Below, piece by piece: positions 1 through 64,000 of a stretch of DNA of 64,000 nucleotides. The DNA is from Aureliella helgolandensis (GTDB lineage: Bacteria > Planctomycetota > Planctomycetia > Pirellulales > Pirellulaceae), in the NCBI RefSeq assembly GCF_007752135.1, contig NZ_CP036298.1, positions 186,001-250,000 on the forward strand, read 5' to 3'. Each line of letters opens with the position of its first letter. Position 1 is the stretch's first letter. Position numbers and translations under genes: made by a program. The notes beneath the pieces are model-generated. The model did no database searches. It was not told where the DNA came from and saw only the letters and a list, made by a program, of their open reading frames with translations.

Positions 1-74
1 TCCGCAGCCGCGCCGAAACGCAGCAGAGACAGCACCAGCCATGCTGCAAGAAGTAGAGAGCGGGGAGACTTCAT
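1..74 (-). CDS. Exported protein, N-terminal signal peptide only (partial)
   Basis: An ATG at position 74 on the minus strand opens a frame that runs off the window edge. The 24 residues visible form a typical signal peptide: basic start (MKSPR), a hydrophobic core rich in Leu and Ala, and a small-residue end (GAAA). The mature protein is outside the window, so no function can be given. It lies 23 bases downstream of the stop of the SHD1/propeller gene in the same direction, so the two may be co-transcribed. Confidence 0.5.
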   Translation of the reverse strand, partial: MKSPRSLLLAAWLVLSLLRFGAAA

Positions 75-97
75 AGGTTCACGTCCGGGGCCATGGG

Positions 98-2284
98 CTA
101 GGATTGGGTGTCGATGATTCCGCGAATGGATACTTGGCTGGCTCCGAAGCCGTTCTGAAACTCTGGTCTCAAGATTTGGGGAGGCAGCTTAAGGTTCTTG
201 AAAAAGGCGGCATTCGGAACTTCAGCTTCCTTGGCGGATTCCTGCAAGGTTTTGTCGCCGTGAATCATAAAAGGTAGGCTGCTAGTAACACTCCGCTGCC
301 AGAGGATTTGTCCGTTTTGCTTCACTTCCACTTTGCAAATGTAAGGGGTGAAGGTCACTTTTTCATAACCGAAACCTCGGCCAATGATCCGATACTCTTT
401 GGTTTGCGTTTCACCGCGTGAGATGGAGGCGACCAACTGCGTCGTGGCTGAATTGCTGGCTTGATACCCCGACTCGGCAACGGCGGCGCCTAGCCAGCTA
501 TTGAGGTCAGCCGAGGAGATACCTGGTCCTGAAGCGCTGGCGACCACCGCCATGGACTCCCCCTCCCGGACAGCGGCAATGTTGGACGTGTCACGCTTGG
601 CACTTGCCAAGGCTGCGGGGTGAGGCAGGCGGACCAGGCCTAGCGATTTGGAACTCTCGAACGCCAGTAGGCCCTGGTGTTCCATGTCGGTATACTCGAT
701 TGCGTCATCAGAGATGTTGTATTTCCAAACGAGCAGGTTTTGATCCAGGTTGAGCAAGGCTCCCGATGGTAGAAGCAGATATTGGTCGTCCAGCCACATA
801 ATGGGCTTCCCCATCGATCCCAAATTTACATTGGCCTCATGGAATAATTGTTCTTGGCCAGTCTTAGCGTCGAAGACTCGCAGTTGAGTGCCACTGCATA
901 CGGCCAGTCTGAGTCCGTCGGGAGAGAAGCCGAGGGTTACCGAGCCCGGCATGTCGACCGGGATGGAACCAAGCTGTGTGCCGGTCTTTGACTCGACGAT
1001 CGCGCACTGATTGTCGAGCATGCAAGCGACATACCGACCGCCTGGGGAAATGGCAGGTTCATTGAAAGCCTTGGCCGGGTACGACCATATCTCTTCGCTG
1101 GTCCCATAGTCGAATCCACGCAATTGGTTGTCGGTCATCACGACCGCAACTTGATTCCCCAAGACTTTGCGAAACCGAACGTGGTCTGATTTTCCAGCCG
1201 CGTCGGGGAACAATCGCCAATGGGCGCGTACTTGAGGTTGCTTGGTAGCGATGCCCGAGATAATGCATAGACTGCTCGCCTTGTCTTCACCTCGTTTCAT
1301 CACGATTCCGAGCACGTCACCGCTCTCCGGATCGGCGGAGGCCAACCATACGGCATCCTCTTTAAATTCTCCCACCATGTCCGAGCTGCGGCGTTTGCCA
1401 TCGACCATGTAAATTTTGGTAAAGGGACTGTCGTCGCGTTGGGGAGAGCGAACTTGGTAGCAAAGTTGGGTGCCATCGGCCGAGATGATTACTGGGCGAC
1501 TCACCTCTTCACGAAAGGCAACTTCAGGGATGGTCATCGATGCATTGCCGATGTTGGAAAAATCGACGGGACTTGGATCGGCTTCCAAGTCGGCAGGCGG
1601 CGATAGGTTCTGAAAAGCAATACTCTGCTTGACGGAGAATGTGCTGGCTGCGGGCAGTCCGAAGCCAGCATTGCCTCCAAGGGAGCTCGCGCCGCTATGA
1701 ATCGCCGCATTGTCAGTGGTTGCACTGTTGTTGGCTGCACTGTTCGTTGGCGAACCGCTTCCTGGTTTCATGATGCCCGTTTCAAAGGGATTCGCATTGG
1801 CTTCTTCTAGACCAGCGACATACTCCTGATCGGCAGTCGACAGCGAGCCCAAGGGAACTTTGATCTGGGTGCCATCGGACTTCCTCAAAACGACCTCAAA
1901 GGCCGTTTGTGATTCGAGCGTGGCTTCAATCTTAAATCGCCCGGTGGCGTCACTCCAAGTCCGCGTGGGCTTACTAGCTGCTGGAGCGCCGAGGACCTTG
2001 ATGCTGTTGGCATTAACGATAATCTTATGCGTTTGTCCAGCGTGAACCGCCTCCACTTCAACGAACTTGCCGCCCGACCGTATGCCCAGTACTTTGCCAG
2101 TAAAGGTCTGCCCTGCTCTTTGGAATTCAACCGCATCTCCAACTTCAATCGCCAAGCCGCAGGTCCAGAAACTGAAGAAAACTATCGCGGATCGCAAGAA
2201 CAATTTACTTGCTCTTGAAAAGACAGAAGCAGAGTTCGTTGCCGGTGTTGGGGGCAGGTCGGTAGGCATGGTTATTGAATCCAT
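98..2284 (-). CDS. Secreted SHD1-domain and beta-propeller protein
   Basis: A protein of about 728 residues. After a hydrophobic export segment (about residues 24-42) comes a small beta-rich region, then an SHD1-like segment (about 110-160, ending in a VPLGSLSTADQEYV motif), a low-complexity Ser/Ala/Asn linker, and a long WD40/YVTN-type propeller with repeated SPGGRYVA- and SPDGLRLAV-like strands. SHD1 segments next to propellers are common in planctomycete exported proteins; their partners are unknown. The open frame continues upstream to 2599, but the extra residues are not protein-like. ATG at 2284 was chosen because it lies just before the hydrophobic segment; ATG 2269 is equally possible, and neither has a clear ribosome site. 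Function beyond a likely binding or scaffold role is not known. Confidence 0.75.
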   Translation of the reverse strand: MDSITMPTDLPPTPATNSASVFSRASKLFLRSAIVFFSFWTCGLAIEVGDAVEFQRAGQTFTGKVLGIRSGGKFVEVEAVHAGQTHKIIVNANSIKVLGAPAASKPTRTWSDATGRFKIEATLESQTAFEVVLRKSDGTQIKVPLGSLSTADQEYVAGLEEANANPFETGIMKPGSGSPTNSAANNSATTDNAAIHSGASSLGGNAGFGLPAASTFSVKQSIAFQNLSPPADLEADPSPVDFSNIGNASMTIPEVAFREEVSRPVIISADGTQLCYQVRSPQRDDSPFTKIYMVDGKRRSSDMVGEFKEDAVWLASADPESGDVLGIVMKRGEDKASSLCIISGIATKQPQVRAHWRLFPDAAGKSDHVRFRKVLGNQVAVVMTDNQLRGFDYGTSEEIWSYPAKAFNEPAISPGGRYVACMLDNQCAIVESKTGTQLGSIPVDMPGSVTLGFSPDGLRLAVCSGTQLRVFDAKTGQEQLFHEANVNLGSMGKPIMWLDDQYLLLPSGALLNLDQNLLVWKYNISDDAIEYTDMEHQGLLAFESSKSLGLVRLPHPAALASAKRDTSNIAAVREGESMAVVASASGPGISSADLNSWLGAAVAESGYQASNSATTQLVASISRGETQTKEYRIIGRGFGYEKVTFTPYICKVEVKQNGQILWQRSVTSSLPFMIHGDKTLQESAKEAEVPNAAFFKNLKLPPQILRPEFQNGFGASQVSIRGIIDTQS

Positions 2285-2721
2285 GAGATCGCGTAGAGAG
2301 TGAGACGAGGCCAACCAGTATACCGCATGCTGTTTACTAAATTTCGCTTTCGGGCACGAAAATTCGTGTCGCAATCTCTTGGTCTTCATCGATTGCTTAA
2401 GCCCTGGTCTGGAGGGTGAACCAGTGGGGCAGGCTCTCAATTCCGTGGTTGGACCAGAAATGCCGCGAATAGAAATGTCCCGGCAAGCTGGAGGATCGGA
2501 AAAATGCGAGCAATCGCAGAGTGCTCCCCCTTGAGCTTGATGGCTTGTTGAATTTGGAATCCCGCCGCGTAAGCAAGACCGGATCCGTTGCGGTTGCAAT
2601 TCGATTCGGGGTGCGATTTGAGCATGGCAATTGAAAAGGCAACTACATCAACAAGCCGTGGAGTCGTAGCTTTTTTGAGCTTTGAAGGTAGCGGCCAGAT
2701 CGGCCTGGGATGTTGGACCGT
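2285..2721. other. Intergenic stretch, no gene recognised
   Basis: About 440 bases between two minus-strand genes. Short frames here on both strands are out of step with local codon habits and resemble no family. It probably holds the end of the kinase transcript and the promoter of the SHD1 gene, but no convincing promoter or terminator is visible. Confidence 0.5.
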
Positions 2722-5700
2722 TCAATCGATGACGTGGAATTCAATCTTGCCCGTGGTGAGGTCACCTTCGCCAGGCGTCGAGAAGTTGGCAACCTTGAAT
2801 TGCATTGAGTAAGATTCGCCTGGGGTGACTTGGACCGAAAAGTTGGCGCGTGAATCGAGTGCACCAAGCGTGACATGCGTTCCGTCTGGCTCACCTGCAT
2901 GCACTAGGCGAATGGTTTGACGTGCTACTTTTCGAGTTGGTTTTTCACCAACCTGAGTTTCCATGACGCCGCCAACGATCAGCTCTCGAGGTAGCGCGGT
3001 GATCGCGACCGCATTTCCTTCCTCGTCTGTCACTTCGATCGACTTGAAGGTGAACCAGTTGGGCAAGGTCGCCCCGATGGTGTTTTCGGTAATGCTGCGA
3101 AAGTAGAATTCAGTGCCCAGCGTTTGGCCGATCTGGTAATTTCGTTGAGTCGGTGTCAGGCGTACGCCTACCTGGAATCCATTGTCTGCGGGTGTCCCCC
3201 AATGGATTGTTGGAGAGTCTGTACCTGTGGCTGAGATGAATTGCTTACGGATTGTAAATGCAAAGGTGTTGCCTGGCTTGGACTGGAAAGGTAGTCGAAT
3301 TCGGACCGACCAGATGTTGTAGGTGGCACCGTTTTGAGTTCCGAAACTTGGGATGACTTCGAATTGTGCATCCGCGGGCAAGCTTCGTGTTTGAGCGATG
3401 TTTAGAAAACTCTGAAAGGTCGCGTTATCAACGGGTGCTGCGTCGCGTCGTGATGCCCAGTGGGTGATCGCGGCGATGACCTCGTCGATGGTGATGGGTG
3501 GTTGCCGCATCCCGTCGATGGTATTGTGCATCGCATTGAACTCCGTGATGGCAGCGTTCAAGGGAATCGTGTTGAGAGCGGACGCGGGGATTGGTTGATC
3601 CATTGGCGAGTGGACGCTCAGGAAGCGTTGCCGGATCTCGACAATTGACTGGAGTTGGTAGTCGTAGAGGAGTATCTGATAGCCATTCACTCCTGCGGAG
3701 AATGGTGGCAGGTGTCTGTATCCGGCGTCGAATTTCCATTGCCTCGGCAAACGACGTTCGGTGGCAATCGTCCTGAGTCCTCTGAGGGTTTCCTCGGAAA
3801 GCTGTTCTGGATACTCCAGATTCCAGAGAGCGCAGGTGAGAACCTCCTGCTCGGTCAACTCCGGTTGATCGAAGTCTGCGTATGCATTCATGTGTCGATT
3901 GAATTCTGAGACTGCTTCGGTGAGTCCCTTATTCTCGCTGTCGGTTCTAGACCCTGCCTCAGCTGTTTCCTGGGGACGGCTTGCCTGTGGGGGTGCTAAC
4001 GACTCTTCCGCTTGGCGGTTCGCTGTAGGCAACCAGGACTTTAATCGCTTGGCATCTTCGGGGTCGCGCCGTGCGACTTGGTCGAAGATTCGATGGGTAC
4101 GCTCTTCATCGCGAAGCGTTCGATTGATGGTTGCGAAGTCTGCAAAATCGTCCAAGGAAACGCGAATCTGGTCTTGGGACAAGATGCGAGTTTCCAACGC
4201 ATCGCGAATCGCAGTCAGCTTAGCGAGTGCTGGTGGGTGTTTTTCACCCAAGGTGAGCCAGTCGGCGAGTAGGAAGGAGCGACGCACTGCTGACCAGGCC
4301 GGGTCGGCTTGGTCGGCATTGTCCCAGCACCAAAGAATCTTCTCCAAGGAGGCATCGTAGCGACCATGCTGAGCATCATTGAGAGCCTGTCCACGCACTG
4401 AGCTCGGTTCAGCCTCGTCTTTCCAGGAGGCCTGCTGGGGCTCGTGGGTGATCTTGGTAGTCCAGACTCCACCGGCCGTGACGGTCGCTTGGTTGCTATC
4501 CAGTTGAAACGAAGTGCCTTCACCTTCGAATTCGATACTGTACGAACCCGCGCGCACCCTTGTCTTCGCGCCATGACTGTCGACTACCAAGCGTTCGACA
4601 ATCTCATCGCCCTGTTTGATGACGATTGGTACTGCGTGCGCGAGTTGGTCATTGGTCTCGATGCGAATCGTCCCCTGTTCGGTCTGCAGCACGATAATCG
4701 TGAAAGCGAGAATTCCTGCGATGGCAATGCTTGCGAGCGTGAGCCATTTGGCGGGCGGAGAAGAAATACCCAACCACGCTGGCTTGAGGTCCGCTCTTTC
4801 GATGGCAGGGTCTTGCAGTTGATTGAGGTGCTGGGTTAGTGTCCGCCTCAGGGCTTCGGCCGATTCGAAGCGTTTGTCGGGGGACTTTTCGAGCAATCTC
4901 ATGACGATCTGTTCCAGCCACCGGGGAATCTCAGCATGAATGCTACGCAGCGGCCGTGGTGGATCATTGACGATCCGATTTAGCACGCCCATCGTGTTCT
5001 CTGCACGGAAGGGACTGCGGCCTGTCAGCATGAAATAGATCACACTACCAAGACTGAACAAATCGCTGCGATGGTCAATCTCGTCGCCGTGGGCTTGCTC
5101 GGGCGACATGTACTGAGGGGTGCCAGCGATTACGCCACTACGCGTCATGCTGGCGTCATCAGCCGCTCGAGCCAGTCCAAAGTCAGTGATCTGGACGCGT
5201 TCCACTCCGTTTTCTAGCAAGATGTTGGCGGGTTTGATATCGCGATGAATCAAGCCTTGAGCGTGAGCGGCGGCGAGGCCATCGGCGATTTGAGAGGCGA
5301 TTCGCACGACCTCGAGAATCGGTAGTGGCCCCTCTTGATCGACTCGTTGTTGCAAGCTCTTGCCCTCCACGACTGGCATGACCAAGTAGGGCAAGCCCGC
5401 ATGTTGATCGACTGTCTGAATGGGGACAACGTGGGGATGGACGACTGCGGCGGCGCTCTTGGCCTCGCGTGAAAACCGCTTGCGAGCCGCCGCGCTGCTG
5501 GCCAATTCTGGCGCCAGTATCTTGACCGCCGAGTAGCGATTTAAGGCTGGGTCGTAGCCGCGCATGACGATGCCCATCCCGCCGCGGCCAAGAAATTCCA
5601 TGACCTCATACCGACCAAACTTGCCGAGTGAGCCGGGGTGCTCGCTCGGTTGTAGGAAGGTGTTGTCTGGCTGGGCGTCGAGCGGACCGCTGGATAGGTC

Positions 5701-5901
5701 ATCCGCTTCGTCCAGGAGGTCGTTTCTCAAAAACTCGCCCGCTTCCTCCCAGCTTAGTCCCTCTTGCGTTAGAGTCTCCAGTCGCTCCTGGCACGTCTCG
5801 CAGGTTTCGACATGCTCGGCCAACTCGGATGGTCGATCGGTCGGGTGATCGAGCAGAAGGCTGCCGAGGGTTTCATCGTCGTAGTGGTAGCGTGCGATCA
5901 T
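2722..5901 (-). CDS. Membrane Ser/Thr protein kinase with zinc anti-sigma-like N-terminus
   Basis: A 1059-residue protein. Residues 30-37 carry H-x3-C-x2-C, the pattern of zinc-binding anti-sigma domains. A Hanks-type kinase domain follows (about 95-365): glycine loop GRGGMG, catalytic HRDIKPAN, DFGLA, and GTPQYMSPEQ in the activation segment. A single membrane segment (about 390-410) leads to a large outer part of roughly 640 residues with no domain I recognise. The gene starts three bases after the stop of the ECF sigma gene, so the two are translationally coupled. Known context: planctomycetes carry ECF groups whose partner is a Ser/Thr kinase instead of a classical anti-sigma factor. Inferred role: the kinase senses an envelope signal and controls the adjacent sigma factor by binding or phosphorylation. 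Confidence 0.9.
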   Translation of the reverse strand: MIARYHYDDETLGSLLLDHPTDRPSELAEHVETCETCQERLETLTQEGLSWEEAGEFLRNDLLDEADDLSSGPLDAQPDNTFLQPSEHPGSLGKFGRYEVMEFLGRGGMGIVMRGYDPALNRYSAVKILAPELASSAAARKRFSREAKSAAAVVHPHVVPIQTVDQHAGLPYLVMPVVEGKSLQQRVDQEGPLPILEVVRIASQIADGLAAAHAQGLIHRDIKPANILLENGVERVQITDFGLARAADDASMTRSGVIAGTPQYMSPEQAHGDEIDHRSDLFSLGSVIYFMLTGRSPFRAENTMGVLNRIVNDPPRPLRSIHAEIPRWLEQIVMRLLEKSPDKRFESAEALRRTLTQHLNQLQDPAIERADLKPAWLGISSPPAKWLTLASIAIAGILAFTIIVLQTEQGTIRIETNDQLAHAVPIVIKQGDEIVERLVVDSHGAKTRVRAGSYSIEFEGEGTSFQLDSNQATVTAGGVWTTKITHEPQQASWKDEAEPSSVRGQALNDAQHGRYDASLEKILWCWDNADQADPAWSAVRRSFLLADWLTLGEKHPPALAKLTAIRDALETRILSQDQIRVSLDDFADFATINRTLRDEERTHRIFDQVARRDPEDAKRLKSWLPTANRQAEESLAPPQASRPQETAEAGSRTDSENKGLTEAVSEFNRHMNAYADFDQPELTEQEVLTCALWNLEYPEQLSEETLRGLRTIATERRLPRQWKFDAGYRHLPPFSAGVNGYQILLYDYQLQSIVEIRQRFLSVHSPMDQPIPASALNTIPLNAAITEFNAMHNTIDGMRQPPITIDEVIAAITHWASRRDAAPVDNATFQSFLNIAQTRSLPADAQFEVIPSFGTQNGATYNIWSVRIRLPFQSKPGNTFAFTIRKQFISATGTDSPTIHWGTPADNGFQVGVRLTPTQRNYQIGQTLGTEFYFRSITENTIGATLPNWFTFKSIEVTDEEGNAVAITALPRELIVGGVMETQVGEKPTRKVARQTIRLVHAGEPDGTHVTLGALDSRANFSVQVTPGESYSMQFKVANFSTPGEGDLTTGKIEFHVID

Positions 5902-5904
5902 GGT

Positions 5905-6522
5905 TTAGTCCTGTTGTTGAAGGGCTTCTTTCAGTTTCGCGAGCACGCGGCACCGCGCCACGCGCACGCTGCCATTCGTCTTGCCAAGTGCTTCGGCGAC
6001 CGATTCAATGGAACGCCCTTCCACCGTCGTCCACCAGAACGAGAGCCAAGTCGATTCTTGAAAACTAGGCTTCAACGCTTCCGCAGCTTGACGAAATCGC
6101 ATTCGACGGTGCTCCGTTGCAAACAGAGTCACAGTAGCCTCGTCGGCTGGCAGTTGGAGGAGTATCCGCTGCACGTCGCTATCCCCTGAACCAATCGGCC
6201 CACGACCGCGAGTCAGGTGATTGATGCACAAATTGCGAGTAATCTTGAACAACCAGCCTCGAAAGGAACCTTCTGCGGCAGGATCGAAAGAGTCGACAGC
6301 CCGGCCAACCGTGGCCAGCACGTCTTGCGCCAAGTCCTCGGCATCGGCGTGCTGCAGCCCTTTGGCGCGAGCCACCCGAATCACTAGCGGTCGGTAAAGT
6401 TCAACAAACTCGGTCCAGGCTTCCTGGGAAGCTGGAACGCGCAGTTTGCCAATCAAAGATGCTCGTGTTTCGGGACCTTGCAAATGATTTCTCCTAACAA
6501 CAACACACAGGTCAACTGCCAT
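5905..6522 (-). CDS. ECF-family RNA polymerase sigma factor
   Basis: A sigma-70 family protein of about 205 residues. Region 2 is clear (FVELYRPLVIRVARAKG, then DAEDLAQDVL and GWLFKITRN), and region 4 is a C-terminal helix-turn-helix ending in SVRVARCRVLAKLKEAL. ATG 6522 is preferred; the open frame extends to 6651 but the added residues do not resemble a sigma factor. It is the first gene of a two-gene operon with the kinase, separated by three bases. Such sigma factors direct polymerase to a small regulon, often including their own promoter; no ECF-type promoter could be identified here. A sigma-70-like ECF of the planctomycete kinase-linked type is the most likely identity. Confidence 0.92.
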   Translation of the reverse strand: MAVDLCVVVRRNHLQGPETRASLIGKLRVPASQEAWTEFVELYRPLVIRVARAKGLQHADAEDLAQDVLATVGRAVDSFDPAAEGSFRGWLFKITRNLCINHLTRGRGPIGSGDSDVQRILLQLPADEATVTLFATEHRRMRFRQAAEALKPSFQESTWLSFWWTTVEGRSIESVAEALGKTNGSVRVARCRVLAKLKEALQQQD

Positions 6523-7001
6523 TGTTACAGAGAAAATGCGAGAAGTGTCGAATTGGGTGGCAGGACAAGACTTTTGCGCGGCGGCGAGTGCATTGTCTGA
6601 GGCGCGGGAGGAGCAAGCAGCCAGCCAGCAGCTACGTTGCTCGCATTGCAAGGGAGGCTTCCCTAGGCGGCTGGTGCACTTGGCAAGCCTCGGTGTTCCG
6701 TTCGGTTGTCAGGGATAGACTCTCGGGGCGGAATGGGCAGGAAGCTGTGGGACGGGAAAATGTGAGTTAGAAGACAGGGGAAGGGGCACCGACTGTTTGC
6801 CGCGTGGCTGTCCGCCAGAAGGTTTGAAAAAGCTAAGGTGTAGATTGTAAATTTGAAAGCGAGGTTTTTGCACGCGGGTGGTTTGTGGGCGACTATCACA
6901 TGCGGGCCCTTGTAGCTCAGGGGATCGCAGCGAGGATCACCTGTGCTTTCTAGGGAACTCACCGCCGCAATAGCGAGAATGGCCAGGGCGATTGTTGCGA
7001 A
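6523..7001. other. Intergenic stretch with a weak tRNA-like 5' fragment
   Basis: About 480 bases upstream of the sigma factor and downstream of the FAH-family gene. It presumably holds the sigma-kinase promoter. Around 6906-6925 a short piece resembles the 5' acceptor and D-arm of a tRNA (GCCCTTGTAGCTCAGGGGAT), but the D-stem does not close properly and no anticodon or T arm follows. No gene was recognised. Confidence 0.4.
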
Positions 7002-7949
7002 CTACTGGGCGACAATGGGGTTGGTCAGGATACCGATGCTAGAAATTTTGGCTTGCATGGTTTGTCCGGCCCGCAGGTATTTTCCACTTGCATTTCCGAC
7101 TCCAGCAGGGGTGCCGGTTGAGATAATATCCCCTGGTTCGAGGGTCATCCACGTCGACAGAAATTCGATGACTTGGGCGATCGAGAACACCTGCTCTGCC
7201 GTGGTGGACTGTTGCCTCACTTCGCCGTCAATCGTCAATTCCAGCTGTAGCGTCTGCGGGTCGGGGATTTCATCGGCGGTGACGAGGCAGGGGCCGCAGG
7301 GACAGAAGCCATCGTGCCATTTACCATGCTGCCAATCGAAGAATTTGTCGCGCGGCCGCTCTTGTCGATTCGGATTGGGACGAAAACCACGATCGGAGAT
7401 GTCGTTGATGATCGTATATCCAGCCACGAAGCTCAGCGCTTCGGAGGCGTTCACATTGCGAGCCTTGCGCCCGATGATGACGGCCAGTTCGATTTCGTGG
7501 TCGATTCGTTCGGAGGATTGCGCGGGCAAGACGACGGGCTGCGCGTTACCGATCAGCGTCGTCGACGGGGGTTTCATGAAGACATAGGGGAAGGTGCGTT
7601 CGCGCTCAGCCGCGATCTCCCCCGACTCCTCGACATGGGCCGCATAGTTTCCGGCCAACAGCAGGAGCTTGGGAGGCCGGGCGATAGGTGGTAGCAACGT
7701 GACTTCTGTGAGCGGAATGGCCAGGCGTGCCAGAATCGGATTCTGCTCGGACTCTTGCACTAAATCGGTGAGCGTCCGCCAGGAGGGAGAGTCACTCGGG
7801 AGGAGGCGTTCAAGCTCGCCACCATGGATCGCTTCGGCAACCACCTTTTCACCCTCGGCTGCTGCTAGATCATCGAGCGGCAACACGTAATGCTCATGAT
7901 AGAGACCGCAGCGTGCGGCCCCAGCTTGTTGAAAACGGCACAGCTTCAT
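7002..7949 (-). CDS. Fumarylacetoacetate hydrolase family protein
   Basis: A 315-residue protein with the FAH fold signatures: a variable N-terminal part (about 1-90), then the core with FMKPPSTTLIGNAQP, the metal-ligand stretch DHEIELAVIIGRKARN, GYTIINDISDRG, the DGFCPCGPCLV segment, and GDIISTGTPAGVG near the end. The family cleaves or decarboxylates 2-oxo or 1,3-diketo acids with a divalent metal; likely substrates are acylpyruvates or 2-hydroxyhepta-dienedioate-like acids, but the exact one cannot be read from sequence. Its start is 18 bases downstream of the bioB stop, so the two genes are probably one transcript; no biochemical link to biotin synthesis is known. Confidence 0.9.
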   Translation of the reverse strand: MKLCRFQQAGAARCGLYHEHYVLPLDDLAAAEGEKVVAEAIHGGELERLLPSDSPSWRTLTDLVQESEQNPILARLAIPLTEVTLLPPIARPPKLLLLAGNYAAHVEESGEIAAERERTFPYVFMKPPSTTLIGNAQPVVLPAQSSERIDHEIELAVIIGRKARNVNASEALSFVAGYTIINDISDRGFRPNPNRQERPRDKFFDWQHGKWHDGFCPCGPCLVTADEIPDPQTLQLELTIDGEVRQQSTTAEQVFSIAQVIEFLSTWMTLEPGDIISTGTPAGVGNASGKYLRAGQTMQAKISSIGILTNPIVAQ

Positions 7950-7967
7950 CGATCTTGTCCTCGAAGG

Positions 7968-8990
7968 CTACGGTGAATCAAACTCGGTGCGAGTGATCTC
8001 GAATCCAAGATCCGCAATCATCTGATAATCGGACTCGGGAGGCTGTCCCTTGGTGGTCAGGTAATCGCCCACAAACAGGCTGTTGGCAACATACAGGCTC
8101 AGTGGTTGCAGGGAACGCAAGTGCTTCTCGCGGCCGCCTGCAATCCGCAGCTCGCTGGCTGGATTTACAAATCGCATCATGCATAAAGCTCGCAAGCAAT
8201 CTTGAGGGGTCAAGTTCCCCTCCTTCTCAAGCGGTGTGCCCTCAATGGCATGCATGAAGTTCAAGGGGATCGATTCGACTTGCAATTCTCGCAATTCCAT
8301 CGCCATGGAGACTAGATCGCTGGGCGTTTCCCCCATGCCGATGATGCCGCCACTGCACAATTCCAGTCCTGCGGAACGGACATTTTTCAAGGTGTCGACG
8401 CGGTCTTCGTAGGTGTGCGTTGAGCAGATTTTGTCGTAGTGTTCTTTGCCGGTATTCAGGTTGTGATTCACACGGTCTACGCCGCAGGCCTTAAGACGCT
8501 GCGCGTTGGTATCGTTGAGCAGCCCCAGACAAGCGCAGATCTTCAGGTCGTATTTCTCTTTGACTTGCGGGACGACCATCTCGACCGCCGTCATTTCTCG
8601 TTCGTTTGGTGCACGACCACTGATGACAATGCAGTATGTTTTGGAACCACGCTCAGCGGCCAGGCGTGCTCCGTCGAGCAACTGATCGGCGGAGAGCATG
8701 CGGTACTTGTCGATCGGGGCCTTGGAGAGTTTGGACTGTGAGCAGTAGCCGCAATCTTCTGGGCAGAGCCCACTCTTGGCATTCACCAAGAAGTAGAGCT
8801 GAACCGATTTGCCAAAATGCTTGTGGCGCAAGCGGTAGGCTCCGGCAAGCAATTCCAGCAGTTCGTCGTCCGAGGTGCGCAGGATCTCTTCTGCCTGTAC
8901 GCTGGTGATATGCTTACCCTCAAGGACTTGTAGGGCCAGTTGGTGCCAACGACTGTCTGTTGCCAGGGTTGAACTTAGGTCTGAAATCAT
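7968..8990 (-). CDS. bioB: Biotin synthase
   Basis: A radical S-adenosylmethionine enzyme of 340 residues that inserts sulfur into dethiobiotin, the last step of biotin synthesis. The cluster-binding cysteines C76, C80 and C83 sit in CPEDCGYCSQ. Further family segments are SKTYCIVISGRAPN, DRVNHNLNTG, CSGGIIGMGE, and the C-terminal ASELRIAGGRE and ANSLFVGDYLTT runs. ATG 8990 gives the usual family length; the open frame extends to 9089 without protein-like content. No other bio genes are nearby, so this appears to be an isolated bioB, with the FAH-family gene following it 18 bases downstream. Confidence 0.95.
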   Translation of the reverse strand: MISDLSSTLATDSRWHQLALQVLEGKHITSVQAEEILRTSDDELLELLAGAYRLRHKHFGKSVQLYFLVNAKSGLCPEDCGYCSQSKLSKAPIDKYRMLSADQLLDGARLAAERGSKTYCIVISGRAPNEREMTAVEMVVPQVKEKYDLKICACLGLLNDTNAQRLKACGVDRVNHNLNTGKEHYDKICSTHTYEDRVDTLKNVRSAGLELCSGGIIGMGETPSDLVSMAMELRELQVESIPLNFMHAIEGTPLEKEGNLTPQDCLRALCMMRFVNPASELRIAGGREKHLRSLQPLSLYVANSLFVGDYLTTKGQPPESDYQMIADLGFEITRTEFDSP

Positions 8991-9242
8991 GCTAGATCGT
9001 TGCGGCCAAGGAACTTGGGGGTGAAAATGCCAGGATGAGCAGTGCGACGCACGTTGCCGGTCGGCTAATATAGCCAAAATATTATACAATGAACATCGTT
9101 CCTAGGCCGAAGCGGTCTGTTCGAGGGGGGCGTCGCTGTGAGCCGCATTGGTGCCCTGCCCCGCGCTCGTCGGCAACCTTGATTTTCCATCGATAGAAAT
9201 TTGCGATTCGGTGATTCGTAAACTCACTCAGGAGAACTGCTT

Positions 9243-9797
9243 TTGTATTTGGTGAGAGTTGGATGTATGGGGCACGTTGGCCGGTTCCGACTGGATGAGG
9301 ACGTGCTAGTGCGGCGAGGAACCCGAGCGGTTTGTCGTACCTCGCGGGGGCTGGAGTTGGGGACGGTACTCGGGCCGGCTCGCAGTGGAGGCGGGACAGC
9401 CGACTTAGCGGATGGACGAATACTGAGAAAGATGGCCCCTGAGGACGAAATGCTGTGGGGGCACCTGCAGGGGTTGGGCCGAGACGCCCATAGCGGCTGT
9501 TGCGATTGGCTCAACTCTCAAGGAATTGATGCGACACTCCTGGAGGTGGAGCCCCTGTTGGATGGGAAGACGCTCTATTTTCATTTTTTGTCGGAGATCG
9601 ACGACGGAGTGCAGGAGTATTTGGATCATCTCGTTTCGCTGTACGAGGAGCGGGTTCGGGACAGCAAGTTTGCGAAGTTGCTTGAGCACGGCTGTGGCCC
9701 AGGCTGTGGCACCGAGAAAGCCGTCAACGGCTGTGGTAGTCGTGGGGGCTGTGCCGTCTGCAAAATCGCTAGCGCGTGCAATAAGAAGCCCGCGTAG
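9243..9797 (+). CDS. PSP1-like protein with Cys-rich tail
   Basis: A 184-residue protein. The start is a TTG at 9243, supported by AGGAG at 9230-9234, eight bases upstream. The N-terminal half has the look of the PSP1 C-terminal domain (RRGTRAVCRTSRGLELGTVL, and later LLDGKTLYFHFL). PSP1-type proteins in other bacteria, such as YaaT, act in signalling and regulation. The last 30 residues hold seven cysteines in CGPGCG, CGSRGGC, CKIASAC arrangements, which suggests a metal or iron-sulfur site added to the domain. It is divergent from bioB across a 250-base gap. The family assignment is by eye and the metal site is inference. Confidence 0.65.
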   Translation: MYLVRVGCMGHVGRFRLDEDVLVRRGTRAVCRTSRGLELGTVLGPARSGGGTADLADGRILRKMAPEDEMLWGHLQGLGRDAHSGCCDWLNSQGIDATLLEVEPLLDGKTLYFHFLSEIDDGVQEYLDHLVSLYEERVRDSKFAKLLEHGCGPGCGTEKAVNGCGSRGGCAVCKIASACNKKPA

Positions 9798-9812
9798 TTC
9801 GCCAGGGCGATC

Positions 9813-9831
9813 CATGGCGACCGCCGCCATG
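9813..9831. terminator. Hairpin between convergent genes
   Basis: CATGGCG and CGCCATG form a 7-base-pair stem with a 5-base loop in the short gap between two converging genes. There is no clear T-run, so it is a candidate bidirectional terminator only. Confidence 0.35.
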
Positions 9832-9870
9832 CGGTGCTGCATCACGCCACCGAGCTTGGGGGAGATTCCG

Positions 9871-10707
9871 TTAGAACGGGGGGCACTCGCAATCCGGGCA
9901 ATCTTTAGGGCTCGGGCCGCGGTTATCACGGCCACGTCCCTCTGGCCCCCGTCCCTCGGCTCCACGATTCGGCGGACCGGGGCGCTTGGCTTCGGGGAGT
10001 TCAATCAGCTCGCCCTTGAGCGCCTCCAGCTTTTGGCGCTGATCGTGGGTTAGTTCGCGTTTGAGGGCCAGTTCGATGTCCTTTTCAGCTTTCTCGAACA
10101 AGAGGTTGCTTGGCCCCCGCTGGTTGTCGCCAGGGTTGCGAATGTTGTCTCCCAGTTTCCGGCGCATCTCCTCCATCTTCTGATGCCATAATTCCGCCTT
10201 CTTCTCCCGGAATTCAATCAGGGCGTTCCCCTCCAGGCCAATTTCTTTGGCGACGATATTCGTGGCTGCCGAGCGAAAATTACGCGTTTGAACGTAGACA
10301 CCGATCAACCGCTGGAAATCGGATCTCTCCTTCAACAGCTGAAAGTTCTTTTCTTGATAGGGCTGCATGGTCTCAACCAGCTTCTGCTTCAGCTGTGTCT
10401 GAGACAGTTGGGGCTGCTGCTTTCGCAGCTCATTGCGGAGTTTGAAGACCGAATCCATGCTTTCCCTGATGTTTTGGCGGACCGCATTCCAATCCTCGGT
10501 TTTCAATCCGATTGCTTCGCGGACGATTTCGTGCCGTAGGACTTCCAGGATCTCGTTATCGGGATTGTCGTAGTGGATTTCGCGTAAAGTATCGAAAAAT
10601 GGATCTGGGCCACGTCGTGACTGAGCATGGAGTTGGCTTGCAATGGGGTGGCTTGCAATGAGTAGCAGTGCGCAGGCCACTTGCGTTGTGGTTCGCCAAA
10701 GATTCAT
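9871..10707 (-). CDS. Secreted charged helical protein, paralogue of the next gene
   Basis: About 278 residues from ATG 10707: a signal peptide (MNLWRTTTQ, hydrophobic core, cleavage near LHAQ), a long charged helical middle (about 45-240), and a Pro/Gly/Arg-rich tail ending in DCPDCECPPF. The middle shares an order of motifs with the protein at 10952-11785: LVAKEI or IVAKEIGL, then a C-terminal DQRQKLEALKGELIELPEA matched by HKAALEALKGAKFEFPEA. The two are tandem paralogues in the same orientation. The open frame runs on to 10830, but the signal peptide marks the true start. The fold resembles periplasmic LTXXQ/CpxP-like helical proteins in general character, but I do not claim that family. 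Function unknown. Confidence 0.75.
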   Translation of the reverse strand: MNLWRTTTQVACALLLIASHPIASQLHAQSRRGPDPFFDTLREIHYDNPDNEILEVLRHEIVREAIGLKTEDWNAVRQNIRESMDSVFKLRNELRKQQPQLSQTQLKQKLVETMQPYQEKNFQLLKERSDFQRLIGVYVQTRNFRSAATNIVAKEIGLEGNALIEFREKKAELWHQKMEEMRRKLGDNIRNPGDNQRGPSNLLFEKAEKDIELALKRELTHDQRQKLEALKGELIELPEAKRPGPPNRGAEGRGPEGRGRDNRGPSPKDCPDCECPPF

Positions 10708-10951
10708 GATGCTGCTCCCCCCTTGCGAAGTGTCATGCGGTAAATGAGTGTCCGGTGCCCGCTGAGCAAGAGTCCCCGCAGGGCCGAGCTGGCAGGGGGG
10801 ACTGGACATTGATTTACCACGAATTATCAAGACTATCTATCGGTCTGTTTGTTGAGCGAGATGAATGGAGGCTCTGCCGCTCCCGGCCGCCCGTTGGGGA
10901 CGAGGCCGGAAGAGGTTGAGCTTTCGAGGCTCGACGGGTCGAGCCATCGAT

Positions 10952-11785
10952 TTAGTTATCAGCACCGGGACGGGCACCGCGTTGTCGGCCGCCACCTTGT
11001 CCACCTTGTCCGCCACGGCCACCGCCAGCTCCGCCGCGGCCGCCACCAGCGCCGCCACGTCCACCACCCGTAGCTTCAGGGAACTCAAACTTGGCGCCCT
11101 TGAGAGCTTCCAGGGCAGCTTTGTGTTCTGCAGTCAGGACTGCTCCAATGGCTGCATCAACATCCTTCTGTGCTGAAGCTCGCATTTCTTCCATCTTTTC
11201 GCGAGTCATGTCTTCGCGGTTTCCACCTTGGAACATTTCACGCATCTTCTCGCGCATGCCTTCGCCAGCTTTGGTCGCGGCCTCGGTGACCTTCTTGATG
11301 CCAGCTTCGTCAAGCTTGATTTCTTTGGCGACTAGTTCGTTCGTAGCGGCCATGAGCCCCCTTTGCTGGACCAACAGTCCCATCAATCGCTTTTGCTGTT
11401 TAGGTGCCAGGACTTCGTCCAGAGTTTCTTGAGCCTTGGTGTTCATCTCTTTCAGCTTGGCAGTGCGTTCGGCTTCATCCCGAATTTGGAACAATTCGCG
11501 CATGCTGGGCTGTGCGGCTTGAACCGCTTCATAGGTTGCCTCTTCCATTCCAACATCAGCCCGGACTTCTTCCATTCGCAGTAGGCCCAGTAGGTCAAGG
11601 GCGCCACCCATGCTTCCGCCACCAGGTCCGCCGAATCCGCCGCGTCCACCACCGCCGGGGCCTCCAGGACCACCTTGGCCGCGCTGGCCACGTTGGCCTC
11701 GCTGACCATCTTGCTGGGCTTCGACTGCCGATGCGAAGCAAACGCAGAGTGCTAGGCTCAATGCGCCGAGAATTCGTAACTTCAT
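10952..11785 (-). CDS. Secreted Gly/Arg-rich protein, paralogue of the previous gene
   Basis: A 277-residue exported protein. A signal peptide (MKLRILGALSLALCVCFASAVEA) is followed by a Gly/Gln/Arg repeat block (GQRG units, about 27-60), a charged helical core (about 65-225) and a second low-complexity block of GGGRGGA units (about 237-277). The core has the same layout as its downstream paralogue (LVAKEI, ALEALKGAKFEFPEA). The two glycine blocks bracket the helical part on both sides, unlike the paralogue, which has a tail only. The GGR units are encoded by repetitive GC-rich DNA at 10970-11065 and 11640-11710, which may be prone to slippage. No function can be assigned. Confidence 0.8.
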   Translation of the reverse strand: MKLRILGALSLALCVCFASAVEAQQDGQRGQRGQRGQGGPGGPGGGGRGGFGGPGGGSMGGALDLLGLLRMEEVRADVGMEEATYEAVQAAQPSMRELFQIRDEAERTAKLKEMNTKAQETLDEVLAPKQQKRLMGLLVQQRGLMAATNELVAKEIKLDEAGIKKVTEAATKAGEGMREKMREMFQGGNREDMTREKMEEMRASAQKDVDAAIGAVLTAEHKAALEALKGAKFEFPEATGGGRGGAGGGRGGAGGGRGGQGGQGGGRQRGARPGADN

Positions 11786-12160
11786 TTGTTGGGTTCCTTC
11801 TTGGGGTGATTTGGGCAGAAGCGTAGAAAAGCAATTAACTTCTGCAGAGTTTATGGTTTCTGACCGAGCTATTCCGCTGGTGCGGTTGGAGAGTCGTCAG
11901 CACTCTCGGGATACACTGAATTCAAACCGATAAGTAGGAAAAAAGTTTCGTTTGCAGTCAAAAATTGGCGTAAACCTGCCAGAAAGGCGACAATTCATGC
12001 GGGAAAAGGTGGCGGCTGTGGCGCAGCGGGGACAGCCTGCCAGCGCACGCGCGAATCGAATATACTCAATCGAGACATGGTCCGAGGGGGTGGTTGGTGA
12101 GTTTTGTGGGGATTGCACTGGTAAATTTGCGTATGCAATTTGTTTGTTCGTGAGGCGACG
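11786..12160. other. Divergent intergenic region upstream of recG
   Basis: About 375 bases between the divergent Gly-rich protein gene and recG. It must hold both promoters. No motif stands out except an A-rich patch near 11938-11945. No gene recognised; the longer minus-strand frame that crosses it overlaps recG and is discounted. Confidence 0.5.
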
Positions 12161-14257
12161 ATGAGCACAGCCAACCCAACCCGCCAGGATTTGCTGCAGG
12201 AGGTGCGGTTCCTCAAAAGCGTGGGGATGTCGCGCGCGCCGCTCTTGGGGCGGCTGGGGATCTATCGCGCGATGGATCTCCTGTTCTTCTTCCCCAGGGC
12301 CTACGAGGCGCCCGCGCCGATCCAAGGCGTAGAGCTGTTTACCAATGGCACCCAAGTGACCTTTGTGGGAACCGTCCAGGAGCTCGATGAACGGGTAACT
12401 CAGAATGGAAAGCACATGCTGGGCGTCCAGATCGCTGCCGACGGTGGGGGCTTCGTGCGATTGTTGTGGTTTAACCAGCCCTTCCGCAAAGATTCGCTCA
12501 AGCCGGGGACTCGGATAACCGCGACCGGCTTGCCGCGCTCTACCGTGCTCAATTGGGAAATGGTCCAACCCCAGATTCGCCTCTTAGAAGCGGATGAAGT
12601 CCCTGAGGGCAGGAGGCCGCTAGCCATCTACCCGCTCACCGAGGGACTCAAGGCAGCGGGAATGCGGTTTATCATGCAGGAGTCTTTGCCCGATTTAATC
12701 CCGTTGATCGAAGAAGTGCTGCCTACCGAGTTGCGCGAACGACTGGGCGTGCTCGATATTGCTTCCGCTCTGCATGCGATTCACTTTCCCGATTCGCTGG
12801 CTGAGGCCGAGCAGGGACAGGCTCGGTTTAAGGCGCAAGAGTTACTCGTGCTGCAATTGGCTCTCAGCCTGCAACGAGCAGCACGCGAAGGCTCAGCCAA
12901 GGCCCCCGTGTGCGAGCCGAGCGGCAAGATTCATTCGCGAATTCTCAATCGCTTGCCTTTTCAATTGACCCAAGACCAAGCGACTTCGGTGGCGGAGATT
13001 GGCCGCGATATGGCTCGCGACATTCCCATGAACCGCTTGCTGCAGGGAGATGTGGGGAGCGGTAAGACCGTCGTGGCCCAGTACGCCATGCTGCTGTGCG
13101 TGGCTCACGGCTGTCAAGCAACTTTGATGGCTCCGACCGAAGTGCTCGCCCGCCAACATGCTGGCACGCTCGACCGCAGCCTGGCAAGCAGCCGAGTCCG
13201 CGTCGCACTGCTCACGGGGAGCCTCAGCACACGCCAGCGCCGCGAGACGATCGAACGCGTGGCCAGCGGTGAAGTCGACCTGCTGGTGGGGACGCAAGCC
13301 ATTCTTTCCGATGAAGTCGTGTTCCATCAACTCGGTTTAGTAATCGTCGATGAACAACACAAGTTCGGGGTGATGCAGCGCGCCAAACTGCGGACCGATG
13401 CCTCTCAACCTCACTACTTGGTGCTCAGTGCGACTCCCATTCCACGCACCATCGCAATGACTGCTTTCGGAGATCTCGATGTCTCGACGATTCGAAGCAA
13501 GCCGCCCGGTCGCGCTCCCGTGCACACTTATGTCGCCCCCAAGGATTCACTCGACTCCTGGTGGAGATTTGTCGAAGAGCAATTAAAGCAGGGACGCCAA
13601 GCCTACGTCATTGCGCCGCGCGTTGCCGAGGTCGATCCGGAGAGTGACGTGGCGAGTGCCGAGGGGTTCTATGAACACCTGCGCAAGCAAGTGTTCGGGC
13701 ATCGTGCGGTCGGCTTGTTGCATGGCCGAATGGATGGAGCCGACAAGGAGTCCGTGCTTGAGCAGTTCGCCAGCGGTGATCTGGATATCCTGGTCGCTAC
13801 CACCGTGGTCGAAGTGGGCATCGACGTTCCCAACGCGACCGTGATGACCATTCTAGATGCCAATCGCCTTGGGCTCAGTCAATTGCACCAGCTGCGAGGT
13901 CGAGTCTCGCGCGGGACTCATGCCGGCTTTGTTTGCGCTGTGCCCACGTCGGGATGCGAGCCGCAGGATAATGCTCGCTTGCAGGCATTCGAGCAGAGCG
14001 ATGATGGTTTCGAATTGGCCGAAATGGATCTGCGACTCCGAGGCCCGGGAGACCTCCTCGGCACCTCGCAGAGTGGGCTTCCGCCGCTGCGCATTGCGAA
14101 TCTAGTGGACGATGCTCAGTGGGTGGCCCTGGCCCAGGAAGTCGCTCGCGAAATCCTTCAGCAAGATCCGAACATGGAGTCGCCAGCGTTTGCCAAGCTG
14201 AAGCAACAGACGCTGAGACGCTATGGCGAGTCCATGCAGTTGGGAGATGTTGGATAG
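12161..14257 (+). CDS. recG: ATP-dependent DNA helicase RecG
   Basis: A 698-residue superfamily-2 helicase that remodels stalled replication forks and Holliday junctions. The N-terminal wedge domain (about 1-190, with an OB-like part around VTFVGTVQELDE) precedes the motor. Motif I QGDVGSGKT is near residues 296-304, motif Ia is MAPTEVLARQH, motif II is DEQH (about 397-400) in the RecG-specific DEQHKFGVMQRAKL, motif III SATPIPRT, motif V ATTVVEVGIDVPNA, and motif VI QLHQLRGRVSRG. The C-terminal TRG-like region ELAEMDLRLRGPGDLLGTSQSG is present. ATG 12161 is preferred over an in-frame TTG at 12140. Length matches the family. Confidence 0.97.
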   Translation: MSTANPTRQDLLQEVRFLKSVGMSRAPLLGRLGIYRAMDLLFFFPRAYEAPAPIQGVELFTNGTQVTFVGTVQELDERVTQNGKHMLGVQIAADGGGFVRLLWFNQPFRKDSLKPGTRITATGLPRSTVLNWEMVQPQIRLLEADEVPEGRRPLAIYPLTEGLKAAGMRFIMQESLPDLIPLIEEVLPTELRERLGVLDIASALHAIHFPDSLAEAEQGQARFKAQELLVLQLALSLQRAAREGSAKAPVCEPSGKIHSRILNRLPFQLTQDQATSVAEIGRDMARDIPMNRLLQGDVGSGKTVVAQYAMLLCVAHGCQATLMAPTEVLARQHAGTLDRSLASSRVRVALLTGSLSTRQRRETIERVASGEVDLLVGTQAILSDEVVFHQLGLVIVDEQHKFGVMQRAKLRTDASQPHYLVLSATPIPRTIAMTAFGDLDVSTIRSKPPGRAPVHTYVAPKDSLDSWWRFVEEQLKQGRQAYVIAPRVAEVDPESDVASAEGFYEHLRKQVFGHRAVGLLHGRMDGADKESVLEQFASGDLDILVATTVVEVGIDVPNATVMTILDANRLGLSQLHQLRGRVSRGTHAGFVCAVPTSGCEPQDNARLQAFEQSDDGFELAEMDLRLRGPGDLLGTSQSGLPPLRIANLVDDAQWVALAQEVAREILQQDPNMESPAFAKLKQQTLRRYGESMQLGDVG

Positions 14258-14401
14258 CCGGATCGGGGCCCGGCTCTGTCCGAGTAGAGGGACTTGTCAC
14301 GCCAATAAGGAATAGGATCTGCCAGATAGGGAGTGCCCGCTGGCCGTCCTACTTGTGCCCACCAAAGCAGGAGGTACCATCGGACGCATACAAGTTTCGG
14401 A

Positions 14402-14446
14402 AGGGACGACCCTATCTGAATTCTCGCTCGGCGGGGACGACCCCGC
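14402..14446 (+). promoter_or_regulatory. Guanidine-II (mini-ykkC) riboswitch
   Basis: Two short hairpins with identical ACGA loops lie directly upstream of the SugE/Gdx gene. P1 is AGGG-ACGA-CCCT (14402-14413), P2 is GCGGGG-ACGA-CCCCGC (14431-14446), with a 17-base linker. Twin G/C-rich stems with ACGR loops are the defining structure of the guanidine-II class, in which each loop binds guanidinium and the two loops pair with each other. The class typically controls guanidinium exporters and related genes. P2 ends eight bases before the ribosome site (GAGGAAG at 14454-14460), so control at translation initiation is the likely mechanism. The match to class, spacing and gene is strong; binding is inferred. 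Confidence 0.88.
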
Positions 14447-14467
14447 AACGATTGAGGAAGGTGCCAC

Positions 14468-14842
14468 ATGGCTTGGTTGATTCTTTTTTTAGCTGGCTTG
14501 TTCGAGATCGGCTGGGCAATTGGTCTGAAGTACAGTCAGGGGTTTACGCAGTTTTGGCCGTCTGTTTTCACCATCGTATCCCTGACGATTAGCTTCGTTT
14601 TGCTAGGGGTCGCGGTGCGTTCGCTGCCGCTCGGAACCGCCTATGCGGTGTGGACGGGGATTGGTGCCATCGGGACCGTGACGCTCGCCATTTTTCTGTT
14701 CGGTGAAGCGGCGAATTCGATGCGTTTGCTGTGTGTGGCTTTAATTGTTACCGGCATCATCGGCCTCAAGTTCTCGACGGCCGAGAACGCGGAACTCGAT
14801 TCTCCTGCCGAGCCTGATTCGGCGGTTATCGAGTCACACTGA
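14468..14842 (+). CDS. gdx: Guanidinium exporter of the SMR family (Gdx/SugE)
   Basis: A 124-residue four-helix membrane protein of the small multidrug resistance family, Gdx (SugE) subtype. The central glutamate is E13 in GLFEIGWAIGLKY. Residues W16, S42, Y59 and W62 fall at the positions used for guanidinium binding in characterised Gdx proteins, and SLPLGTAYAVWTGIGA is the diagnostic loop-helix segment. Such proteins work as antiparallel dimers that swap guanidinium for protons. The protein has a 17-residue charged tail (NAELDSPAEPDSAVIES) longer than in E. coli SugE. It lies 210 bases after recG and is preceded by a guanidine-II riboswitch, which supports guanidinium as substrate over general drug efflux. 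Confidence 0.93.
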   Translation: MAWLILFLAGLFEIGWAIGLKYSQGFTQFWPSVFTIVSLTISFVLLGVAVRSLPLGTAYAVWTGIGAIGTVTLAIFLFGEAANSMRLLCVALIVTGIIGLKFSTAENAELDSPAEPDSAVIESH

Positions 14843-14866
14843 AGTCAGCGGTTTGCCCGCTCCAAG

Positions 14867-14896
14867 CCGTGAGTGTGGTGCCGTGAGCGTGGTGCC
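14867..14896. repeat. Two direct copies of a 14-base unit
   Basis: CGTGAGTGTGGTGC is followed at once by CGTGAGCGTGGTGC, a one-mismatch direct duplication just past the exporter stop. Likely a slippage product; no role seen. Confidence 0.55.
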
Positions 14897-14990
14897 GCGA
14901 AGGGACTCGCTCGCGGCGTGCCAACTTCTCTTCCTGCGCCTTCTCTTTCTGCAAAGTGGGATTCTGCAGCCGAGAAGAAGATCGGTTCGC

Positions 14991-15045
14991 AAGGTTCTCT
15001 CAGGTTCTCTCAGGCTCACTCAGGCTCACTCAGGCTCACTCAGGT
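14991..15045. repeat. 10-base tandem repeat at the end of the PAS-LuxR gene
   Basis: Five to six units of CAGGCTCACT and the variant CAGGTTCTCT follow each other without gaps. The last unit reaches the stop codon (complement of 15040-15042) of the minus-strand regulator, so the array forms its 3' untranslated start. Copy number is likely to vary between strains. Confidence 0.8.
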
Positions 15046-15783
15046 GCGTTTCAGTGGAGAGAGCTTGCGAGGAAGGCGTTTGAGGTGGGCGTCGCTCAGC
15101 TGCAATCCCAGCGAACTGACGAGGGCGACCAGTTCGGCATGTCCGCGGAGGTTGAGCTTTTCGCTGATAGCCGCCTTGTGCCGTTGAATCGTCTTGGGAC
15201 TGCGATGCAAGATGGTGGCGGTTCGCGGTACATTGATTCCTTGCCCAAGCAGGATCAATACCTCGAGCTCCCGACGGGTCAGCACGGACAAGGGGCCCAA
15301 GTCAATGAACTTGGTGTTGATCTTGCCGATCTCTTGATTTTCAACTTGAACGCACTCCTTCCCTGTGATCAGACGCGAGATCACGATCACTCGGTTGTGT
15401 GGCGGTCGAGAATCTAAGATCGGCCAGACGGTCGAAGCAATGCGTTGCCCGTGATAAATGTGGCTGAGTGCTAGCGGATGCTGGCTGTTCAGGACCTGTG
15501 CGATCATCCCCAGCCGCTCTTGGACGAAGTCGGGTGGATGGAAGTCGGCAATGTGTTTGCCTCGGTACTCGACCTCCAATTCCTGGGAGAATAGTTGCAT
15601 GGCGGTATCGTTGACGAACAGGAGGCGGCCCTCGGCATCCGTGATGCTAACGCCGATCCCTGGCGTGCAGGAAAGAGCATTCCACACCGACATGGGCGGG
15701 AGGTCCGGTGGGTCTTGCCGGATCGTCTTTCCACTGGGGAGTAAGCGGTTGGTGGATTGGAGATTCGCGTTAGGAGATGGCAT
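15040..15783 (-). CDS. PAS-domain LuxR-type transcription regulator
   Basis: A 247-residue regulator. Residues about 35-150 form a PAS domain (GIGVSITDAEGRLLFVNDTAMQLF and a later VIVISRLITGKE strand). Residues about 165-230 form a LuxR/GerE helix-turn-helix (LTRRELEVLILLGQGIN, then RSPKTIQRHKAAISEKL). This is a one-component layout: a ligand- or redox-sensing PAS joined to a DNA-binding head with no receiver domain. The arrangement resembles the PAS-LuxR regulators common in planctomycetes. The start at 15783 gives a disordered N-terminus; an ATG at 15693 in front of SVWNALS is a possible alternative. No neighbouring gene clearly depends on it. Target genes unknown. Confidence 0.85.
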   Translation of the reverse strand: MPSPNANLQSTNRLLPSGKTIRQDPPDLPPMSVWNALSCTPGIGVSITDAEGRLLFVNDTAMQLFSQELEVEYRGKHIADFHPPDFVQERLGMIAQVLNSQHPLALSHIYHGQRIASTVWPILDSRPPHNRVIVISRLITGKECVQVENQEIGKINTKFIDLGPLSVLTRRELEVLILLGQGINVPRTATILHRSPKTIQRHKAAISEKLNLRGHAELVALVSSLGLQLSDAHLKRLPRKLSPLKRT

Positions 15784-16177
15784 CTTGCAGCTCGAAGGTG
15801 TTGGTGGAGCAACTTCGTTCCGACGGCGTCGAAAAAGGGGGTCTCGGAAGCAATTCTAACCAAAATGGATGAATCCGCTCATATTCGAGTTGCCGCGAAC
15901 GCCCGATAATAAGCCCGATGGAACTCAGCGTGGGGGCTTGGGCGGGCGTTTTCTGGACGCGAACGATGCCCAAACGGATCTTCCCACGCTGGATGCCAGT
16001 GGGCGGAATTGAAATGTACACTGCTGACCCGAGCCTCATGGGGCAGTAGTGTCCGGCGGGAGGACCAAGGGGCAATTTGGTCCTTCCCGCCTTTCTGTTC
16101 GCCGCACCGGTCACAAGCAGCCCGCTCGAGGAAACTCTCAACGGGGCCCTGGTTTAGAGGCTGAGTAGGGTAGCCAG
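15784..16177. other. Intergenic stretch with a strong hairpin
   Basis: About 390 bases between two minus-strand genes. Apart from the hairpin at 16055-16091 nothing is recognised; overlapping short minus-strand frames have no protein-like character. Confidence 0.5.
16055..16096. terminator. Hairpin, terminator-like
   Basis: GGCGGGAGGACCA pairs with TGGTCCTTCCCGCC (one bulged base) around a loop of about ten bases. On the plus strand it is followed by TTTCT. It lies 87 bases past the stop of the minus-strand PQQ-like gene, so it may end that transcript, although the T-rich tail faces the other way. Confidence 0.5.
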
Positions 16178-17476
16178 CTATTCCTGCGACTCGATGCAAA
16201 ACAGATGGTTTTCGCCACGAATGAAGATCTGGTCGTCGACGGGTGCGAGTGTCGTATCGACCGTTTCGCGCATGGAGCTGGTCGCTAAGATCTTGAGCTT
16301 GGGGGAATCTTCGATGACGACGATGACGCCACTGCGATCGGTCAAGTAGACCCGGCCGTCAGCAGCCACGGGGGAGGCGTAAGTGCTCACAAGGCCCGGC
16401 AACCGCTCCGCTGAATAATGGAATTTTCCAGTCTTGGCATCGACACAGCTGAGCAAGCCCGACTTGCCCTTGTAGAAATAGAGGCGATCTTCGCTGAGCA
16501 TGGGTGAGCCGATATCGGGTGCGTCGCGCTCAATGGTCCAGGCCACTTTGTCGGTCCCGCCGATGTCTCCATGGCCATCGGGTTTAAACGCTCCCACAAA
16601 CGCACCACGATAACCACTTCCCACAATCACGTGTTCTCCATCGAAAACCGCTGAGGACACCGGACGTTCCGTCTGCCCCGCGCACCGCCACAATTCCTGA
16701 CCAGTCTTCAAGTCGTAGGATCGCACGAAATTCTGGCCGTTCAGCACAACCTGTTTTCGTCCCTGATGGTCGACCACCAGCGGTGTGGACCAAGCGGTCG
16801 GTTCGTCTCTCGCGGTTCTCCAGACCGTTTCCCCAGTCAACTTGTCGATCGCATACAGGTAGGATTGCCCCTCGTGGTCCCAGGGGTGGAGCAGCAGGTT
16901 TCCCTCCAGAGTCGGGGAGCTCCCCTCACCGAAACTGAGTCGCGTTCGCATGGGGCCAAAATCGGTACGCTTCCAAACTAGGTTCCCGGTTGTCGAATAG
17001 CAGAAAAGCCCCTGGGAGCCGAAGGAGGCATAAACTCGCTCGCCGTCGGTGCAGGGAGAGGCCGAAGCGAAGCTGTTCGTCACATGGGTATCTTGATGGG
17101 GAGTGGCCGTGATGGCCGTTCTCTCCCACTGAAGACTGCCCGTTTCACGGTCGAAGCACAGGACTTTAAAGGCCAGGTTGGGCGTCGCGACTCCTCGCTG
17201 CCGTCCATCTTGGCCCGGTGTAGCCGGATCGGTGGTGGAGACAGCCGTGACCACAAACACCTGCGTTTCCCAGATTGCTGGCGAGCCCGAACTGCGGCCA
17301 GGAATGGGCACTTTCCATTTCACATTTTGGGTGTCGCTGAAATGGAGAGGCGGAGTCGCATGGGGTGCGGTGCCGTTCCCCGTTGGGCCTCGCCAGTGAG
17401 CCCAATTGTCGGCCAGTACCGTGGTGCATGAGAGGAGCAACGCTATGAAGAGTGGCAGGAGTTTATGTTTTCGCAT
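16178..17476 (-). CDS. Secreted PQQ-like beta-propeller protein
   Basis: A 432-residue protein with a signal peptide (MRKHKLLPLFIALLLSCTTVLA) and a propeller of PQQ-type repeats. The first blade begins NWAHWRGPTGNG; later repeats contain YAIDKLTGETVWRT, YDLKTGQELWR and CVDAKTGKFHYS. The WRGP start and the repeat pattern are typical of the large planctomycete family of BamB-like propellers. Most of these do not bind PQQ; some are thought to be scaffolds in the periplasm. No catalytic residues were seen and nothing in the neighbours narrows the role. Confidence 0.85.
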   Translation of the reverse strand: MRKHKLLPLFIALLLSCTTVLADNWAHWRGPTGNGTAPHATPPLHFSDTQNVKWKVPIPGRSSGSPAIWETQVFVVTAVSTTDPATPGQDGRQRGVATPNLAFKVLCFDRETGSLQWERTAITATPHQDTHVTNSFASASPCTDGERVYASFGSQGLFCYSTTGNLVWKRTDFGPMRTRLSFGEGSSPTLEGNLLLHPWDHEGQSYLYAIDKLTGETVWRTARDEPTAWSTPLVVDHQGRKQVVLNGQNFVRSYDLKTGQELWRCAGQTERPVSSAVFDGEHVIVGSGYRGAFVGAFKPDGHGDIGGTDKVAWTIERDAPDIGSPMLSEDRLYFYKGKSGLLSCVDAKTGKFHYSAERLPGLVSTYASPVAADGRVYLTDRSGVIVVIEDSPKLKILATSSMRETVDTTLAPVDDQIFIRGENHLFCIESQE

Positions 17477-17823
17477 GATCCAACTTCAGAAGAACGGACT
17501 GGCACAGGGGAATCGATAGTCTAGCAAACGTGTGGAGCTGTCGAAACGCACGCTTGCCGGGGCCCAACCGAAGCTGATGGTAGCTGAGAACTCATTCCGC
17601 TTGGGGACGCCCAAGACCGCTAGCGATCCCCGTTGTTTGCGATATAACCACACCCACCAACGGTCTGTGCGTAGTCGGCGAGAAACTACTAGCGAGAATC
17701 TAACAGTTGGCTGCCGAGCAGCCTGGCCGAGTGGTGCGACGTGTCTCTCCGGTCGCTCTGAAACGGGTTGGAGTTGCTTCAGGTGTAGTGTTGGCGTTTT
17801 CCTCAAAAAGGGGGCTGTTCGTC
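17477..17823. other. Divergent promoter region, no gene recognised
   Basis: About 350 bases between the divergent propeller gene and the CaCA antiporter. An in-frame extension of the antiporter reaches back to 17707 but reads as arginine- and valine-rich junk before the first membrane helix, so it is treated as non-coding. Confidence 0.5.
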
Positions 17824-18930
17824 ATGGATATGTCTATCGGCTGGGCGATTCTCGGAATTATCGGTGGGCTAGTGGCATTGGTGATCGGCGGAGAATTGCT
17901 GGTTCGCGGCGCTTCGCTGCTAGCAACCGCGCTCCGCATTTCTCCTCTAATCATCGGATTGACGGTGGTCGCTTTCGGAACCAGCGCGCCTGAGTTGGGG
18001 GTTAGCTTGCAAGCCGCACTAACCGGCAATGCGGATGTGGCAATCGGCAATGTGGTGGGTAGTAATATCTTTAACATCCTGTTGATCCTGGGATTGGCGG
18101 CGGTGGTTACCCCGTTGGTCGTTTCCAGTCAGTTGATCCGAGCCGACGTGCCCATCATGATTGGTGCCTCTCTTGCGCTGTGGGGGTTCAGCTTGGATCA
18201 GCGTCTTGAGCGTTGGGAAGGTGCGGTCCTGTTTGTGTCGCTGCTGGGTTACATCGTCTTTTGCATTCGGCAGAGTCGCCACGAGTCCGCTGCGGTGGTG
18301 CAGGAATTTGCGCAGGAGCTGCCTAAACCCAGCACATGGACGTCGCGTCGCAGCATTCAAATCTCGTTGATGATTGTGGGACTGGTGCTGTTGGGCTTCG
18401 GCTCCCATTGGTTGGTTGGCGGCGCAGTGAAGATCGCCACCGTACTGGGCGTTAGCAAGTTGATTATTGGTCTGACCATCGTGGCGGCCGGGACCTCGCT
18501 GCCCGAAGTGGTGACTTCGGTTGTTGCCAGTTTGCGAGGGGAGCGCGATATTGCTGTCGGCAATGTGATTGGTAGCAATCTATTCAACATTCTTTGCGTG
18601 CTGGGGTTGAGCAGCATCATTTCGCCGCAAGGCATTGCGATTGCCAAGGATGCACTGGAATTTGACATTCCAGTCATGGTGGCGGTGGCGGTGGTTTGCT
18701 TCCCTATTTTTCTGACTGGGAATCTCATTGCCCGTTGGGAAGGAGGATTGCTACTGTTCTACTACGTGGCCTACACCTTGTTGATCGTCTTGTCGGAGAC
18801 CTATCCAGAGCATGGTACGTGGTTCGCATCGATTCTGGCTTACGTGGTGGTTCCCTTGACGCTATTGACGCTCGTTGGATCCCTTGTTTGGGCGCGTCGC
18901 AATCGCCAGTCCGCCGAAAGTCTGCCGTGA
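17824..18930 (+). CDS. CaCA-family sodium/calcium antiporter
   Basis: A 368-residue membrane protein with the two inverted alpha-repeats of the CaCA family. Repeat 1: GLTVVAFGTSAPELGVS and AIGNVVGSNIFNILLILGL. Repeat 2: GLTIVAAGTSLPEVVTSV and AVGNVIGSNLFNILCVLGL. The GTSAPE and GTSLPE glutamates are the ion ligands, and the paired SNIFNIL and SNLFNIL segments are diagnostic. About ten membrane helices are seen. This is the YrbG-like bacterial branch, exchanging calcium or potassium for sodium across the inner membrane. ATG 17824 is supported by a purine-rich site (AAAAAGGGGG) nine bases upstream. Orientation is away from the propeller gene; it is probably transcribed alone. Confidence 0.93.
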   Translation: MDMSIGWAILGIIGGLVALVIGGELLVRGASLLATALRISPLIIGLTVVAFGTSAPELGVSLQAALTGNADVAIGNVVGSNIFNILLILGLAAVVTPLVVSSQLIRADVPIMIGASLALWGFSLDQRLERWEGAVLFVSLLGYIVFCIRQSRHESAAVVQEFAQELPKPSTWTSRRSIQISLMIVGLVLLGFGSHWLVGGAVKIATVLGVSKLIIGLTIVAAGTSLPEVVTSVVASLRGERDIAVGNVIGSNLFNILCVLGLSSIISPQGIAIAKDALEFDIPVMVAVAVVCFPIFLTGNLIARWEGGLLLFYYVAYTLLIVLSETYPEHGTWFASILAYVVVPLTLLTLVGSLVWARRNRQSAESLP

Positions 18931-19106
18931 GTGGCAGCCGCGCGTGAGTTTCGAACTCTGCGAGTGGGGCGGCATGGTTGACAGGCTGGCGTTCCGCTGG
19001 CAGGTTGTATCACTGGCAGACTGGGCATCTTGTTGGCGATTTAGATCTCGCCGGCGTTCGCCAGTAGTCGCCCATCCTCCATCGAGCCTGCAGGGACCTC
19101 ACCAAC

Positions 19107-19490
19107 TTGTTGCAAAAATTCACTGAATATGTAGAGCCCTTTCGCGGCTGTAGCCCGCTCGATGTGCGCGTGATGGACGTTCTGCAAGCACTGCCTCAGA
19201 ACGTGCAAATCGACTTTACCGCGGATGACACCTTCCGTGTCACGTTGGAAGACTTTGTGCCTGGCCGCGGATGGCGGATGTTCATGAATCTGCCAGAGCA
19301 TGGCAGTGCGGTCAGTCGCTGTGTCGTCCTCCGCAGTAAGCTGGCTGACGCGCCCGAAGCTTTTTCACTCTACATCATCGCCCATGAATTTGCGCATGCA
19401 TATTTGAGAAACGGCGGTTGGGATGCGATCTCCGATCCGGAAGATGCCGCCGATGCGCTAGCTGCCAGTTGGGGATTTCCTCGGCCTTGA
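19107..19490 (+). CDS. Small putative zinc-metallopeptidase-like protein
   Basis: A 127-residue protein of unknown family. The C-terminal half carries HEFAH (about residues 93-97) in YIIAHEFAHAYLRNGG, which is the HExxH zinc signature, followed about twenty residues later by DPEDAADALAASWGF, where a glutamate could be the third ligand. The N-terminal half is beta-rich. The frame starts with two adjacent TTG codons (19107, 19110); no good ribosome site or ATG is available, so the start is uncertain. It has no signal peptide. It could be a small cytoplasmic peptidase or an ImmA/IrrE-like protein, but the similarity is limited to the motif. Confidence 0.6.
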   Translation: MLQKFTEYVEPFRGCSPLDVRVMDVLQALPQNVQIDFTADDTFRVTLEDFVPGRGWRMFMNLPEHGSAVSRCVVLRSKLADAPEAFSLYIIAHEFAHAYLRNGGWDAISDPEDAADALAASWGFPRP

Positions 19491-19520
19491 GCCCCATCCG
19501 ATTCGGAGCTCATGAGCGCA

Positions 19521-20036
19521 CTAGAATAGCTTTTCGAGCACTTTGTAGTTGGGGTCTTGGAAGCCCGTTTTGCGATAGACTTGCTGGGCTCTTTCATTTT
19601 CGACTTCAACATAGAGTCGCAAGCCCACGACATCCGGATCTTGTTGCACGCGTTCGGTTGCCGTCTCGAGCAGTCGCCGAAAGACGCCGCGACCACGAAA
19701 CTCCTGGGTGACGTAGACGCTTTGGATCCATACCAGCCATCCATCCCGCCAGTCACTCCACTCACGCGTTAGCATCAAGCAGCCGGCTAAGTCCTGGTCA
19801 GCTTCCGCTACGAAGTAGGTGACTTCATCGCCTTGGCGAATTCCGCGGGCAACCCCTCTAGCAACCACCTCGCGATCGAGCTCTTTGCCTTCGGTTTCAC
19901 GCGAGATTGCGCAGTTGAAATCCACAATCTTTGCTGCGTCCGCCAGGGTGGCATGGCGGATCACCAACTGCGCCACTTCGGGTTTGACGGTCGAGCGCGA
20001 GAGTGGTGTGTTGGAGCTTGGGACATTCTCTGGCAT
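19521..20036 (-). CDS. GNAT-family N-acetyltransferase
   Basis: A 171-residue acetyltransferase. After a disordered start (about 1-22) comes the GNAT fold: IRHATLADAAKIVDFN (strand 1 and helix 1), VWIQSVYVTQEFRGRGVFRRLLE, which contains the acetyl-CoA-binding R/Q-x-x-G-x-G/A loop as RGRGVF, and the C-terminal GLRLYVEVENERAQQVYRKTGF. Transfer of acetyl from acetyl-CoA to an amine is expected; the substrate is unknown. Converges with the metallopeptidase-like gene, with 30 bases between. Confidence 0.88.
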   Translation of the reverse strand: MPENVPSSNTPLSRSTVKPEVAQLVIRHATLADAAKIVDFNCAISRETEGKELDREVVARGVARGIRQGDEVTYFVAEADQDLAGCLMLTREWSDWRDGWLVWIQSVYVTQEFRGRGVFRRLLETATERVQQDPDVVGLRLYVEVENERAQQVYRKTGFQDPNYKVLEKLF

Positions 20037-20100
20037 CTCGGTTAATCGCTTTCTACTGCTGAAATTCTAGGGGTACCAGTCGCGGTATGCGGCTCTTCAC

Positions 20101-20137
20101 GGGCTGTTGAAATATTAACCCGCCGCGTCACGGGCTC
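20101..20137. repeat. Solo copy of the GGGCTGTTGAAATA...CCCGC repeat arm
   Basis: Positions 20101-20123 match the 23-base arm found at 58797-58819 and 60363-60385 with one difference (T for G at the thirteenth to fifteenth base region, ATTAACCC for AGTAACCC). The copy lies between the GNAT start and the sulfatase stop, and reaches the sulfatase stop codon. It shows the repeat family is spread beyond the IS region. Confidence 0.75.
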
Positions 20138-21674
20138 ACTTCGAGTAATCGATGCTAATTCCCTCGGGCGCCTGGGGCCATGGCGTTTTGCCTTCGGGCC
20201 ATTCTTGGGGTTGCAACGCACGAGCTTGGTCGACCGCTTCAATCAACCATTGCGGAGGATGTTTGGCCTCTGCTTCGCCGTATACGTAGGGGAGCGCTGG
20301 GGTCATTAACAACGGTTTGTCGCCGAGCGGAGGTCGTTGACTGCCCAGCTCCTGCAGTCGCGCGGTCATGCGTTGGACGAGTTCGGGATGCTGCGCAGCG
20401 ACATCGGTCGTTTCGGCTGGGTCGTCGACTAAATTGAATAGCAGCTCTCCCATCAACTTGAAATCACCTTGACGGAGCGTTGGTACTCGCACACTACCGG
20501 ACACCTCGTAGACGATTTCGGTTCGGGGGCTGGCAGCCTCGGCAAACAGCATTTCACTCATATTGAAGCTGTCGAGGGGGCGGGGTTGCTCCAGCGTGCT
20601 GCCTGCCAATGTTGCGAAGGTCGCAAAACAGTCGGTGATATGCATCATGCCATCCCGGTGGCTTCCTGGCACCGTCATTCCGGGCCAACGCATGATGCAG
20701 GGCACGTGCACTCCTCCTTCAAAGGTCGTGTTCTTTGTACCGCGCCACGGTTTGTTGCTGGCTTCGGTTAGGCCACCATTGTCATTGGTGCAGATGACCA
20801 GCGTGTTCTCCGCAAACCCGTTGGCGTCGATGGAGGCCAGGATGCGCCCCACGGCTTCGTCGTAGCATTTGAGGGCCGCGTCGCTGGCCGAATACTTGTC
20901 GGTGTGACGCGGCACCGTATTGATGGGGCCGTGGACGGCGTTGAAGGGGACGTAGATAAAGAAGGGCCGCTCTTCAGATTGCTGAGCCAGCACTCGCTCA
21001 AATTCGCTGGCGATCAAGTCGGTCGTGTAGCCCGTTTCTTGAATGGGTTGTTCGTTGCGGTGCCAGTCGTAGACGTGGAAGGGAGCGGGCGCATTGTGCT
21101 CGATCAGGAAGGTGTTGTAGTCGATTCCCCATGCATAGTGTCCATACTGATGGTCGAAACCCTGCTGCATCGGTAAATTTTCTTTGAGCCATTCTCCGCA
21201 GTGCCATTTGCCAATAATCGAAGTAAAATACCCCACTTCCTGCAGGGCCTCTGCCACCGTGCGTTCCTCAGTATCCAGGGCATGGATGCGCCGCGTCTTT
21301 TCCCCAAGTTCGTTCACTGGCAACTCCAATCCAAGCGATTTGAGGTAGCTGGGCTTACCGAAATCCTCACTCCGCCAGTCGCTCCAGGTGCGAAAGGGAT
21401 AGCGCCCGGTCAGGAAGGCGGCACGCGTGGGTGCGCAGACCGAATGCGTATAAAACTGGGTAAGCTGCATTCCTTGTGCGGCCAAGCGATCTATATTTGG
21501 CGTAAGTTCAGGGTTACCACCGGTAAAACCTGGCTGACCATACCCCATGTCGTCGGACAAAATCATCACGATATTTGGCCGACTGGGCTGGAGTTGTTGC
21601 GCCATGCTAGACTCCAGCACACTGTCCAAGGAAACGTACAGGAACGATAGTACTAAAACGAGAGACCGATTCAT
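20136..21674 (-). CDS. Secreted sulfatase (type I, formylglycine-dependent)
   Basis: A 512-residue sulfatase with a signal peptide (about 1-25). Metal ligands D41 and D42 are in ILSDDMGYG. C80 in CAPTRAAFLTGRYPF is the cysteine converted to formylglycine, and GKWHCGEW carries the catalytic Lys/His pair. DNGGLTEASNKPWRGTKNTTFEGGVHVP is the second metal site and substrate-facing loop. It hydrolyses sulfate esters of sugars, probably in algal polysaccharides; the exact sugar cannot be read. It needs a formylglycine-generating enzyme, not found here. The stop is next to a repeat copy at 20101-20137. Divergent from the EHD-like gene. Confidence 0.95.
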   Translation of the reverse strand: MNRSLVLVLSFLYVSLDSVLESSMAQQLQPSRPNIVMILSDDMGYGQPGFTGGNPELTPNIDRLAAQGMQLTQFYTHSVCAPTRAAFLTGRYPFRTWSDWRSEDFGKPSYLKSLGLELPVNELGEKTRRIHALDTEERTVAEALQEVGYFTSIIGKWHCGEWLKENLPMQQGFDHQYGHYAWGIDYNTFLIEHNAPAPFHVYDWHRNEQPIQETGYTTDLIASEFERVLAQQSEERPFFIYVPFNAVHGPINTVPRHTDKYSASDAALKCYDEAVGRILASIDANGFAENTLVICTNDNGGLTEASNKPWRGTKNTTFEGGVHVPCIMRWPGMTVPGSHRDGMMHITDCFATFATLAGSTLEQPRPLDSFNMSEMLFAEAASPRTEIVYEVSGSVRVPTLRQGDFKLMGELLFNLVDDPAETTDVAAQHPELVQRMTARLQELGSQRPPLGDKPLLMTPALPYVYGEAEAKHPPQWLIEAVDQARALQPQEWPEGKTPWPQAPEGISIDYSK

Positions 21675-21937
21675 CGCGCATCCGTTGGGGGTTAGATCGT
21701 TGGCTTGGAATCATCGCATTGTAGTCCAACGGAGGCGTTCGTTGGGCAAACCCACTTGGCGGCAACCGTTGCGAATACCATGCTGAGGATAGGCAGGAGC
21801 CCCGCTGCAGGATCGATGGGGGCTAGGGGATCGACCGGCCGGACACCCTCGTGGCCGCCCCGCAGGTTTCGCGAATCCATGTTGCCGCATGCCTCCACGC
21901 ATGGCGTCATTCAATACTTCAAATCTTCGAGTCTAAA

Positions 21938-23278
21938 ATGCACGAAAAGTCCGATCCGTTGTCGCAGCAAGAAGGTCGCATCAAGGAAATCCGTGAGCAT
22001 TTGCTCCGCCCCATTGCTGATAAGTTCGGATTCCCCATCGGTTCCGCCGGTTCCGCGTTGGGCATGCCAACGGTGCTCTGCCTCGGCAACCACTCGTCCG
22101 GCAAATCGACCTTCGTCAACCACTTGGCTGGCGACTCCATCCAGGATACTGGAGTGGCCCCCACGGATGACAGCTTTACGCTGATTACCTACGGCGCAGT
22201 CGAGGAGACCATGGATGGACGCGCGGTCGTGACCGACCCGCAACTCCCCTACCGCGATCTGGAGCAGTTTGGCAAGCCATTTCTCGATCATTTAAGGCTG
22301 AAACGCCGCCCAATCGAGACTCTCAAGAACCTGTGCATCATCGACAGCCCAGGCATGATCGACCATGCCGGAGAGCACCGTGATTCGTCGCGTGGCTACG
22401 ACTTCAAAGCGGTGGTTCGCGCGTTTGCCGAAACGGCTGATTTGGTGGTCTTCTTTTTCGATCCTGACAAGCCAGGGACGACGGGCGAGAGCCTGAGGAT
22501 TATCACTGAGTCGCTCAATGATTCGATGTACAAATTGTTGATCGTCTTCAATAAGGTCGACACCTTTGAAGATGTGCGGGATTTCGCGCGGACCTATGGT
22601 GCGCTCTGTTGGAATCTTTCTCGGGTCGTGCGCACCAAAGACATGCCCCACATTTATTGCACGTTCGTGCCCGACGCCAAAGGCGATCGCCCCCGCAGTA
22701 AGACGATTGAGCTGACGGAATTCGAGAAGTCGACCCGAGACTTAAAAACCGAAATATCTCGAGTTGGAGAGCGCCGGAGGACTAATATGGTGGGCGCTCT
22801 TCTCGACTCGACGCGCAGCCTTCAAGTCCATGCCACCGTCTGTCAACGCGTCGGCTGGAAATTGCTGGTTGAGAAACTCAGCCTCTGGACCGGTAGTCTC
22901 CTACTAACGCTCGGAGGTGCGGCGCTGGCTTGGTATGCCCGCAGCAACTCCTACGGACTCGCCGCAGGCGTCGTCTTGGCGATTGTGGGGATTGCTCTAG
23001 CCGTGCTGACTCCCCAGTTCTTGAAGTGGCGTTTGCAGCACCATATCGCATTGGTCGACAAGTACTTCCGGGAAAGCTTTCAAAAGAAGCTACTGTCGCA
23101 GCAAAATACCCGGTTCCTGGAAGGACTCTGGGAAAGCGTTCGACCGCGAACCGTCACTTTTCTCAATTCGGCCGGACCGCGGATCATCCCAGGAGCTCCC
23201 GTGTGGCCCGCTCGGCTGCGAAAACTCGATAACGCGATCGACAAGGATATCCCCGATTTGTTGAAGTCAACAAAATGA
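21938..23278 (+). CDS. EHD/dynamin-like membrane GTPase
   Basis: A 446-residue protein. The nucleotide-binding domain has P-loop GNHSSGKS (50-57), switch threonine in APTDDSFTLITYG (74-86), G3 DSPGM (136-140) and G4 NKVD (205-208). Beyond generic dynamin features it shares with eukaryotic EHD proteins an SRGYDFKAVVRAFAE segment (151-165), an FDPDKPG turn (174-180) and YGALCWNLSRVV (220-231), in the same order and spacing. The N-terminal helix (EIREHLLRPIADKFGFP) also fits. There is no EH domain; instead two adjacent membrane helices (about 317-333 and 340-358) and a basic C-terminal helix follow. Expected role: nucleotide-driven membrane remodelling at the cytoplasmic face. EHDs use ATP, so nucleotide preference is open. 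ATG 21938 excludes a non-protein-like extension to 21851. Confidence 0.85.
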   Translation: MHEKSDPLSQQEGRIKEIREHLLRPIADKFGFPIGSAGSALGMPTVLCLGNHSSGKSTFVNHLAGDSIQDTGVAPTDDSFTLITYGAVEETMDGRAVVTDPQLPYRDLEQFGKPFLDHLRLKRRPIETLKNLCIIDSPGMIDHAGEHRDSSRGYDFKAVVRAFAETADLVVFFFDPDKPGTTGESLRIITESLNDSMYKLLIVFNKVDTFEDVRDFARTYGALCWNLSRVVRTKDMPHIYCTFVPDAKGDRPRSKTIELTEFEKSTRDLKTEISRVGERRRTNMVGALLDSTRSLQVHATVCQRVGWKLLVEKLSLWTGSLLLTLGGAALAWYARSNSYGLAAGVVLAIVGIALAVLTPQFLKWRLQHHIALVDKYFRESFQKKLLSQQNTRFLEGLWESVRPRTVTFLNSAGPRIIPGAPVWPARLRKLDNAIDKDIPDLLKSTK

Positions 23279-23475
23279 TGCAATACCGAGGCTGGTGATG
23301 TCGATTTGATGTCACCCTGCAACATTTTGACAGCCGTGAGTTGGTCCGGGCTCGGTGATATGCGGGGGAACTGAGGGATTTGCTGGATTTAACGCGAGTG
23401 GGGCGATTGGCATACCTTGTGCTATCTAAACCCATATCTAGTAATCCCACCAGTTTTTAGAAAAGGAGAGGTGCT

Positions 23476-24201
23476 ATGCGGCGTCTCATCGCAGTGATCG
23501 CGACCTTGGCAGGATCGGTTCTGACCGTCGGTACGCTTTCCGCTCAGATTCATGACCATCGCGGCTACCATAGCTATCACCATCAAACGGCGAATGCAGC
23601 GAGGTTGGCGGCGTACGTTGGGCAATTGGAGGAGGTCTGCAAGCATTTGCATGATGATACGCACGATCTCTCCCAGGACTATCGCCACTCTCAGGCCATC
23701 GAGTCGCATATCGACCAACTCGAGAGCCTCAAAGTCCACATGCATGAAATCTTGACGCAGGCCGTTGAGCGGGGGCACTACTCTTCGCAAGTGGATCGAC
23801 ACATCAAAGAGGATCTACTGGAAGCCAAGTCGCTATTCAGCGCCTACCATCGCTTGTTGCAGGGGCAGCTTCGCAGCGGCGCTAGGTCGGTGGACTACCA
23901 CACGTTGAAGCACATGCAGGAAGTCTTGCTGCATGAGGCTTTCCCGCTCGTTTCGCAAATTGAGAGCGAACTTTACGGAAGGCGTCAGTACTCGGGGTAT
24001 CCCCTGGAATTTCGGGGAACGTCGAGCGTTCACGAAGAGCACCGGGTGGCGCGTCCGACGTGGGTTGAGCCCTCGATCCCGAGTCGACCAACCTACACCC
24101 GTCCCTCACGCATTGGTGAGTATCCTGGTGGCCGCGGTTCTCGGAGAGGCGACTCGTCTGGACGCAGCATTTCCATCGGCGGCTTTCGCATCCAGTTCTG
24201 A
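23476..24201 (+). CDS. Secreted His-rich protein of unknown function
   Basis: A 241-residue protein with a signal peptide (MRRLIAVIATLAGSVLTVGTLSAQ) and a ribosome site AAGGAGAG at 23463-23470. The mature N-terminus is rich in His and Tyr (HDHRGYHSYHHQ). A helical core (about 40-165) has further spaced histidines (CKHLHDDTHDLSQDYRHS, KVHMHEIL, VDRHIKEDLLEAKS). The last 60 residues are Pro/Arg/Ser-rich and disordered. A helical bundle able to bind metal is plausible, but no family was recognised. It stands alone between the EHD-like gene and a strong hairpin. Confidence 0.75.
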   Translation: MRRLIAVIATLAGSVLTVGTLSAQIHDHRGYHSYHHQTANAARLAAYVGQLEEVCKHLHDDTHDLSQDYRHSQAIESHIDQLESLKVHMHEILTQAVERGHYSSQVDRHIKEDLLEAKSLFSAYHRLLQGQLRSGARSVDYHTLKHMQEVLLHEAFPLVSQIESELYGRRQYSGYPLEFRGTSSVHEEHRVARPTWVEPSIPSRPTYTRPSRIGEYPGGRGSRRGDSSGRSISIGGFRIQF

Positions 24202-24240
24202 GATTGCTTAGGCCCGTCGGAACAATGAGTGTCGCCAGAT

Positions 24241-24282
24241 CGCTCCGCCGGTCGGCATTTTCCCGAACGAACCGGCGGAGCG
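24241..24282. terminator. Strong bidirectional hairpin
   Basis: CGCTCCGCCGGT and ACCGGCGGAGCG form a perfect 12-base-pair stem with an 18-base loop in the gap between two converging genes. No T-run on either side, so termination may rely on the stem alone or on Rho. Confidence 0.6.
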
Positions 24283-24323
24283 GTTCGGCGGCTATCCGCC
24301 AGTAGTTGTTCCCACGGTCCTCC

Positions 24324-25205
24324 TTAGCGGAAGAGGCTGTAGCGCACGATGCAATAGCAAGTGCTGATCAGGTCGCGCCATCCGATTTTCTTGCCCTCGT
24401 CGCGTCCACGGCACTTGTAACCAACACCTACTTCGCGGACCGAGATTTTGTGGCGTGCCAGCTTGGCAGTGATTTCTGGTTCAAAACCAAATCTCGACTG
24501 CTCGATGTGGATGTCTCTCAGGACATCGCTGCGAAATGCTTTGTAGCAGGTTTCCATGTCGGTCAGCCTAAAGCCAGTCAAGGCATTCGACATACTCGTG
24601 AGCAGCTTATTGCCGCAGCGGTGCAACCAAGAGGGATCTTGTTCGGGGGCATCCAGGTAACGCGAACCATAGACGACGTCGCTTTCGCCCGCTTGCAGAG
24701 GGGCGATCACCTTCAAGATGTCCTGCGGATCGTATTCGAGATCGGCATCCTGCACGATCACAAACTTCCCTCGCGCGTGTTCGAATCCAGTTTGCAGAGC
24801 CGCACCCTTCCCGCGATTGACCGGGTGGTGGAGCACGGTGATGCCAGGCATTCCGTCTAGTGCTTTGAGGCTTTCCGGCGTCGCATCGCTGCTGCCATCA
24901 TCGACCACGATGATTTCTTTGGAAATGGGGAGCTGCTGGACGCGCGTGACGATCTCCAGCACTGTTACCGGTTCGTTGTAGACGGGAATGACCACGGTCA
25001 GTTCGACGGGCCATGTCTTCGCGGAAGTGGCTAGGGGGGTGGTGTCGGTCGACGCAACCTGTTGTGCCAGTTGTTGGCTGGTGCTCTCGAACGTCCGTTC
25101 CAGCCGTTCTTCGATCGAATCGAGTCCCTCGGCCGGCGCGATTGGGGCTGAGGTGTGGGCAGTGGGAAGGGGACGAACCGCTGGTTTCGTCGATTGGCTG
25201 GCCAT
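24324..25205 (-). CDS. Family 2 glycosyltransferase (dolichyl-phosphate-mannose-synthase type)
   Basis: A 293-residue GT-A enzyme. The first 65 residues are disordered (Pro/Ala/Thr/Ser-rich). The catalytic part starts LTVVIPVYNEPVTVLEIV, with EIIVVDDGSSDATPESL binding the nucleotide sugar, VNRGKGAALQTGF, the metal-binding DXD-like QDADLEYDP, and VVYGSRYLD. The C-terminal FGFEPEITAKLARHKISVREVGVGYKCR region is typical of DPM1-like enzymes that load polyprenyl phosphate with a sugar. No membrane helices are present at the C-terminus, as in the soluble DPM1 subtype. It converges with the His-rich gene. Confidence 0.9.
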   Translation of the reverse strand: MASQSTKPAVRPLPTAHTSAPIAPAEGLDSIEERLERTFESTSQQLAQQVASTDTTPLATSAKTWPVELTVVIPVYNEPVTVLEIVTRVQQLPISKEIIVVDDGSSDATPESLKALDGMPGITVLHHPVNRGKGAALQTGFEHARGKFVIVQDADLEYDPQDILKVIAPLQAGESDVVYGSRYLDAPEQDPSWLHRCGNKLLTSMSNALTGFRLTDMETCYKAFRSDVLRDIHIEQSRFGFEPEITAKLARHKISVREVGVGYKCRGRDEGKKIGWRDLISTCYCIVRYSLFR

Positions 25206-25453
25206 CTTGGGCTCCAGAAATCAAATGCGAACTTTTAGCCCACAAGCTGGCTCAATGCCAAATGCACTCCCTTTAAACGGGAATGGCTGTCTTGCGCTGG
25301 GAGTCGCTGGTGCAACGAGAATCGAAACAACCGTATTGTGGCGATGGTGGTAAAATCCATTTTTCACCCATACACGCTACAATCCGAACCTATGCCTAAA
25401 TTACAACTTGGCGTACGCTATGGAGTGTTAACCCTACAATTCTCTTTTCGGCT

Positions 25454-27361
25454 GTGACGAAGGATTTTCATTTGCACGAACATCTTTTTCCGTTTTTTCT
25501 GGTTCTAGTACCGCTGTTGGGTATTGTGGCGCAATGGCTAGCCTGGCGGTTGCAGGTTCCCAGCATTCTGCTGCTACTGGGGCTGGGGCTGTGCTTGGGG
25601 ATTTGGATTTCCCCCGACCAGATTTTGAGCGATTTGGCAGGCACCGAAGATAACTTCGGTCCCAAACTCCTATTCCCGATTGTTTCGTTGTCGGTAGCGG
25701 TCATTCTGTTCGAAGGGGGGCTAACACTCCGCTGGAATCAACTGGGAGATAGCGCCAACATCGTCTTCCGTCTCATCACCGTTTCTTCGGTCATCACCTG
25801 GGTTTGCACGGCCGTGATGAGCAAATATATGCTCGGCTTTAGTTGGCAACTCGCATGGTTGCTGGGTGCGATCCTCATGGTCACGGGGCCGACAGTCGTC
25901 GGTCCACTCTTGAGGCAGATTCGCCCGAACCGTCGGGTGAGTTCGATATTGCAGTGGGAGGGGATCTTGATCGACCCGGTTGGCGCCGTGGCTGCGGTGT
26001 TGGTGTTCGAAGTCGTCGGGCATGCCGGGCACGTTACCTTTTTTGATATCTCCAGCATCGTGGTCGAGACCTTGGCCATTGGAATTATCATCGGCTGCTT
26101 GGCCGCCGTCCTGCTGGTGTTGGCACTCCGGCACTATTGGGTTCCCGATTTTTTGCATGGCGTGTTCTTCCTCGTCGTTGCCTTGGCTTCGTTCTGGGTC
26201 AGCAACTGGATGCAGGAAGAGGCCGGTTTAGTCACGGTGACCATCTTGGGCATCTGCCTCGCCAATCAGAACTACGTGAGTGTGGAGCATGTCCTGGAGT
26301 TCAAAGAGCACTTGCGTGTGTTGTTAATTGGCTGCCTTTTTATTGTCCTTGGTTCAAGATTGCAGTTGAGTGCCCTGGCGGATATCGGTTGGGTGGGGGT
26401 GCCCTTTGTACTCCTGCTCGTATTAGTCGTACGTCCCCTGTCGGTCTACCTGGGAACGCTCGGAACCAAGTGGCCAGCCAAGGAGCGATTGTTCGTGGGG
26501 CTAATCGCTCCTCGTGGAATTGTGGCCGCGTCGGTAGCCAGTGTTTTTGGGCTCAAGTTGGCTGCCTTAGCGGGAGGTGAAAATGCTGTCTCCTTCGACA
26601 AGGCTGCGTTGCTTGCACCAGTAACCTTCATGGTCATTCTTGGGACGGTTACCATTTGTGGCCTTGGAGCCACTCCCCTAGCCCGCCGACTGGGACTCTC
26701 CGACGCCAACCCGCAGGGAATTCTGTTCGCAGGAGCCTCAGCCTGGGTTCGGGAAGTTGCCTTAGCACTTCAGAAAGCCGATATTCGTGTAATGTTGATC
26801 GATACCAACTATGCGAAAGTCACCGCCGCTCGCATGGCTGGTTTGAGTGCCAAATGTGGTAACATTCTCTCGGAACACATTCAAGATGAACAGGATTTGG
26901 CGGGCATCGGTCGGTTCTTTGCCGTCACCCCCAGTGATGAAGTCAATACGTTGGCCGCCATGGAGTACACCCACGTTTTTTCACGTGAGAGTGTTTATCA
27001 GCTACCCAGCCAAGGTAAGTCGCACGGGCGTTGGCAGAGCATTCCTGACAACCGACGCGGACGAATGCTTTTTCAAAGTGACCTGACACACCACGTGCTG
27101 GAACAAATGTTCGCCGATGGGGCTAAGGTAAAGATTACTCTCCTGACCGATACGTTTGATATGGAAGCATTCCGAGCGCAGCATGGACCAGGGGCAATCC
27201 TGCTGGGAGCCATCAACTCCGACGGACGATTGCGAATTCGCACTACCCAAGCCAACTTGGAACCGGTTCCGGGGGATAGCGTGGTTGCCATCCTGCCAGC
27301 GGTTGCCAAACCTGTCGAACCGAATGATTCCAACGAGGCCTCTACGGCAGGATTGATCTAA
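25454..27361 (+). CDS. NhaP-type sodium/proton antiporter with RCK-like domain
   Basis: A CPA1-family transporter of 629-635 residues. About 12 membrane helices (1-415) carry the family motif around MVTGPTVVGPLLRQIRPNRR (ion-binding half) and LVEGILIDPVGAVAAVL-like helices. The cytoplasmic end (about 425-620) resembles a TrkA-N/RCK regulatory domain (GILFAGASAWVREVALAL, VMLIDTNYAKVTAARM, then FFAVTPSDEVNTLAAMEY), as in NAD- or ligand-gated antiporters. The GTG at 25454 opens the frame, but TTG 25472 has AAGGA at 25460-25464 with seven bases spacing and may be the real start. A membrane protein gene begins three bases after the stop, so both are one operon. Likely role: sodium or potassium homeostasis in a marine cell. 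Confidence 0.88.
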   Translation: MTKDFHLHEHLFPFFLVLVPLLGIVAQWLAWRLQVPSILLLLGLGLCLGIWISPDQILSDLAGTEDNFGPKLLFPIVSLSVAVILFEGGLTLRWNQLGDSANIVFRLITVSSVITWVCTAVMSKYMLGFSWQLAWLLGAILMVTGPTVVGPLLRQIRPNRRVSSILQWEGILIDPVGAVAAVLVFEVVGHAGHVTFFDISSIVVETLAIGIIIGCLAAVLLVLALRHYWVPDFLHGVFFLVVALASFWVSNWMQEEAGLVTVTILGICLANQNYVSVEHVLEFKEHLRVLLIGCLFIVLGSRLQLSALADIGWVGVPFVLLLVLVVRPLSVYLGTLGTKWPAKERLFVGLIAPRGIVAASVASVFGLKLAALAGGENAVSFDKAALLAPVTFMVILGTVTICGLGATPLARRLGLSDANPQGILFAGASAWVREVALALQKADIRVMLIDTNYAKVTAARMAGLSAKCGNILSEHIQDEQDLAGIGRFFAVTPSDEVNTLAAMEYTHVFSRESVYQLPSQGKSHGRWQSIPDNRRGRMLFQSDLTHHVLEQMFADGAKVKITLLTDTFDMEAFRAQHGPGAILLGAINSDGRLRIRTTQANLEPVPGDSVVAILPAVAKPVEPNDSNEASTAGLI

Positions 27362-27363
27362 GT

Positions 27364-28014
27364 ATGTTTACGATTCACTTTGCAATTGCGTCGATTCCGA
27401 TCGCTGTGTATTTGATGATGATCGGGGGCCTGCGCATGCGTTCGCGCCCCATGGTCACCACCGGTTGGCGTGACACGCTGACTCTCGGAATTGCGGTATG
27501 CGGCTTGGTGATTATCGGGCCAATGCAATTGTTCTTCCCAGCACAAGCCGCGATGCGATGGCATGGTTGGGTCTGGTTCATGATGCTCGGGCTCTACATC
27601 CTGGGCCTAGTCATGTTTCTCCTCAGCTGCCGTCCCAGGTTGATTTCCTATGGCATGAACCATCAGCAGTTTCGAGACACTCTTGAATCTGCGGCCAAGC
27701 AGGTTGACTCCGACGCCACTTGGCTGGGAGAAGTTTTAACCCTTCCCAATTCGAATATTCAATTGGCCAGTGAACCGGCGGGCAGCGGGCGAGTGCACCA
27801 AGTTGTTCATGTGGGGTTGCTCGATAATCTGCAAGATTGGCTCAAGCTCGAGCGTGCCTTCGTGTCTGCGGGGACCGCTGTGGTTTGTCCCAGGTCTGCG
27901 GCGGGATTCCCCTTCGTGCTCGCCGGCATGCTGTTGCTGCTGTCAGCTGTCTTTCCTTTGCTCTCCGATCCCACCACAGCCCATGCGCAGCTTATCGAGT
28001 TTCTGAATCGCTAG
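27364..28014 (+). CDS. Membrane protein cotranscribed with the antiporter
   Basis: A 216-residue protein with about three N-terminal membrane helices (3-25, 40-60, 70-90), a cytoplasmic or periplasmic domain of about 90 residues (QFRDTLESAAKQVDSDATWLGEVLTLP onward) and a C-terminal helix (about 180-200). No family recognised. Its start follows the antiporter stop by two to three bases, so translational coupling and a role in the antiporter's function or assembly are likely. Its last 23 bases overlap the 3' end of the convergent cytochrome gene at 27992. Confidence 0.75.
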   Translation: MFTIHFAIASIPIAVYLMMIGGLRMRSRPMVTTGWRDTLTLGIAVCGLVIIGPMQLFFPAQAAMRWHGWVWFMMLGLYILGLVMFLLSCRPRLISYGMNHQQFRDTLESAAKQVDSDATWLGEVLTLPNSNIQLASEPAGSGRVHQVVHVGLLDNLQDWLKLERAFVSAGTAVVCPRSAAGFPFVLAGMLLLLSAVFPLLSDPTTAHAQLIEFLNR

Positions 28015-31000
28015 GATCGAGTTTGGTTTGAGGTGGCAGGACATTCAACCATAACGGACGGCTGGTCGCCTTGCCGGCTGAGTCGTTCTGAAGATGGAAT
28101 TGGCGTCGTCCCGGCTGTAGTTTGGGAGCTGCGGTGATGAAGAACTCCCGTTCGTTCTGCCCCTCCGGAATCAATAGTCCATTGAGGCCAATGTTGTCGA
28201 CGTAGGCCCCGTGGGGCAAATTGCGTCCCGAATCATCCCCCCCGAAACTAACGCGACTCTCGACCCCCTGCCGTTGTATCAAGATGCGCGCTGAGATGGT
28301 CTCTCCAGGCCGAATGGAAAGCTCTTCCACTTCGCGATTCGAGTCCGTGGCATCCACAATTTGGAATTGCAATTCACTACGTTCGACTAGAGTCACCTCC
28401 AGCGTTTCGTTCAGTTCATGTTCGATCCGCTGTCCGGCCACTTCGCTGGAAGCGATGAGTTTGATTACGAAAGGTTCGGGGGGCATTGTGGTGGCGACTT
28501 CCTGCGCGCCCTCGGCCGCGTTCGCCAAGGCATTACTGCCGTCCTCTGTGAGCTCCTGATTGGATGAGGTGTCCGGCAGGATTGCCGCAGCTGGGGTTGC
28601 ATAGAGGGTGCCGAAAGCGCGCTCCTGGCCTGCTTCGATAATCAGCGGATTGGTCGCCAGAAATCCATTCGGTACTCCCTCTAAGGCGATGCAAATAGGG
28701 CCCTCAAGACCGTCGCTGCGCGTGGCGGTTACACTCCATTCTCGTCCACTGTCAATCGGCATCGACAATTTGGAATTACCAACACTAAGGGAGAAATCTG
28801 GTTTGGGACGGCGGATTTCAAGTTCATATTTGAAATCGTCGCCCGAGAAACCGCGCGCATCGCGGACCCGTGCGATGTAGTCAGCAGTAGCGGGAGCAAC
28901 AAACTCAAGGCGTGAATCGGCCCCGTGCCGGCGGAATGGGTCGTCATCATTCTCAAAATAGATGGGGAAGACAGGCAAGCCGTTAGGGAGTGGTTGTTCA
29001 GCGAGAGCGAGTTCGCGAACAATATAGCCCGTGGCACCCAAGGCGTGCGAAACCGGCGTGGTGTCAAAATAGGTGCGACGACTGCCGACTCCTGGATAGA
29101 CTTTGAAACCGGAGTCGGGACCACGCGGATAGAGCCATAATCGTGATACCTCTCCCTCTGCATAAAAGTACTCGTCTAGCTCCATGTCCTCCCATTTATG
29201 CAGCCGAAAGTCATCACTGGTCGCGCTGTCCTTCCCGCGAAAAGTGAAGTAGGACTCGCGCACCGCCTGCAGCCGAGTGCGTAGGAGACTTTGAGAGTCC
29301 ATTCCCAAGACCTCTATGCGACTATCCAGTGGCGAACCATTTCGGCTAGCCATGACTTCGAAAATCCACTGCTCACCCGCCTGGGCGGAGAACTTGAAAT
29401 AGTCGGCATCAACCTCGTTGCCTACGGCATCTACACCCGCGATGGCTCCAGCCACCTTTGCAGGCAGGCTGATTCGCGTGGCCTCAGCCACCGAATTGTT
29501 CGGCTCAACTTCGGTAAAGTCATGCGGTGCGGGAGGCCTAGCCTGAGGGGCGGTTTTCGGCTGAGTTGCAGGTGCGGAAGCCTCAAGAAGAAGGCTGGTG
29601 GGAGTAGAAGCCTCCTCGGCAAGCGTTTGATGTTTGCCCAGCAAGGGGCTTGCTAACCAAGGACTCTGGCCGGTGATCTGTAGCACTTGGATTCGCAAAT
29701 CGCTGTTGTCGGCCGCTGCCTTGTGCGTTCTAGTCAATATGGCCACCGGCACATCAGCCAGCTCTGCCAGTTGGCCGAGCGACTTGAGCTCTTCGGCCTG
29801 CCATAGTTTGGCCGTCAGATCCGCTGATGTGGAAACGAGCTGTCCTGCATTGACGAATTCCAATTGCAGGACGGTTGATTCATGCGCGTATCTCGCGTGC
29901 AGCATCGGATTAATCGCTGGCTTGTCGCTCGACACAATTTGCCAACAGCGTATTTGGCGATCTGCGCCTGCAGCGAAGACGTGCTGGGCGTCGGGTGCGA
30001 ATCGTACGCAATACATCTCGCCTTCAGGTTGCCCAAAGGTATCCAGACGCAGGCCGGTCGCCACCTGCCATAGCTTGACGGTTTGATCTCCGCTGGCCGT
30101 TGCCAAGAGCTTGCTCTGTGCGTCAAAATCGAGATCGTAGATGGCTCCATTGTGTCCGGTCAGTTCGCGTACTGCCTTTCCCGTCGCTACGTCCCACAAT
30201 ATCACCTTGCGATCGTAGCTCCCGGATGCAATCCACTTTCCATCCGGACTCAGGGATGCGCAGTAAACTGCATCGGAGTGCCCCTGCAGACGCTGGACGA
30301 TTTTTCGACTGCTGATATCGATCACAGCGATTTCACCAGCAACTCCAGTTACTCCGCTGCCGACGACTAGTTGTTTTCCATCGGCGCTGGTGCGTAGCGA
30401 ATTCACTTTCCCGCTGAATCCCTCTAGGCTCCACTGTAGGGTTGTGTCTGGGGCGTCGTAGATGTCAACGCGACCAAACCGTCCGATGGCGATCGCACCA
30501 CCTGGAAGACTACACCCAGTGCTCGCGAACTGATTTTCCCGCGGCGCGGTTGGCAGTTGCGGTGCTGCGATCTCAAGTTGCATGGGGGATGCGGAGTCGT
30601 TGTCCGCCCCGTCAAGAATCCATTGCCGTAGTTGTTTGATCTCTTCCCCTGAAGGCTGTACTTCGTCCTCCGGCGGCATGCGAGGTTCCTCTGCTCCTGT
30701 CAGCAATTGCCATAGATGACTCTTCTCGGGTTGCCCAGGCACGATGGCGGGTAGCTCTCGAGAATCGGCCATGAGTGAGTCGTAGGAAGCGACCGAAAAA
30801 TCCCCTTCCGGATCGGTCGCTCCGTGGCAGCCCGCACAATATTGGTCGAGAATTGGTCGCACTTGAGAATAGGTAACCAACTCGGCGGCATAGCTCCAGC
30901 ACGTCGCCGTCAGTCCTAGGCAGAATACTGCCCCCCACAGCAAGGCGGTGCGCAAATATTCAGCAGCAGATCCAAAGGCGTTTTTCGTCCGCAGGGGGTG

Positions 31001-31015
31001 AATGAGGATGCGCAT
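27992..31015 (-). CDS. Cytochrome c (PSCyt1) / WD40 / pre-peptidase domain protein
   Basis: A 1007-residue exported protein. A signal-like helix (about 25-44) precedes a planctomycete cytochrome domain with heme motif CAGCH (60-64). A WD40 propeller follows (about 195-470; repeats such as VYCASLSPDGKWIASGSYDRK and LWDVATGKAVRELTGHNG). A PPC-type beta domain (about 510-605, EVEPNNSVAEATRI) comes next, then more beta-rich regions to the end. Probably a periplasmic redox or scaffold protein; electron partners unknown. It is transcribed in the same direction as, and 100 bases after, the DUF1501 gene, so the cluster probably has three members. The 3' end overlaps the convergent gene by 23 bases. 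Confidence 0.88.
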   Translation of the reverse strand: MRILIHPLRTKNAFGSAAEYLRTALLWGAVFCLGLTATCWSYAAELVTYSQVRPILDQYCAGCHGATDPEGDFSVASYDSLMADSRELPAIVPGQPEKSHLWQLLTGAEEPRMPPEDEVQPSGEEIKQLRQWILDGADNDSASPMQLEIAAPQLPTAPRENQFASTGCSLPGGAIAIGRFGRVDIYDAPDTTLQWSLEGFSGKVNSLRTSADGKQLVVGSGVTGVAGEIAVIDISSRKIVQRLQGHSDAVYCASLSPDGKWIASGSYDRKVILWDVATGKAVRELTGHNGAIYDLDFDAQSKLLATASGDQTVKLWQVATGLRLDTFGQPEGEMYCVRFAPDAQHVFAAGADRQIRCWQIVSSDKPAINPMLHARYAHESTVLQLEFVNAGQLVSTSADLTAKLWQAEELKSLGQLAELADVPVAILTRTHKAAADNSDLRIQVLQITGQSPWLASPLLGKHQTLAEEASTPTSLLLEASAPATQPKTAPQARPPAPHDFTEVEPNNSVAEATRISLPAKVAGAIAGVDAVGNEVDADYFKFSAQAGEQWIFEVMASRNGSPLDSRIEVLGMDSQSLLRTRLQAVRESYFTFRGKDSATSDDFRLHKWEDMELDEYFYAEGEVSRLWLYPRGPDSGFKVYPGVGSRRTYFDTTPVSHALGATGYIVRELALAEQPLPNGLPVFPIYFENDDDPFRRHGADSRLEFVAPATADYIARVRDARGFSGDDFKYELEIRRPKPDFSLSVGNSKLSMPIDSGREWSVTATRSDGLEGPICIALEGVPNGFLATNPLIIEAGQERAFGTLYATPAAAILPDTSSNQELTEDGSNALANAAEGAQEVATTMPPEPFVIKLIASSEVAGQRIEHELNETLEVTLVERSELQFQIVDATDSNREVEELSIRPGETISARILIQRQGVESRVSFGGDDSGRNLPHGAYVDNIGLNGLLIPEGQNEREFFITAAPKLQPGRRQFHLQNDSAGKATSRPLWLNVLPPQTKLDPSDSETR

Positions 31016-31115
31016 TGGCAGGGACCGGGCAAACTAGGGGGGCAGAAACGGAACGTAGAGACCCTATTGTACGCCAAGCCGCTGAGTGGTTCACTCAACT
31101 TCCTCGAAGATCTTC

Positions 31116-32525
31116 CTAGATGATCTTGTCGACAACCTGTCCGTGCACGTCGGTCAGTCGGAAGGGACGCCCGGCATGTTGGAAGATCAGTCGCTTGTGG
31201 TCTATCCCCAATTGGTGCAGGAGCGTGGCGTGTAAATCATGCATGTGTACTCGGCCATTGATGCCTTGAAACCCAAATTCGTCGGTCTCTCCGTGGCTGA
31301 AGCCTGGTTTGAATCCGCCACCAGCCAACCAGACGGTGAATCCTCGTGGATTGTGGTCACGTCCGGTTCCATTGGCTTGAGCGTAAGGGGTGCGCCCAAA
31401 CTCGCTTCCCCACCAGACGATCGTATCCTCCAGCAAGCCACGTTGCTTCAGATCCTGCAAAAGGCCAGATATGGGACGGTCGACTGCTAAGGCATGGTCC
31501 GCGTGTCGAGGGATGTTGGAATGTTGATCCCAAGCTGGGTTGGCCGAGTTGTCTCCATAGGTGACTTGTATGAACCGCACTCCCGCTTCGCACAGTCGTC
31601 GGGCCATCAGGCAACGCTCGCCGTAGGCCTTGGTGACCGGTTGGTCGATACCATACAAACGTCGTGTTTGGTCCGATTCTTGAGATAGATCGAGCACGTC
31701 AGGGGCCACTTTTTGCATGCGCCATGCCAACTCTTGCGATTGCAGAGAAGCTTCCAGTTCCGGAACATGCATGACTCTCTGTGCCAGTTGCTGCCGATTG
31801 AGCTTGTTTAGCAAATCAAACTGTTGCTGCTGGAGGTCGCTCGATAAATCGGCTCGCGTGAGGCTGTCGATCGAGAGCTGCGCATCGGTCAGGCTGCCCA
31901 CCTTGGTGCCTTGGAACTGCGGCGGAAGAAAGCTGCTGCCGTAGTTGCGTGGCCCGCCATTGCCGATCGATGGGGCGATTGACACGAAGCCAGGCAAATC
32001 GGCGTTTTGCGTGCCTAGACCGTAGAAGACCCATGAGCCAATTGACGGCCGAATGAAATTGGTGGCTCCACAATGCAGGAACAGCGTCGCCGGTCCATGG
32101 GCCACGCCCTCGGTGTGCATGCCGTGCAACATGCACATGTCGTCCACTCGCTTGGCCATCTCGGGAAACAACTCCGACACCCACCGCCCCGAATCGCCGT
32201 ACTGGCGGAATTTCCAAGGCGATTTCATTAAATGGTGTTCGCTGAGTTTGCCCGTATTGGCCGTCTGACGCGGATCGTCGAAGGTTAGCTTCTCACCATT
32301 CCGTTTCGCCAGCAGAGGCTTGTAGTCGAACGAGTCCACTTGGCTAACACCTCCCTGCATGAACAGGAAGATGATTCGCTTGGCCTTCGGTTGGTGATGC
32401 AACCCCGGTCGATCGGCTCCCATGGCGAGGTTGCCGGTGCCCAACGCCGCACCAGCAGCCAAGGCGCCAAAACCGCATGCGGATCCTTGTAGCCAATCTC
32501 GCCGGTGCATGGGGAAGTTCGTCAT
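31116..32525 (-). CDS. Tat-exported DUF1501 protein
   Basis: A protein of about 469 residues. The N-terminus HRRDWLQGSACGFGALAAGA is a twin-arginine export signal. The rest matches DUF1501 proteins: KRIIFLFMQGGVSQVDSFDYKP, SELFPEMAKRVDDMCMLHGM, WWGSEFGRTPYAQ, GRDHNPRGFTVWLAGGGFKPG and HDLHATLLHQLGIDH. DUF1501 has an alkaline-phosphatase/sulfatase-type fold, but activity is not known. ATG 32525 has AGGA five bases upstream. ATG 32540, which overlaps the upstream stop as ATGA, is an alternative. Its partner upstream is the PSCyt2-PSD1 protein; together they form the standard planctomycete pair. Confidence 0.92.
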   Translation of the reverse strand: MTNFPMHRRDWLQGSACGFGALAAGAALGTGNLAMGADRPGLHHQPKAKRIIFLFMQGGVSQVDSFDYKPLLAKRNGEKLTFDDPRQTANTGKLSEHHLMKSPWKFRQYGDSGRWVSELFPEMAKRVDDMCMLHGMHTEGVAHGPATLFLHCGATNFIRPSIGSWVFYGLGTQNADLPGFVSIAPSIGNGGPRNYGSSFLPPQFQGTKVGSLTDAQLSIDSLTRADLSSDLQQQQFDLLNKLNRQQLAQRVMHVPELEASLQSQELAWRMQKVAPDVLDLSQESDQTRRLYGIDQPVTKAYGERCLMARRLCEAGVRFIQVTYGDNSANPAWDQHSNIPRHADHALAVDRPISGLLQDLKQRGLLEDTIVWWGSEFGRTPYAQANGTGRDHNPRGFTVWLAGGGFKPGFSHGETDEFGFQGINGRVHMHDLHATLLHQLGIDHKRLIFQHAGRPFRLTDVHGQVVDKII

Positions 32526-32536
32526 GGTAGTCCTGC

Positions 32537-35536
32537 TCATTGGAGGTAACGAAAATCTAGGGATGCGAACAAGGAGTGAATTAGTAGCTGCAGATTCGCA
32601 CTTTCCAGCGGGAGTTCCTTCGCATTCAGGAATTCCGTGCAGGTGGCAAGTTCTTCGTCGGTTGGTGGACGGAAGAAGCATGCAAGGTGCAGGTTCTCAA
32701 CCAATTCCTCGACGCTTGCTGGACTGCTAAGTGTCTTAAAGTGTTGTGTGGCGGCCTGGGCGCGAGCTACCATCCAAGGGTGATTGAGCAGTGCTAAGGG
32801 CTGCGTGGCCACGGTGCTCCTGGCACGCTGCCCGATAGAGACACTTGGGTCGGCAAAGTCAAACACCTCGAACAGCTCGGGAAGCGAATTGCGGAAAACC
32901 GGATGGTACACACTCCTTCGGGTCGATGCGTGTTGGTAATCGTAGTCCGCCGTGGTGCCAGGTCGAATTAAGGAGCCGCCCCTTTCCGCATCTAGTTCGC
33001 CGCTAATTTGCAGCACGGCGTCACGCAAGGCTTCCGCCGGGATGCGCCGGAGAGATCCCCGCCAATAGTAGCGGTTGGTTGGATCCAGTTGCTCGGCCGT
33101 CTCCCCGCCAACGACTTGGCGACGATAGGCTTGGGACATCACAATCGTCCGCACAAGATGCTTGGTCGACCATCCACTTTGAATCAGTTCTATGGCGAGC
33201 CAATCAAGCAATTCGGGATGAGTGGGGGCTGTTCCAGTCGTTCCAAAATTATTAAGGGAGGCGGCTAGCCCCTGCCCCATGAGCCAGCTCCAGACTCGAT
33301 TCGCATAGACCCGTGCGGTGAGAGGATTTTGGTCGGAGCTGATCCAGTTCGCCATCTCCAATCGACCACTGGAATTCTCGGAAATCATGGTGGTGGACGA
33401 GGGCATCGCGAGCGCCGTTAGGAACCCACGAGGCACGACTTCTCCCAAATTGTGGACGTCTCCGCGAATGTGGATGGGAATATTTTTGGGGGGCGATTTT
33501 TCGTCCACGGTCAAGTAACGCGGGCGCGTCGCCAGTTGGGACTTTAGCTTTCGTTGACGCGACTCCAGCATGCGAAGCTCAGCCGCCAACGCCTCCTGTT
33601 CAGACTCGGTTTGCTCCGACAACTGCGCAGGCGACTCCGAATCGTTGGCTGGGGCTGCGGATGCCAAATCGACTCCTTGCGGCAGGAATTGGACGGCGTC
33701 GACAATTACATATCCGTTCGAGTCCTGATTGGTGATCAGGACAAAGGCTTGACCATCTTGCTCAACGCGGTAAGTGCCTAGCGAAATCCACACCCCATCG
33801 ATGTCTGGAGTTTGCCGCTGGTTGACCGCTATTTCCGTTTCACCCTCTGCACTGAAAACGTGGACCAGCGTGTTGCTGGATCGGTTTGCCGAAGCGGTAT
33901 ACGCCATGCGAATCTCGTAATGCCCAGGTGCGAGATCGTTGGGCTCGAACGTCGCTGTCGCCATTCCCTTGCGGCTGTTCTCGTCGTGAACGTAGCCCTC
34001 TCCTATGGACGGACGACTGTAGGTCGAAGCTTTCCAGCTTCCGACCAACCTAGCTTGAGAATCGTCGATGACGTCTCCTGGCAGATCGGCAATCGCAATG
34101 AATTGATTGGGTCGTGCTGCCGTAGCGGGGGCTTTCGCGCGAATCTCCGCTAGCCGCTTGTCAACTTGCTGTAGCTCGGCTGACCATTGATCGTAAGAGG
34201 TTTGCTGCTCGGCAGGCAGCGGTAAGGGAAGCTCGATCCATTTCGATAGATTTGCGTGTTCCAACGCTACGGCTGAGCGCAGAATACCCGCCATCGCGTA
34301 GTAGTCACGCGTGGGAATAGGGTCGAATTTGTGATCGTGGCAGCGGGCGCATCCAAGCGTTTGGCCCAAGAAGGCGCGACCGATCGTATCGAGCTGCTCG
34401 TCGATGTAGTCCATCTCAAGCTGCGTCTTATCCTGCTGTTCAAGATTGTTATTTCCCATGGCCAGCAGACTCGTCGCGGTCAGTTGCATTTGACGCTCGC
34501 GCATGTCCGAATGCTCCAGCAAATCGCCAGCAATTTGTTCGCGAATCATTTGGTCAAACGGTCGGTCCTCGGCATAGGCCTGGATCAAGTAGTCGCGATA
34601 CCGCCATGCCTCAGGCAGCACAAAACCTCGCAAAGTGATCGATTCCGCATAGCGGGCAACATCCATCCACTTGCGTGCGAAATGCTCTCCATAATTGGGG
34701 GAGGTCAGCAGCCCATCAACCAGCCGGCGGTAGCCAACCTCGGGACTGCGATCGTCGGGCCGAAACCACAATTCCATTGCGTTGGTGGGAGGCGGCAGGC
34801 CCGTCAAATCGAAGTACAGTCTGCGCACAACGACTTCACGCGAGGCGGTCGGTGAGGGCGTGAGTTGTACTTCGGCCAAACGCCGATTGATGAAGGAATC
34901 GACTGCCGTGGCGGACCGCTCTGTGCCAGATGCGGGGATTTCCGCTCTCACCAATGGACGATACGCCCAGTGTTTTTGCGCCTCTTCGACCGGCAGGCCG
35001 CTGGTTCGAACGGTAGGCTGTGAACCTGTTGCTTGTCGCGGATCGCGCGCACCTTGTGCAACCCATGCGGTGAATGCCTGAATGATGTCCTCCGGTAATT
35101 TACCCTCTGGCGGCATCTGCAGGTTGGAGTCTTCGTAATCGATTGCTCGAATGAAGCGGCTCTCCAGCGGCTGTCCAGGAAGGATAGCAGGCCCAGAGTC
35201 ACCGCCAGCCTTCCATCCAGCTGCCGAATCCAAAAGAAGTCCGCCACTGGCTTCCGTGTCGGCCGCATGGCACTCGTAGCAGTATTTCACCAACGCGGGA
35301 CGGATGTGTTGCTCAAAGAAGTCTTCCTGTTCTGCGTCACGAACTTCCGACAAGATCTGTTGGGCGAATGTCGGTCGAGTTGGTAGGAATGCAGCTAAGG
35401 CCATCCAAGTAGACACGTAGCCGAAGAGCACCACTAAGCGGCGAGCCGTACGGACTTTGCTGAGATTAAAGTCAGGCCACTCCAGGACCGCGAAGCTGAG
35501 GGGCCCGTGGGGAGCTGTCAAAATTCTGTCTGACAT
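32537..35536 (-). CDS. Planctomycete cytochrome PSCyt1/DUF1549/PSD1 protein with golvesin-like insert
   Basis: A protein of about 999 residues. A membrane/signal helix (about 33-53) is followed by a cytochrome domain with CYECH (86-90), a DUF1549 domain (RRLYFDLTGLPPP, KWMDVARYAES, and a second heme motif CARCH in LGCARCHDHKFDPIPTRDYY), an inserted beta domain of golvesin/xanthan-lyase type (about 500-640, ending GYVIVDAVQFLPQG), and a C-terminal DUF1553/PSD1 domain (GRLEMANWISSDQNPLTARVYANRVW, TVIMSQAYRR-like AYRRQVVGGE). Exported redox role inferred. Paired with DUF1501 by coordinates (stop at 32537). ATG 35536 chosen; the frame opens earlier with GTG at 35629, but no signal lies there. Confidence 0.9.
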   Translation of the reverse strand: MSDRILTAPHGPLSFAVLEWPDFNLSKVRTARRLVVLFGYVSTWMALAAFLPTRPTFAQQILSEVRDAEQEDFFEQHIRPALVKYCYECHAADTEASGGLLLDSAAGWKAGGDSGPAILPGQPLESRFIRAIDYEDSNLQMPPEGKLPEDIIQAFTAWVAQGARDPRQATGSQPTVRTSGLPVEEAQKHWAYRPLVRAEIPASGTERSATAVDSFINRRLAEVQLTPSPTASREVVVRRLYFDLTGLPPPTNAMELWFRPDDRSPEVGYRRLVDGLLTSPNYGEHFARKWMDVARYAESITLRGFVLPEAWRYRDYLIQAYAEDRPFDQMIREQIAGDLLEHSDMRERQMQLTATSLLAMGNNNLEQQDKTQLEMDYIDEQLDTIGRAFLGQTLGCARCHDHKFDPIPTRDYYAMAGILRSAVALEHANLSKWIELPLPLPAEQQTSYDQWSAELQQVDKRLAEIRAKAPATAARPNQFIAIADLPGDVIDDSQARLVGSWKASTYSRPSIGEGYVHDENSRKGMATATFEPNDLAPGHYEIRMAYTASANRSSNTLVHVFSAEGETEIAVNQRQTPDIDGVWISLGTYRVEQDGQAFVLITNQDSNGYVIVDAVQFLPQGVDLASAAPANDSESPAQLSEQTESEQEALAAELRMLESRQRKLKSQLATRPRYLTVDEKSPPKNIPIHIRGDVHNLGEVVPRGFLTALAMPSSTTMISENSSGRLEMANWISSDQNPLTARVYANRVWSWLMGQGLAASLNNFGTTGTAPTHPELLDWLAIELIQSGWSTKHLVRTIVMSQAYRRQVVGGETAEQLDPTNRYYWRGSLRRIPAEALRDAVLQISGELDAERGGSLIRPGTTADYDYQHASTRRSVYHPVFRNSLPELFEVFDFADPSVSIGQRARSTVATQPLALLNHPWMVARAQAATQHFKTLSSPASVEELVENLHLACFFRPPTDEELATCTEFLNAKELPLESANLQLLIHSLFASLDFRYLQ

Positions 35537-35835
35537 CGTTGAATCGCGTTGTGGTGACGGTGGGCGGTAGGCGGGCGAATTGTCTGATTCATTCCATTGC
35601 GGTTCTACTGAACGGCAGACAGCGAGCACACTCTTAACTTGAAGTCGAGTTTCGCCGAGACCCTTCAGCGCGTCTCGGAGGGACTCGCTTTCGAAGCTAA
35701 GTGTTCGAAACTAAATCACCGTCCACTGTGGCAACAACCCCCGGGGGATCGGGCGGCGTGCCTATCTCATCCCTCTATTGTAGACAATCGGAGGCTAGAT
35801 TGCTTGCAGGGGGGGACGAGCACCAGGATGCTGGG

Positions 35836-36357
35836 TTATTCCAGGTTTTCTGCATCAAGCTTATCAGCCCATGGGATGAAATGCTTGATGTTGGGTAGGT
35901 CGGTATGGCCACCGTCGTGTTGTCTCCAGGCGAGCTCTCCGTGTGAACCGAATGTAGTGAATCCAAACATCATCAATACTGGTACCAGCCCCGTAGCGTT
36001 CTTCGGTGCTACAACCGACATCGCGATGTTTACGGAGATGTCGGGACAGTCCGAATTATCCACCCGTCCGACAAGACGTTTTTCGAGTACCTCGGTTTCA
36101 CCAAGCTGTTCTTCTACGCTCTTCAATGCCTCCCACTCAACGGCAGCCACGTTGTCCAGAATGCGCCCCACCACCTCGCGTTCAAAGTCCTGGACGAGCT
36201 GAGGCCTGCGTCGCTCCCACCACTGTGCCGGTGTTGTCACTTTTTCGCCGTTCCGTAGCCACAAGATCTCTGTAGGATCGGGATATGGGTTGGCTTTGGC
36301 TTCATCGGTATTGGCTGAATTGTCCGCGTTGGGATTTCCGCTGAGGCCTGACCGCAA
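35836..36357 (-). pseudogene. Internally deleted glucuronyl/acetyl-xylan esterase-like gene
   Basis: The 173 residues look like the two ends of a CE15-type or related carbohydrate esterase joined together. The N-terminal part has the usual YPDPTEILWLRNGEKVTTPAQWWERRRPQL and FEREVVGRI through PKNATGLVPVLMMFGF, but that is followed directly by GELAWRQHDGGHTDLPNIKH, which belongs at the C-terminal end of such enzymes. The nucleophile serine and the middle of about 250 residues are missing, and there is no signal peptide; the frame continues open upstream without a good start. Likely an inactive remnant formed by an in-frame deletion near 35945. Not expected to be functional. Confidence 0.65.
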
Positions 36358-37200
36358 CCGAGTGATCCCAGCTGCTTCTGCATCTGCTAATGATCCTCTT
36401 GAGTGGTGAATGTCACGATGAAGGAGGCTGGCACAGCGGAGGATGATTGCGGAGCCGCCACCTGGGGAGCTGCTGCGGACGTTACATGCTCGAGGCCGAA
36501 GAGTGGGATGGATAGGCGCAAGCCGATCCGTGGCAGGGCGAGCGATGAGCGTAGTATCGTGAGGTGATCCTAAAGAAAGGAGCGAGGAGATGAACCACTA
36601 GCACTCTAATCTTTCTCGCCAGCATTTAGTTCACTAGACTGGCTGACTCCTCCCAAGCCCCAAAAACAGCCATCGACACCCTGCGGTCATCATGTGGCAA
36701 TTCGAATGGTGATTCGGACAGTGCCCATCCGCTTCCAACGGCAATCGGGCGTCAGGAAGGATTGGGCGAGAAGCCGCAGTCGGCCAGCGCGTCGCAATCG
36801 AGGAGACCATTCGCAGGCTTCGGTGCTAACGAGGTGACTGTAACCACCGAGTTCAAAGAATGTGCGGCCGCGTAGGAAGACGGATTGGTCTCCGTAGGGA
36901 AGTTGCCAATGTCGCGCTTGCACATTCGCAAACCCTATCCAGGACGAGCACGCGGCTTGCATGCAAGTTAAAAGTGCGCTGTGTTGTCTGCGTCAGACGT
37001 TCGCAAAATGAGTCCCCAATCTGTTCGGTCGCATGTAGGGTGTCGCTGAACTCCGCCGCCATCGTTTCGCCGTCTCCTCCTCAAAAGTGAATTGTCAGAT
37101 CGCAATCACGCTGGTCAGAAAAATGGTGGATTGTAGCAAGTGATTTCTGGGTGAGATATCTGGAAATGGCTGTTGCTCCGGCAGCTACGCAGTCCGCTGT
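36358..37200. other. Non-coding decay zone
   Basis: Between the deleted esterase and the polytopic glycosyltransferase. It holds the glycosyltransferase fragment listed separately (36690-36962); the rest has no recognised gene. Confidence 0.5.
36690..36962 (-). pseudogene. C-terminal fragment of a family 2 glycosyltransferase
   Basis: The 90-residue frame contains HWQLPYGDQSVFLRGRTFFELGGY followed by SPRLRRAGRLRLLAQSFLT and DCRWKRMGTVRITIRI. This is the order seen in the C-terminal half of TIGR04283-type GT2 enzymes (PYGDQ motif, then EDVEL-like, LRRxGRL, RRW). The N-terminal nucleotide-sugar-binding half is absent and the EDVEL stretch is degraded (TEACEW). It lies near a polytopic glycosyltransferase on the same strand, so a glycosylation locus may have been eroded here. 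Partial; function lost. Confidence 0.6.
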
Positions 37201-39009
37201 TTAGCGAGTCTTTGTTTTTCCAGGTTCAGGGATGCGTGCAAAGGGAATTAGGTGCTCCGATTTGCTTTTTCCTCGCAGTGACTTTCTCCATCTAAACCAG
37301 GACTGGATGGTGAGCAGCAACAACAGAGGACCAAATTCAAACCAAGTTAGGATGAAGTCAAAGAAGTACACACCCTGGTAGAGAGTTCCGAGGATGGGAG
37401 TGTCCGTAAAATGGTAGAGCAACCAGAATCGAAGGTAGTAGACGAGCGTTAGGCCACTGGTGGCGAGCCATATCGGATTGCGAGCGAATGGGACTAAACA
37501 CAATGCCCAGGTCCAGTACCAAGGATTCTGAGTTGGCGCAAGTAGCCAAAACCAAGCGATGCAGAGAAAACATGCTTCTAGTAGGCGGCTGGGATCGTTC
37601 CATACCGCGTGACACAGCCAAAGGCCAACGAGTCCGAATATCGCTAGCGTGAGAAGTCGTGTTAGCAAGAAAGGGACGCGTTCTTCGTCCAGTCCGTAGT
37701 GCCCTGCTACCCGAGTGGTGACGAGCACACGCGTTTCGTTTGGCACAAAAACAAACCATAATGGTGGTTGTCCGGGAATCGAATTGTCGGGGCGCAGATT
37801 CTCTTCCACGATCATGAACAGCAAGTCGTTCATCTCCCACTGAGTCAGGAAGCTGTTAAGTCCGTTGAGTTGCTTGGGATTGGGTGGTGGAGGGAGGAGT
37901 GCAGCCGGTCGTGAATTGTCTACTAGGTTGGCTGGAGCGAGCGATTGCGCGTAGGCAGCTCGCACGCTTTCCCAAAACATGGGAGCGAGTGCAATAAGCG
38001 TAGCAAGGGTTGCGACGGTGCCCCAGGCCAACGCTTTTCGGGGGCCTGCTGCACGCAGCAGAAAGACCGCAATCAACGGGAAAAGTACAATGGGGTAGAG
38101 CTTTCCTCCAACCGCTAGTCCTGCCAGTCCTGCGCTAACGAGCGTCTGTCCAACGCTCAACTGCCGACCGGCAGGCGGGTGTAGCCACAACAACGCCGCT
38201 AGAGTGATGCAGATGGTGATCGCATCGAGATGCCCGCTGTTGGCAAATTCCTTGAGAACGAGTGGAGACCATGCGTAGGCAATCGTCCAGGCTGAGTGCA
38301 TTCCGCGCAGGAAGAGAATTCTCCCAAGGAGTAGGATAGCCCCAATATCGAACAATAAGATCACCGACTTCATCAATTCCAATCGGGATTCAATCGATAC
38401 GCCGGTAGGTGTTGCCCAACTGGCAGCTGCAAAAACAGCTTGGCTGGTGGGCGGATACACGGTAGGCAACTCTGGATAGTGAACTCGACGCAATGTTTCT
38501 CGGATGCCCGCGTCCTCATCTACTAACCGCTTTAGTGAGGCAACTGGCGTGCCGATTAGGTGTGTATCGGGCGAGTGTCGCGGCTCCGCCTGTTGGAACT
38601 CCAGTGGAGCGTGTTGAAAGGGGCTAATTCCTTGCGTCGCGACGACACCATCCCACATGTAGCGATAGATATCCACTTCTTGGATGGGCGTCGATGGGAG
38701 CAACAGACCGCGGAGCAGTACGGAAACGCCCAAGATGACTGCGAAGAGTGACTTGGTGGGAGGAAGGCGCAATGCAGCGAATAGGCTTGCCAGATACAGC
38801 AGGAATTGTAGCAGTAAGAGTCCTAGGACCAGTGTCACGGGGCGATCGGTGGTTGCTGAATCAAAGCCGAAACGGTGACTTTGCCAAGCGATGGCCGCTA
38901 CGAGAAGGCATTGAAGTACGATTAACGCTGGCATCAACCAACGTCGAACGAGCGGAGTCTCGGTGAATCCCGCGACTGTCGGCTGATGGACTTGTTGCAG
39001 CTTGCTCAC
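37201..39009 (-). CDS. Polytopic membrane glycosyltransferase (GT-C type)
   Basis: A 602-residue protein with about 12 membrane helices. A short basic start leads to helix 1; the first periplasmic loop contains the acidic motif QEVDIYRYMWDGVVATQG, with DIYRY in the position of the catalytic Asp of GT-C mannosyltransferases such as the GT87/PIG families. A large loop follows (about 140-200), then further helices and a second cluster around LHPPAGRQ. The donor is expected to be a polyprenyl-phosphate sugar, which the DPM-type enzyme at 24.3 kb could supply. No neighbours of the same pathway remain next to it except the degraded GT2 fragment. Confidence 0.82.
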   Translation of the reverse strand: MSKLQQVHQPTVAGFTETPLVRRWLMPALIVLQCLLVAAIAWQSHRFGFDSATTDRPVTLVLGLLLLQFLLYLASLFAALRLPPTKSLFAVILGVSVLLRGLLLPSTPIQEVDIYRYMWDGVVATQGISPFQHAPLEFQQAEPRHSPDTHLIGTPVASLKRLVDEDAGIRETLRRVHYPELPTVYPPTSQAVFAAASWATPTGVSIESRLELMKSVILLFDIGAILLLGRILFLRGMHSAWTIAYAWSPLVLKEFANSGHLDAITICITLAALLWLHPPAGRQLSVGQTLVSAGLAGLAVGGKLYPIVLFPLIAVFLLRAAGPRKALAWGTVATLATLIALAPMFWESVRAAYAQSLAPANLVDNSRPAALLPPPPNPKQLNGLNSFLTQWEMNDLLFMIVEENLRPDNSIPGQPPLWFVFVPNETRVLVTTRVAGHYGLDEERVPFLLTRLLTLAIFGLVGLWLCHAVWNDPSRLLEACFLCIAWFWLLAPTQNPWYWTWALCLVPFARNPIWLATSGLTLVYYLRFWLLYHFTDTPILGTLYQGVYFFDFILTWFEFGPLLLLLTIQSWFRWRKSLRGKSKSEHLIPFARIPEPGKTKTR

Positions 39010-39481
39010 TGTGGTTTCCCAGCGGGATTGTGATGTCTAGGGTGAAGTTGGGGAGATGGGGAAGCGATTTGGAAGAGAGCGACGCGACCGCGTTCCGTTA
39101 CTGTCTTGGGTTCTAGCAAATCCTGAGCACAACGAGTAGACAATGCGTCGCACCATAAACCGTGGTTTTACAGCGATTGGGAGGGCTGGAAACCGTGAGA
39201 TTCGCTAAAGCCACGGTACTCGCCCATGGCCTCGGGGCGGCCCGCGCCGCCGTCGTTGCCCTTGCGGTAAACCCTTGCGTGCTGGGCAGACCGGCTCCGA
39301 TAAATCGCGGTTGTTGAGTAGGTTTGGAGCAGTTTCGGATCTCAAAGTAGGTCGATGCGGTAGGTGGAGTGTGCAGCACGCTGCTGCTGGAGGGGGCTTC
39401 GGATTTAGAGGTATCTGATGCAAGTTCGAAGGGGACGGAAGCGAACCCTGGCCGAGCAAGGCTCGCTAGCCTGTCCCCTTG
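39010..39481. other. Intergenic stretch with two imperfect palindromes
   Basis: About 470 bases downstream of the Crp/Fnr gene and upstream of the glycosyltransferase. It holds an imperfect palindrome (39158-39222, arms CCGTGG and CCACGG with flanking matches) and a hairpin at 39429-39480. No gene recognised. Confidence 0.5.
39429..39480 (-). terminator. Candidate terminator of the Crp/YHS operon
   Basis: AAGGGGAC and GTCCCCTT form the outer stem of a long hairpin that begins two bases past the Crp stop codon. An inner stem (GGCTCG with partners) extends it. The tail on the minus strand is TTCGAACTT, only mildly T-rich. Confidence 0.5.
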
Positions 39482-40189
39482 CTAGTGTCCTTCGCTTCTA
39501 CGATGCCGTCCGACCGAAGCAGCAAGACGCTCAATGTCGGTCAGTACGACGCTTTGACGCTGTCCGCCAATGAGCCCATCGGCCTTCATCTTGCCAAGCA
39601 CGATCGTGACGGTTTCTCGCGTGGTCCCAATGAGGCTAGCCATCTCTTGGTGCGATAGCTTGAGCCCCAAGCGAATGCCCTCTTCGATGGTGATTCCAAA
39701 TTGGTCGGCGAGATCGAGGAGTAAGTGCGTTAGCTTCTGATGGTTCGAATTGAATAGAAGGTTTCTTAGACGGTTTTCAATTCGCAAACGGCGCAGACCA
39801 ACAAGTTTGGTAACCCCTAAGGCGATATCGAGTTCGTTGTTCATCAGTGTCTGTAGTATGCCTCGAGGGATTCGAATTACGGTGGTCGGTTCAACCGCTT
39901 CGCAATATTCCCCACGCTCCTCAGCATCGAACAGGGATAGTTCTCCAAAGAGCTCACCTACTTTGACGAACGCCAGTGTGGAGACTTTACCCTCTACAGT
40001 CAAATGACAAATTTTCACTAAGCCATCAGCAACCAGCATGACCGAGTCCGCTGGCTGTGATGGAAGGTAAATCGGCGATCCTTTGGGGAAGCGGTTGAAG
40101 TGCGACCGTCGTTCCAGCGCATTCAACTGTTCTTCCGTTAGTTTTTCGAAGAGATCGCAATTCTGCAGATACCATATGCGATCGTGCAT
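39482..40189 (-). CDS. Crp/Fnr-family transcription regulator
   Basis: A 235-residue regulator. An N-terminal cyclic-nucleotide-type beta-barrel (about 10-120, with FPKGSPIYLPSQPADSVMLVADG and GELFGELSLFDAEERGEY) is joined by the dimer helix to a Crp-type winged helix (about 165-225, LSHQEMASLIGTTRETVTIVLGKMKADG). There are no N-terminal Cys clusters as in Fnr and no obvious heme ligand; the GELSLF loop is compatible with nucleotide binding. The ATG follows the YHS gene's stop TAA with one base between, so the two are translated together. Confidence 0.9.
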   Translation of the reverse strand: MHDRIWYLQNCDLFEKLTEEQLNALERRSHFNRFPKGSPIYLPSQPADSVMLVADGLVKICHLTVEGKVSTLAFVKVGELFGELSLFDAEERGEYCEAVEPTTVIRIPRGILQTLMNNELDIALGVTKLVGLRRLRIENRLRNLLFNSNHQKLTHLLLDLADQFGITIEEGIRLGLKLSHQEMASLIGTTRETVTIVLGKMKADGLIGGQRQSVVLTDIERLAASVGRHRRSEGH

Positions 40190-40190
40190 A

Positions 40191-40832
40191 TTATTGGACT
40201 TCGTATTTGTCTGGATTATTCACGAACTTCTGTTGTTGTTCGGCTGCAGGAAACCAGTACCGTAGTCCCTCATGAACGACTGTGAATTCGGGCTTTCCCC
40301 GCACATCTTGCTGCATATCTATCCGACAGACGGTGCATTTCCCTTCAGCCGCCAGATCCACGTCCGCATACTTGGCTGGGTTTTTAGCGAACATTTGCTT
40401 TTGCTCCGCACTCGGAAACAGAAACAAGCGGCCTTCGTGAAGGGTGGCAAATCGGATACTGCCAGGCATCGTCTTGCCCATCTCGACCAAGCAGACTGTA
40501 CAATCGCCGCCCAGTGCTGGGGTGTACTTATTTGGATTGTTGAGGAAGGACCGACGTTGTTCCTCTCCTGGGAACAGGTAGGTTTTTCCGTCTTGAGATA
40601 CTGAAAAGCGAGGGTCTCCTTGGACCCATTTTTTCATGTCGATTACGCAGACCGGGCAGTATCCACCGAGGGCTACTTGGCTTTGGCCTTGCGTCGTGCC
40701 GCTACCTTGAATGCGAGCGGCGGTGGTTGGCGGTGCCTTGGTGCCCGATTGAGCCAGTGCGGCAGAGAATGCTGGCAAACCCAAGCTCAACGCCAATAGA
40801 AACATCAAACCGTGGCGAATTGTTCGCGGCAT
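40191..40832 (-). CDS. Secreted protein with three YHS-like repeats
   Basis: A 213-residue protein with a signal peptide (about 1-27) and three tandem copies (about 50-105, 106-160, 161-213) of one unit: G-x-C-x-V-C-x-[IV]-[DE]-M at the front, a mid strand such as FSVSQDGKTYLFP, and a FxxNPxKY end. The C-x2-C pairs are CPVC, CTVC and CTVC, and the FLNNPNKY, FAKNPAKY and FVNNPDKY ends are nearly identical. This resembles YHS-type metal-binding domains (copper or other heavy metal). It is upstream of and coupled to a Crp/Fnr regulator. Six cysteines arranged as three pairs suggest a metal store or sensor in the periplasm. Confidence 0.82.
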   Translation of the reverse strand: MPRTIRHGLMFLLALSLGLPAFSAALAQSGTKAPPTTAARIQGSGTTQGQSQVALGGYCPVCVIDMKKWVQGDPRFSVSQDGKTYLFPGEEQRRSFLNNPNKYTPALGGDCTVCLVEMGKTMPGSIRFATLHEGRLFLFPSAEQKQMFAKNPAKYADVDLAAEGKCTVCRIDMQQDVRGKPEFTVVHEGLRYWFPAAEQQQKFVNNPDKYEVQ

Positions 40833-40867
40833 GATCCTAACTCCAACGAAAGTGTGAAACAGCTAAC

Positions 40868-40894
40868 ACATGCCCCGCTATCAACGGGGCATGT
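40868..40894. promoter_or_regulatory. Perfect hairpin upstream of the YHS gene
   Basis: ACATGCCCCG and CGGGGCATGT form a 10-base-pair stem with a 7-base loop, 36 bases before the YHS start and about 130 bases after the stop of the upstream gene. It may end the upstream transcript or be an operator/leader element for the operon. Confidence 0.5.
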
Positions 40895-41024
40895 ACTGCT
40901 TGACTGTCGCTGCTTGTAGCAAGGCCTTACAGGCTTGCGTTAGGAATCCCCAATTTTGTCGTAGGCTGTAGGCCGTAGGCTGAGATTGAGCTGAAGTAGT
41001 AGGGGGCGGAGGCGATGCCAACGA

Positions 41025-42989
41025 CTATTCGTACGTGGCCTGAATGCGTAGGCAGTCTGGATCTTCTTCGGTGGCTTCGCCGACGATATCGACCGGCTGG
41101 TTGTACAGGTAATGCCAGACTGGGTCGAACAGCTTTTCGCCTTGTGCATTCTCTGGAGATGCGCTGCCAGGCGTGACGGAAGAGTGGGCGCGACCGGCGT
41201 CCCCTCCCACATCGGCTGCGGTAATCAAACGCCGCGAATTTTGATAGGGCGCCTGGGTTTGGTCGACGTTGACGATCGGTCCGAACTGGTGCAAGCCCAG
41301 AAGTTCCCACGATCGGCAATAGTGGTCTGCCGTCCACCCCCCATCGAGCACGTGGCTGAAACCGAAGAAGCGGTTGTTGGGCGTTGCCGATGGCAAGCCT
41401 TGCCAGTCTTGGTCTTGGTCTCGCGGCCCGCACAGCATCACTACGCGATCAACCCTTTGGTGCTTGGCAAATCTGGCTGCCGTCGTGCTTCCATGAGACG
41501 CGCCGGTAATAATGACTTTGTCCCAACGCACGCGCGATTGATCGTCGGTCAAAAACTGATCCCAATTTCCTTGCGGATTCTCACTGGAGAGCCACAGCAG
41601 CAGTTGTCGCGTTCGCTCGGCAGCACCATCGGGTGGCAAGAGGTCCAATTCATCGCTGAAGTCCAGGCCGGTTGCGGCTTCCAATCGGATGCGCCCCCTA
41701 GCGTAAGCATCGGAGGGACGCGGCCGACAGAGCTTGCCAAACCATTGTCGGGCGTAACTAACACCAATTGCATGCACTCCGTAATCGTTCAATCGTTCGA
41801 ATAGGCCCTGGTTGTGACCCATCAACCAAATTGCAAGCTTACCTTGGGGGGCGACGCGCGTGTCGACCGATGCGAATTCGAGGTCTGCGGGTTTCTTGTC
41901 GCTACCGAACACAAAGCCAATTTCGGGGTACTCTTTGACCCGCGAATCAATCTCACTCGCACGCACTCGAAGCGTATATCGCTGCGGAGCGGGGTCGTCG
42001 AATCCTAACACCGCGTCGCGGCTAACACCCTGCACAATATCTCCACCAGGTTGTACTGCTTGATGTGCCACTTTCTGAAGAAATACCGCATACTCGGGAG
42101 CGAGTTTGTTGGGCACAAAGCTGTTTCCAATCGAGCTCTCTCCGAACAAGCACTCGAACCAGACGCAAGCTCCTAAGTACTCGCCGGCCAGGTTCGCATG
42201 ATGCCCGTCCATACCCAGTTCTCGTTTGCCATCGCGTTCGAGCCAACGGTAGCCAACGTGCAACGAGTGCAGTTGCTCGGGCAACTCGGGGTGTTGCAAT
42301 TGCTTTGCGTCGAAGCTGGCGGTTCCACGGAATCCAAAGTTTGCATCGGAGTCTGCAAGCCAGAAGGCATCTCCCACGGGAATGCGACCCGCCGATAATT
42401 CTTTCGCGATCGTGCGATACGCGTCGCTCAGCCCTTCGTACATGGCTTGTTGTGTCGCAGGTTCTTTCGCATCCGTATTGGTACCACGAAAACGCGGGTC
42501 ATCCTTTCGGTAAGCCCATGTCTCATGCACGAGCAATTTGGCTTGAGGTGCATAGCGATGGACGATATCCGCCAATTGCTCTGCGTAGGGACGATAGGTC
42601 TCAACATCGTGGCTCTTGAAACTCACTTGCTGCACCGTCACAAAGTCCCAGGATTCGCTTTGCAGCGCTTCCTGCAAGCTCTCGCCACGCGAGTACTTGG
42701 CAGAGTTGTCGTTACGGTTCGCCTCGAACTTGAGCGCCATGTTAGCGTGGCGCTCCAACGGTGAACCGCCGATCGACAACATTTTGTGAGTCAGTTTATG
42801 CCCTGCTGCCTCAGTTACTTCGTCCAAGTATCGCGTCGCATTTTGTGTGAAGCTATTGCCCACCGTCAAGATTCGGACGTGCTTGGGCTGTTGCCCGCTC
42901 TCGGGCGGAGGTGCAGCAGCTGAGAGGATCGGAGACGAGAGAAAGGAGGCACATGCGGCGAGTAAAAGCAGAAGTCTGAAGCGGATCAT
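41025..42989 (-). CDS. Two-domain SGNH hydrolase / BPSS1187-like hydrolase fusion
   Basis: A 654-residue secreted protein. After a signal peptide (about 1-25) the first half (about 35-310) is an SGNH-type hydrolase of the DUF4886 kind: ILTVGNSFTQNATRYLDEV holds the catalytic serine in GNSFTQ, and ELGMDGHHANLAGEYL holds the D-x-x-H pair. The second half (about 345-620) is an alpha/beta hydrolase of the BPSS1187 type with KVIITGASHGSTTAARFA (nucleophile serine in GASHG) and FGFSHVLDGGWTADHY. These are usually two separate proteins. Together they suggest two esterase activities on one acylated substrate in the periplasm. No other gene shares its transcript clearly. Confidence 0.8.
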   Translation of the reverse strand: MIRFRLLLLLAACASFLSSPILSAAAPPPESGQQPKHVRILTVGNSFTQNATRYLDEVTEAAGHKLTHKMLSIGGSPLERHANMALKFEANRNDNSAKYSRGESLQEALQSESWDFVTVQQVSFKSHDVETYRPYAEQLADIVHRYAPQAKLLVHETWAYRKDDPRFRGTNTDAKEPATQQAMYEGLSDAYRTIAKELSAGRIPVGDAFWLADSDANFGFRGTASFDAKQLQHPELPEQLHSLHVGYRWLERDGKRELGMDGHHANLAGEYLGACVWFECLFGESSIGNSFVPNKLAPEYAVFLQKVAHQAVQPGGDIVQGVSRDAVLGFDDPAPQRYTLRVRASEIDSRVKEYPEIGFVFGSDKKPADLEFASVDTRVAPQGKLAIWLMGHNQGLFERLNDYGVHAIGVSYARQWFGKLCRPRPSDAYARGRIRLEAATGLDFSDELDLLPPDGAAERTRQLLLWLSSENPQGNWDQFLTDDQSRVRWDKVIITGASHGSTTAARFAKHQRVDRVVMLCGPRDQDQDWQGLPSATPNNRFFGFSHVLDGGWTADHYCRSWELLGLHQFGPIVNVDQTQAPYQNSRRLITAADVGGDAGRAHSSVTPGSASPENAQGEKLFDPVWHYLYNQPVDIVGEATEEDPDCLRIQATYE

Positions 42990-43331
42990 GAGGCATGCCG
43001 TCTGAGAGAGGAAGGGGGTGCAAGCGGAGTGACCATGATAATCGATCTCAATCTGTCTTGGGGATTTGTCCTTGAATTATGTGTTTGTGAGGCTTGCAGA
43101 CTTCATTCGAAGGGAGCAGGAGCGTCGAGTGTTGCCAGCCTGTCGGTATGGGGGCCAAGAGGTACACCCGCTAGTAAGTCCCCTTGTGATCAATCTTTTG
43201 TGGACAATGCTGCACGTCAGAAAGGGGGCCGCAAAAATGTTAAGCTTTGTGCAGTAATCTGCGAGCCTCGCTTCGTCGTGCCACTCGCAAACATCGGCTC
43301 ATCAACCCTCTATGGAAAAAGCAAGGTCAGC
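42990..43331. other. Divergent promoter region, no gene recognised
   Basis: About 340 bases between the fusion hydrolase and the GDSL esterase. A frame in step with the esterase extends back to 43029 but reads as non-protein-like and lies before the signal peptide. Confidence 0.5.
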
Positions 43332-44093
43332 ATGCAGAACCATCCTCTCTGGAACGCGATCGCGATCTTGGTAGCGCTCCTCTTCGTTCCCTCTTTCAGT
43401 GTGGCATCCGCGCAAGAAACGACCATCTTCATGATCGGCGACTCGACGATGGCCGACAAGCCCGTGATTCCGGAGAATCCAGAACGTGGTTGGGGACAGC
43501 TGCTGCAGTTATATTTTCACTCGCACGTGACGGTGGATAATCGGGCAGTCAATGGCCGCAGTTCCAAGAGCTTCCGCGCCGAAGGACGCTGGGATCGCAT
43601 TCTGGAAAGGCTGCAGCCGGGCGATTGGGTTATCATACAATTTGGGCACAATGACGAGAAAAGCGATGAAGCTCGGCATACCGATCCCTTCGGAAGCTAC
43701 ACAGACAACCTACGTCGCTACGCGTTGGAAACGCGCGAGCGAGGGGCTCAGCCAGTGCTTGCAACACCGGTCGTGCGAAGAAACTTCAACCAAGATGGAG
43801 GCCTTCAACCGACGCACGGCGATTACCCCGAAGCCGTTCGACGCCTTGCCAATGAGCTGCAGGTGCCTCTGTTAGATATGACTTCTCGCTCGCGTGAACT
43901 ACTAATTCAGCTTGGTGAGGAACGCTCTGAGAGGCTGTTCAATTGGACAACTCCGGGAGAATACGCTCGCTTTCCCAAAGGGAACTCCGACAATACGCAC
44001 TTTAACGCCCTGGGAGCGACGCGAATGTGCGACCTGGCCGTCGCCGAGATCAAGAAGCACGTCACTGAACTGGCTACTCACTTGCGAGACTAG
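43332..44093 (+). CDS. Secreted GDSL/SGNH esterase (rhamnogalacturonan-acetylesterase type)
   Basis: A 253-residue secreted esterase. A signal peptide (about 1-27) precedes block I FMIGDSTMAD with the catalytic serine S38, block II NGRSSKSF (oxyanion glycine), block III QFGHND, and block V SDNTHFN with the Asp/His pair. This set and the length match carbohydrate esterase family 12 (rhamnogalacturonan acetylesterase). It removes acetyl groups from pectin-like or other plant/algal polysaccharides. The start is ATG 43332; the frame is open upstream to 43029. It converges with the HugZ-like gene with 64 bases between. Confidence 0.9.
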   Translation: MQNHPLWNAIAILVALLFVPSFSVASAQETTIFMIGDSTMADKPVIPENPERGWGQLLQLYFHSHVTVDNRAVNGRSSKSFRAEGRWDRILERLQPGDWVIIQFGHNDEKSDEARHTDPFGSYTDNLRRYALETRERGAQPVLATPVVRRNFNQDGGLQPTHGDYPEAVRRLANELQVPLLDMTSRSRELLIQLGEERSERLFNWTTPGEYARFPKGNSDNTHFNALGATRMCDLAVAEIKKHVTELATHLRD

Positions 44094-44157
44094 CCGAAGA
44101 AAACGCGGTTGAGAAACTCGCAGGCATTCGATGATTCTTTAGCCCAGGGCAGAAGGG

Positions 44158-44952
44158 TTAATCTGCCTGTTTTCGGCTGCGTTGGACCATCGAGACAATT
44201 GCCTGGCGACACGCCTCGGCGCTGCACACCTCATCGGGAAAGCCAATTCGAACTGAGTGGACACGCTCTGGAGTTGTGAGGCGAAGGTGAAAGCCGAGTC
44301 GGTCCACGGCTGTCATTTTCGCTTCGGAGGCCACGACTCCCTTCTCATGCTGGGCCAGTTCGAGCATCGCAGGCATGTGATCCCGATTCATGTGCTCAAG
44401 GATTCCCGAGGCTGCTTCGGCCAATGGATCGGGTACAGCCCGTTCGAAATCGGCGGCCTCAATCCAGCCCATGACACCGAAGCCCCCCACGAAATAAAGT
44501 TCGCTGGGATTCAGACGCCAAAAGGAGAAGTCTGCAAAGTCCACGTAGTATTTGGCATTTTCGTGGGCAGCCAAGTAGGCGGCACGGTCCGCGGCGAGTT
44601 CCTCTGATGGCACCGGTTCGGCGCTGCCGAGCAAGGTCATGCGGCCTGCCCCCAAGGGATCTAAGTGTGCGTCGGGCGCGGTGACAAATAGTGAGCAGCG
44701 GGCATCGGCTTTAAGGTTCTTCGTGTGCATCGCCATCGAGCTGACTAGGAACAAGGGCCGTCCCGCTGCGTCCAAGGCGTAGGGCATCGTCGACCCGAAA
44801 GGGAAGCCTGGGCATTTGTTCGAGTGCGTTGATAGAACCCCCGTTTGGTTGAGGAACAGCATCGTTCGCGCGCGTTCGGCGTAGGACGTCTCAGGAGCTG
44901 GATTGAGCTCTTCCGATTCGGTCGTGTAAGCGTGTTGGCGCGGTTCGGTCAT
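44158..44952 (-). CDS. HugZ-like flavin/heme-binding PNPOx-fold protein
   Basis: About 264 residues. The first domain (about 15-165) is a split-barrel pyridoxamine-oxidase-type fold (LFLNQTGVLSTHSNKCPGFPFGSTMPYALDA, SSMAMHTKNLKADARCSLFV). The second (about 180-260) has HMNRDHMPAMLELA, the H-x-N-x-D-H pattern of the DUF2470/HugZ C-terminal domain. Family members degrade heme or use flavin in oxidative stress; heme catabolism is the most likely role for a cytochrome-rich marine bacterium, but the ligand is not shown. ATG 44952 has an AGGA site about 13 bases away; the open frame extends further to 45165 without protein-like content. Confidence 0.85.
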   Translation of the reverse strand: MTEPRQHAYTTESEELNPAPETSYAERARTMLFLNQTGVLSTHSNKCPGFPFGSTMPYALDAAGRPLFLVSSMAMHTKNLKADARCSLFVTAPDAHLDPLGAGRMTLLGSAEPVPSEELAADRAAYLAAHENAKYYVDFADFSFWRLNPSELYFVGGFGVMGWIEAADFERAVPDPLAEAASGILEHMNRDHMPAMLELAQHEKGVVASEAKMTAVDRLGFHLRLTTPERVHSVRIGFPDEVCSAEACRQAIVSMVQRSRKQAD

Positions 44953-45351
44953 CGTGAAGATGTATCCTGAAAAGTGATTGGCGGTAAATTGGAGCGCAGG
45001 AGCCGCAGTTGGCGATTGCCTCCGGCGGACAGCGACTTGTCGTTCGGCAGCTAATGCTGGACCGATTGTAACCAGACTTTGTCCGATTCCTATCACCCCA
45101 ACCGTCTTCAGACAGTCGCCCCTCGAATGTGATCTCCAAGAAGAGCAGAGGAGTCCCTCCGGCATTTTTCCACAAGTTTGGAAGCAAGCTGAGATAAGGG
45201 GTCCTCCAATCGCAACCGGCCGTGAGATGACAGGTGATTATCGTATCTCGCCGCGTGAGCAAGCATGGGCGGTTGCCGCTGCACTGTGATTCGAGGGGCG
45301 ATGATTGGGACCGACTCGAATGACATCCAAGTGGTCGACGGGAGCTCCCTT
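44953..45351. other. Intergenic stretch between two minus-strand genes
   Basis: About 400 bases after the stop of the second sulfatase and before the HugZ start. Short frames on both strands carry no family signature and none has a good ribosome site. Probably the HugZ promoter region. Confidence 0.5.
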
Positions 45352-46917
45352 CTAATTCCGCTGCGGCACCCGCGGTTTTCGAGCTGGTTGCGTATCTGCA
45401 GGAACGTCGTAGCGTTGGCGGAGTCGATTGAGTTCGGTTGCAAGCGTTGCACGAATTTCAGCATAGTCGGGGTTGTCGGCTTGGCTTTGGAGTTCATGGG
45501 GATCGCGATGGAGGTCAAAGAGTTCCCAGGCGTCGATCTCCCCCCCGCCATGGTTTGGGCCGTAGTAGTGAATCAATTTGTGTTTTCCGTCGGTCACGCC
45601 ATAGTGCCGGTTGACCGAGTGGCCGCCAGGGAATTCGTAGTAGTGGTAGTAGAACGACTTGCGCCAGTCTTCCGGTGTCTGTCCCTTGAATAGCGGAACG
45701 AGGCTGGCGCCCTGCATGTCGGCAGGCACGTCCAGTCCCGCCAGATCGAGAAAGGTTTCGGCAAAATCCAAGTTGGAAGTGATATCGGTTTCGTTGACGC
45801 TGCCAGGCTGGACGACTCCTGGCCAACGAACGAGGAGCGGGGTGATTAGCGATTCTTCATACATCCAGCGTTTATCAAACCAGCCATGCTCCCCCAAATA
45901 CCAACCCTGGTCCGAGGAATAGATGACTACGGTTTTTTCTGCGAGTCCCTCGTCGTCCAAATAGTCGAGCAGGCGGCCAATTTCATCGTCGACCGATTTT
46001 ACACATCGCAGGTAGTCTTTCGCATAACGCTGATACTTCCACCGGAGGATCTCCGTCTCGGTCATGGAGTCCCGCTTGGCTAGATAGGATTCGTTCTTAG
46101 CCGTGTAAGCCTGATTCCAAACTTCGAGTTGCTCTGGCATCAGTCCTCGAGGAACGGTCAGCTTCAGATCGTTGTCATTCATGTGGTCGGAGATCGTCAT
46201 CGTCTGATTGGCAGCCGGAGTTTCGCGACCGGAGTAGTCATCGAACAGGGTCTCGGGTTCGGCAATCTCAACGTCGTCCAGCCAATTGAGGTATTTGGGG
46301 GCTGGCATCCAATTTCGATGAGGCGCCTTGTGCTGGAACATGAGCATGAAGGGCTTCTCTCGGTCGCGTCCCTTCTCAAGCCAGTCGATTGCTTTGTCTC
46401 CGATGATCTCCGTGGTGTAACCAGTGTGTTTGCGAGTGACAGGCTTGCCGCTCTCGTCGCTCGTAATCATCGGTGGGTTGTAATACGGCCCCTGCCCTTT
46501 CAAGATGTCGTAGTAGTCGAAGCCCTGCGGGGTGGAGCCAAGGTGCCACTTGCCGATGACTGCAGTCTGGTAGCCTGCGTGTTGCAGGAGCTTAGGGAAG
46601 GTCTGTTGGTTGCCGTTGAAGACATTTCCATTGCGGATGAATCCGTTGGCGTGGCTGTACCTGCCGGTCTGGATAACCGCACGGCTGGGGCCGCAAATAC
46701 CGTTGGTCACATAGCAGCGATTGAAACGCATGCCTTCGTGGGCAATGCGATCCATATTGGGTGTGGATATACGGCTGTCGTCGTAGGCGCTGAGGGCCTG
46801 GACGCAGTGGTCATCGGTAAAGATGAAAACAATGTTGGGACGATCTGCAGCGCGAATCAGTGCGCTAAACGAGGCTGACAGGAAGATTGCGGCGATTAGA
46901 GCCTTGCTGAAATGCAT
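45352..46917 (-). CDS. Secreted sulfatase (type I, formylglycine-dependent)
   Basis: A 521-residue sulfatase with a signal peptide (about 1-23). D35 and D36 in IFTDDHCVQ are metal ligands; C75 in [12 protein letters not shown] is the cysteine to be turned into formylglycine; [10 protein letters not shown] contributes the catalytic Lys and His; and [30 protein letters not shown] forms the second metal and substrate region, with the longer [13 protein letters not shown] typical of iduronate- or heparan-type sulfatases. The substrate is probably a sulfated glycan; the fine specificity is not readable. It lies close to the next sulfatase in the same direction, with a 94-base gap. Confidence 0.95.
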
Positions 46918-47011
46918 GGAACACTTTCATGGATCTGAGTGAACGAGGGCTGGGGAGCGGGAGACGCGTGTCCCCTGCATCTCGCTTGAGTTTGCACTGG
47001 CCTATTGGGCT

Positions 47012-48481
47012 TTACTTCTTAACTGGTGTTTTCTCCACCCTGCCCGGTCGCTCGGGCGAAATCGCATTTCCCGGCCTGATCATCTCGGCGGTTGGCCGTC
47101 GGTTGGCCTTGATTTCCGCAACGTGTGCCTCATAGACACGCTTGAGTCGCTGCACGATCTGAGGGTGCTCTGACGCAACATTGGTGGTTTCACCAATATC
47201 GGCCACGGTATCGTAGAGTTGGTAGGGATCGGCCGAGGGTTGCCACGTTGCGTTGTCCCGAGCTTGCCTGCCTTTGCCCTCTTGCCATGGGTAGAATTTC
47301 CACTTTCCGCTGCGAACGGTACCCGGACCGTGCATTAGGACATAGGCCTCGTGCGGACTTTGGGCTCCCTCGACCCCGGCCATCAATGGCCAAATGTCTT
47401 GGCCGTCAATCTTGCGCTCGGGGAGCTCGCCTCCACAGAGTCGAGCCAGCGTGGGCATCATGTCGATGGAGGCCGCCACTTCCCGGCAAACCGCTCCTGC
47501 CGGAATTTTTCCTGGCCACCACATCAAGGTCGGTTCTCGAATTCCCCCATCGTAAACGCTGCTCTTTCTAGCGCGAAGCGGAAGAGATGAGCCTACCGCT
47601 GCTCCATTATCACTAGTGAATACAATGAGAGTGTTGTCGTCTATTCCAGCCGATTGCACCGTTCGAAGAATCTCACCAACCGACCAATCAACCTCTTCGA
47701 TCGCATTGGTGATCAGGTCCTTGTCGGGATTGTTGAATGCTTCGGATACAGCCAGTGGCAGGTGAACCATCGTGTGCGGGAGATAGAGAAAGAATGGCTC
47801 CTCGCGTTTCTCCGTGATCCAACGAATCGCCTCCTCGGTGTAGCGACGTGTGATCGTCGTCTGGTCCGCAGGGTATTCTATGACCTCTTCGTCTCGCAGG
47901 ATGGGTACGACGTTTTTGGCCTTGTGACCGGCTTGTAGGTCCGCCAGAACCAAGCCGTCGCGGAGGACGATCTCGGAAGAGAGTTTATTGGCCGGGTCGA
48001 TCCACATGTCGTTGCTGTAGGGAATTCCCCAATAGGAATCAAATCCTTGATGAGTTGGTAGGCAAGGAGGTAGGTGACCAAGGTGCCATTTGCCAATGCA
48101 CGCGGTGCGATAGCCGGCCTCTTTGAGCATATCGGCCAGAGTGACTTCGTCGGGGTGGAGACCTCGGTTGCTATTGGGGAACAACACCGCATTCATGCTG
48201 AGCCGCTGGTAGTGGCAGCCCGTGAGTAACGAGGTTCTCGATCCCGAACAAACCGCACAGCCCACGTAGAAGTCGGTGAACTTCATCCCCTCGGTCGCCA
48301 TTCGATCGAGGTTGGGAGTTTGGGGGATCGTTGCACCATTGAATCCCACATCGCCGTAACCCATGTCGTCGATGAAAATGAGGATGACGTTGGGCCGAGG
48401 TGCGTCGGCGGCAACTCCCATGCTGGTCCAAGATGCCAAAATGGCGATGAGCACGATCAGGAAGTTGTGGAGCGTCTTCAT
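47012..48481 (-). CDS. Secreted sulfatase with a CSGSR active-site motif
   Basis: A 489-residue sulfatase with a signal peptide (about 1-25). D38 and D39 in FIDDMGYGD are metal ligands, and GKWHLGHLPPCLPTHQGF and FTSDNGAAVG (second metal site) are present. The key cysteine is C78 in VCSGSRTSLLTGCHYQ: the usual C-x-P-S-R has Gly instead of Pro (C-S-G-S-R), and TGR is TGC. Variants such as CSASR are known in the S1 family, so activation is still likely, but the change is notable next to two canonical sulfatases. It may be the head of a run with the 45352-46917 gene. Confidence 0.93.
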   Translation of the reverse strand: MKTLHNFLIVLIAILASWTSMGVAADAPRPNVILIFIDDMGYGDVGFNGATIPQTPNLDRMATEGMKFTDFYVGCAVCSGSRTSLLTGCHYQRLSMNAVLFPNSNRGLHPDEVTLADMLKEAGYRTACIGKWHLGHLPPCLPTHQGFDSYWGIPYSNDMWIDPANKLSSEIVLRDGLVLADLQAGHKAKNVVPILRDEEVIEYPADQTTITRRYTEEAIRWITEKREEPFFLYLPHTMVHLPLAVSEAFNNPDKDLITNAIEEVDWSVGEILRTVQSAGIDDNTLIVFTSDNGAAVGSSLPLRARKSSVYDGGIREPTLMWWPGKIPAGAVCREVAASIDMMPTLARLCGGELPERKIDGQDIWPLMAGVEGAQSPHEAYVLMHGPGTVRSGKWKFYPWQEGKGRQARDNATWQPSADPYQLYDTVADIGETTNVASEHPQIVQRLKRVYEAHVAEIKANRRPTAEMIRPGNAISPERPGRVEKTPVKK

Positions 48482-48583
48482 AGGAATCAGTCTACTCTCG
48501 AGAAGTGGGGGGAGGGGGAAGCAACCACGATTGAGATCTACAGCCGCAACCTGGCCGATTTTTTGGGCTGGAATCTTGCATAC

Positions 48584-49933
48584 TTATGTTCTGAGTAGTG
48601 CGTCGATCGTACCGGTGCTATCTGCAAAGTGATTGAGTGGTGCGCCCATTATTTGTGCTTGAGTGAGCCACAAATTGGCCAGTGGGGTCCCCTCCGGCAT
48701 GTTGATGTGTTGTCCAGAAGTTAGCCGGGGGCCTCCGCCCGCGACGATGATGGGCAAATCATTGTACTGGTGCGTCGATCCGTCGCCCAAGCCAGACCCG
48801 TAGGTGAACAGCGTGTTGTCGAGCAGTGTCATTCCCTCGGCCTCCTCGATTGCCTTCATCTTTTCCAGGAGGTAGGCAAATTGCTGCATGTGAAAATGAT
48901 CGACTTTGAGGAGGTCGTCGATCATCTTCGTTTGGTTGTGGGACATCTGGTGGTGGCTTCGTGGAGAGTCGAACAGCCCTTCGAACATGTAGGGTGTATC
49001 CCACCGCTCGGGGCCAATCATGAACGTGGCTACATTGGTAAGTCCGGTCTGCAGTGCGACGACCATCAAATCTCCCATGAGCCGAATGTATTCACCACGC
49101 GGTAGATAGTCGGCCGAGGGTTCGTCCAAGGAGACGTTCGATAACTCCGTTTTCATCTTTTCGAGGCGATTCATTTGGTTTTCGATCGCGCGGATGGAAT
49201 CGAAATACTCAGCAAACTTCTGCTGATCGGCATAGCCCAGATCGCGCCTCAACGATCTAGCATCCTCAAGGACAAGGTCGGTGACGTCACGATAGCGGTC
49301 GATTTCCTGAGTGGAAAACAGTCGGTGGTACATTCTGCGTGGATCACGAATTGACGGAGCGACGTGCCCCGTCCCGTACCAGGAAATATTGTCAAAGTAG
49401 ATCGACTCTTTGTTGTCCTGATGACTGTTGCAACTGAACTCCAGCGTGGGAAACGAAGTTTCCGCCGCGACATGGTCAGCGACGATGTGATCCAAGGTCC
49501 GGTTGAGCGGCCAAGCGGTTCCCTGCAACGTGTAGGGGACTGCACTGCTCAAGTAGCAAGACGCGCACTGTGCATGCACGTCGGTCCCCTGTTGGAAAAC
49601 TCGATCCATGCCGGTGATGAGGTTGATTTGGCTTTTGAAGTTTGCCAGTGGTTGCAGCGTGGCGGAGAGTTCTTCGAGCGGCTTTTGGAAGAAGTCTGGA
49701 TTCTGCTTGTCGAGTGACTTCATGACATTGCCGAGATTCCCTTCTGGGATCACGCTGTCCGCTTCGCCAGGAAAGAAACCGCGACGGACAACGCCGATTG
49801 GCACATAAAAATGTGCCATTCTCAACGCTGGTTGTCTGGCGGAAGTTGCGGCAGAAATGCTTTCCATCCAAGGTAATGTTAATGCAGCACCGCCTATCCC
49901 ACGGAGGAAATTGCGTCGCGAAGGGATTTTCAT
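48584..49933 (-). CDS. Tat-exported DUF1552 protein
   Basis: A protein of about 449 residues starting at ATG 49933. Residues 6-20 (RRNFLRGIGGAALTLP) form a twin-arginine export signal. The body matches DUF1552: RMAHFYVPIGVVRRGFFPG, LINLITGMDRVFQQGTDVHAQCASCYLS and FSCNSHQDNKESIYFDNISWYG. Later segments are TYGSGLGDGSTHQYNDLPIIVAGGG. The start overlaps the stop of the cytochrome gene as ATGA, so the two are translated together. DUF1552 proteins accompany DUF1592-type cytochromes across planctomycetes; no enzymatic activity is known. Confidence 0.92.
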   Translation of the reverse strand: MKIPSRRNFLRGIGGAALTLPWMESISAATSARQPALRMAHFYVPIGVVRRGFFPGEADSVIPEGNLGNVMKSLDKQNPDFFQKPLEELSATLQPLANFKSQINLITGMDRVFQQGTDVHAQCASCYLSSAVPYTLQGTAWPLNRTLDHIVADHVAAETSFPTLEFSCNSHQDNKESIYFDNISWYGTGHVAPSIRDPRRMYHRLFSTQEIDRYRDVTDLVLEDARSLRRDLGYADQQKFAEYFDSIRAIENQMNRLEKMKTELSNVSLDEPSADYLPRGEYIRLMGDLMVVALQTGLTNVATFMIGPERWDTPYMFEGLFDSPRSHHQMSHNQTKMIDDLLKVDHFHMQQFAYLLEKMKAIEEAEGMTLLDNTLFTYGSGLGDGSTHQYNDLPIIVAGGGPRLTSGQHINMPEGTPLANLWLTQAQIMGAPLNHFADSTGTIDALLRT

Positions 49934-52053
49934 GGTTCCTGTCCTGATGCATGCCGAGGGGAGGTGAGAGGGGTGCACTTGCTGCGGAAGGGTTTGCTTA
50001 GAATCACTTGCTTGAGAAAGGTCTGCATTTTGTAACCATCCTGAGCACACGTTGTAGCAATGTGTTCAGCAGCCAGGTGATCGGCCGCCTCCAGCTCGCG
50101 GGCTAGTGCAAAGGAAAGCAGGTGTTCGCCAAACGCTAACGCGAAACGGTCTTTCTCAGCAAGTATCGCATCTTTGAATTCGAGCACATTGACAAATTCG
50201 TGCTTCTGAAAGAGTCTACCAGCCATGTCGACCTCGCGGCCATTCTCATACGTTTCACGCCATACGCCGATGGGGTCGTAGTTTTCAAGCGCAAATCCAA
50301 GCGGGTCAATCTGCTCGTGGCAGCCTTTGCAATCGGAACGCTGCCGATGCATGGATAATCGTTCACGCAGCGTAAGGGATTCCTCTCCTGCAGGAGGAGT
50401 TTCATCCAATGCAGGCACATCTGCTGGAGGTGGATCGGGTGGGTTGTTGAAGATGACCGAGGCGATCCAAGCTCCCCGCGTGATCGGTTGCGTTCGCTCG
50501 GGGCCGGAGGTCATGGTCATTACCGCGGCGTTGGTGATGACACCGCCATCGCGGCGGTCGGTCACAGGCATCCGACGAAAACGCAATGCCATCACCTCGC
50601 CACCCTTCCCCGGCTGCGGCTTGCCGTTCGTGGGCCGGTAGGCTTCTTCGAGCAGAGTGGAGCGATAGGTGAAGTCTGAATCGATGAGCTGCGTGATCGA
50701 TTGATTCTCGATCAGAACTGTCTCGAATAATAGCAAGGGTTCGAGCATCATATGCATGCTGTCACGGTACTTGAGGTAATAGAACTGAGGGAATCTTTCC
50801 CGACTTGGAATGGAGGAGATAATGCGGTCGAGTTGAAGCCATTGAGTCGGGAAGCTGTCGCAAAATCGCTTGAGTTTATGGTCTTTCAGCATTCGCTCGA
50901 TTTGTAGATCGAGAATGTCTGGACGACTTAGCGTTCCAGCAGCAGCCAAATCCAATAGACTTTGGTCGGGAAGACTCCCCCACAGAAAAAAGGATAGACG
51001 CGACGCGAGTTCAAAGTCGTCAACTTCTTCTACCGTCCCACGCTCGTGGGAGGTCTCGTACAGGTAGAGAAATCTGGGGGAGGCAATGGCTGCTGCTGCG
51101 ACCGCTTGCATTGCTTCGGTGAAAGGGGTTCCTGCATCGAGCCGTCGCAATACATAACTCGCGTACCGCTCGAATTGTTCCTCAACAATCGGTCGTCGAA
51201 AGGCTTTGGTGAGAAACGGCTTTAGGCGGCGGCGCACTTCGGTAGGGATTGTTTCCAAGTCCGTTGGGACTGCAAAAAACTCATCCCAAATCCCCACATT
51301 CTTTGAATCGAAGTCTGGACTCTGCGTGATTGACTGCCCCAATGCCAAGAATGACTCCATGAGGAGCGGTGACATGGAAAGATGATCACCACGATTGTCA
51401 AATCCATGCTCCGCTCGCAAATCTTGCGGAAATGCGGCGACATTGGCTAGTCGTGGCTCGATCAATTGCGATTTTCCCAGTGGGCGACTTCCAACTGAAA
51501 CTACGTCGGCCATCTTTCCCGACTCAGGCTTGAAGTACCCATTGTGTTCCCGCATCATACGCTCCGGTAGCGTGAAGACGATGCACTTCAATCCGAATAA
51601 GTCGGTGACCGCATTGTTGTATTGAAAGCGGTTCATCCGTCGCATCGGCGTGTGAGAAAATCGCGGTTGTTTGGTAAGCGATGCATGGAGCACGGCGGTC
51701 AATCCCGTGACTAAGCTCTGCCGTAGCTCGGAATCGAGCGGGGGTTCGGCCTCGGGAGGCATCTCTTGGAGATCGAGGACACGAATCAGGCTGCGTACCA
51801 ATTCAACGCGTTCGCCCAAACTGTCGGTATTCATTTCCAGGAGGTCCAAACCTCCCTCGGAGTCCTCGCCCGCTCCATGGCAGTTTGAGCAATGCTCTCG
51901 GATGGCTGGTGCGAGGACTTGGGAGAACGCATTGCTTTCAACCGCAAAGACGTTCGAACTCGGGAGATTCAGCCAACTAACGACTAGGACCGCGCACAAC
52001 AAGATCTCAGTGGGGTGAAACGACTCGATCGACGGTGTTTCGGCATGTCGCAT
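49930..52053 (-). CDS. DUF1587/1595/1592/1588/1585-type planctomycete cytochrome protein
   Basis: A 707-residue exported protein. A signal helix (about 16-37) leads to a cytochrome domain with heme motif CSNCH (55-59). The remainder follows the usual string of planctomycete domains: RRMNRFQYNNAVTDLF (DUF1587-like), RRRLKPFLTKAFRRPI and ASPRFLYLYE (DUF1595/1592), LASRLSFFLWGSLPDQSLLDLAAAG, TRGAWIASVIFNNPPDPPPADVPAL (DUF1588) and a second heme motif CKGCH inside RSDCKGCHEQIDPLGFALENYDPIG (DUF1585). Two heme sites suggest electron transfer. The gene is followed in ATGA overlap by the DUF1552 partner. Confidence 0.93.
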   Translation of the reverse strand: MRHAETPSIESFHPTEILLCAVLVVSWLNLPSSNVFAVESNAFSQVLAPAIREHCSNCHGAGEDSEGGLDLLEMNTDSLGERVELVRSLIRVLDLQEMPPEAEPPLDSELRQSLVTGLTAVLHASLTKQPRFSHTPMRRMNRFQYNNAVTDLFGLKCIVFTLPERMMREHNGYFKPESGKMADVVSVGSRPLGKSQLIEPRLANVAAFPQDLRAEHGFDNRGDHLSMSPLLMESFLALGQSITQSPDFDSKNVGIWDEFFAVPTDLETIPTEVRRRLKPFLTKAFRRPIVEEQFERYASYVLRRLDAGTPFTEAMQAVAAAAIASPRFLYLYETSHERGTVEEVDDFELASRLSFFLWGSLPDQSLLDLAAAGTLSRPDILDLQIERMLKDHKLKRFCDSFPTQWLQLDRIISSIPSRERFPQFYYLKYRDSMHMMLEPLLLFETVLIENQSITQLIDSDFTYRSTLLEEAYRPTNGKPQPGKGGEVMALRFRRMPVTDRRDGGVITNAAVMTMTSGPERTQPITRGAWIASVIFNNPPDPPPADVPALDETPPAGEESLTLRERLSMHRQRSDCKGCHEQIDPLGFALENYDPIGVWRETYENGREVDMAGRLFQKHEFVNVLEFKDAILAEKDRFALAFGEHLLSFALARELEAADHLAAEHIATTCAQDGYKMQTFLKQVILSKPFRSKCTPLTSPRHASGQEP

Positions 52054-52449
52054 CGTAGTACCGGTCTGAAGGTGCGAATAAAGAATGGGCAGATGCTGTG
52101 CAAATTCCAGCCTCCTTCAGTCTAGCAAGGTTGCCAGCGCATTTCGGCATAAATGCCATTCCTTTGCCCAGATCATCGTTGTGACCGGTTTTCAGACAAT
52201 ACTGCGTTGTCCCGATCGTTTGCGCAAAATTCCGATCGCCAGCTCATGCAGGCGGGGAAGATGTGTGAGGGCGAAGCACGACCTTGTCCATCGCATGCTG
52301 TTGACAGCCAACGCCCTGGAACGCTTGTGGGGGCGAATGACACTCGTTAAATCGATGCCTAATTGTTCGGCTGATGCAGTGGGAACGTAAATTCAGCGAG
52401 TGAAGCACTGGTGCGGAAGGCCATCTGTTTGAAACCTTCGGAGGTAAAT
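52054..52449. other. Intergenic stretch, no gene recognised
   Basis: About 400 bases before the small ORF at 52450, upstream of the divergent cytochrome gene. A longer minus-strand frame crossing it has no protein-like features. Confidence 0.5.
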
Positions 52450-52812
52450 ATGCTTGCGTTCTTGGACCGGATGGGCATTTTCCCGAGAGGTGCCCGCTTT
52501 GAGCTAGAGTATTTTCATGTGCCAAAGGTTGGGCGGTACTCGGCCAGCCACCTACCTCGATCGTATTCCGCCGCATCGACAAGTCTGGAGTCGCTGCCAA
52601 CTGCCGTGTTATTCGAGCTGCTGTTTCGGCATTGGAATCGAAAAGGTTACTCATTCGACAAGCTGGTAATGGAGGGAGGTGAAATTCCCGCTGGCTTGCG
52701 CATCGCGGCTGTCTGGAGCGAGCCCGTCGATAGCTGCCTGCCGCAATGGAATCCAAAGGCCCACTGCTGTGGGATGGAAGTTTTCCCCAAAAAGATATCA
52801 GAATCGTCCTAG
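52450..52812 (+). CDS. Small hypothetical protein
   Basis: A 120-residue frame with a very good ribosome site (GGAGG five bases before ATG 52450) and codon use like its neighbours. The product has a mixed alpha/beta look (LPTAVLFELLFRHWNRKGYSFDKLVM) and four cysteines, two of them adjacent, but no signal peptide, membrane helix or recognisable family. It stands alone between the divergent cytochrome operon and the convergent esterase gene. It may be real or a chance frame. Confidence 0.4.
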   Translation: MLAFLDRMGIFPRGARFELEYFHVPKVGRYSASHLPRSYSAASTSLESLPTAVLFELLFRHWNRKGYSFDKLVMEGGEIPAGLRIAAVWSEPVDSCLPQWNPKAHCCGMEVFPKKISESS

Positions 52813-53074
52813 CGGAAACCTGCTTTTTTTTCCGCAGTCAGGGCAGAGCCAGCAAGTGCCCGGTTCGATGTGCGCATCGCAAAGGGCGGTCTTGTGTCGG
52901 AAGGGATGGGTGTGCGAACTCGGAGCAACCCACCAGTAAGCAATAGCGATCAGATGTACCGAAGAATCAGAGCAATGCGACGATTCTCCCGGTCGTTTAT
53001 GCGTCGTTTATCCGGTCCTTTGAGCAGGAGACTCAGGCGGCAGACGGAGAGTCGGCATCGGATCCAGTACCGGA

Positions 53075-54571
53075 TCAATGAGCCGGCTCGGCTTGGGGGG
53101 TCTCATGCAGTTTCAAAACAATGTCTACTGGAAAGGCATAGTTTAAATCGCCACGGATGGCTAAGTTTCTAGCCATGGTGCTCGGGGTACGCGCTCGAAT
53201 CCCGCTAAACTGCACTTGCCCATTCACCTTGATCACGAATGGCTCGTCCAGGTCGAGCAGTTGGTCATTCAGATGGACCACAAGATCGGTGCTGGACAAC
53301 GGTTGATTGGCTGTGATATCACCTTCTTCCGCTTTACCTCCTGGGTTCTGGTGAGCATTGATTTCGATGGTTTGGGTTTCCCGGTCAATCTCGGCGATGA
53401 TGTGATAATATCCGCTGCTGGGCACTTCAGTGACCGATAGCCAATAGAAGTGGGGATTGTAGAAGCCATCCTTTTCGTGACACCGCCACACCACGCGCTG
53501 TGGATAAGGATTTCGGGTATGCTCGGACAGCCAATTGGGAACTGGAGAGTAGTCAATTCCATGGCCCTTCCCTTTTTGGATCGAAAGCAAGTGGGAGTAG
53601 CCGCCAGGGTCGGATTGATGAAGTTCTTCCAATTTTTCATGCGTCTTTTGAGCCAATTCTATTCGCCGGTACATCGTGTCGTGTTCGCCAATTTCCGAAC
53701 GGAATGGCAAATTGCGGAGATTCTCGTAGACGACCTCGGCGCCTCCTGCCATGGGGCTGGCGGCCGCAAAACGATCGGCGAGTAGCGGGGCGAGGTGCCC
53801 CGTGCCGTAGCCACCTTGAGAAATGCCTGTGATGTAAACGCGGTTTGGATCGACGTCGTAGAACAGGATGCAGCCACGAATCAGCCGTTGAAAAAGTTCG
53901 AGGTTATGTTGATGGAACCAGCGTCCTCGATTGTCGTCTGCCATTCGCGGCACAAAGTACATTCCGTCCGGTTGGTACACCTTCCTCGCCAACGCAATCT
54001 GAGTTGTGAATTCGCGTGAATTGACCATCCAGCCGTGAGGGTCCGTCAGTTTCTCTTTCCCAAAATACTTGCCTCCACCGTGCATGCAGATGAACAGCGG
54101 CCAGCCATTGGGCGGCTTGTCTCCCTTTTGGAGTAAGCAACATGGCATTCTTTGCCCATCGCTTGATTCCATTTCAATGATATCGATTGATTGCGTGGGT
54201 GGAGTTGATGGAGCACTTTGGCCAGAGGATGTGGTCCGCCCAACTCGCGAGGGTTGCGGGATTTGTTGTTGCCAGCCCTGGGTTGTTGCGGCATCTCGGT
54301 ATGCCTGCCATAGCGTGACTGCGAACTCGCTAGCGGCCTCTTGGCTATTTGTAGACAATTCCAAGTGCGGGGCCTCGCTTGCGTCAGTCCCTGATGGCTG
54401 AGCCGTCAAAACGACTTCTCCGCTAAGAACCTTGTCGAACCATGCTGTTGCCGCTTCGGCTGGATCGATTGCATTCGCTTCGTGGGATAGGAGCCCAGTG
54501 CACAGGAAAGCGAAGACTACCGGTAGGCAAGTGAATCTTGTGCGTTGAAGGTGCAAGCTGCAGACCAACAT
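53075..54571 (-). CDS. Secreted alpha/beta-hydrolase (esterase or depolymerase type)
   Basis: A 498-residue exported protein (signal to about residue 35). After a variable region (about 36-130) the hydrolase core has WPLFICMHGGGKYFG (oxyanion loop), DPNRVYITGISQGGYGTGHLAPLLADRF with the serine in GISQGG near residue 250, and SPMAGGAEVV. GHGIDYSP carries a histidine suited to the catalytic triad. The C-terminal quarter is beta-rich, with AEIDRETQTIEINAHQNPGG and KVNGQVQFSGI, a likely accessory beta-sandwich. The nearest relatives by look are polyhydroxybutyrate-depolymerase/feruloyl-esterase-type secreted hydrolases. Substrate unknown; a carbohydrate ester fits the genome setting. Confidence 0.85.
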   Translation of the reverse strand: MLVCSLHLQRTRFTCLPVVFAFLCTGLLSHEANAIDPAEAATAWFDKVLSGEVVLTAQPSGTDASEAPHLELSTNSQEAASEFAVTLWQAYRDAATTQGWQQQIPQPSRVGRTTSSGQSAPSTPPTQSIDIIEMESSDGQRMPCCLLQKGDKPPNGWPLFICMHGGGKYFGKEKLTDPHGWMVNSREFTTQIALARKVYQPDGMYFVPRMADDNRGRWFHQHNLELFQRLIRGCILFYDVDPNRVYITGISQGGYGTGHLAPLLADRFAAASPMAGGAEVVYENLRNLPFRSEIGEHDTMYRRIELAQKTHEKLEELHQSDPGGYSHLLSIQKGKGHGIDYSPVPNWLSEHTRNPYPQRVVWRCHEKDGFYNPHFYWLSVTEVPSSGYYHIIAEIDRETQTIEINAHQNPGGKAEEGDITANQPLSSTDLVVHLNDQLLDLDEPFVIKVNGQVQFSGIRARTPSTMARNLAIRGDLNYAFPVDIVLKLHETPQAEPAH

Positions 54572-54783
54572 GGCGATGGGGCTCCGAGATCGTACTTGAT
54601 GCGAATGCTAAATTTGGAGTCTGCGGTGGGCAGGGACTGGCGAACCGGGCTCTGGTGCTGCAGGTTGAAATGTTCTGCGGGCTGTTCAATTTCCCGCAGC
54701 GAAACAGGGGAGAGGGCCATTGTTTGGAGTGCCCTTCCCGTTTCGGTGCACTAGGGGATTCGATGCACTAGGCATTGAGGCGT

Positions 54784-55176
54784 CTACCCGTTGCCGACAG
54801 CGGCATCCCGATCGGCAATCAGCTTGTTGATTGCTTCATCGGCAGGGCGTATTTCGAACGGTCCCATCCTTACTCCGGGATGATTCGACATCAGTGCGAT
54901 CGCATGATTCAAGTCGCGAGCCTCCAACAGCAGGATTCCGCCCAGCATTTCCTTGGTTTCAACGTATGGCCCATCGGTCACATCGACAGCGCCATTCTTC
55001 ATTCTCAGCGTGACTGCGTTTCGTGCTGATTGCAGTGCTTCTCCGCCCAGAAAGTGCCCGCCCCGCCGTAGCTCATCGTCGTAGGCAAAACACTCATCCA
55101 TCATGCGTTGCCCTTCCTCTGGAGAAACTGCCTCCAGCTTCGATTCTTCGATGAAACCCAAGCATACAAATTTCAT
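54784..55176 (-). CDS. YCII-related (DGPF) domain protein
   Basis: A 130-residue single-domain protein. It has the YCII fold markers: [12 protein letters not shown] strand, an [18 protein letters not shown] helix, the diagnostic [13 protein letters not shown] and the [16 protein letters not shown] end. Such proteins are often encoded next to ECF sigma factors, where they are thought to modulate or take part in oxidative-type chemistry, but here no sigma factor gene is adjacent. Cytoplasmic. ATG 55176 gives the standard length; the frame is open to 55239. Catalytic role unknown. Confidence 0.88.
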
Positions 55177-55423
55177 TTCGAACTCCGATTCTATTGGTAC
55201 CCGAACTGCGAACCAAACTAAGTCCACTAGGGAGTTCATCGAATGGCAGTGAGCAGGATCGACGCTGAGTCTGGGGATTGTGGGAAATGCACCGTATTGT
55301 CGACCACTTCGCCGCGTGCGGGTTTGTTCCCCAGCGGACGTCGCAGCCAGTCCCGCATGCAGTTCTTCGAACGACTAGGGGGCAAATACTGCAGGAAGTT
55401 CACGTTGGCTCAGAGGATTGGGA

Positions 55424-56296
55424 TCACGGCTTGCTCTTCTTTGCTAATAGCTTGGTGTCGACCAGCCAATCACACATGCGTTGTGGCCAATCGCCGGCCG
55501 CATTGGTCGAGTCGGGACGGAATCCAAATCCGTGCCCAGCGTTGCTATAGACATGCATTTCGCAGGGCACCTCGGCTTGCTTGTACTGCAAATAGACTTG
55601 GGCCATGCCGATGGAAATGTCATCGCGATCGTGAAAGCCGAATGCGATGAATGCGGGTGGCATTCCCGATTCGACAGTAAAAGTGCTCGATTTTCCAGGG
55701 TAGATCAGCCCTTGAAAGTCGGGGCGGCTACTGACCCTTTCGATGGGATCATCGCTTTGCGGGTCGCCCTCCTCGGGATGCATCGCCGCGTAGGCGGCCA
55801 ATTCGCCTCCGGCCGAGAAGCCCACGATGCCGATGCGCTGCGGATCGATCTTCCAAGCCTCGGCATTGGCCCGCACCATGCGGATGGCTCGCCGCGTGTC
55901 ATCCATGGCGTCCCCCTCCAGCGTGTAGGGAGAGTTCGGTTCGCGACAAAGTCGATATCGCATCACGAACGCAGCGATGCCATGCTTGGCAAACCATTCT
56001 CCCAGGGAATCGCCTTCGTGCCCCAAGCAGAGTTTTTGATGGCCACCGCCAGGAGCGATCAAAATGGCGGTGCCCGTGGACTTTCCCTCGGCCGGTAGGT
56101 AGGGGGTGATCGACGGGTGATGCACATTGGAGAGGTTGGTCCCCTCCCACTTTTCCGGCTCGTTCATCCGCTCGACGGAACCAGGGGCACCTTCCGACCA
56201 CAGCGGAATCTGGTCGGGCGCATCGGCGGCCCACAATTGGACTGCACCGGAAACCGACAGGCTTAGGACCAAGCAAAACGAGAGTAGACGTTTCAT
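55424..56296 (-). CDS. Secreted alpha/beta-hydrolase (BD-FAE/acetyl esterase type)
   Basis: A 290-residue secreted hydrolase with a signal peptide (about 1-23). The oxyanion loop is IAPGGGHQKL, the nucleophile lies in GIVGFSAGGELAAYAAM (GFSAG), and the C-terminal HVYSNAGHGFGFRP carries the triad histidine. The sequence matches the bifunctional feruloyl/acetyl-xylan esterase class frequently seen in planctomycetes, acting on acetyl or feruloyl groups of polysaccharides. It is transcribed in the same direction as the YCII gene but 247 bases away, so probably alone. Confidence 0.88.
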   Translation of the reverse strand: MKRLLSFCLVLSLSVSGAVQLWAADAPDQIPLWSEGAPGSVERMNEPEKWEGTNLSNVHHPSITPYLPAEGKSTGTAILIAPGGGHQKLCLGHEGDSLGEWFAKHGIAAFVMRYRLCREPNSPYTLEGDAMDDTRRAIRMVRANAEAWKIDPQRIGIVGFSAGGELAAYAAMHPEEGDPQSDDPIERVSSRPDFQGLIYPGKSSTFTVESGMPPAFIAFGFHDRDDISIGMAQVYLQYKQAEVPCEMHVYSNAGHGFGFRPDSTNAAGDWPQRMCDWLVDTKLLAKKSKP

Positions 56297-56495
56297 ATCG
56301 CGAAGAACCTCATGGAGAATTGAATTTCCTGGCCATTGTACCTGCTGGAGTACTCAACTGCTGAAGGTCTTCTACAGCCAATCGCTGGACTCAACGCGCT
56401 ACGCCGCGTTCAGATTGTCCTGTACCAATTTCCCTTCGTTTCGCATATTTCGACTCTTTCGCGGTTGTAGAATCGACCCCGTTGAACGGCAGCAA

Positions 56496-56533
56496 TACAG
56501 GGGATGGGACTGCGAAAAATGCGAAATCCGAGA
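56496..56533. repeat. Interspersed repeat TACAGGGGATGG...GCGAAAAATGCGAA, copy 1
   Basis: This stretch matches 58182-58220 over about 38 bases with a few differences (TACAGGGGATGG, then GCGAAAAATGCGAA and a CGAGAA/CGCGAA end). Left of it (56438-56470) an inverted relative (TTTCGCATATTTCGACTCTT) makes the whole block a possible palindrome. Likely a genome-wide intergenic repeat of the species; number of copies unknown. Confidence 0.7.
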
Positions 56534-56814
56534 AAATGAGAAGTAAGTGCGAAGAACGCTCTGAACTTCCCTGAGGTTGTCCCAGGCGTACAGAGCACAT
56601 TGCCATGGAGTGGCACCAGGCAACGGTCTTAGCTAGCAATACCGGAGTCTCGCGCCACTGAAGTGGACCGTCCTCTTGATAAGTTTCTCGAGGAAATTGG
56701 TCTGTCCGCAGGGGGACGCGCCGCCCGATAGAGTCGAAAGCATGTGGCGTCGTACGTACGCTGGCAGTATCACGCCACCACGACTCTGACGTCTTGCTGT
56801 CGGGCGGAAATAGA

Positions 56815-56839
56815 AACGGGTGCTCAGGGGGCACCCGTT
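56815..56839 (-). terminator. Terminator of the PEP-CTERM gene
   Basis: AACGGGTGC and GCACCCGTT form a perfect nine-base-pair stem with a seven-base loop, 33 bases past the PEP-CTERM stop. On the minus strand TCTATTTCC follows the stem, giving a weak T-tail. Confidence 0.65.
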
Positions 56840-56871
56840 CGTGAAATCTCGAAACTCGAAAACTGCATCGA

Positions 56872-57426
56872 CTAGTTTCGACGCCTACGCAGACTGACGC
56901 TCATGCAGGCCACACCGAAACCCCAGATGGCCAGAGAAGCGGGTTCGGGAACTGTTGCAACCCGGGTATCGCGCACATACCACGTTTCCCAGACATTATT
57001 CAAGCTCCCGATATCGGAACCGTTCGTAATCCTTCCATCGTTTGCATTATTAAGGTCCACATGAGTGAAATTACTCCAGTACTCACTGGTAAATCTGTAA
57101 ACCGAATGGTTGCTGTATCCACCTGCAGCGGAGGGGGTTGCCTGACCCGGTTTGGTGAAGTCTTCCCAAATCGGCTTGATCGCCCATTCCGCGAGAGTCG
57201 CGAATCGCCAGCCCTCCGCTGCCCGGAACGAAGGCGCCTCAATCTGACCAGGACCAAATTCATTTGGGGCAACCGGTCCCGCGTAGGTCCAGTCTAAGCC
57301 GGTGTTGTTAAAATCAATTAGTACTTCCGCATCGGGGATGGCAATAGCCGAGCCGATAATGGCTGCTTGAACCTGGCTTGCAGAAGTTGCGAATACAATC
57401 AACGCTGCTAATAAAATTTTCTTCAT
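56872..57426 (-). CDS. PEP-CTERM sorted exported protein
   Basis: A 184-residue protein with a signal peptide (MKKILLAALIVFATSASQVQAA) and a C-terminal sorting signal: VPEPASLAIWGFGVACMSVSLRRRRN, with the PEP motif, hydrophobic helix and basic end. Such signals are cleaved by an exosortase and link the protein to the envelope or exopolysaccharide. The mature part is Trp- and Asn-rich, with WRFATLAEWAIKPIWEDF near its middle. No exosortase gene is seen nearby. The start ATG 57426 was chosen for the signal peptide. Mature function unknown. Confidence 0.85.
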   Translation of the reverse strand: MKKILLAALIVFATSASQVQAAIIGSAIAIPDAEVLIDFNNTGLDWTYAGPVAPNEFGPGQIEAPSFRAAEGWRFATLAEWAIKPIWEDFTKPGQATPSAAGGYSNHSVYRFTSEYWSNFTHVDLNNANDGRITNGSDIGSLNNVWETWYVRDTRVATVPEPASLAIWGFGVACMSVSLRRRRN

Positions 57427-57496
57427 TACTAATACCTTTAAGAAACTAGACGTCATTCTCGAACATAGATAATTTTTGATTGAGAATCGACAACGT

Positions 57497-57847
57497 CTAA
57501 CTAGGCCTTAGTATTTCCAGAATGTGTTTTTCAAAGACGCCGCAGTCGCGGACGGGAGGGCACGCACGAAATGGCATCTGAGCAGAAACGGAGACTCCTG
57601 GATTTAATACAGCAGCGCCGCCATTGCGGAGCGTCTCCGTCTCAGGCACAACCGAAAATTCTCGGTCCGGCTGCTGAAGAATAGGCACGCCTTTCACTGG
57701 AATCTTACCAGAGCTGGCCGCTTGGCATTCGGTATTCCCGCTTTCCCATCTCAAACCAGCCATTATTCCCCCGGAACAGGGTTCGCAAAAGGCAAACATA
57801 AGCACTGCTACGAGTACTTGAATTTTGAATGAGATGGAGTGAGGCAT
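57497..57847 (-). CDS. Small putative secreted protein
   Basis: A 116-residue frame from ATG 57847 with a signal-like start (MPHSISFKIQVLVAVLMFAFCEPCSGG). The mature part is Cys- and Pro-containing (CQAASSGKIPVKGVP; ACPPVRDCG) with no recognisable family. Some features, such as few ribosome cues and a later open extension, leave doubt whether it is expressed. Confidence 0.4.
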   Translation of the reverse strand: MPHSISFKIQVLVAVLMFAFCEPCSGGIMAGLRWESGNTECQAASSGKIPVKGVPILQQPDREFSVVPETETLRNGGAAVLNPGVSVSAQMPFRACPPVRDCGVFEKHILEILRPS

Positions 57848-58181
57848 TGGGCTTGCCAGCAGAAATTCTCGGCAATGATCGTTGATTTGGCGTTCTCTGA
57901 GGATAGTATTCGCCATTGAACATAGAGTGCATACTAATCTCAAAATATCCAGCAATCAAGCGATTTACCTTTTTTGACGCTCCTATTCGGTAAAATCTCA
58001 GGCCTCCTTTCATTTACATGTAACAAAGAATGCTCTGCCCATTTGAATCCCCTGCCATGCCGCAGATGGCTGACCTGTCTGTACTTCACTTCGGAAGTAC
58101 GTGAGGAGCAAGAGCTGCCCGATTATTCATGACGCGGTGACTACGTTCAATTGGTAGCCGACTTCGACTAAGGAACTGCTA

Positions 58182-58220
58182 TACAGGGGATGGAACCGCG
58201 AAAAATGCGAAGTACGCGAA
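58182..58220. repeat. Interspersed repeat TACAGGGGATGG...GCGAAAAATGCGAA, copy 2
   Basis: Second copy of the repeat at 56496-56533 in the same orientation (TACAGGGGATGG, GCGAAAAATGCGAA). Confidence 0.7.
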
Positions 58221-58322
58221 TAAAAGGCATTGCCCCATTGGGCGAACGTTTCCGTCAAGAGGACGTAAAGAGGATTTGACGGAAAGATATACGCAGAAAA
58301 ACACGCCCCATTGGAACAGAGT

Positions 58323-58345
58323 CAATACTGTTCGGCACGGAATTT
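58323..58345. repeat. Left arm of a 23-base inverted repeat flanking the IS region
   Basis: CAATACTGTTCGGCAC followed by GGAATTT is matched, inverted and with one mismatch, at 60668-60690. The pair encloses about 2.37 kb including the IS and the GGGCTGTTG repeats, so it may mark the ends of an older element. Confidence 0.65.
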
Positions 58346-58698
58346 GCATCGACTGGAGATGCTCGAATTAGCACGGTTTTGTGCAGTAAATCTAGGGACC
58401 GTACGCCTATCGGTGTGGCGGCGTCGTGAGCGCATCTGGCTGCCTCACTGAACTATGTACTATGGCTGCGAAAACTTCGGTGGATGATTCCGCTCTTCCG
58501 CTGAAATACAAACGTACTCCGAAGGTCCCGGAGGAGATTCGAGCCAATGGTGTGTGAGGCTAAATCACCTGTTCGGTCGCCACTCCATTCGATTTGTAAC
58601 CCGGGGTACGCGTCAACCTCGTGGGACTCGTTTTCGCCGCCCTAGGCGACATAGGGTCGCTACTCCGTAGCTGTTGACCTGTTGGATTTGTAACCCGC

Positions 58699-58819
58699 CG
58701 CGTGACGGCTTGTTGATTTAATAGCGATTAAAGTTTGAACGCGGAGGTAGCGTTTCTAAATTGCCCTGCAGCGGTAATCGCCTGTCCTTGCTCACCGGGC
58801 TGTTGAAATAGTAACCCGC
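58699..58819. repeat. Diverged copy of the MITE-like repeat, left of the IS
   Basis: This 120-base stretch is an inverted, diverged match of the element at 60356-60483: GCGTGACGG, TTGTTGATTTAAT, GCGGAGGTAGC, ATTGCC, GCGG and CCTTGCTC occur in the same order on the opposite strand. Its last part is GGGCTGTTGAAATAGTAACC, with that arm in the opposite direction to the one in the right copy. Confidence 0.65.
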
Positions 58820-58820
58820 T

Positions 58821-60352
58821 TAGGCTGTGAATTTTTAGCCAAGTGGTTTGCAAATTAATTTTGGGCGCTACAACTATAGCATGAATACTCAAAAACCATC
58901 GCAGCTTGCTCGTGTTTCCCGCCCCCATCGTATTCAAGTGGAAATGCACATGCTTTCACTTGAAGATATGCTTCCGCGCGACCATCGTGCTCGCATTGTC
59001 TGGTCGTTTGTCAAAACGTTGGACCTAGAACCTCTGTATGAAAAGATCGTTGTCACCAAGAGCACCGTTGGCCGCAATAGTATTGCGCCGGAGATACTGG
59101 TTTCACTGTGGCTTCTGGCAACCTTGGATGGCATCGGCACAGCCCGAGAACTTGGTCGCCGATGCGAGACGGACATAGCCTATTTATGGACGCTCGGAAA
59201 TGTCACGGTCAATTATCACACGTTGAGCGACTTTCGAGTGGAGAACGGAGCATTCTTGGAGAAGACGCTCGTTGACACGGTTGCCTCGTTGGTCGCCCAA
59301 GGTCTGGTGCCCCTGGAGACCATTGCCCAAGACGGAATGCGCGTTCGGGCTAGTGCAGGCAGTAGTTCGTTTCGCCGCAAGCCGACGCTTGAGTCATTGC
59401 AGCAGCAGGCTCAGGCTCACGTAGATAGATTGAAGAAAGAATCCGAGAACGAATGCGATCGTTCCGATGGAGACGCACGTCGCCAAGCGGCAGTCGAACG
59501 AGCATCGCGTGAGCGTCAAGAGCGATTAGATGAGGCTTTGCGACAGTTTGAGGAGCTTAGTAAGCAGCGCGAGTCTCGGAGAAAAGGTGACGGCGAAAAG
59601 ACTCGCGTGAGCACTACGGACCCTGACGCCCGTAATATGAAGATGGCCAATGGTGGCTTCGATCCGGCCTTCAACGTCCAGTTCGCAACCGATGCTGACT
59701 CGCGAGTAATAGTCGCTGTCGATGTTATCAACTCGGGAACTGACAGTGGCCAAATGGCACCAATGCACGAGAAAGTGTGCTCAACTTACGACAAGACACC
59801 CAAGACGCAATTGGTCGATTCCGCTTACGCAACCAAGGGCGATGTTAAGACCGTGGAGTCTAAAGGGACCGAAGTCGTCTCCACGATCCCCCGTGGATCG
59901 GTATTGGAAAGCAAAGGCAAAGATCCTCACGCGCAGCAACCTGGCGAAAGCGACGAATACACAGCGTTTCGCGCGAGAATGGCCAAAGAGGAATACAAAG
60001 AGCTTTACAAGACGCGCCCGTCGGTTGCCGAATTTCCCAATGCGGACTGCCGCAATCGGAACCTTCGGCAATTCAAAGTTCGAGGACTGGTGAAGGTCAA
60101 AGCGGTAGCGCTATGGCATGCCGTGGCCTTTAACTTCACACGCATGGTAAACCTGGGGGCCTTGGCAAGCTAAGCAGTTGCAAGGCAACCGCTTGGTTGA
60201 GAAATAACACAACTCGAAGAGATGAGCATGATGGACACGAGCTAACTTGCTGGCCAACAATCCGACCCAGTAAGACTTTCAGCCGCCAATTCGAAAAAAT
60301 TTCGTGGTTGGAATACCAAAAGAGTCCGTTGGTGAAAAAACTTCACAGCCTA
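58821..60352 (+). mobile_element. IS1182-family insertion sequence
   Basis: An element of about 1.53 kb. The inverted ends are TAGGCTGTGAATTTTT (left, 58821) and the complement of AACTTCACAGCCTA (right, ending 60352), matching over the first 11 bases and then partly. It contains one transposase gene and is flanked on both sides by GCT (58818-58820 and 60353-60355), a possible three-base target duplication. It sits between same-direction copies of the GGGCTGTTGAAATAGTAACCC arm. Confidence 0.8.
58881..60173 (+). CDS. IS1182-family transposase
   Basis: A 430-residue DDE transposase. The N-terminus holds the IS1182 block HRIQVEMHMLSLEDMLPRDHRAR and APEILVSLWLLATLDGIGTARELGRRC (a DUF772-like region), with YHTLSDFRVENG next. 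The catalytic aspartates are in TIAQDGMRVRASAGS and LVDSAYATKGDV; the last third ends with NRNLRQFKVRGLVKVKAVALWHAVAFNFTRMV. A Lys/Glu/Arg-rich coiled region (about 170-250) lies between. The frame is intact and starts at ATG 58881, 60 bases inside the left end, so the element may be active. It is shorter than many IS1182 transposases (about 450-550). Confidence 0.9.
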   Translation: MNTQKPSQLARVSRPHRIQVEMHMLSLEDMLPRDHRARIVWSFVKTLDLEPLYEKIVVTKSTVGRNSIAPEILVSLWLLATLDGIGTARELGRRCETDIAYLWTLGNVTVNYHTLSDFRVENGAFLEKTLVDTVASLVAQGLVPLETIAQDGMRVRASAGSSSFRRKPTLESLQQQAQAHVDRLKKESENECDRSDGDARRQAAVERASRERQERLDEALRQFEELSKQRESRRKGDGEKTRVSTTDPDARNMKMANGGFDPAFNVQFATDADSRVIVAVDVINSGTDSGQMAPMHEKVCSTYDKTPKTQLVDSAYATKGDVKTVESKGTEVVSTIPRGSVLESKGKDPHAQQPGESDEYTAFRARMAKEEYKELYKTRPSVAEFPNADCRNRNLRQFKVRGLVKVKAVALWHAVAFNFTRMVNLGALAS

Positions 60353-60355
60353 GCT

Positions 60356-60483
60356 GCGTGACGGGCTGTTGAAATAGTAACCCGCCGCGCGAGCAAGGAA
60401 AGATAACCTCCGCTACAAGGCAATTAAGGATGCTACCTCCGCGCTAAAATTCAAATTGCGATTAAATCAACAGCCCGTCACGC
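60356..60483. mobile_element. MITE-like 128-base element
   Basis: A non-coding element with perfect 17-base terminal inverted repeats: GCGTGACGGGCTGTTGA (60356-60372) and its complement TCAACAGCCCGTCACGC (60467-60483). The inside also holds an imperfect inverted match (ACCTCCGC and GGAGGTAGC-like arms), so the RNA could fold back. A diverged inverted copy lies at 58699-58819. It has no gene, so it would depend on another transposase; its ends do not match those of the adjacent IS1182 element. Confidence 0.6.
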
Positions 60484-60667
60484 CGCGGGTTGCGATTTTA
60501 ACAAGCCGGTGAACAGGATGGCTGGTCGCTGCTTCAAGTTGATTTGGACACCTTTTCCCGGGCAACGGCATATAGGAGGCCTCAAGCCGTCAGCACGCGA
60601 TCTATTTGGCTAGTCCAACGAGTTCGCCAAAACTTTCATCTTTGAAATGCGTCGAACCGCCAACCCT

Positions 60668-60690
60668 AAATTCTGTGCCGAACAGTATTG
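60668..60690. repeat. Right arm of the 23-base inverted repeat
   Basis: Inverted partner of 58323-58345 with one mismatch; see that entry. Confidence 0.65.
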
Positions 60691-60709
60691 GGGCTATCCT
60701 GCTGCTTAG

Positions 60710-61348
60710 CTAGCTAGGGCGGAGAACTTTGCAGCGGATGTCGTCTTGCCCGTGACAGTACAGTAACTTCGCATGGGGTTGGGCAATTTCGGAAAAATGT
60801 TGTTCTACCAGATGCATATGACTGGGCCACGCGTAGGTAAAATAGATGTCCGCCATGTCGCGGCGTTTGAGGTAGTCTCCTTGCTCAATGCGACTTTTCA
60901 GGCCCTGCGAGGTCAGTAGATCGTGCGAGGCCGTTACTAGGTCTGGGGAAAGTTCAATCCCGAGAGCTTCGAATCCGAGCAATTCTGCTAGGCCTGTCGC
61001 GATTCCAAATCCACTGCCATATTCACAAAACCTGCCTCGGGGCTGCGCGTCGAGGAAATCCCAGAACATCTCGTAGTTGCAGGGAACGAAATCAAATACG
61101 TCGACTGTTCGGAATCGCGACCTTCCCTCGCTCAACAGTTGTAGGGCCGCACTCGATAGCTCGCGGCCGCTTCCCTTGATTTCTAAATCCATCAGTGGTT
61201 CTTCGTTGTCGTCTACCGCGTGATCCTGGTTTACCGGGCTTGGTGTGGATTGAGCTGAGGAGGAGAGAGGCTTGTTGCCAACAGTTGGCCGCGATAGGTC
61301 AGGCCGGTCTTCTTGCGATGGCTGGTCCTTAGTTTCGCGCATTGGCAT
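60710..61348 (-). CDS. Class I SAM-dependent methyltransferase-like protein
   Basis: A 212-residue protein. The first 70 residues are disordered (Pro/Ser/Asp/Gln-rich). The core (about 85-205) has RFCEYGSGFGIATGLAELLG, with the SAM-binding E-x-G-x-G-x-G loop, GIELSPDLVTASHDLL for the ribose, and later TYAWPSHMHLVEQHF. It is related to small class-I methyltransferases or to the diverse SAM-binding proteins of that shape; catalytic residues for a specific substrate are not visible. Next to an IS region, so it may be a recent arrival. No operon partner. Confidence 0.75.
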   Translation of the reverse strand: MPMRETKDQPSQEDRPDLSRPTVGNKPLSSSAQSTPSPVNQDHAVDDNEEPLMDLEIKGSGRELSSAALQLLSEGRSRFRTVDVFDFVPCNYEMFWDFLDAQPRGRFCEYGSGFGIATGLAELLGFEALGIELSPDLVTASHDLLTSQGLKSRIEQGDYLKRRDMADIYFTYAWPSHMHLVEQHFSEIAQPHAKLLYCHGQDDIRCKVLRPS

Positions 61349-61489
61349 GTTTGAGCTCCCGGAAAATGTTACTAGTGGATTTCAGTATTATCATAACGCA
61401 TGCATGCTACGACATTTTGTAGCGTGAAAACGGAGCATACCAGCCAACCCACAATCCGACTGAGGGTAGCTTAGACTACGCTCTACCCG

Positions 61490-61864
61490 TTGAGCCCAGC
61501 CAGGTTCCATGCAATTCTACTGGATCGCGGTAGCAACCTGGTGGGCCATGATGTGGCGGACACGAATGTGCAGTATTGCACTGCCATTCAAGGGAAAAGC
61601 CTGGCTCATTCAACTTCCAATGACGCGTTCCTGTTTCCAATGCATTCCACTTTCAATCTCGTTGGAACGTCGCTGGGGGCGAACTTGTATGGCTTGGCTG
61701 CCTCGTTTCTCGATCAGATGTCGAACGAGAGGCATGGTCTCACCACCGAACAAGCGTTCCACGAAATCGTTTACCGTTTTGCGAAGAACCGTTCGTGGCT
61801 TGGTACGAGCGGCAAAGATGCGCACTCGAGGAGGAACTCCGGCGCGCAATCGATGTGGGCGTGA
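61490..61864 (+). CDS. Hypothetical protein, doubtful
   Basis: A frame of 124 residues from a TTG with no clear ribosome site. Composition is protein-like (ATGs and codon use resemble neighbours; a hydrophobic segment NLVGTSLGANLYGLAASFL is near the middle), but it has no family match and a rival overlapping frame exists. It may be the remains of a gene; function not assignable. Confidence 0.25.
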   Translation: MSPARFHAILLDRGSNLVGHDVADTNVQYCTAIQGKSLAHSTSNDAFLFPMHSTFNLVGTSLGANLYGLAASFLDQMSNERHGLTTEQAFHEIVYRFAKNRSWLGTSGKDAHSRRNSGAQSMWA

Positions 61865-61879
61865 TTGGCTCAGGCCGAT

Positions 61880-62590
61880 TTAGGGCAAGTCTTCTAGATC
61901 TTTGGGGGCGACGGGAGTGGCATTGAACGGCGAAGCTTTGTGAGGATCAGACCGCCAGATGATGTAAGAGTAAACGACCAGCGCGACTGACGACACGAGC
62001 ATGGTGATTAGGAAAGCCCATAGAGCGATCGTCGATTTGGTGCATCCGAGCACAATCATCAGTGCGCCCTGAAATAGAAACAGCCAGCCGCCGATTCGAT
62101 GGGTCTTCTTCCACGATTGATGGCTAGACAGTGTCCAGGGAGTGCGAATGCCTACGAACCCGTTGGGCCGGAGCTTGCCCATGATCCTACCGAGCAGAAT
62201 GAATAAGCCGCCTACCGCCAATCCCACCAGTAGGCCAACGTCGACGTTGAATCCAAACGCAGCCAATTGCGTAACAGCATAGATCGCGACAAGAAACAAC
62301 AAGGTGAGTAGTCGAACGAAGCCATAGGTTTCATCGAACGATGGGTGGTTCGCTTTACTCGGATCCAACTTGGGTAAAACGAGTAGTAGCAGGTGGAGGC
62401 CTAGGGCGATGAGCGGCAGTAGGAGTAGTCCTTCAATTCGTCCGCCATATCGGTCGACTTTCCCTGCAAGATTCCAGTGGACTGGCATCGAATCGGGAGC
62501 TGCTTGCCAGGCTGCGGAAGCGTATAGAAACATGGAGGCGATGATGGCCAGCATCCAAGATTCGCGTTTCCAGTGAATTCGAAATGTCAT
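61880..62590 (-). CDS. SdpI/DUF1648-family membrane protein
   Basis: A 236-residue protein with six or so membrane helices. The first loop, DSMPVHWNLAGKVDRYGGRI, is the DUF1648 signature, and the later NGFVGIRTPWTLSSHQSWKKTHRIGGWLF is the SdpI-family signature seen in the immunity protein of the sporulation-delay toxin of Bacillus. In non-Bacillus bacteria these proteins usually occur without the toxin. Role here is likely envelope-linked, but there is no toxin gene nearby. Transcribed alone. Confidence 0.85.
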   Translation of the reverse strand: MTFRIHWKRESWMLAIIASMFLYASAAWQAAPDSMPVHWNLAGKVDRYGGRIEGLLLLPLIALGLHLLLLVLPKLDPSKANHPSFDETYGFVRLLTLLFLVAIYAVTQLAAFGFNVDVGLLVGLAVGGLFILLGRIMGKLRPNGFVGIRTPWTLSSHQSWKKTHRIGGWLFLFQGALMIVLGCTKSTIALWAFLITMLVSSVALVVYSYIIWRSDPHKASPFNATPVAPKDLEDLP

Positions 62591-63077
62591 GTTTCAGTCG
62601 CTCACCTGTAACTAGGTAGATCGATAAGGGGTGCCGAAGTCTGTTCGCTGGTGAAGAATCCGTCTTGTAATTTATTTCGAGATTTCGCAGCAGTGAAATG
62701 AAGGGGCACCTGTAGTGTATCGGATCGGGGCAGTGGTTCCGTGGCCGCGCGCCGGCGAGTGTTGGATGCCTTTCCTGGGACATCAGTGGCATTCCACTCC
62801 CAAGGGTGAGTAGGGCAGCCTCGATACGCAAGCGGCACGGTATTGAGGAGGAGGGGCTAGTACTGCCGGCTTGGCCGCCGAAACGATTTAGAAACAAATC
62901 TGTGTGCATATATGTCGGTGCGGTGAGCAAGAGTTTGATAAACTAGAGGCCCGCTTGTGCGTGCCTATATTTCTGTTCTGCGAGAACCCTTTCGGATTCT
63001 CCGTTGCTCGGGAAGCTCAGAGCACGCATTTCCCCCGCCTGTTGAAAAACATCCTTCCAGAAGATAGTGAGCCCTTG
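62591..63077. other. Divergent intergenic region, no gene recognised
   Basis: About 490 bases between the divergent SdpI-like gene and the last esterase. Should hold both promoters. Minus-strand frames in it are not protein-like. Confidence 0.5.
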
Positions 63078-64000
63078 ATGATGCTCCAGCGATTACTTCT
63101 GACGACATTGTTCGTCTTCTTTCTGACCGATTCCGTGGTTCAAGCTGAGGGTGGCCTGAGCGAGGAAACGCCGGGCGTCTGGCCGATCGAGCGTTTGAAG
63201 TCGGAAATTCCCAGCTATCGAATCGAAGATCCCACGGCGAAGATCCAGTCGTTGATCTACGAGGGAGAGAGGGTGGACGGCCAAGCGACGGAGGTCTTTG
63301 CCTTTTATGCATCGCCCAAGACTTTGGGGATAAGTACCAGTGATGAAAAATTCCCTGGCATCGTACTGCTCCATGGAGGTGGCGGAACGGCCTTCGCCGA
63401 TTGGGCTTGGATGTGGGCCAATCGTGGATACGCTGCGATAGCCATGGATCTTGGCGGTCGTCGACCTCCCAGCCCTCAATTCGATGATGCTGGAAACCTA
63501 GAGCCATACGCGGGGCACAGCAAAGCCACTCGAATTAAGCTGCAGAAAGGTGGCATTGCCGATGGCCATGCCGGAAAGTTTGACAGCATCGGTGGGAGAA
63601 TCGACAACGATTGGCCCTACCATGCTGTCGCCAATACGATGCGAGCTCACACTTTGATACGCAGTTTTCCGGAAGTGGATGCCGAGCGAACGGCGGTGAC
63701 AGGAATTAGCTGGGGAGGCTATACGACTTGCATAACTGCGTCGCTCGATGATCGATTCAAAGCTGCCGTTCCCGTGTACGGATGTGGATTCTTGCATGAA
63801 GGAGAATCGGTTCAAAAGCCTTCCATTGATCGGCTTGGCGATCGCCGGGATGCCTGGGTCGCCGCCTACGATCCAGGGAGTCACTTAGGGAAATGCACGG
63901 TGCCGATGCTGTGGGTCAACGGAACGCACGACATTGTCTATGTGCTTGATAGCTATGCCAAGTCTTATGTCAAAGTTCAGGGACCGCGCACGATTCGCAT
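63078..64000 (+). CDS. Secreted alpha/beta-hydrolase, dienelactone-hydrolase/acetyl-xylan-esterase type (partial)
   Basis: The frame starts with two adjacent ATGs (63078, 63081) and runs off the window with 307 codons visible. A signal peptide (LQRLLLTTLFVFFLTDSVVQA) precedes the domain. The oxyanion loop IVLLHGGGGTAFADWAW is followed by AIAMDLGGRRPP and, near residue 213, TGISWGGYTT with the nucleophile serine in GISWG. VPMLWVNGTHDIVY carries the acidic residue of the triad; the histidine lies beyond the window. The layout is that of secreted acetyl-xylan-type esterases common in planctomycetes. The C-terminal part is not visible. Confidence 0.85.
   Translation, partial: MMLQRLLLTTLFVFFLTDSVVQAEGGLSEETPGVWPIERLKSEIPSYRIEDPTAKIQSLIYEGERVDGQATEVFAFYASPKTLGISTSDEKFPGIVLLHGGGGTAFADWAWMWANRGYAAIAMDLGGRRPPSPQFDDAGNLEPYAGHSKATRIKLQKGGIADGHAGKFDSIGGRIDNDWPYHAVANTMRAHTLIRSFPEVDAERTAVTGISWGGYTTCITASLDDRFKAAVPVYGCGFLHEGESVQKPSIDRLGDRRDAWVAAYDPGSHLGKCTVPMLWVNGTHDIVYVLDSYAKSYVKVQGPRTIR

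Follow-up and report, generated by a model that had tools for sequence, protein, structure and literature searches.

An EHD-like dynamin-family protein with a predicted membrane hairpin in a planctomycete genus

EHD proteins are called eukaryotic in the abstract of PMC9741607, and the review PMC13282721 uses neither of the strings 'prokaryot' and 'sarcalumenin' (0 occurrences each); leaving its references aside, it has a single passage with 'bacteri', on Listeria. What, then, does a gene encode that reads like an EHD and lies in a planctomycete genome? The window analysed here, a 64,000-nucleotide stretch from Aureliella helgolandensis, holds such a gene at 21938-23278. From its sequence the original prediction had proposed an EHD-type G domain, a membrane anchor and a part in shaping the invaginated membranes of planctomycetes. 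The gene is real and its product is an EHD-type dynamin relative, very likely an EHD-like, membrane-anchored dynamin. We think it probable that the protein also works like an EHD, as an anchored EHD-type dynamin that reshapes membrane by acting as a scaffold.

Kinship to EHD proteins in sequence and in trees

The motifs run along the 446-aa protein in the order GNHSSGKS (G1), APTDDSFT, DSPG (G3), SRGYDF, FDPDKPG, NKVD (G4) and YGALCWNL; the order expected of an EHD was thus recovered, collinear with EHD4 and EHD2 over the G domain. Pfam gives a Dynamin_N match at 6e-14. Searched against PDB sequences with phmmer, the protein matches EHD4 at 2.3e-38 (residues 42-302, collinear) and EHD2 at 2.6e-37 (residues 33-301), both with small gaps only, and BDLP at only 0.012; no mitofusin stands among the 21 matches up to E=1. 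The family to which it belongs has 22 members, 4 in the window's genus and 18 elsewhere, of which 21 were aligned (alignment A1), L011 being left out as a near copy of L009 and L003 lying on the same contig as L001. A profile of these 21 members finds EHD2 and EHD4 at 3e-60 to 2e-59, positions 6-306 of the profile matching EHD2 residues 18-321, and its single non-EHD match at 1e-5 or below is chain C of the bacterial dynamin 5owv, at 1.7e-8. Scored with the family profile, EHD fragments reach 207 and 191 bits and a more distant EHD-like protein (L025) reaches 111; none of ten other bacterial dynamins exceeds 61. As a control, a 581-aa planctomycete dynamin matched BDLP best (1.6e-11) and EHD at 0.0099. 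By these comparisons the protein resembles EHDs in particular, and far more closely than chance would allow. The features of the gene and its product are as follows.

21938..23278, + strand: gene for the EHD-like, predicted membrane-anchored dynamin-family protein; 446 aa, ATG at 21938, end 23278
21956..22024, + strand: N-terminal helix, residues 7-29, the equivalent of the N-terminal helical-domain segment of EHDs in the model; the profile aligns position 6 to EHD2 18
22085..22108, + strand: P-loop, residues 50-57, GNHSSGKS; invariant in 21/21 except S54 (19/21), G-N-H-S-[SA]-G-K-S
22157..22180, + strand: switch I region, residues 74-81, APTDDSFT; D77 in 21/21, at the position of EHD2 T94 (hand count)
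22343..22354, + strand: G3, residues 136-139, DSPG; D-[ST]-P-G in the 21 members
22391..22405, + strand: RGYDF, residues 152-156, common to EHD; R152 and F156 invariant
22457..22489, + strand: FDPDKPGTTGE, residues 174-184, a run that marks the bacterial family; in its place EHDs have FDAHKLEIS or FDAHKLDIS
22550..22561, + strand: G4, residues 205-208, NKVD; N-K-[VM]-D in the 21 members
22595..22618, + strand: core of helix alpha6, residues 220-227, YGALCWNL; W225 aligns with W238 of EHD2 dimer interface-1 (hand count)
22877..23011, + strand: predicted membrane hairpin, residues 314-358, in which a short turn joins two hydrophobic helices; it lies at the tip of the helical domain (model and hydropathy)
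23054..23272, + strand: return helices, residues 373-445, the C-terminal part of the helical domain, with no EH domain after them (model and Pfam)

Conservation within the family falls on both EHD-like and private features. The YG-LCWNL run of helix alpha6 is invariant in 21/21 and A222 is kept in 19/21, so that by sequence comparison the tryptophan of dimer interface-1, W225 here, is present in every aligned member; in EHD2, according to PMC9741607, the mutation W238A in this interface yields insoluble protein. Equally invariant (21/21) is the PGTTGE run. The original prediction had taken FDPDKPG for an EHD-specific turn, which it is not: EHDs have FDAHKLE there, with only the FD and the K in common. 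The oligomerisation loop itself is present (L108 in 19/21, F111 in 19/21, G112 in 21/21); its KPF motif is not kept, reading L-P-Y in the window protein, with K at position 103 in 0/21 members, L there in 16/21, P at 104 in 14/21 and F, Y or W at 105 in 18/21.

A further substitution lies in switch I, where Asp77 replaces EHD2 Thr94, which we take to be the catalytic threonine, in all 21 members; hydrolysis may for this reason differ or be lost. Might the protein be a membrane scaffold that binds nucleotide and does not hydrolyse it, with binding alone driving assembly once Asp77 had removed the catalytic threonine? The fixation of D77 while T76 varies speaks for such a scaffold, and the intact P-loop, G3 and G4 speak against it, as do T81, T181 and T182, which are invariant in the 21 members, so that another threonine may serve; we hold this reading to be improbable, if the least so of the alternatives considered here.

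Trees were built without the near copies L011 and L031 and the fragment L028, and a second one also without L025 and one Lysinibacillus dynamin. The first (34 rows, 309 columns) has a split of 100/99 between ten other bacterial dynamins and a set made up of the family, L025 and two mouse EHDs, within which EHDs and family group without L025 at only 85/70; in the second, EHDs and family separate from nine other bacterial dynamins, again at 100/99. Both splits are to be read for trees with two eukaryotic rows, long branches that drew a program warning, no outside root, and bacterial relatives from this phylum alone. Asked whether the bacterial set branches with EHDs or with bacterial dynamins, these trees place it with EHDs. 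Sequence, predicted fold and tree together support an EHD-type protein, and none of the refuting outcomes accessible to these comparisons came about.

Several related proteins were seen in passing. L025 (1102-2535, - strand, in genome G064) has 478 aa, finds EHD4 as its best PDB match (1.5e-8), carries VDDKFT in switch I and ends in a region that is hydrophobic by eye. A separate family of dynamins of about 580 aa (L026, L027, L029-L035) is represented in f60 and f109, both families of this phylum; one of its members, L030, matches LeoBC at 3.8e-18 in PADLOC and BDLP at 1.6e-11. On the Lysinibacillus plasmid pFN9B three consecutive genes (L061, 1-5114) encode dynamin-family proteins, and fexA, a predicted resistance gene, follows some 2 kb further along.

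Predicted fold and membrane hairpin

The AlphaFold model of the 446-aa protein has a mean pLDDT of 85.8 and a pTM of 0.80, residues 72-76 falling below a pLDDT of 50. In Foldseek its top five matches are EHD entries, at 3.9e-19 to 4.6e-14, with moderate TM-scores (0.47-0.62 by query length, rmsd 6.7-10.6); IniA and BDLP come next, at about 2e-9 and TM-scores of 0.34-0.37. VIA-align pairs residues 9..446 of the model with residues 22..401 of membrane-bound EHD4 (7sox; Z 30.1, rmsd 4.5, 371 aligned) and gives Z 29.5 for EHD2 (2qpt; rmsd 3.4, 347 aligned) and Z 26.6-27.3 for open crystal forms of EHD4, at an rmsd of about 9, against 19.1 for Fzo1 (rmsd 3.7, 296 aligned), 16.3 for IniA (4.0, 203) and 15.3 for BDLP (3.3, 195). 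A second model, of a member from another class, was built on alignment A2, the 17 of the 21 A1 rows that come from outside the window's genus; it matches EHD4 5mvf at Z 30.7 (rmsd 5.5, 369 aligned) and 7sox at 30.3 (rmsd 4.3, 378 aligned; 6..448 against 22..408), as against 18.4 for mitofusin (rmsd 9.2, 310) and 15.6 for BDLP (rmsd 7.5, 312). Over both models EHDs thus score Z 26.6-30.7, mitofusins and Fzo1 16.2-19.1, and BDLP and IniA 15-16. The two share one layout: after a first helix and the G domain, some 60 residues form a helix that leads into the membrane stretch, followed by a short turn, a second long helix and return helices. The match that had been sought with EHD2 and EHD4 therefore extends over nearly the whole chain, and the helical (stalk) domain of EHDs, whose segments flank the G domain on both sides, is present in the predicted models. 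For the C-terminal helices the EHD likeness is structural, the sequence match there not being significant.

How might such a protein be held at a membrane? Two hydrophobic stretches, at residues 314-332 and 340-358, would form a hairpin. The first is weak in the window protein, with a Kyte-Doolittle mean of 1.37; a cut-off of 1.6 leaves a single stretch, and at that value 159 of 2000 shuffles have two or more. The case for the hairpin consequently rests on its recurrence, two stretches lying at the same place in 20/20 members that extend past it (Kyte-Doolittle mean of at least 1.3; L017, cut by a contig end, was left out of the count), and on the two models. It is also the least conserved part of the protein, with a mean share of the majority residue of 0.33. 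In EHD4, according to PMC9741607, the loop between alpha8 and alpha9 (N323, M324, F325) inserts into the membrane. By hand count over an ungapped extension of the alignment, N323-F325 falls at about residues 311-313 here and the predicted hairpin starts at 314, which puts it at the membrane tip of the EHD fold. The proposed membrane anchoring is in this way supported by prediction, from two models and 20/20 members. It had further been said that two membrane helices replace the EH domain; the two helices are indeed predicted and the EH domain is absent, no EH domain or EF-hand match being found by Pfam in the window protein or the 21 members, yet the helices do not stand in the place of the EH domain, since the helices of residues 373-445, which the model aligns with the EHD helical domain, follow them and the chain stops at 446, right after the helical domain.

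A dynamin G domain joined to a membrane-spanning tip also recalls mitofusins and Fzo1, whose tip helices, according to PMC6104087, give permanent attachment to the membrane, and which are the next best folds after EHDs. On a mitofusin- or atlastin-like reading, the hairpin would anchor one membrane and G domains would pair across two, tethering or fusing them. We regard this as unlikely: the EHD structures outscore the best mitofusin by 7.5 to 12.3 Z units, so that mitofusin is the best match neither in fold nor in sequence, where it does not appear up to E=1, and the core of the EHD-type alpha6 helix is invariant.

A possible mode of action and its relation to known systems

From the computed features, that is, an EHD-type G domain and fold, the conservation of alpha6, the hairpin and single-copy occurrence, all of which are supported, we infer how the protein might dimerise, form filaments and act on curvature, with what topology and nucleotide, and in what cellular role. 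On the EHD-like mode of action that we favour, the transmembrane hairpin at the tip of the helical domain would be a permanent anchor and the protein would form homodimers via helix alpha6, as EHDs do. Filaments that depend on nucleotide would then assemble at the cytoplasmic membrane, on its inner side, where they would stabilise or reshape curved membrane, hydrolysis serving as a slow timer for disassembly. EHDs themselves use ATP in place of GTP.

The protein is not a member of the EHD family in the strict sense, because it lacks the EH domain and the KPF motif. With EHD1-4 (EHD2 2qpt/4cid, EHD4 5mtv/7sox) it shares the collinear course from N-terminal helix through G domain to alpha8, the helical domain, the alpha6 tryptophan and RGYDF; unlike them it would carry a transmembrane hairpin at the inserting tip, and it has D77 for T94 and PGTTGE for LEISDE. 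Nor is it of the BDLP type. With BDLP, IniA and the dynamin pair 5owv it has a bacterial dynamin G domain in common, whereas its matches to them are far weaker than those to EHDs and it does not branch with the bacterial dynamins. Most bacterial dynamins are gene pairs, according to PMC6104087, whereas this family shows one match per genome (19/19 genomes with a strong match), and no second dynamin lies among the eight neighbouring genes scanned.

Its kind is already in print. A 2020 study (Front Genet, PMC7016017) holds that EHD and sarcalumenin are of bacterial origin, that in the bacterial homologues nearest to them the GTPase domain is followed by two transmembrane helices, and that a proteobacterial lineage supplied the eukaryotic progenitor. 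The planctomycete protein answers to that group as a close EHD homologue with two predicted transmembrane helices after its GTPase domain, the group being defined here by its published description. The string 'planctomycet' occurs 0 times in the main text of PMC7016017, and the planctomycete family possibly overlaps with its set, in which the proteobacterial lineage is named as the source of EHDs. In the literature searched, mostly open-access, we found no account of a planctomycete EHD relative.

What could such a family say about EHDs themselves? We tentatively suggest, as a conjecture with clearly less than even chances, that it is their membrane-anchored counterpart, with a hairpin where the eukaryotic loop dips into one leaflet and a rebuilt catalytic centre (the switch I Asp and the invariant PGTTGE). 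If so, EHD-type filaments existed in bacteria as fixed scaffolds, and peripheral binding and the EH domain are eukaryotic changes. Through a bacterial protein that has the EHD dimer helix and a predicted transmembrane anchor, the origin of this membrane-bending machine would become testable at the bench.

Distribution and genomic setting

Is the protein a shaper of planctomycete membranes in general? Its distribution argues against this. The gene is found in 4 of the 15 genomes of the window's genus, several of which are incomplete (73-86%); of the 9 with a completeness of 90% or more, 3 carry it (hand count). Elsewhere in the family and order 25 genomes were searched and none has it, and a profile scan of the class, limited to each genome's four top-ranking first-look candidates, found it in 3 of 397 genomes, all of the window's genus; this sample presumably includes relatives of Gemmata, as NCBI ranks put Gemmata and Planctomycetaceae in one class. 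Across the phylum 70 of 392 genomes match at E<=0.001, of which 19, the window's included, do so strongly (E <=7e-79, the next being 7e-18), each with a single match; the 18 besides the window's all lie outside its class. Because the gene is so rare among planctomycetes, the general role in their invaginated membranes that had been proposed for it is unlikely and we reject it, and a tempting explanation for these membranes falls away. A contig search returned one locus, identical to contig C334 of the carrier genome G001. Viral contigs gave 0 relatives, phages one weak match only, and plasmids one weak match in one search and none in another. The gene is accessory, and this genus may have gained it.

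The gene adjoins a sulfatase gene that reads away from it, and downstream lie genes for an unassigned 241-aa protein, for a glycosyltransferase and for a Na+/H+ exchanger. The Dynamin_N cut-off is also passed by two further genes of this genome, both scoring higher as MMR_HSR1 GTPases and one having an EngA/Der C-terminal domain. An operon or conserved partner was sought in 21 loci besides the window and rejected, no immediate window neighbour lying beside the gene in other carriers; the genes were picked crudely, by longest frame, and the test is weak in GC-rich loci because longer overlapping frames displaced the EHD-like frame in 4 of the 22 loci (L046, L048, L053, L054). In one subgroup a gene for Sua5 (threonylcarbamoyl-AMP synthase) divergently adjoins the EHD-like gene in 4/4 loci (L055, L056, L057, L059), its identity Pfam-checked on two of the four. 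Relatives of the window gene at 27992-31015 occur in four other loci, and of that at 16178-17476 in one.

Within the genus, three genomes have a relative of the downstream 241-aa gene, and one of them, G010, which lacks the EHD-like gene, shows an empty site: an acetyltransferase gene and the 241-aa gene adjoin in the same divergent order, and the sulfatase and EHD-like genes, which separate those two in the window, are not there. For the other two genomes the stretches examined show no acetyltransferase, and in G001 the downstream genes lie on another contig. The empty site fits gain here and loss there equally. A foreign base composition was considered and rejected; GC (0.56) and codon use match those of the neighbours and so give no sign of transfer, and the repeats flanking the segment are only short and imperfect.

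Patchy, accessory occurrence and an empty site in a relative would suit a dynamin for stress, membrane repair or phage defence of the DynA, IniA or Leo type, as would a local PADLOC match to LeoBC (6.5e-5), but that match covers 83 residues of a 601-position model, Pfam recognises none of the eight neighbours as a defence gene, and BDLP and IniA stand far below EHD in sequence and fold, which leaves this the least probable of the alternatives to an EHD-like scaffold.

The 241-aa protein (23476-24201) has a signal peptide by eye and no Pfam match, and occurs in 4 of the 15 genus genomes. A Na+/Ca2+ exchanger (17797-18930) and the Na+/H+ exchanger (25454-27361) lie a few kb on either side of the EHD-like gene.
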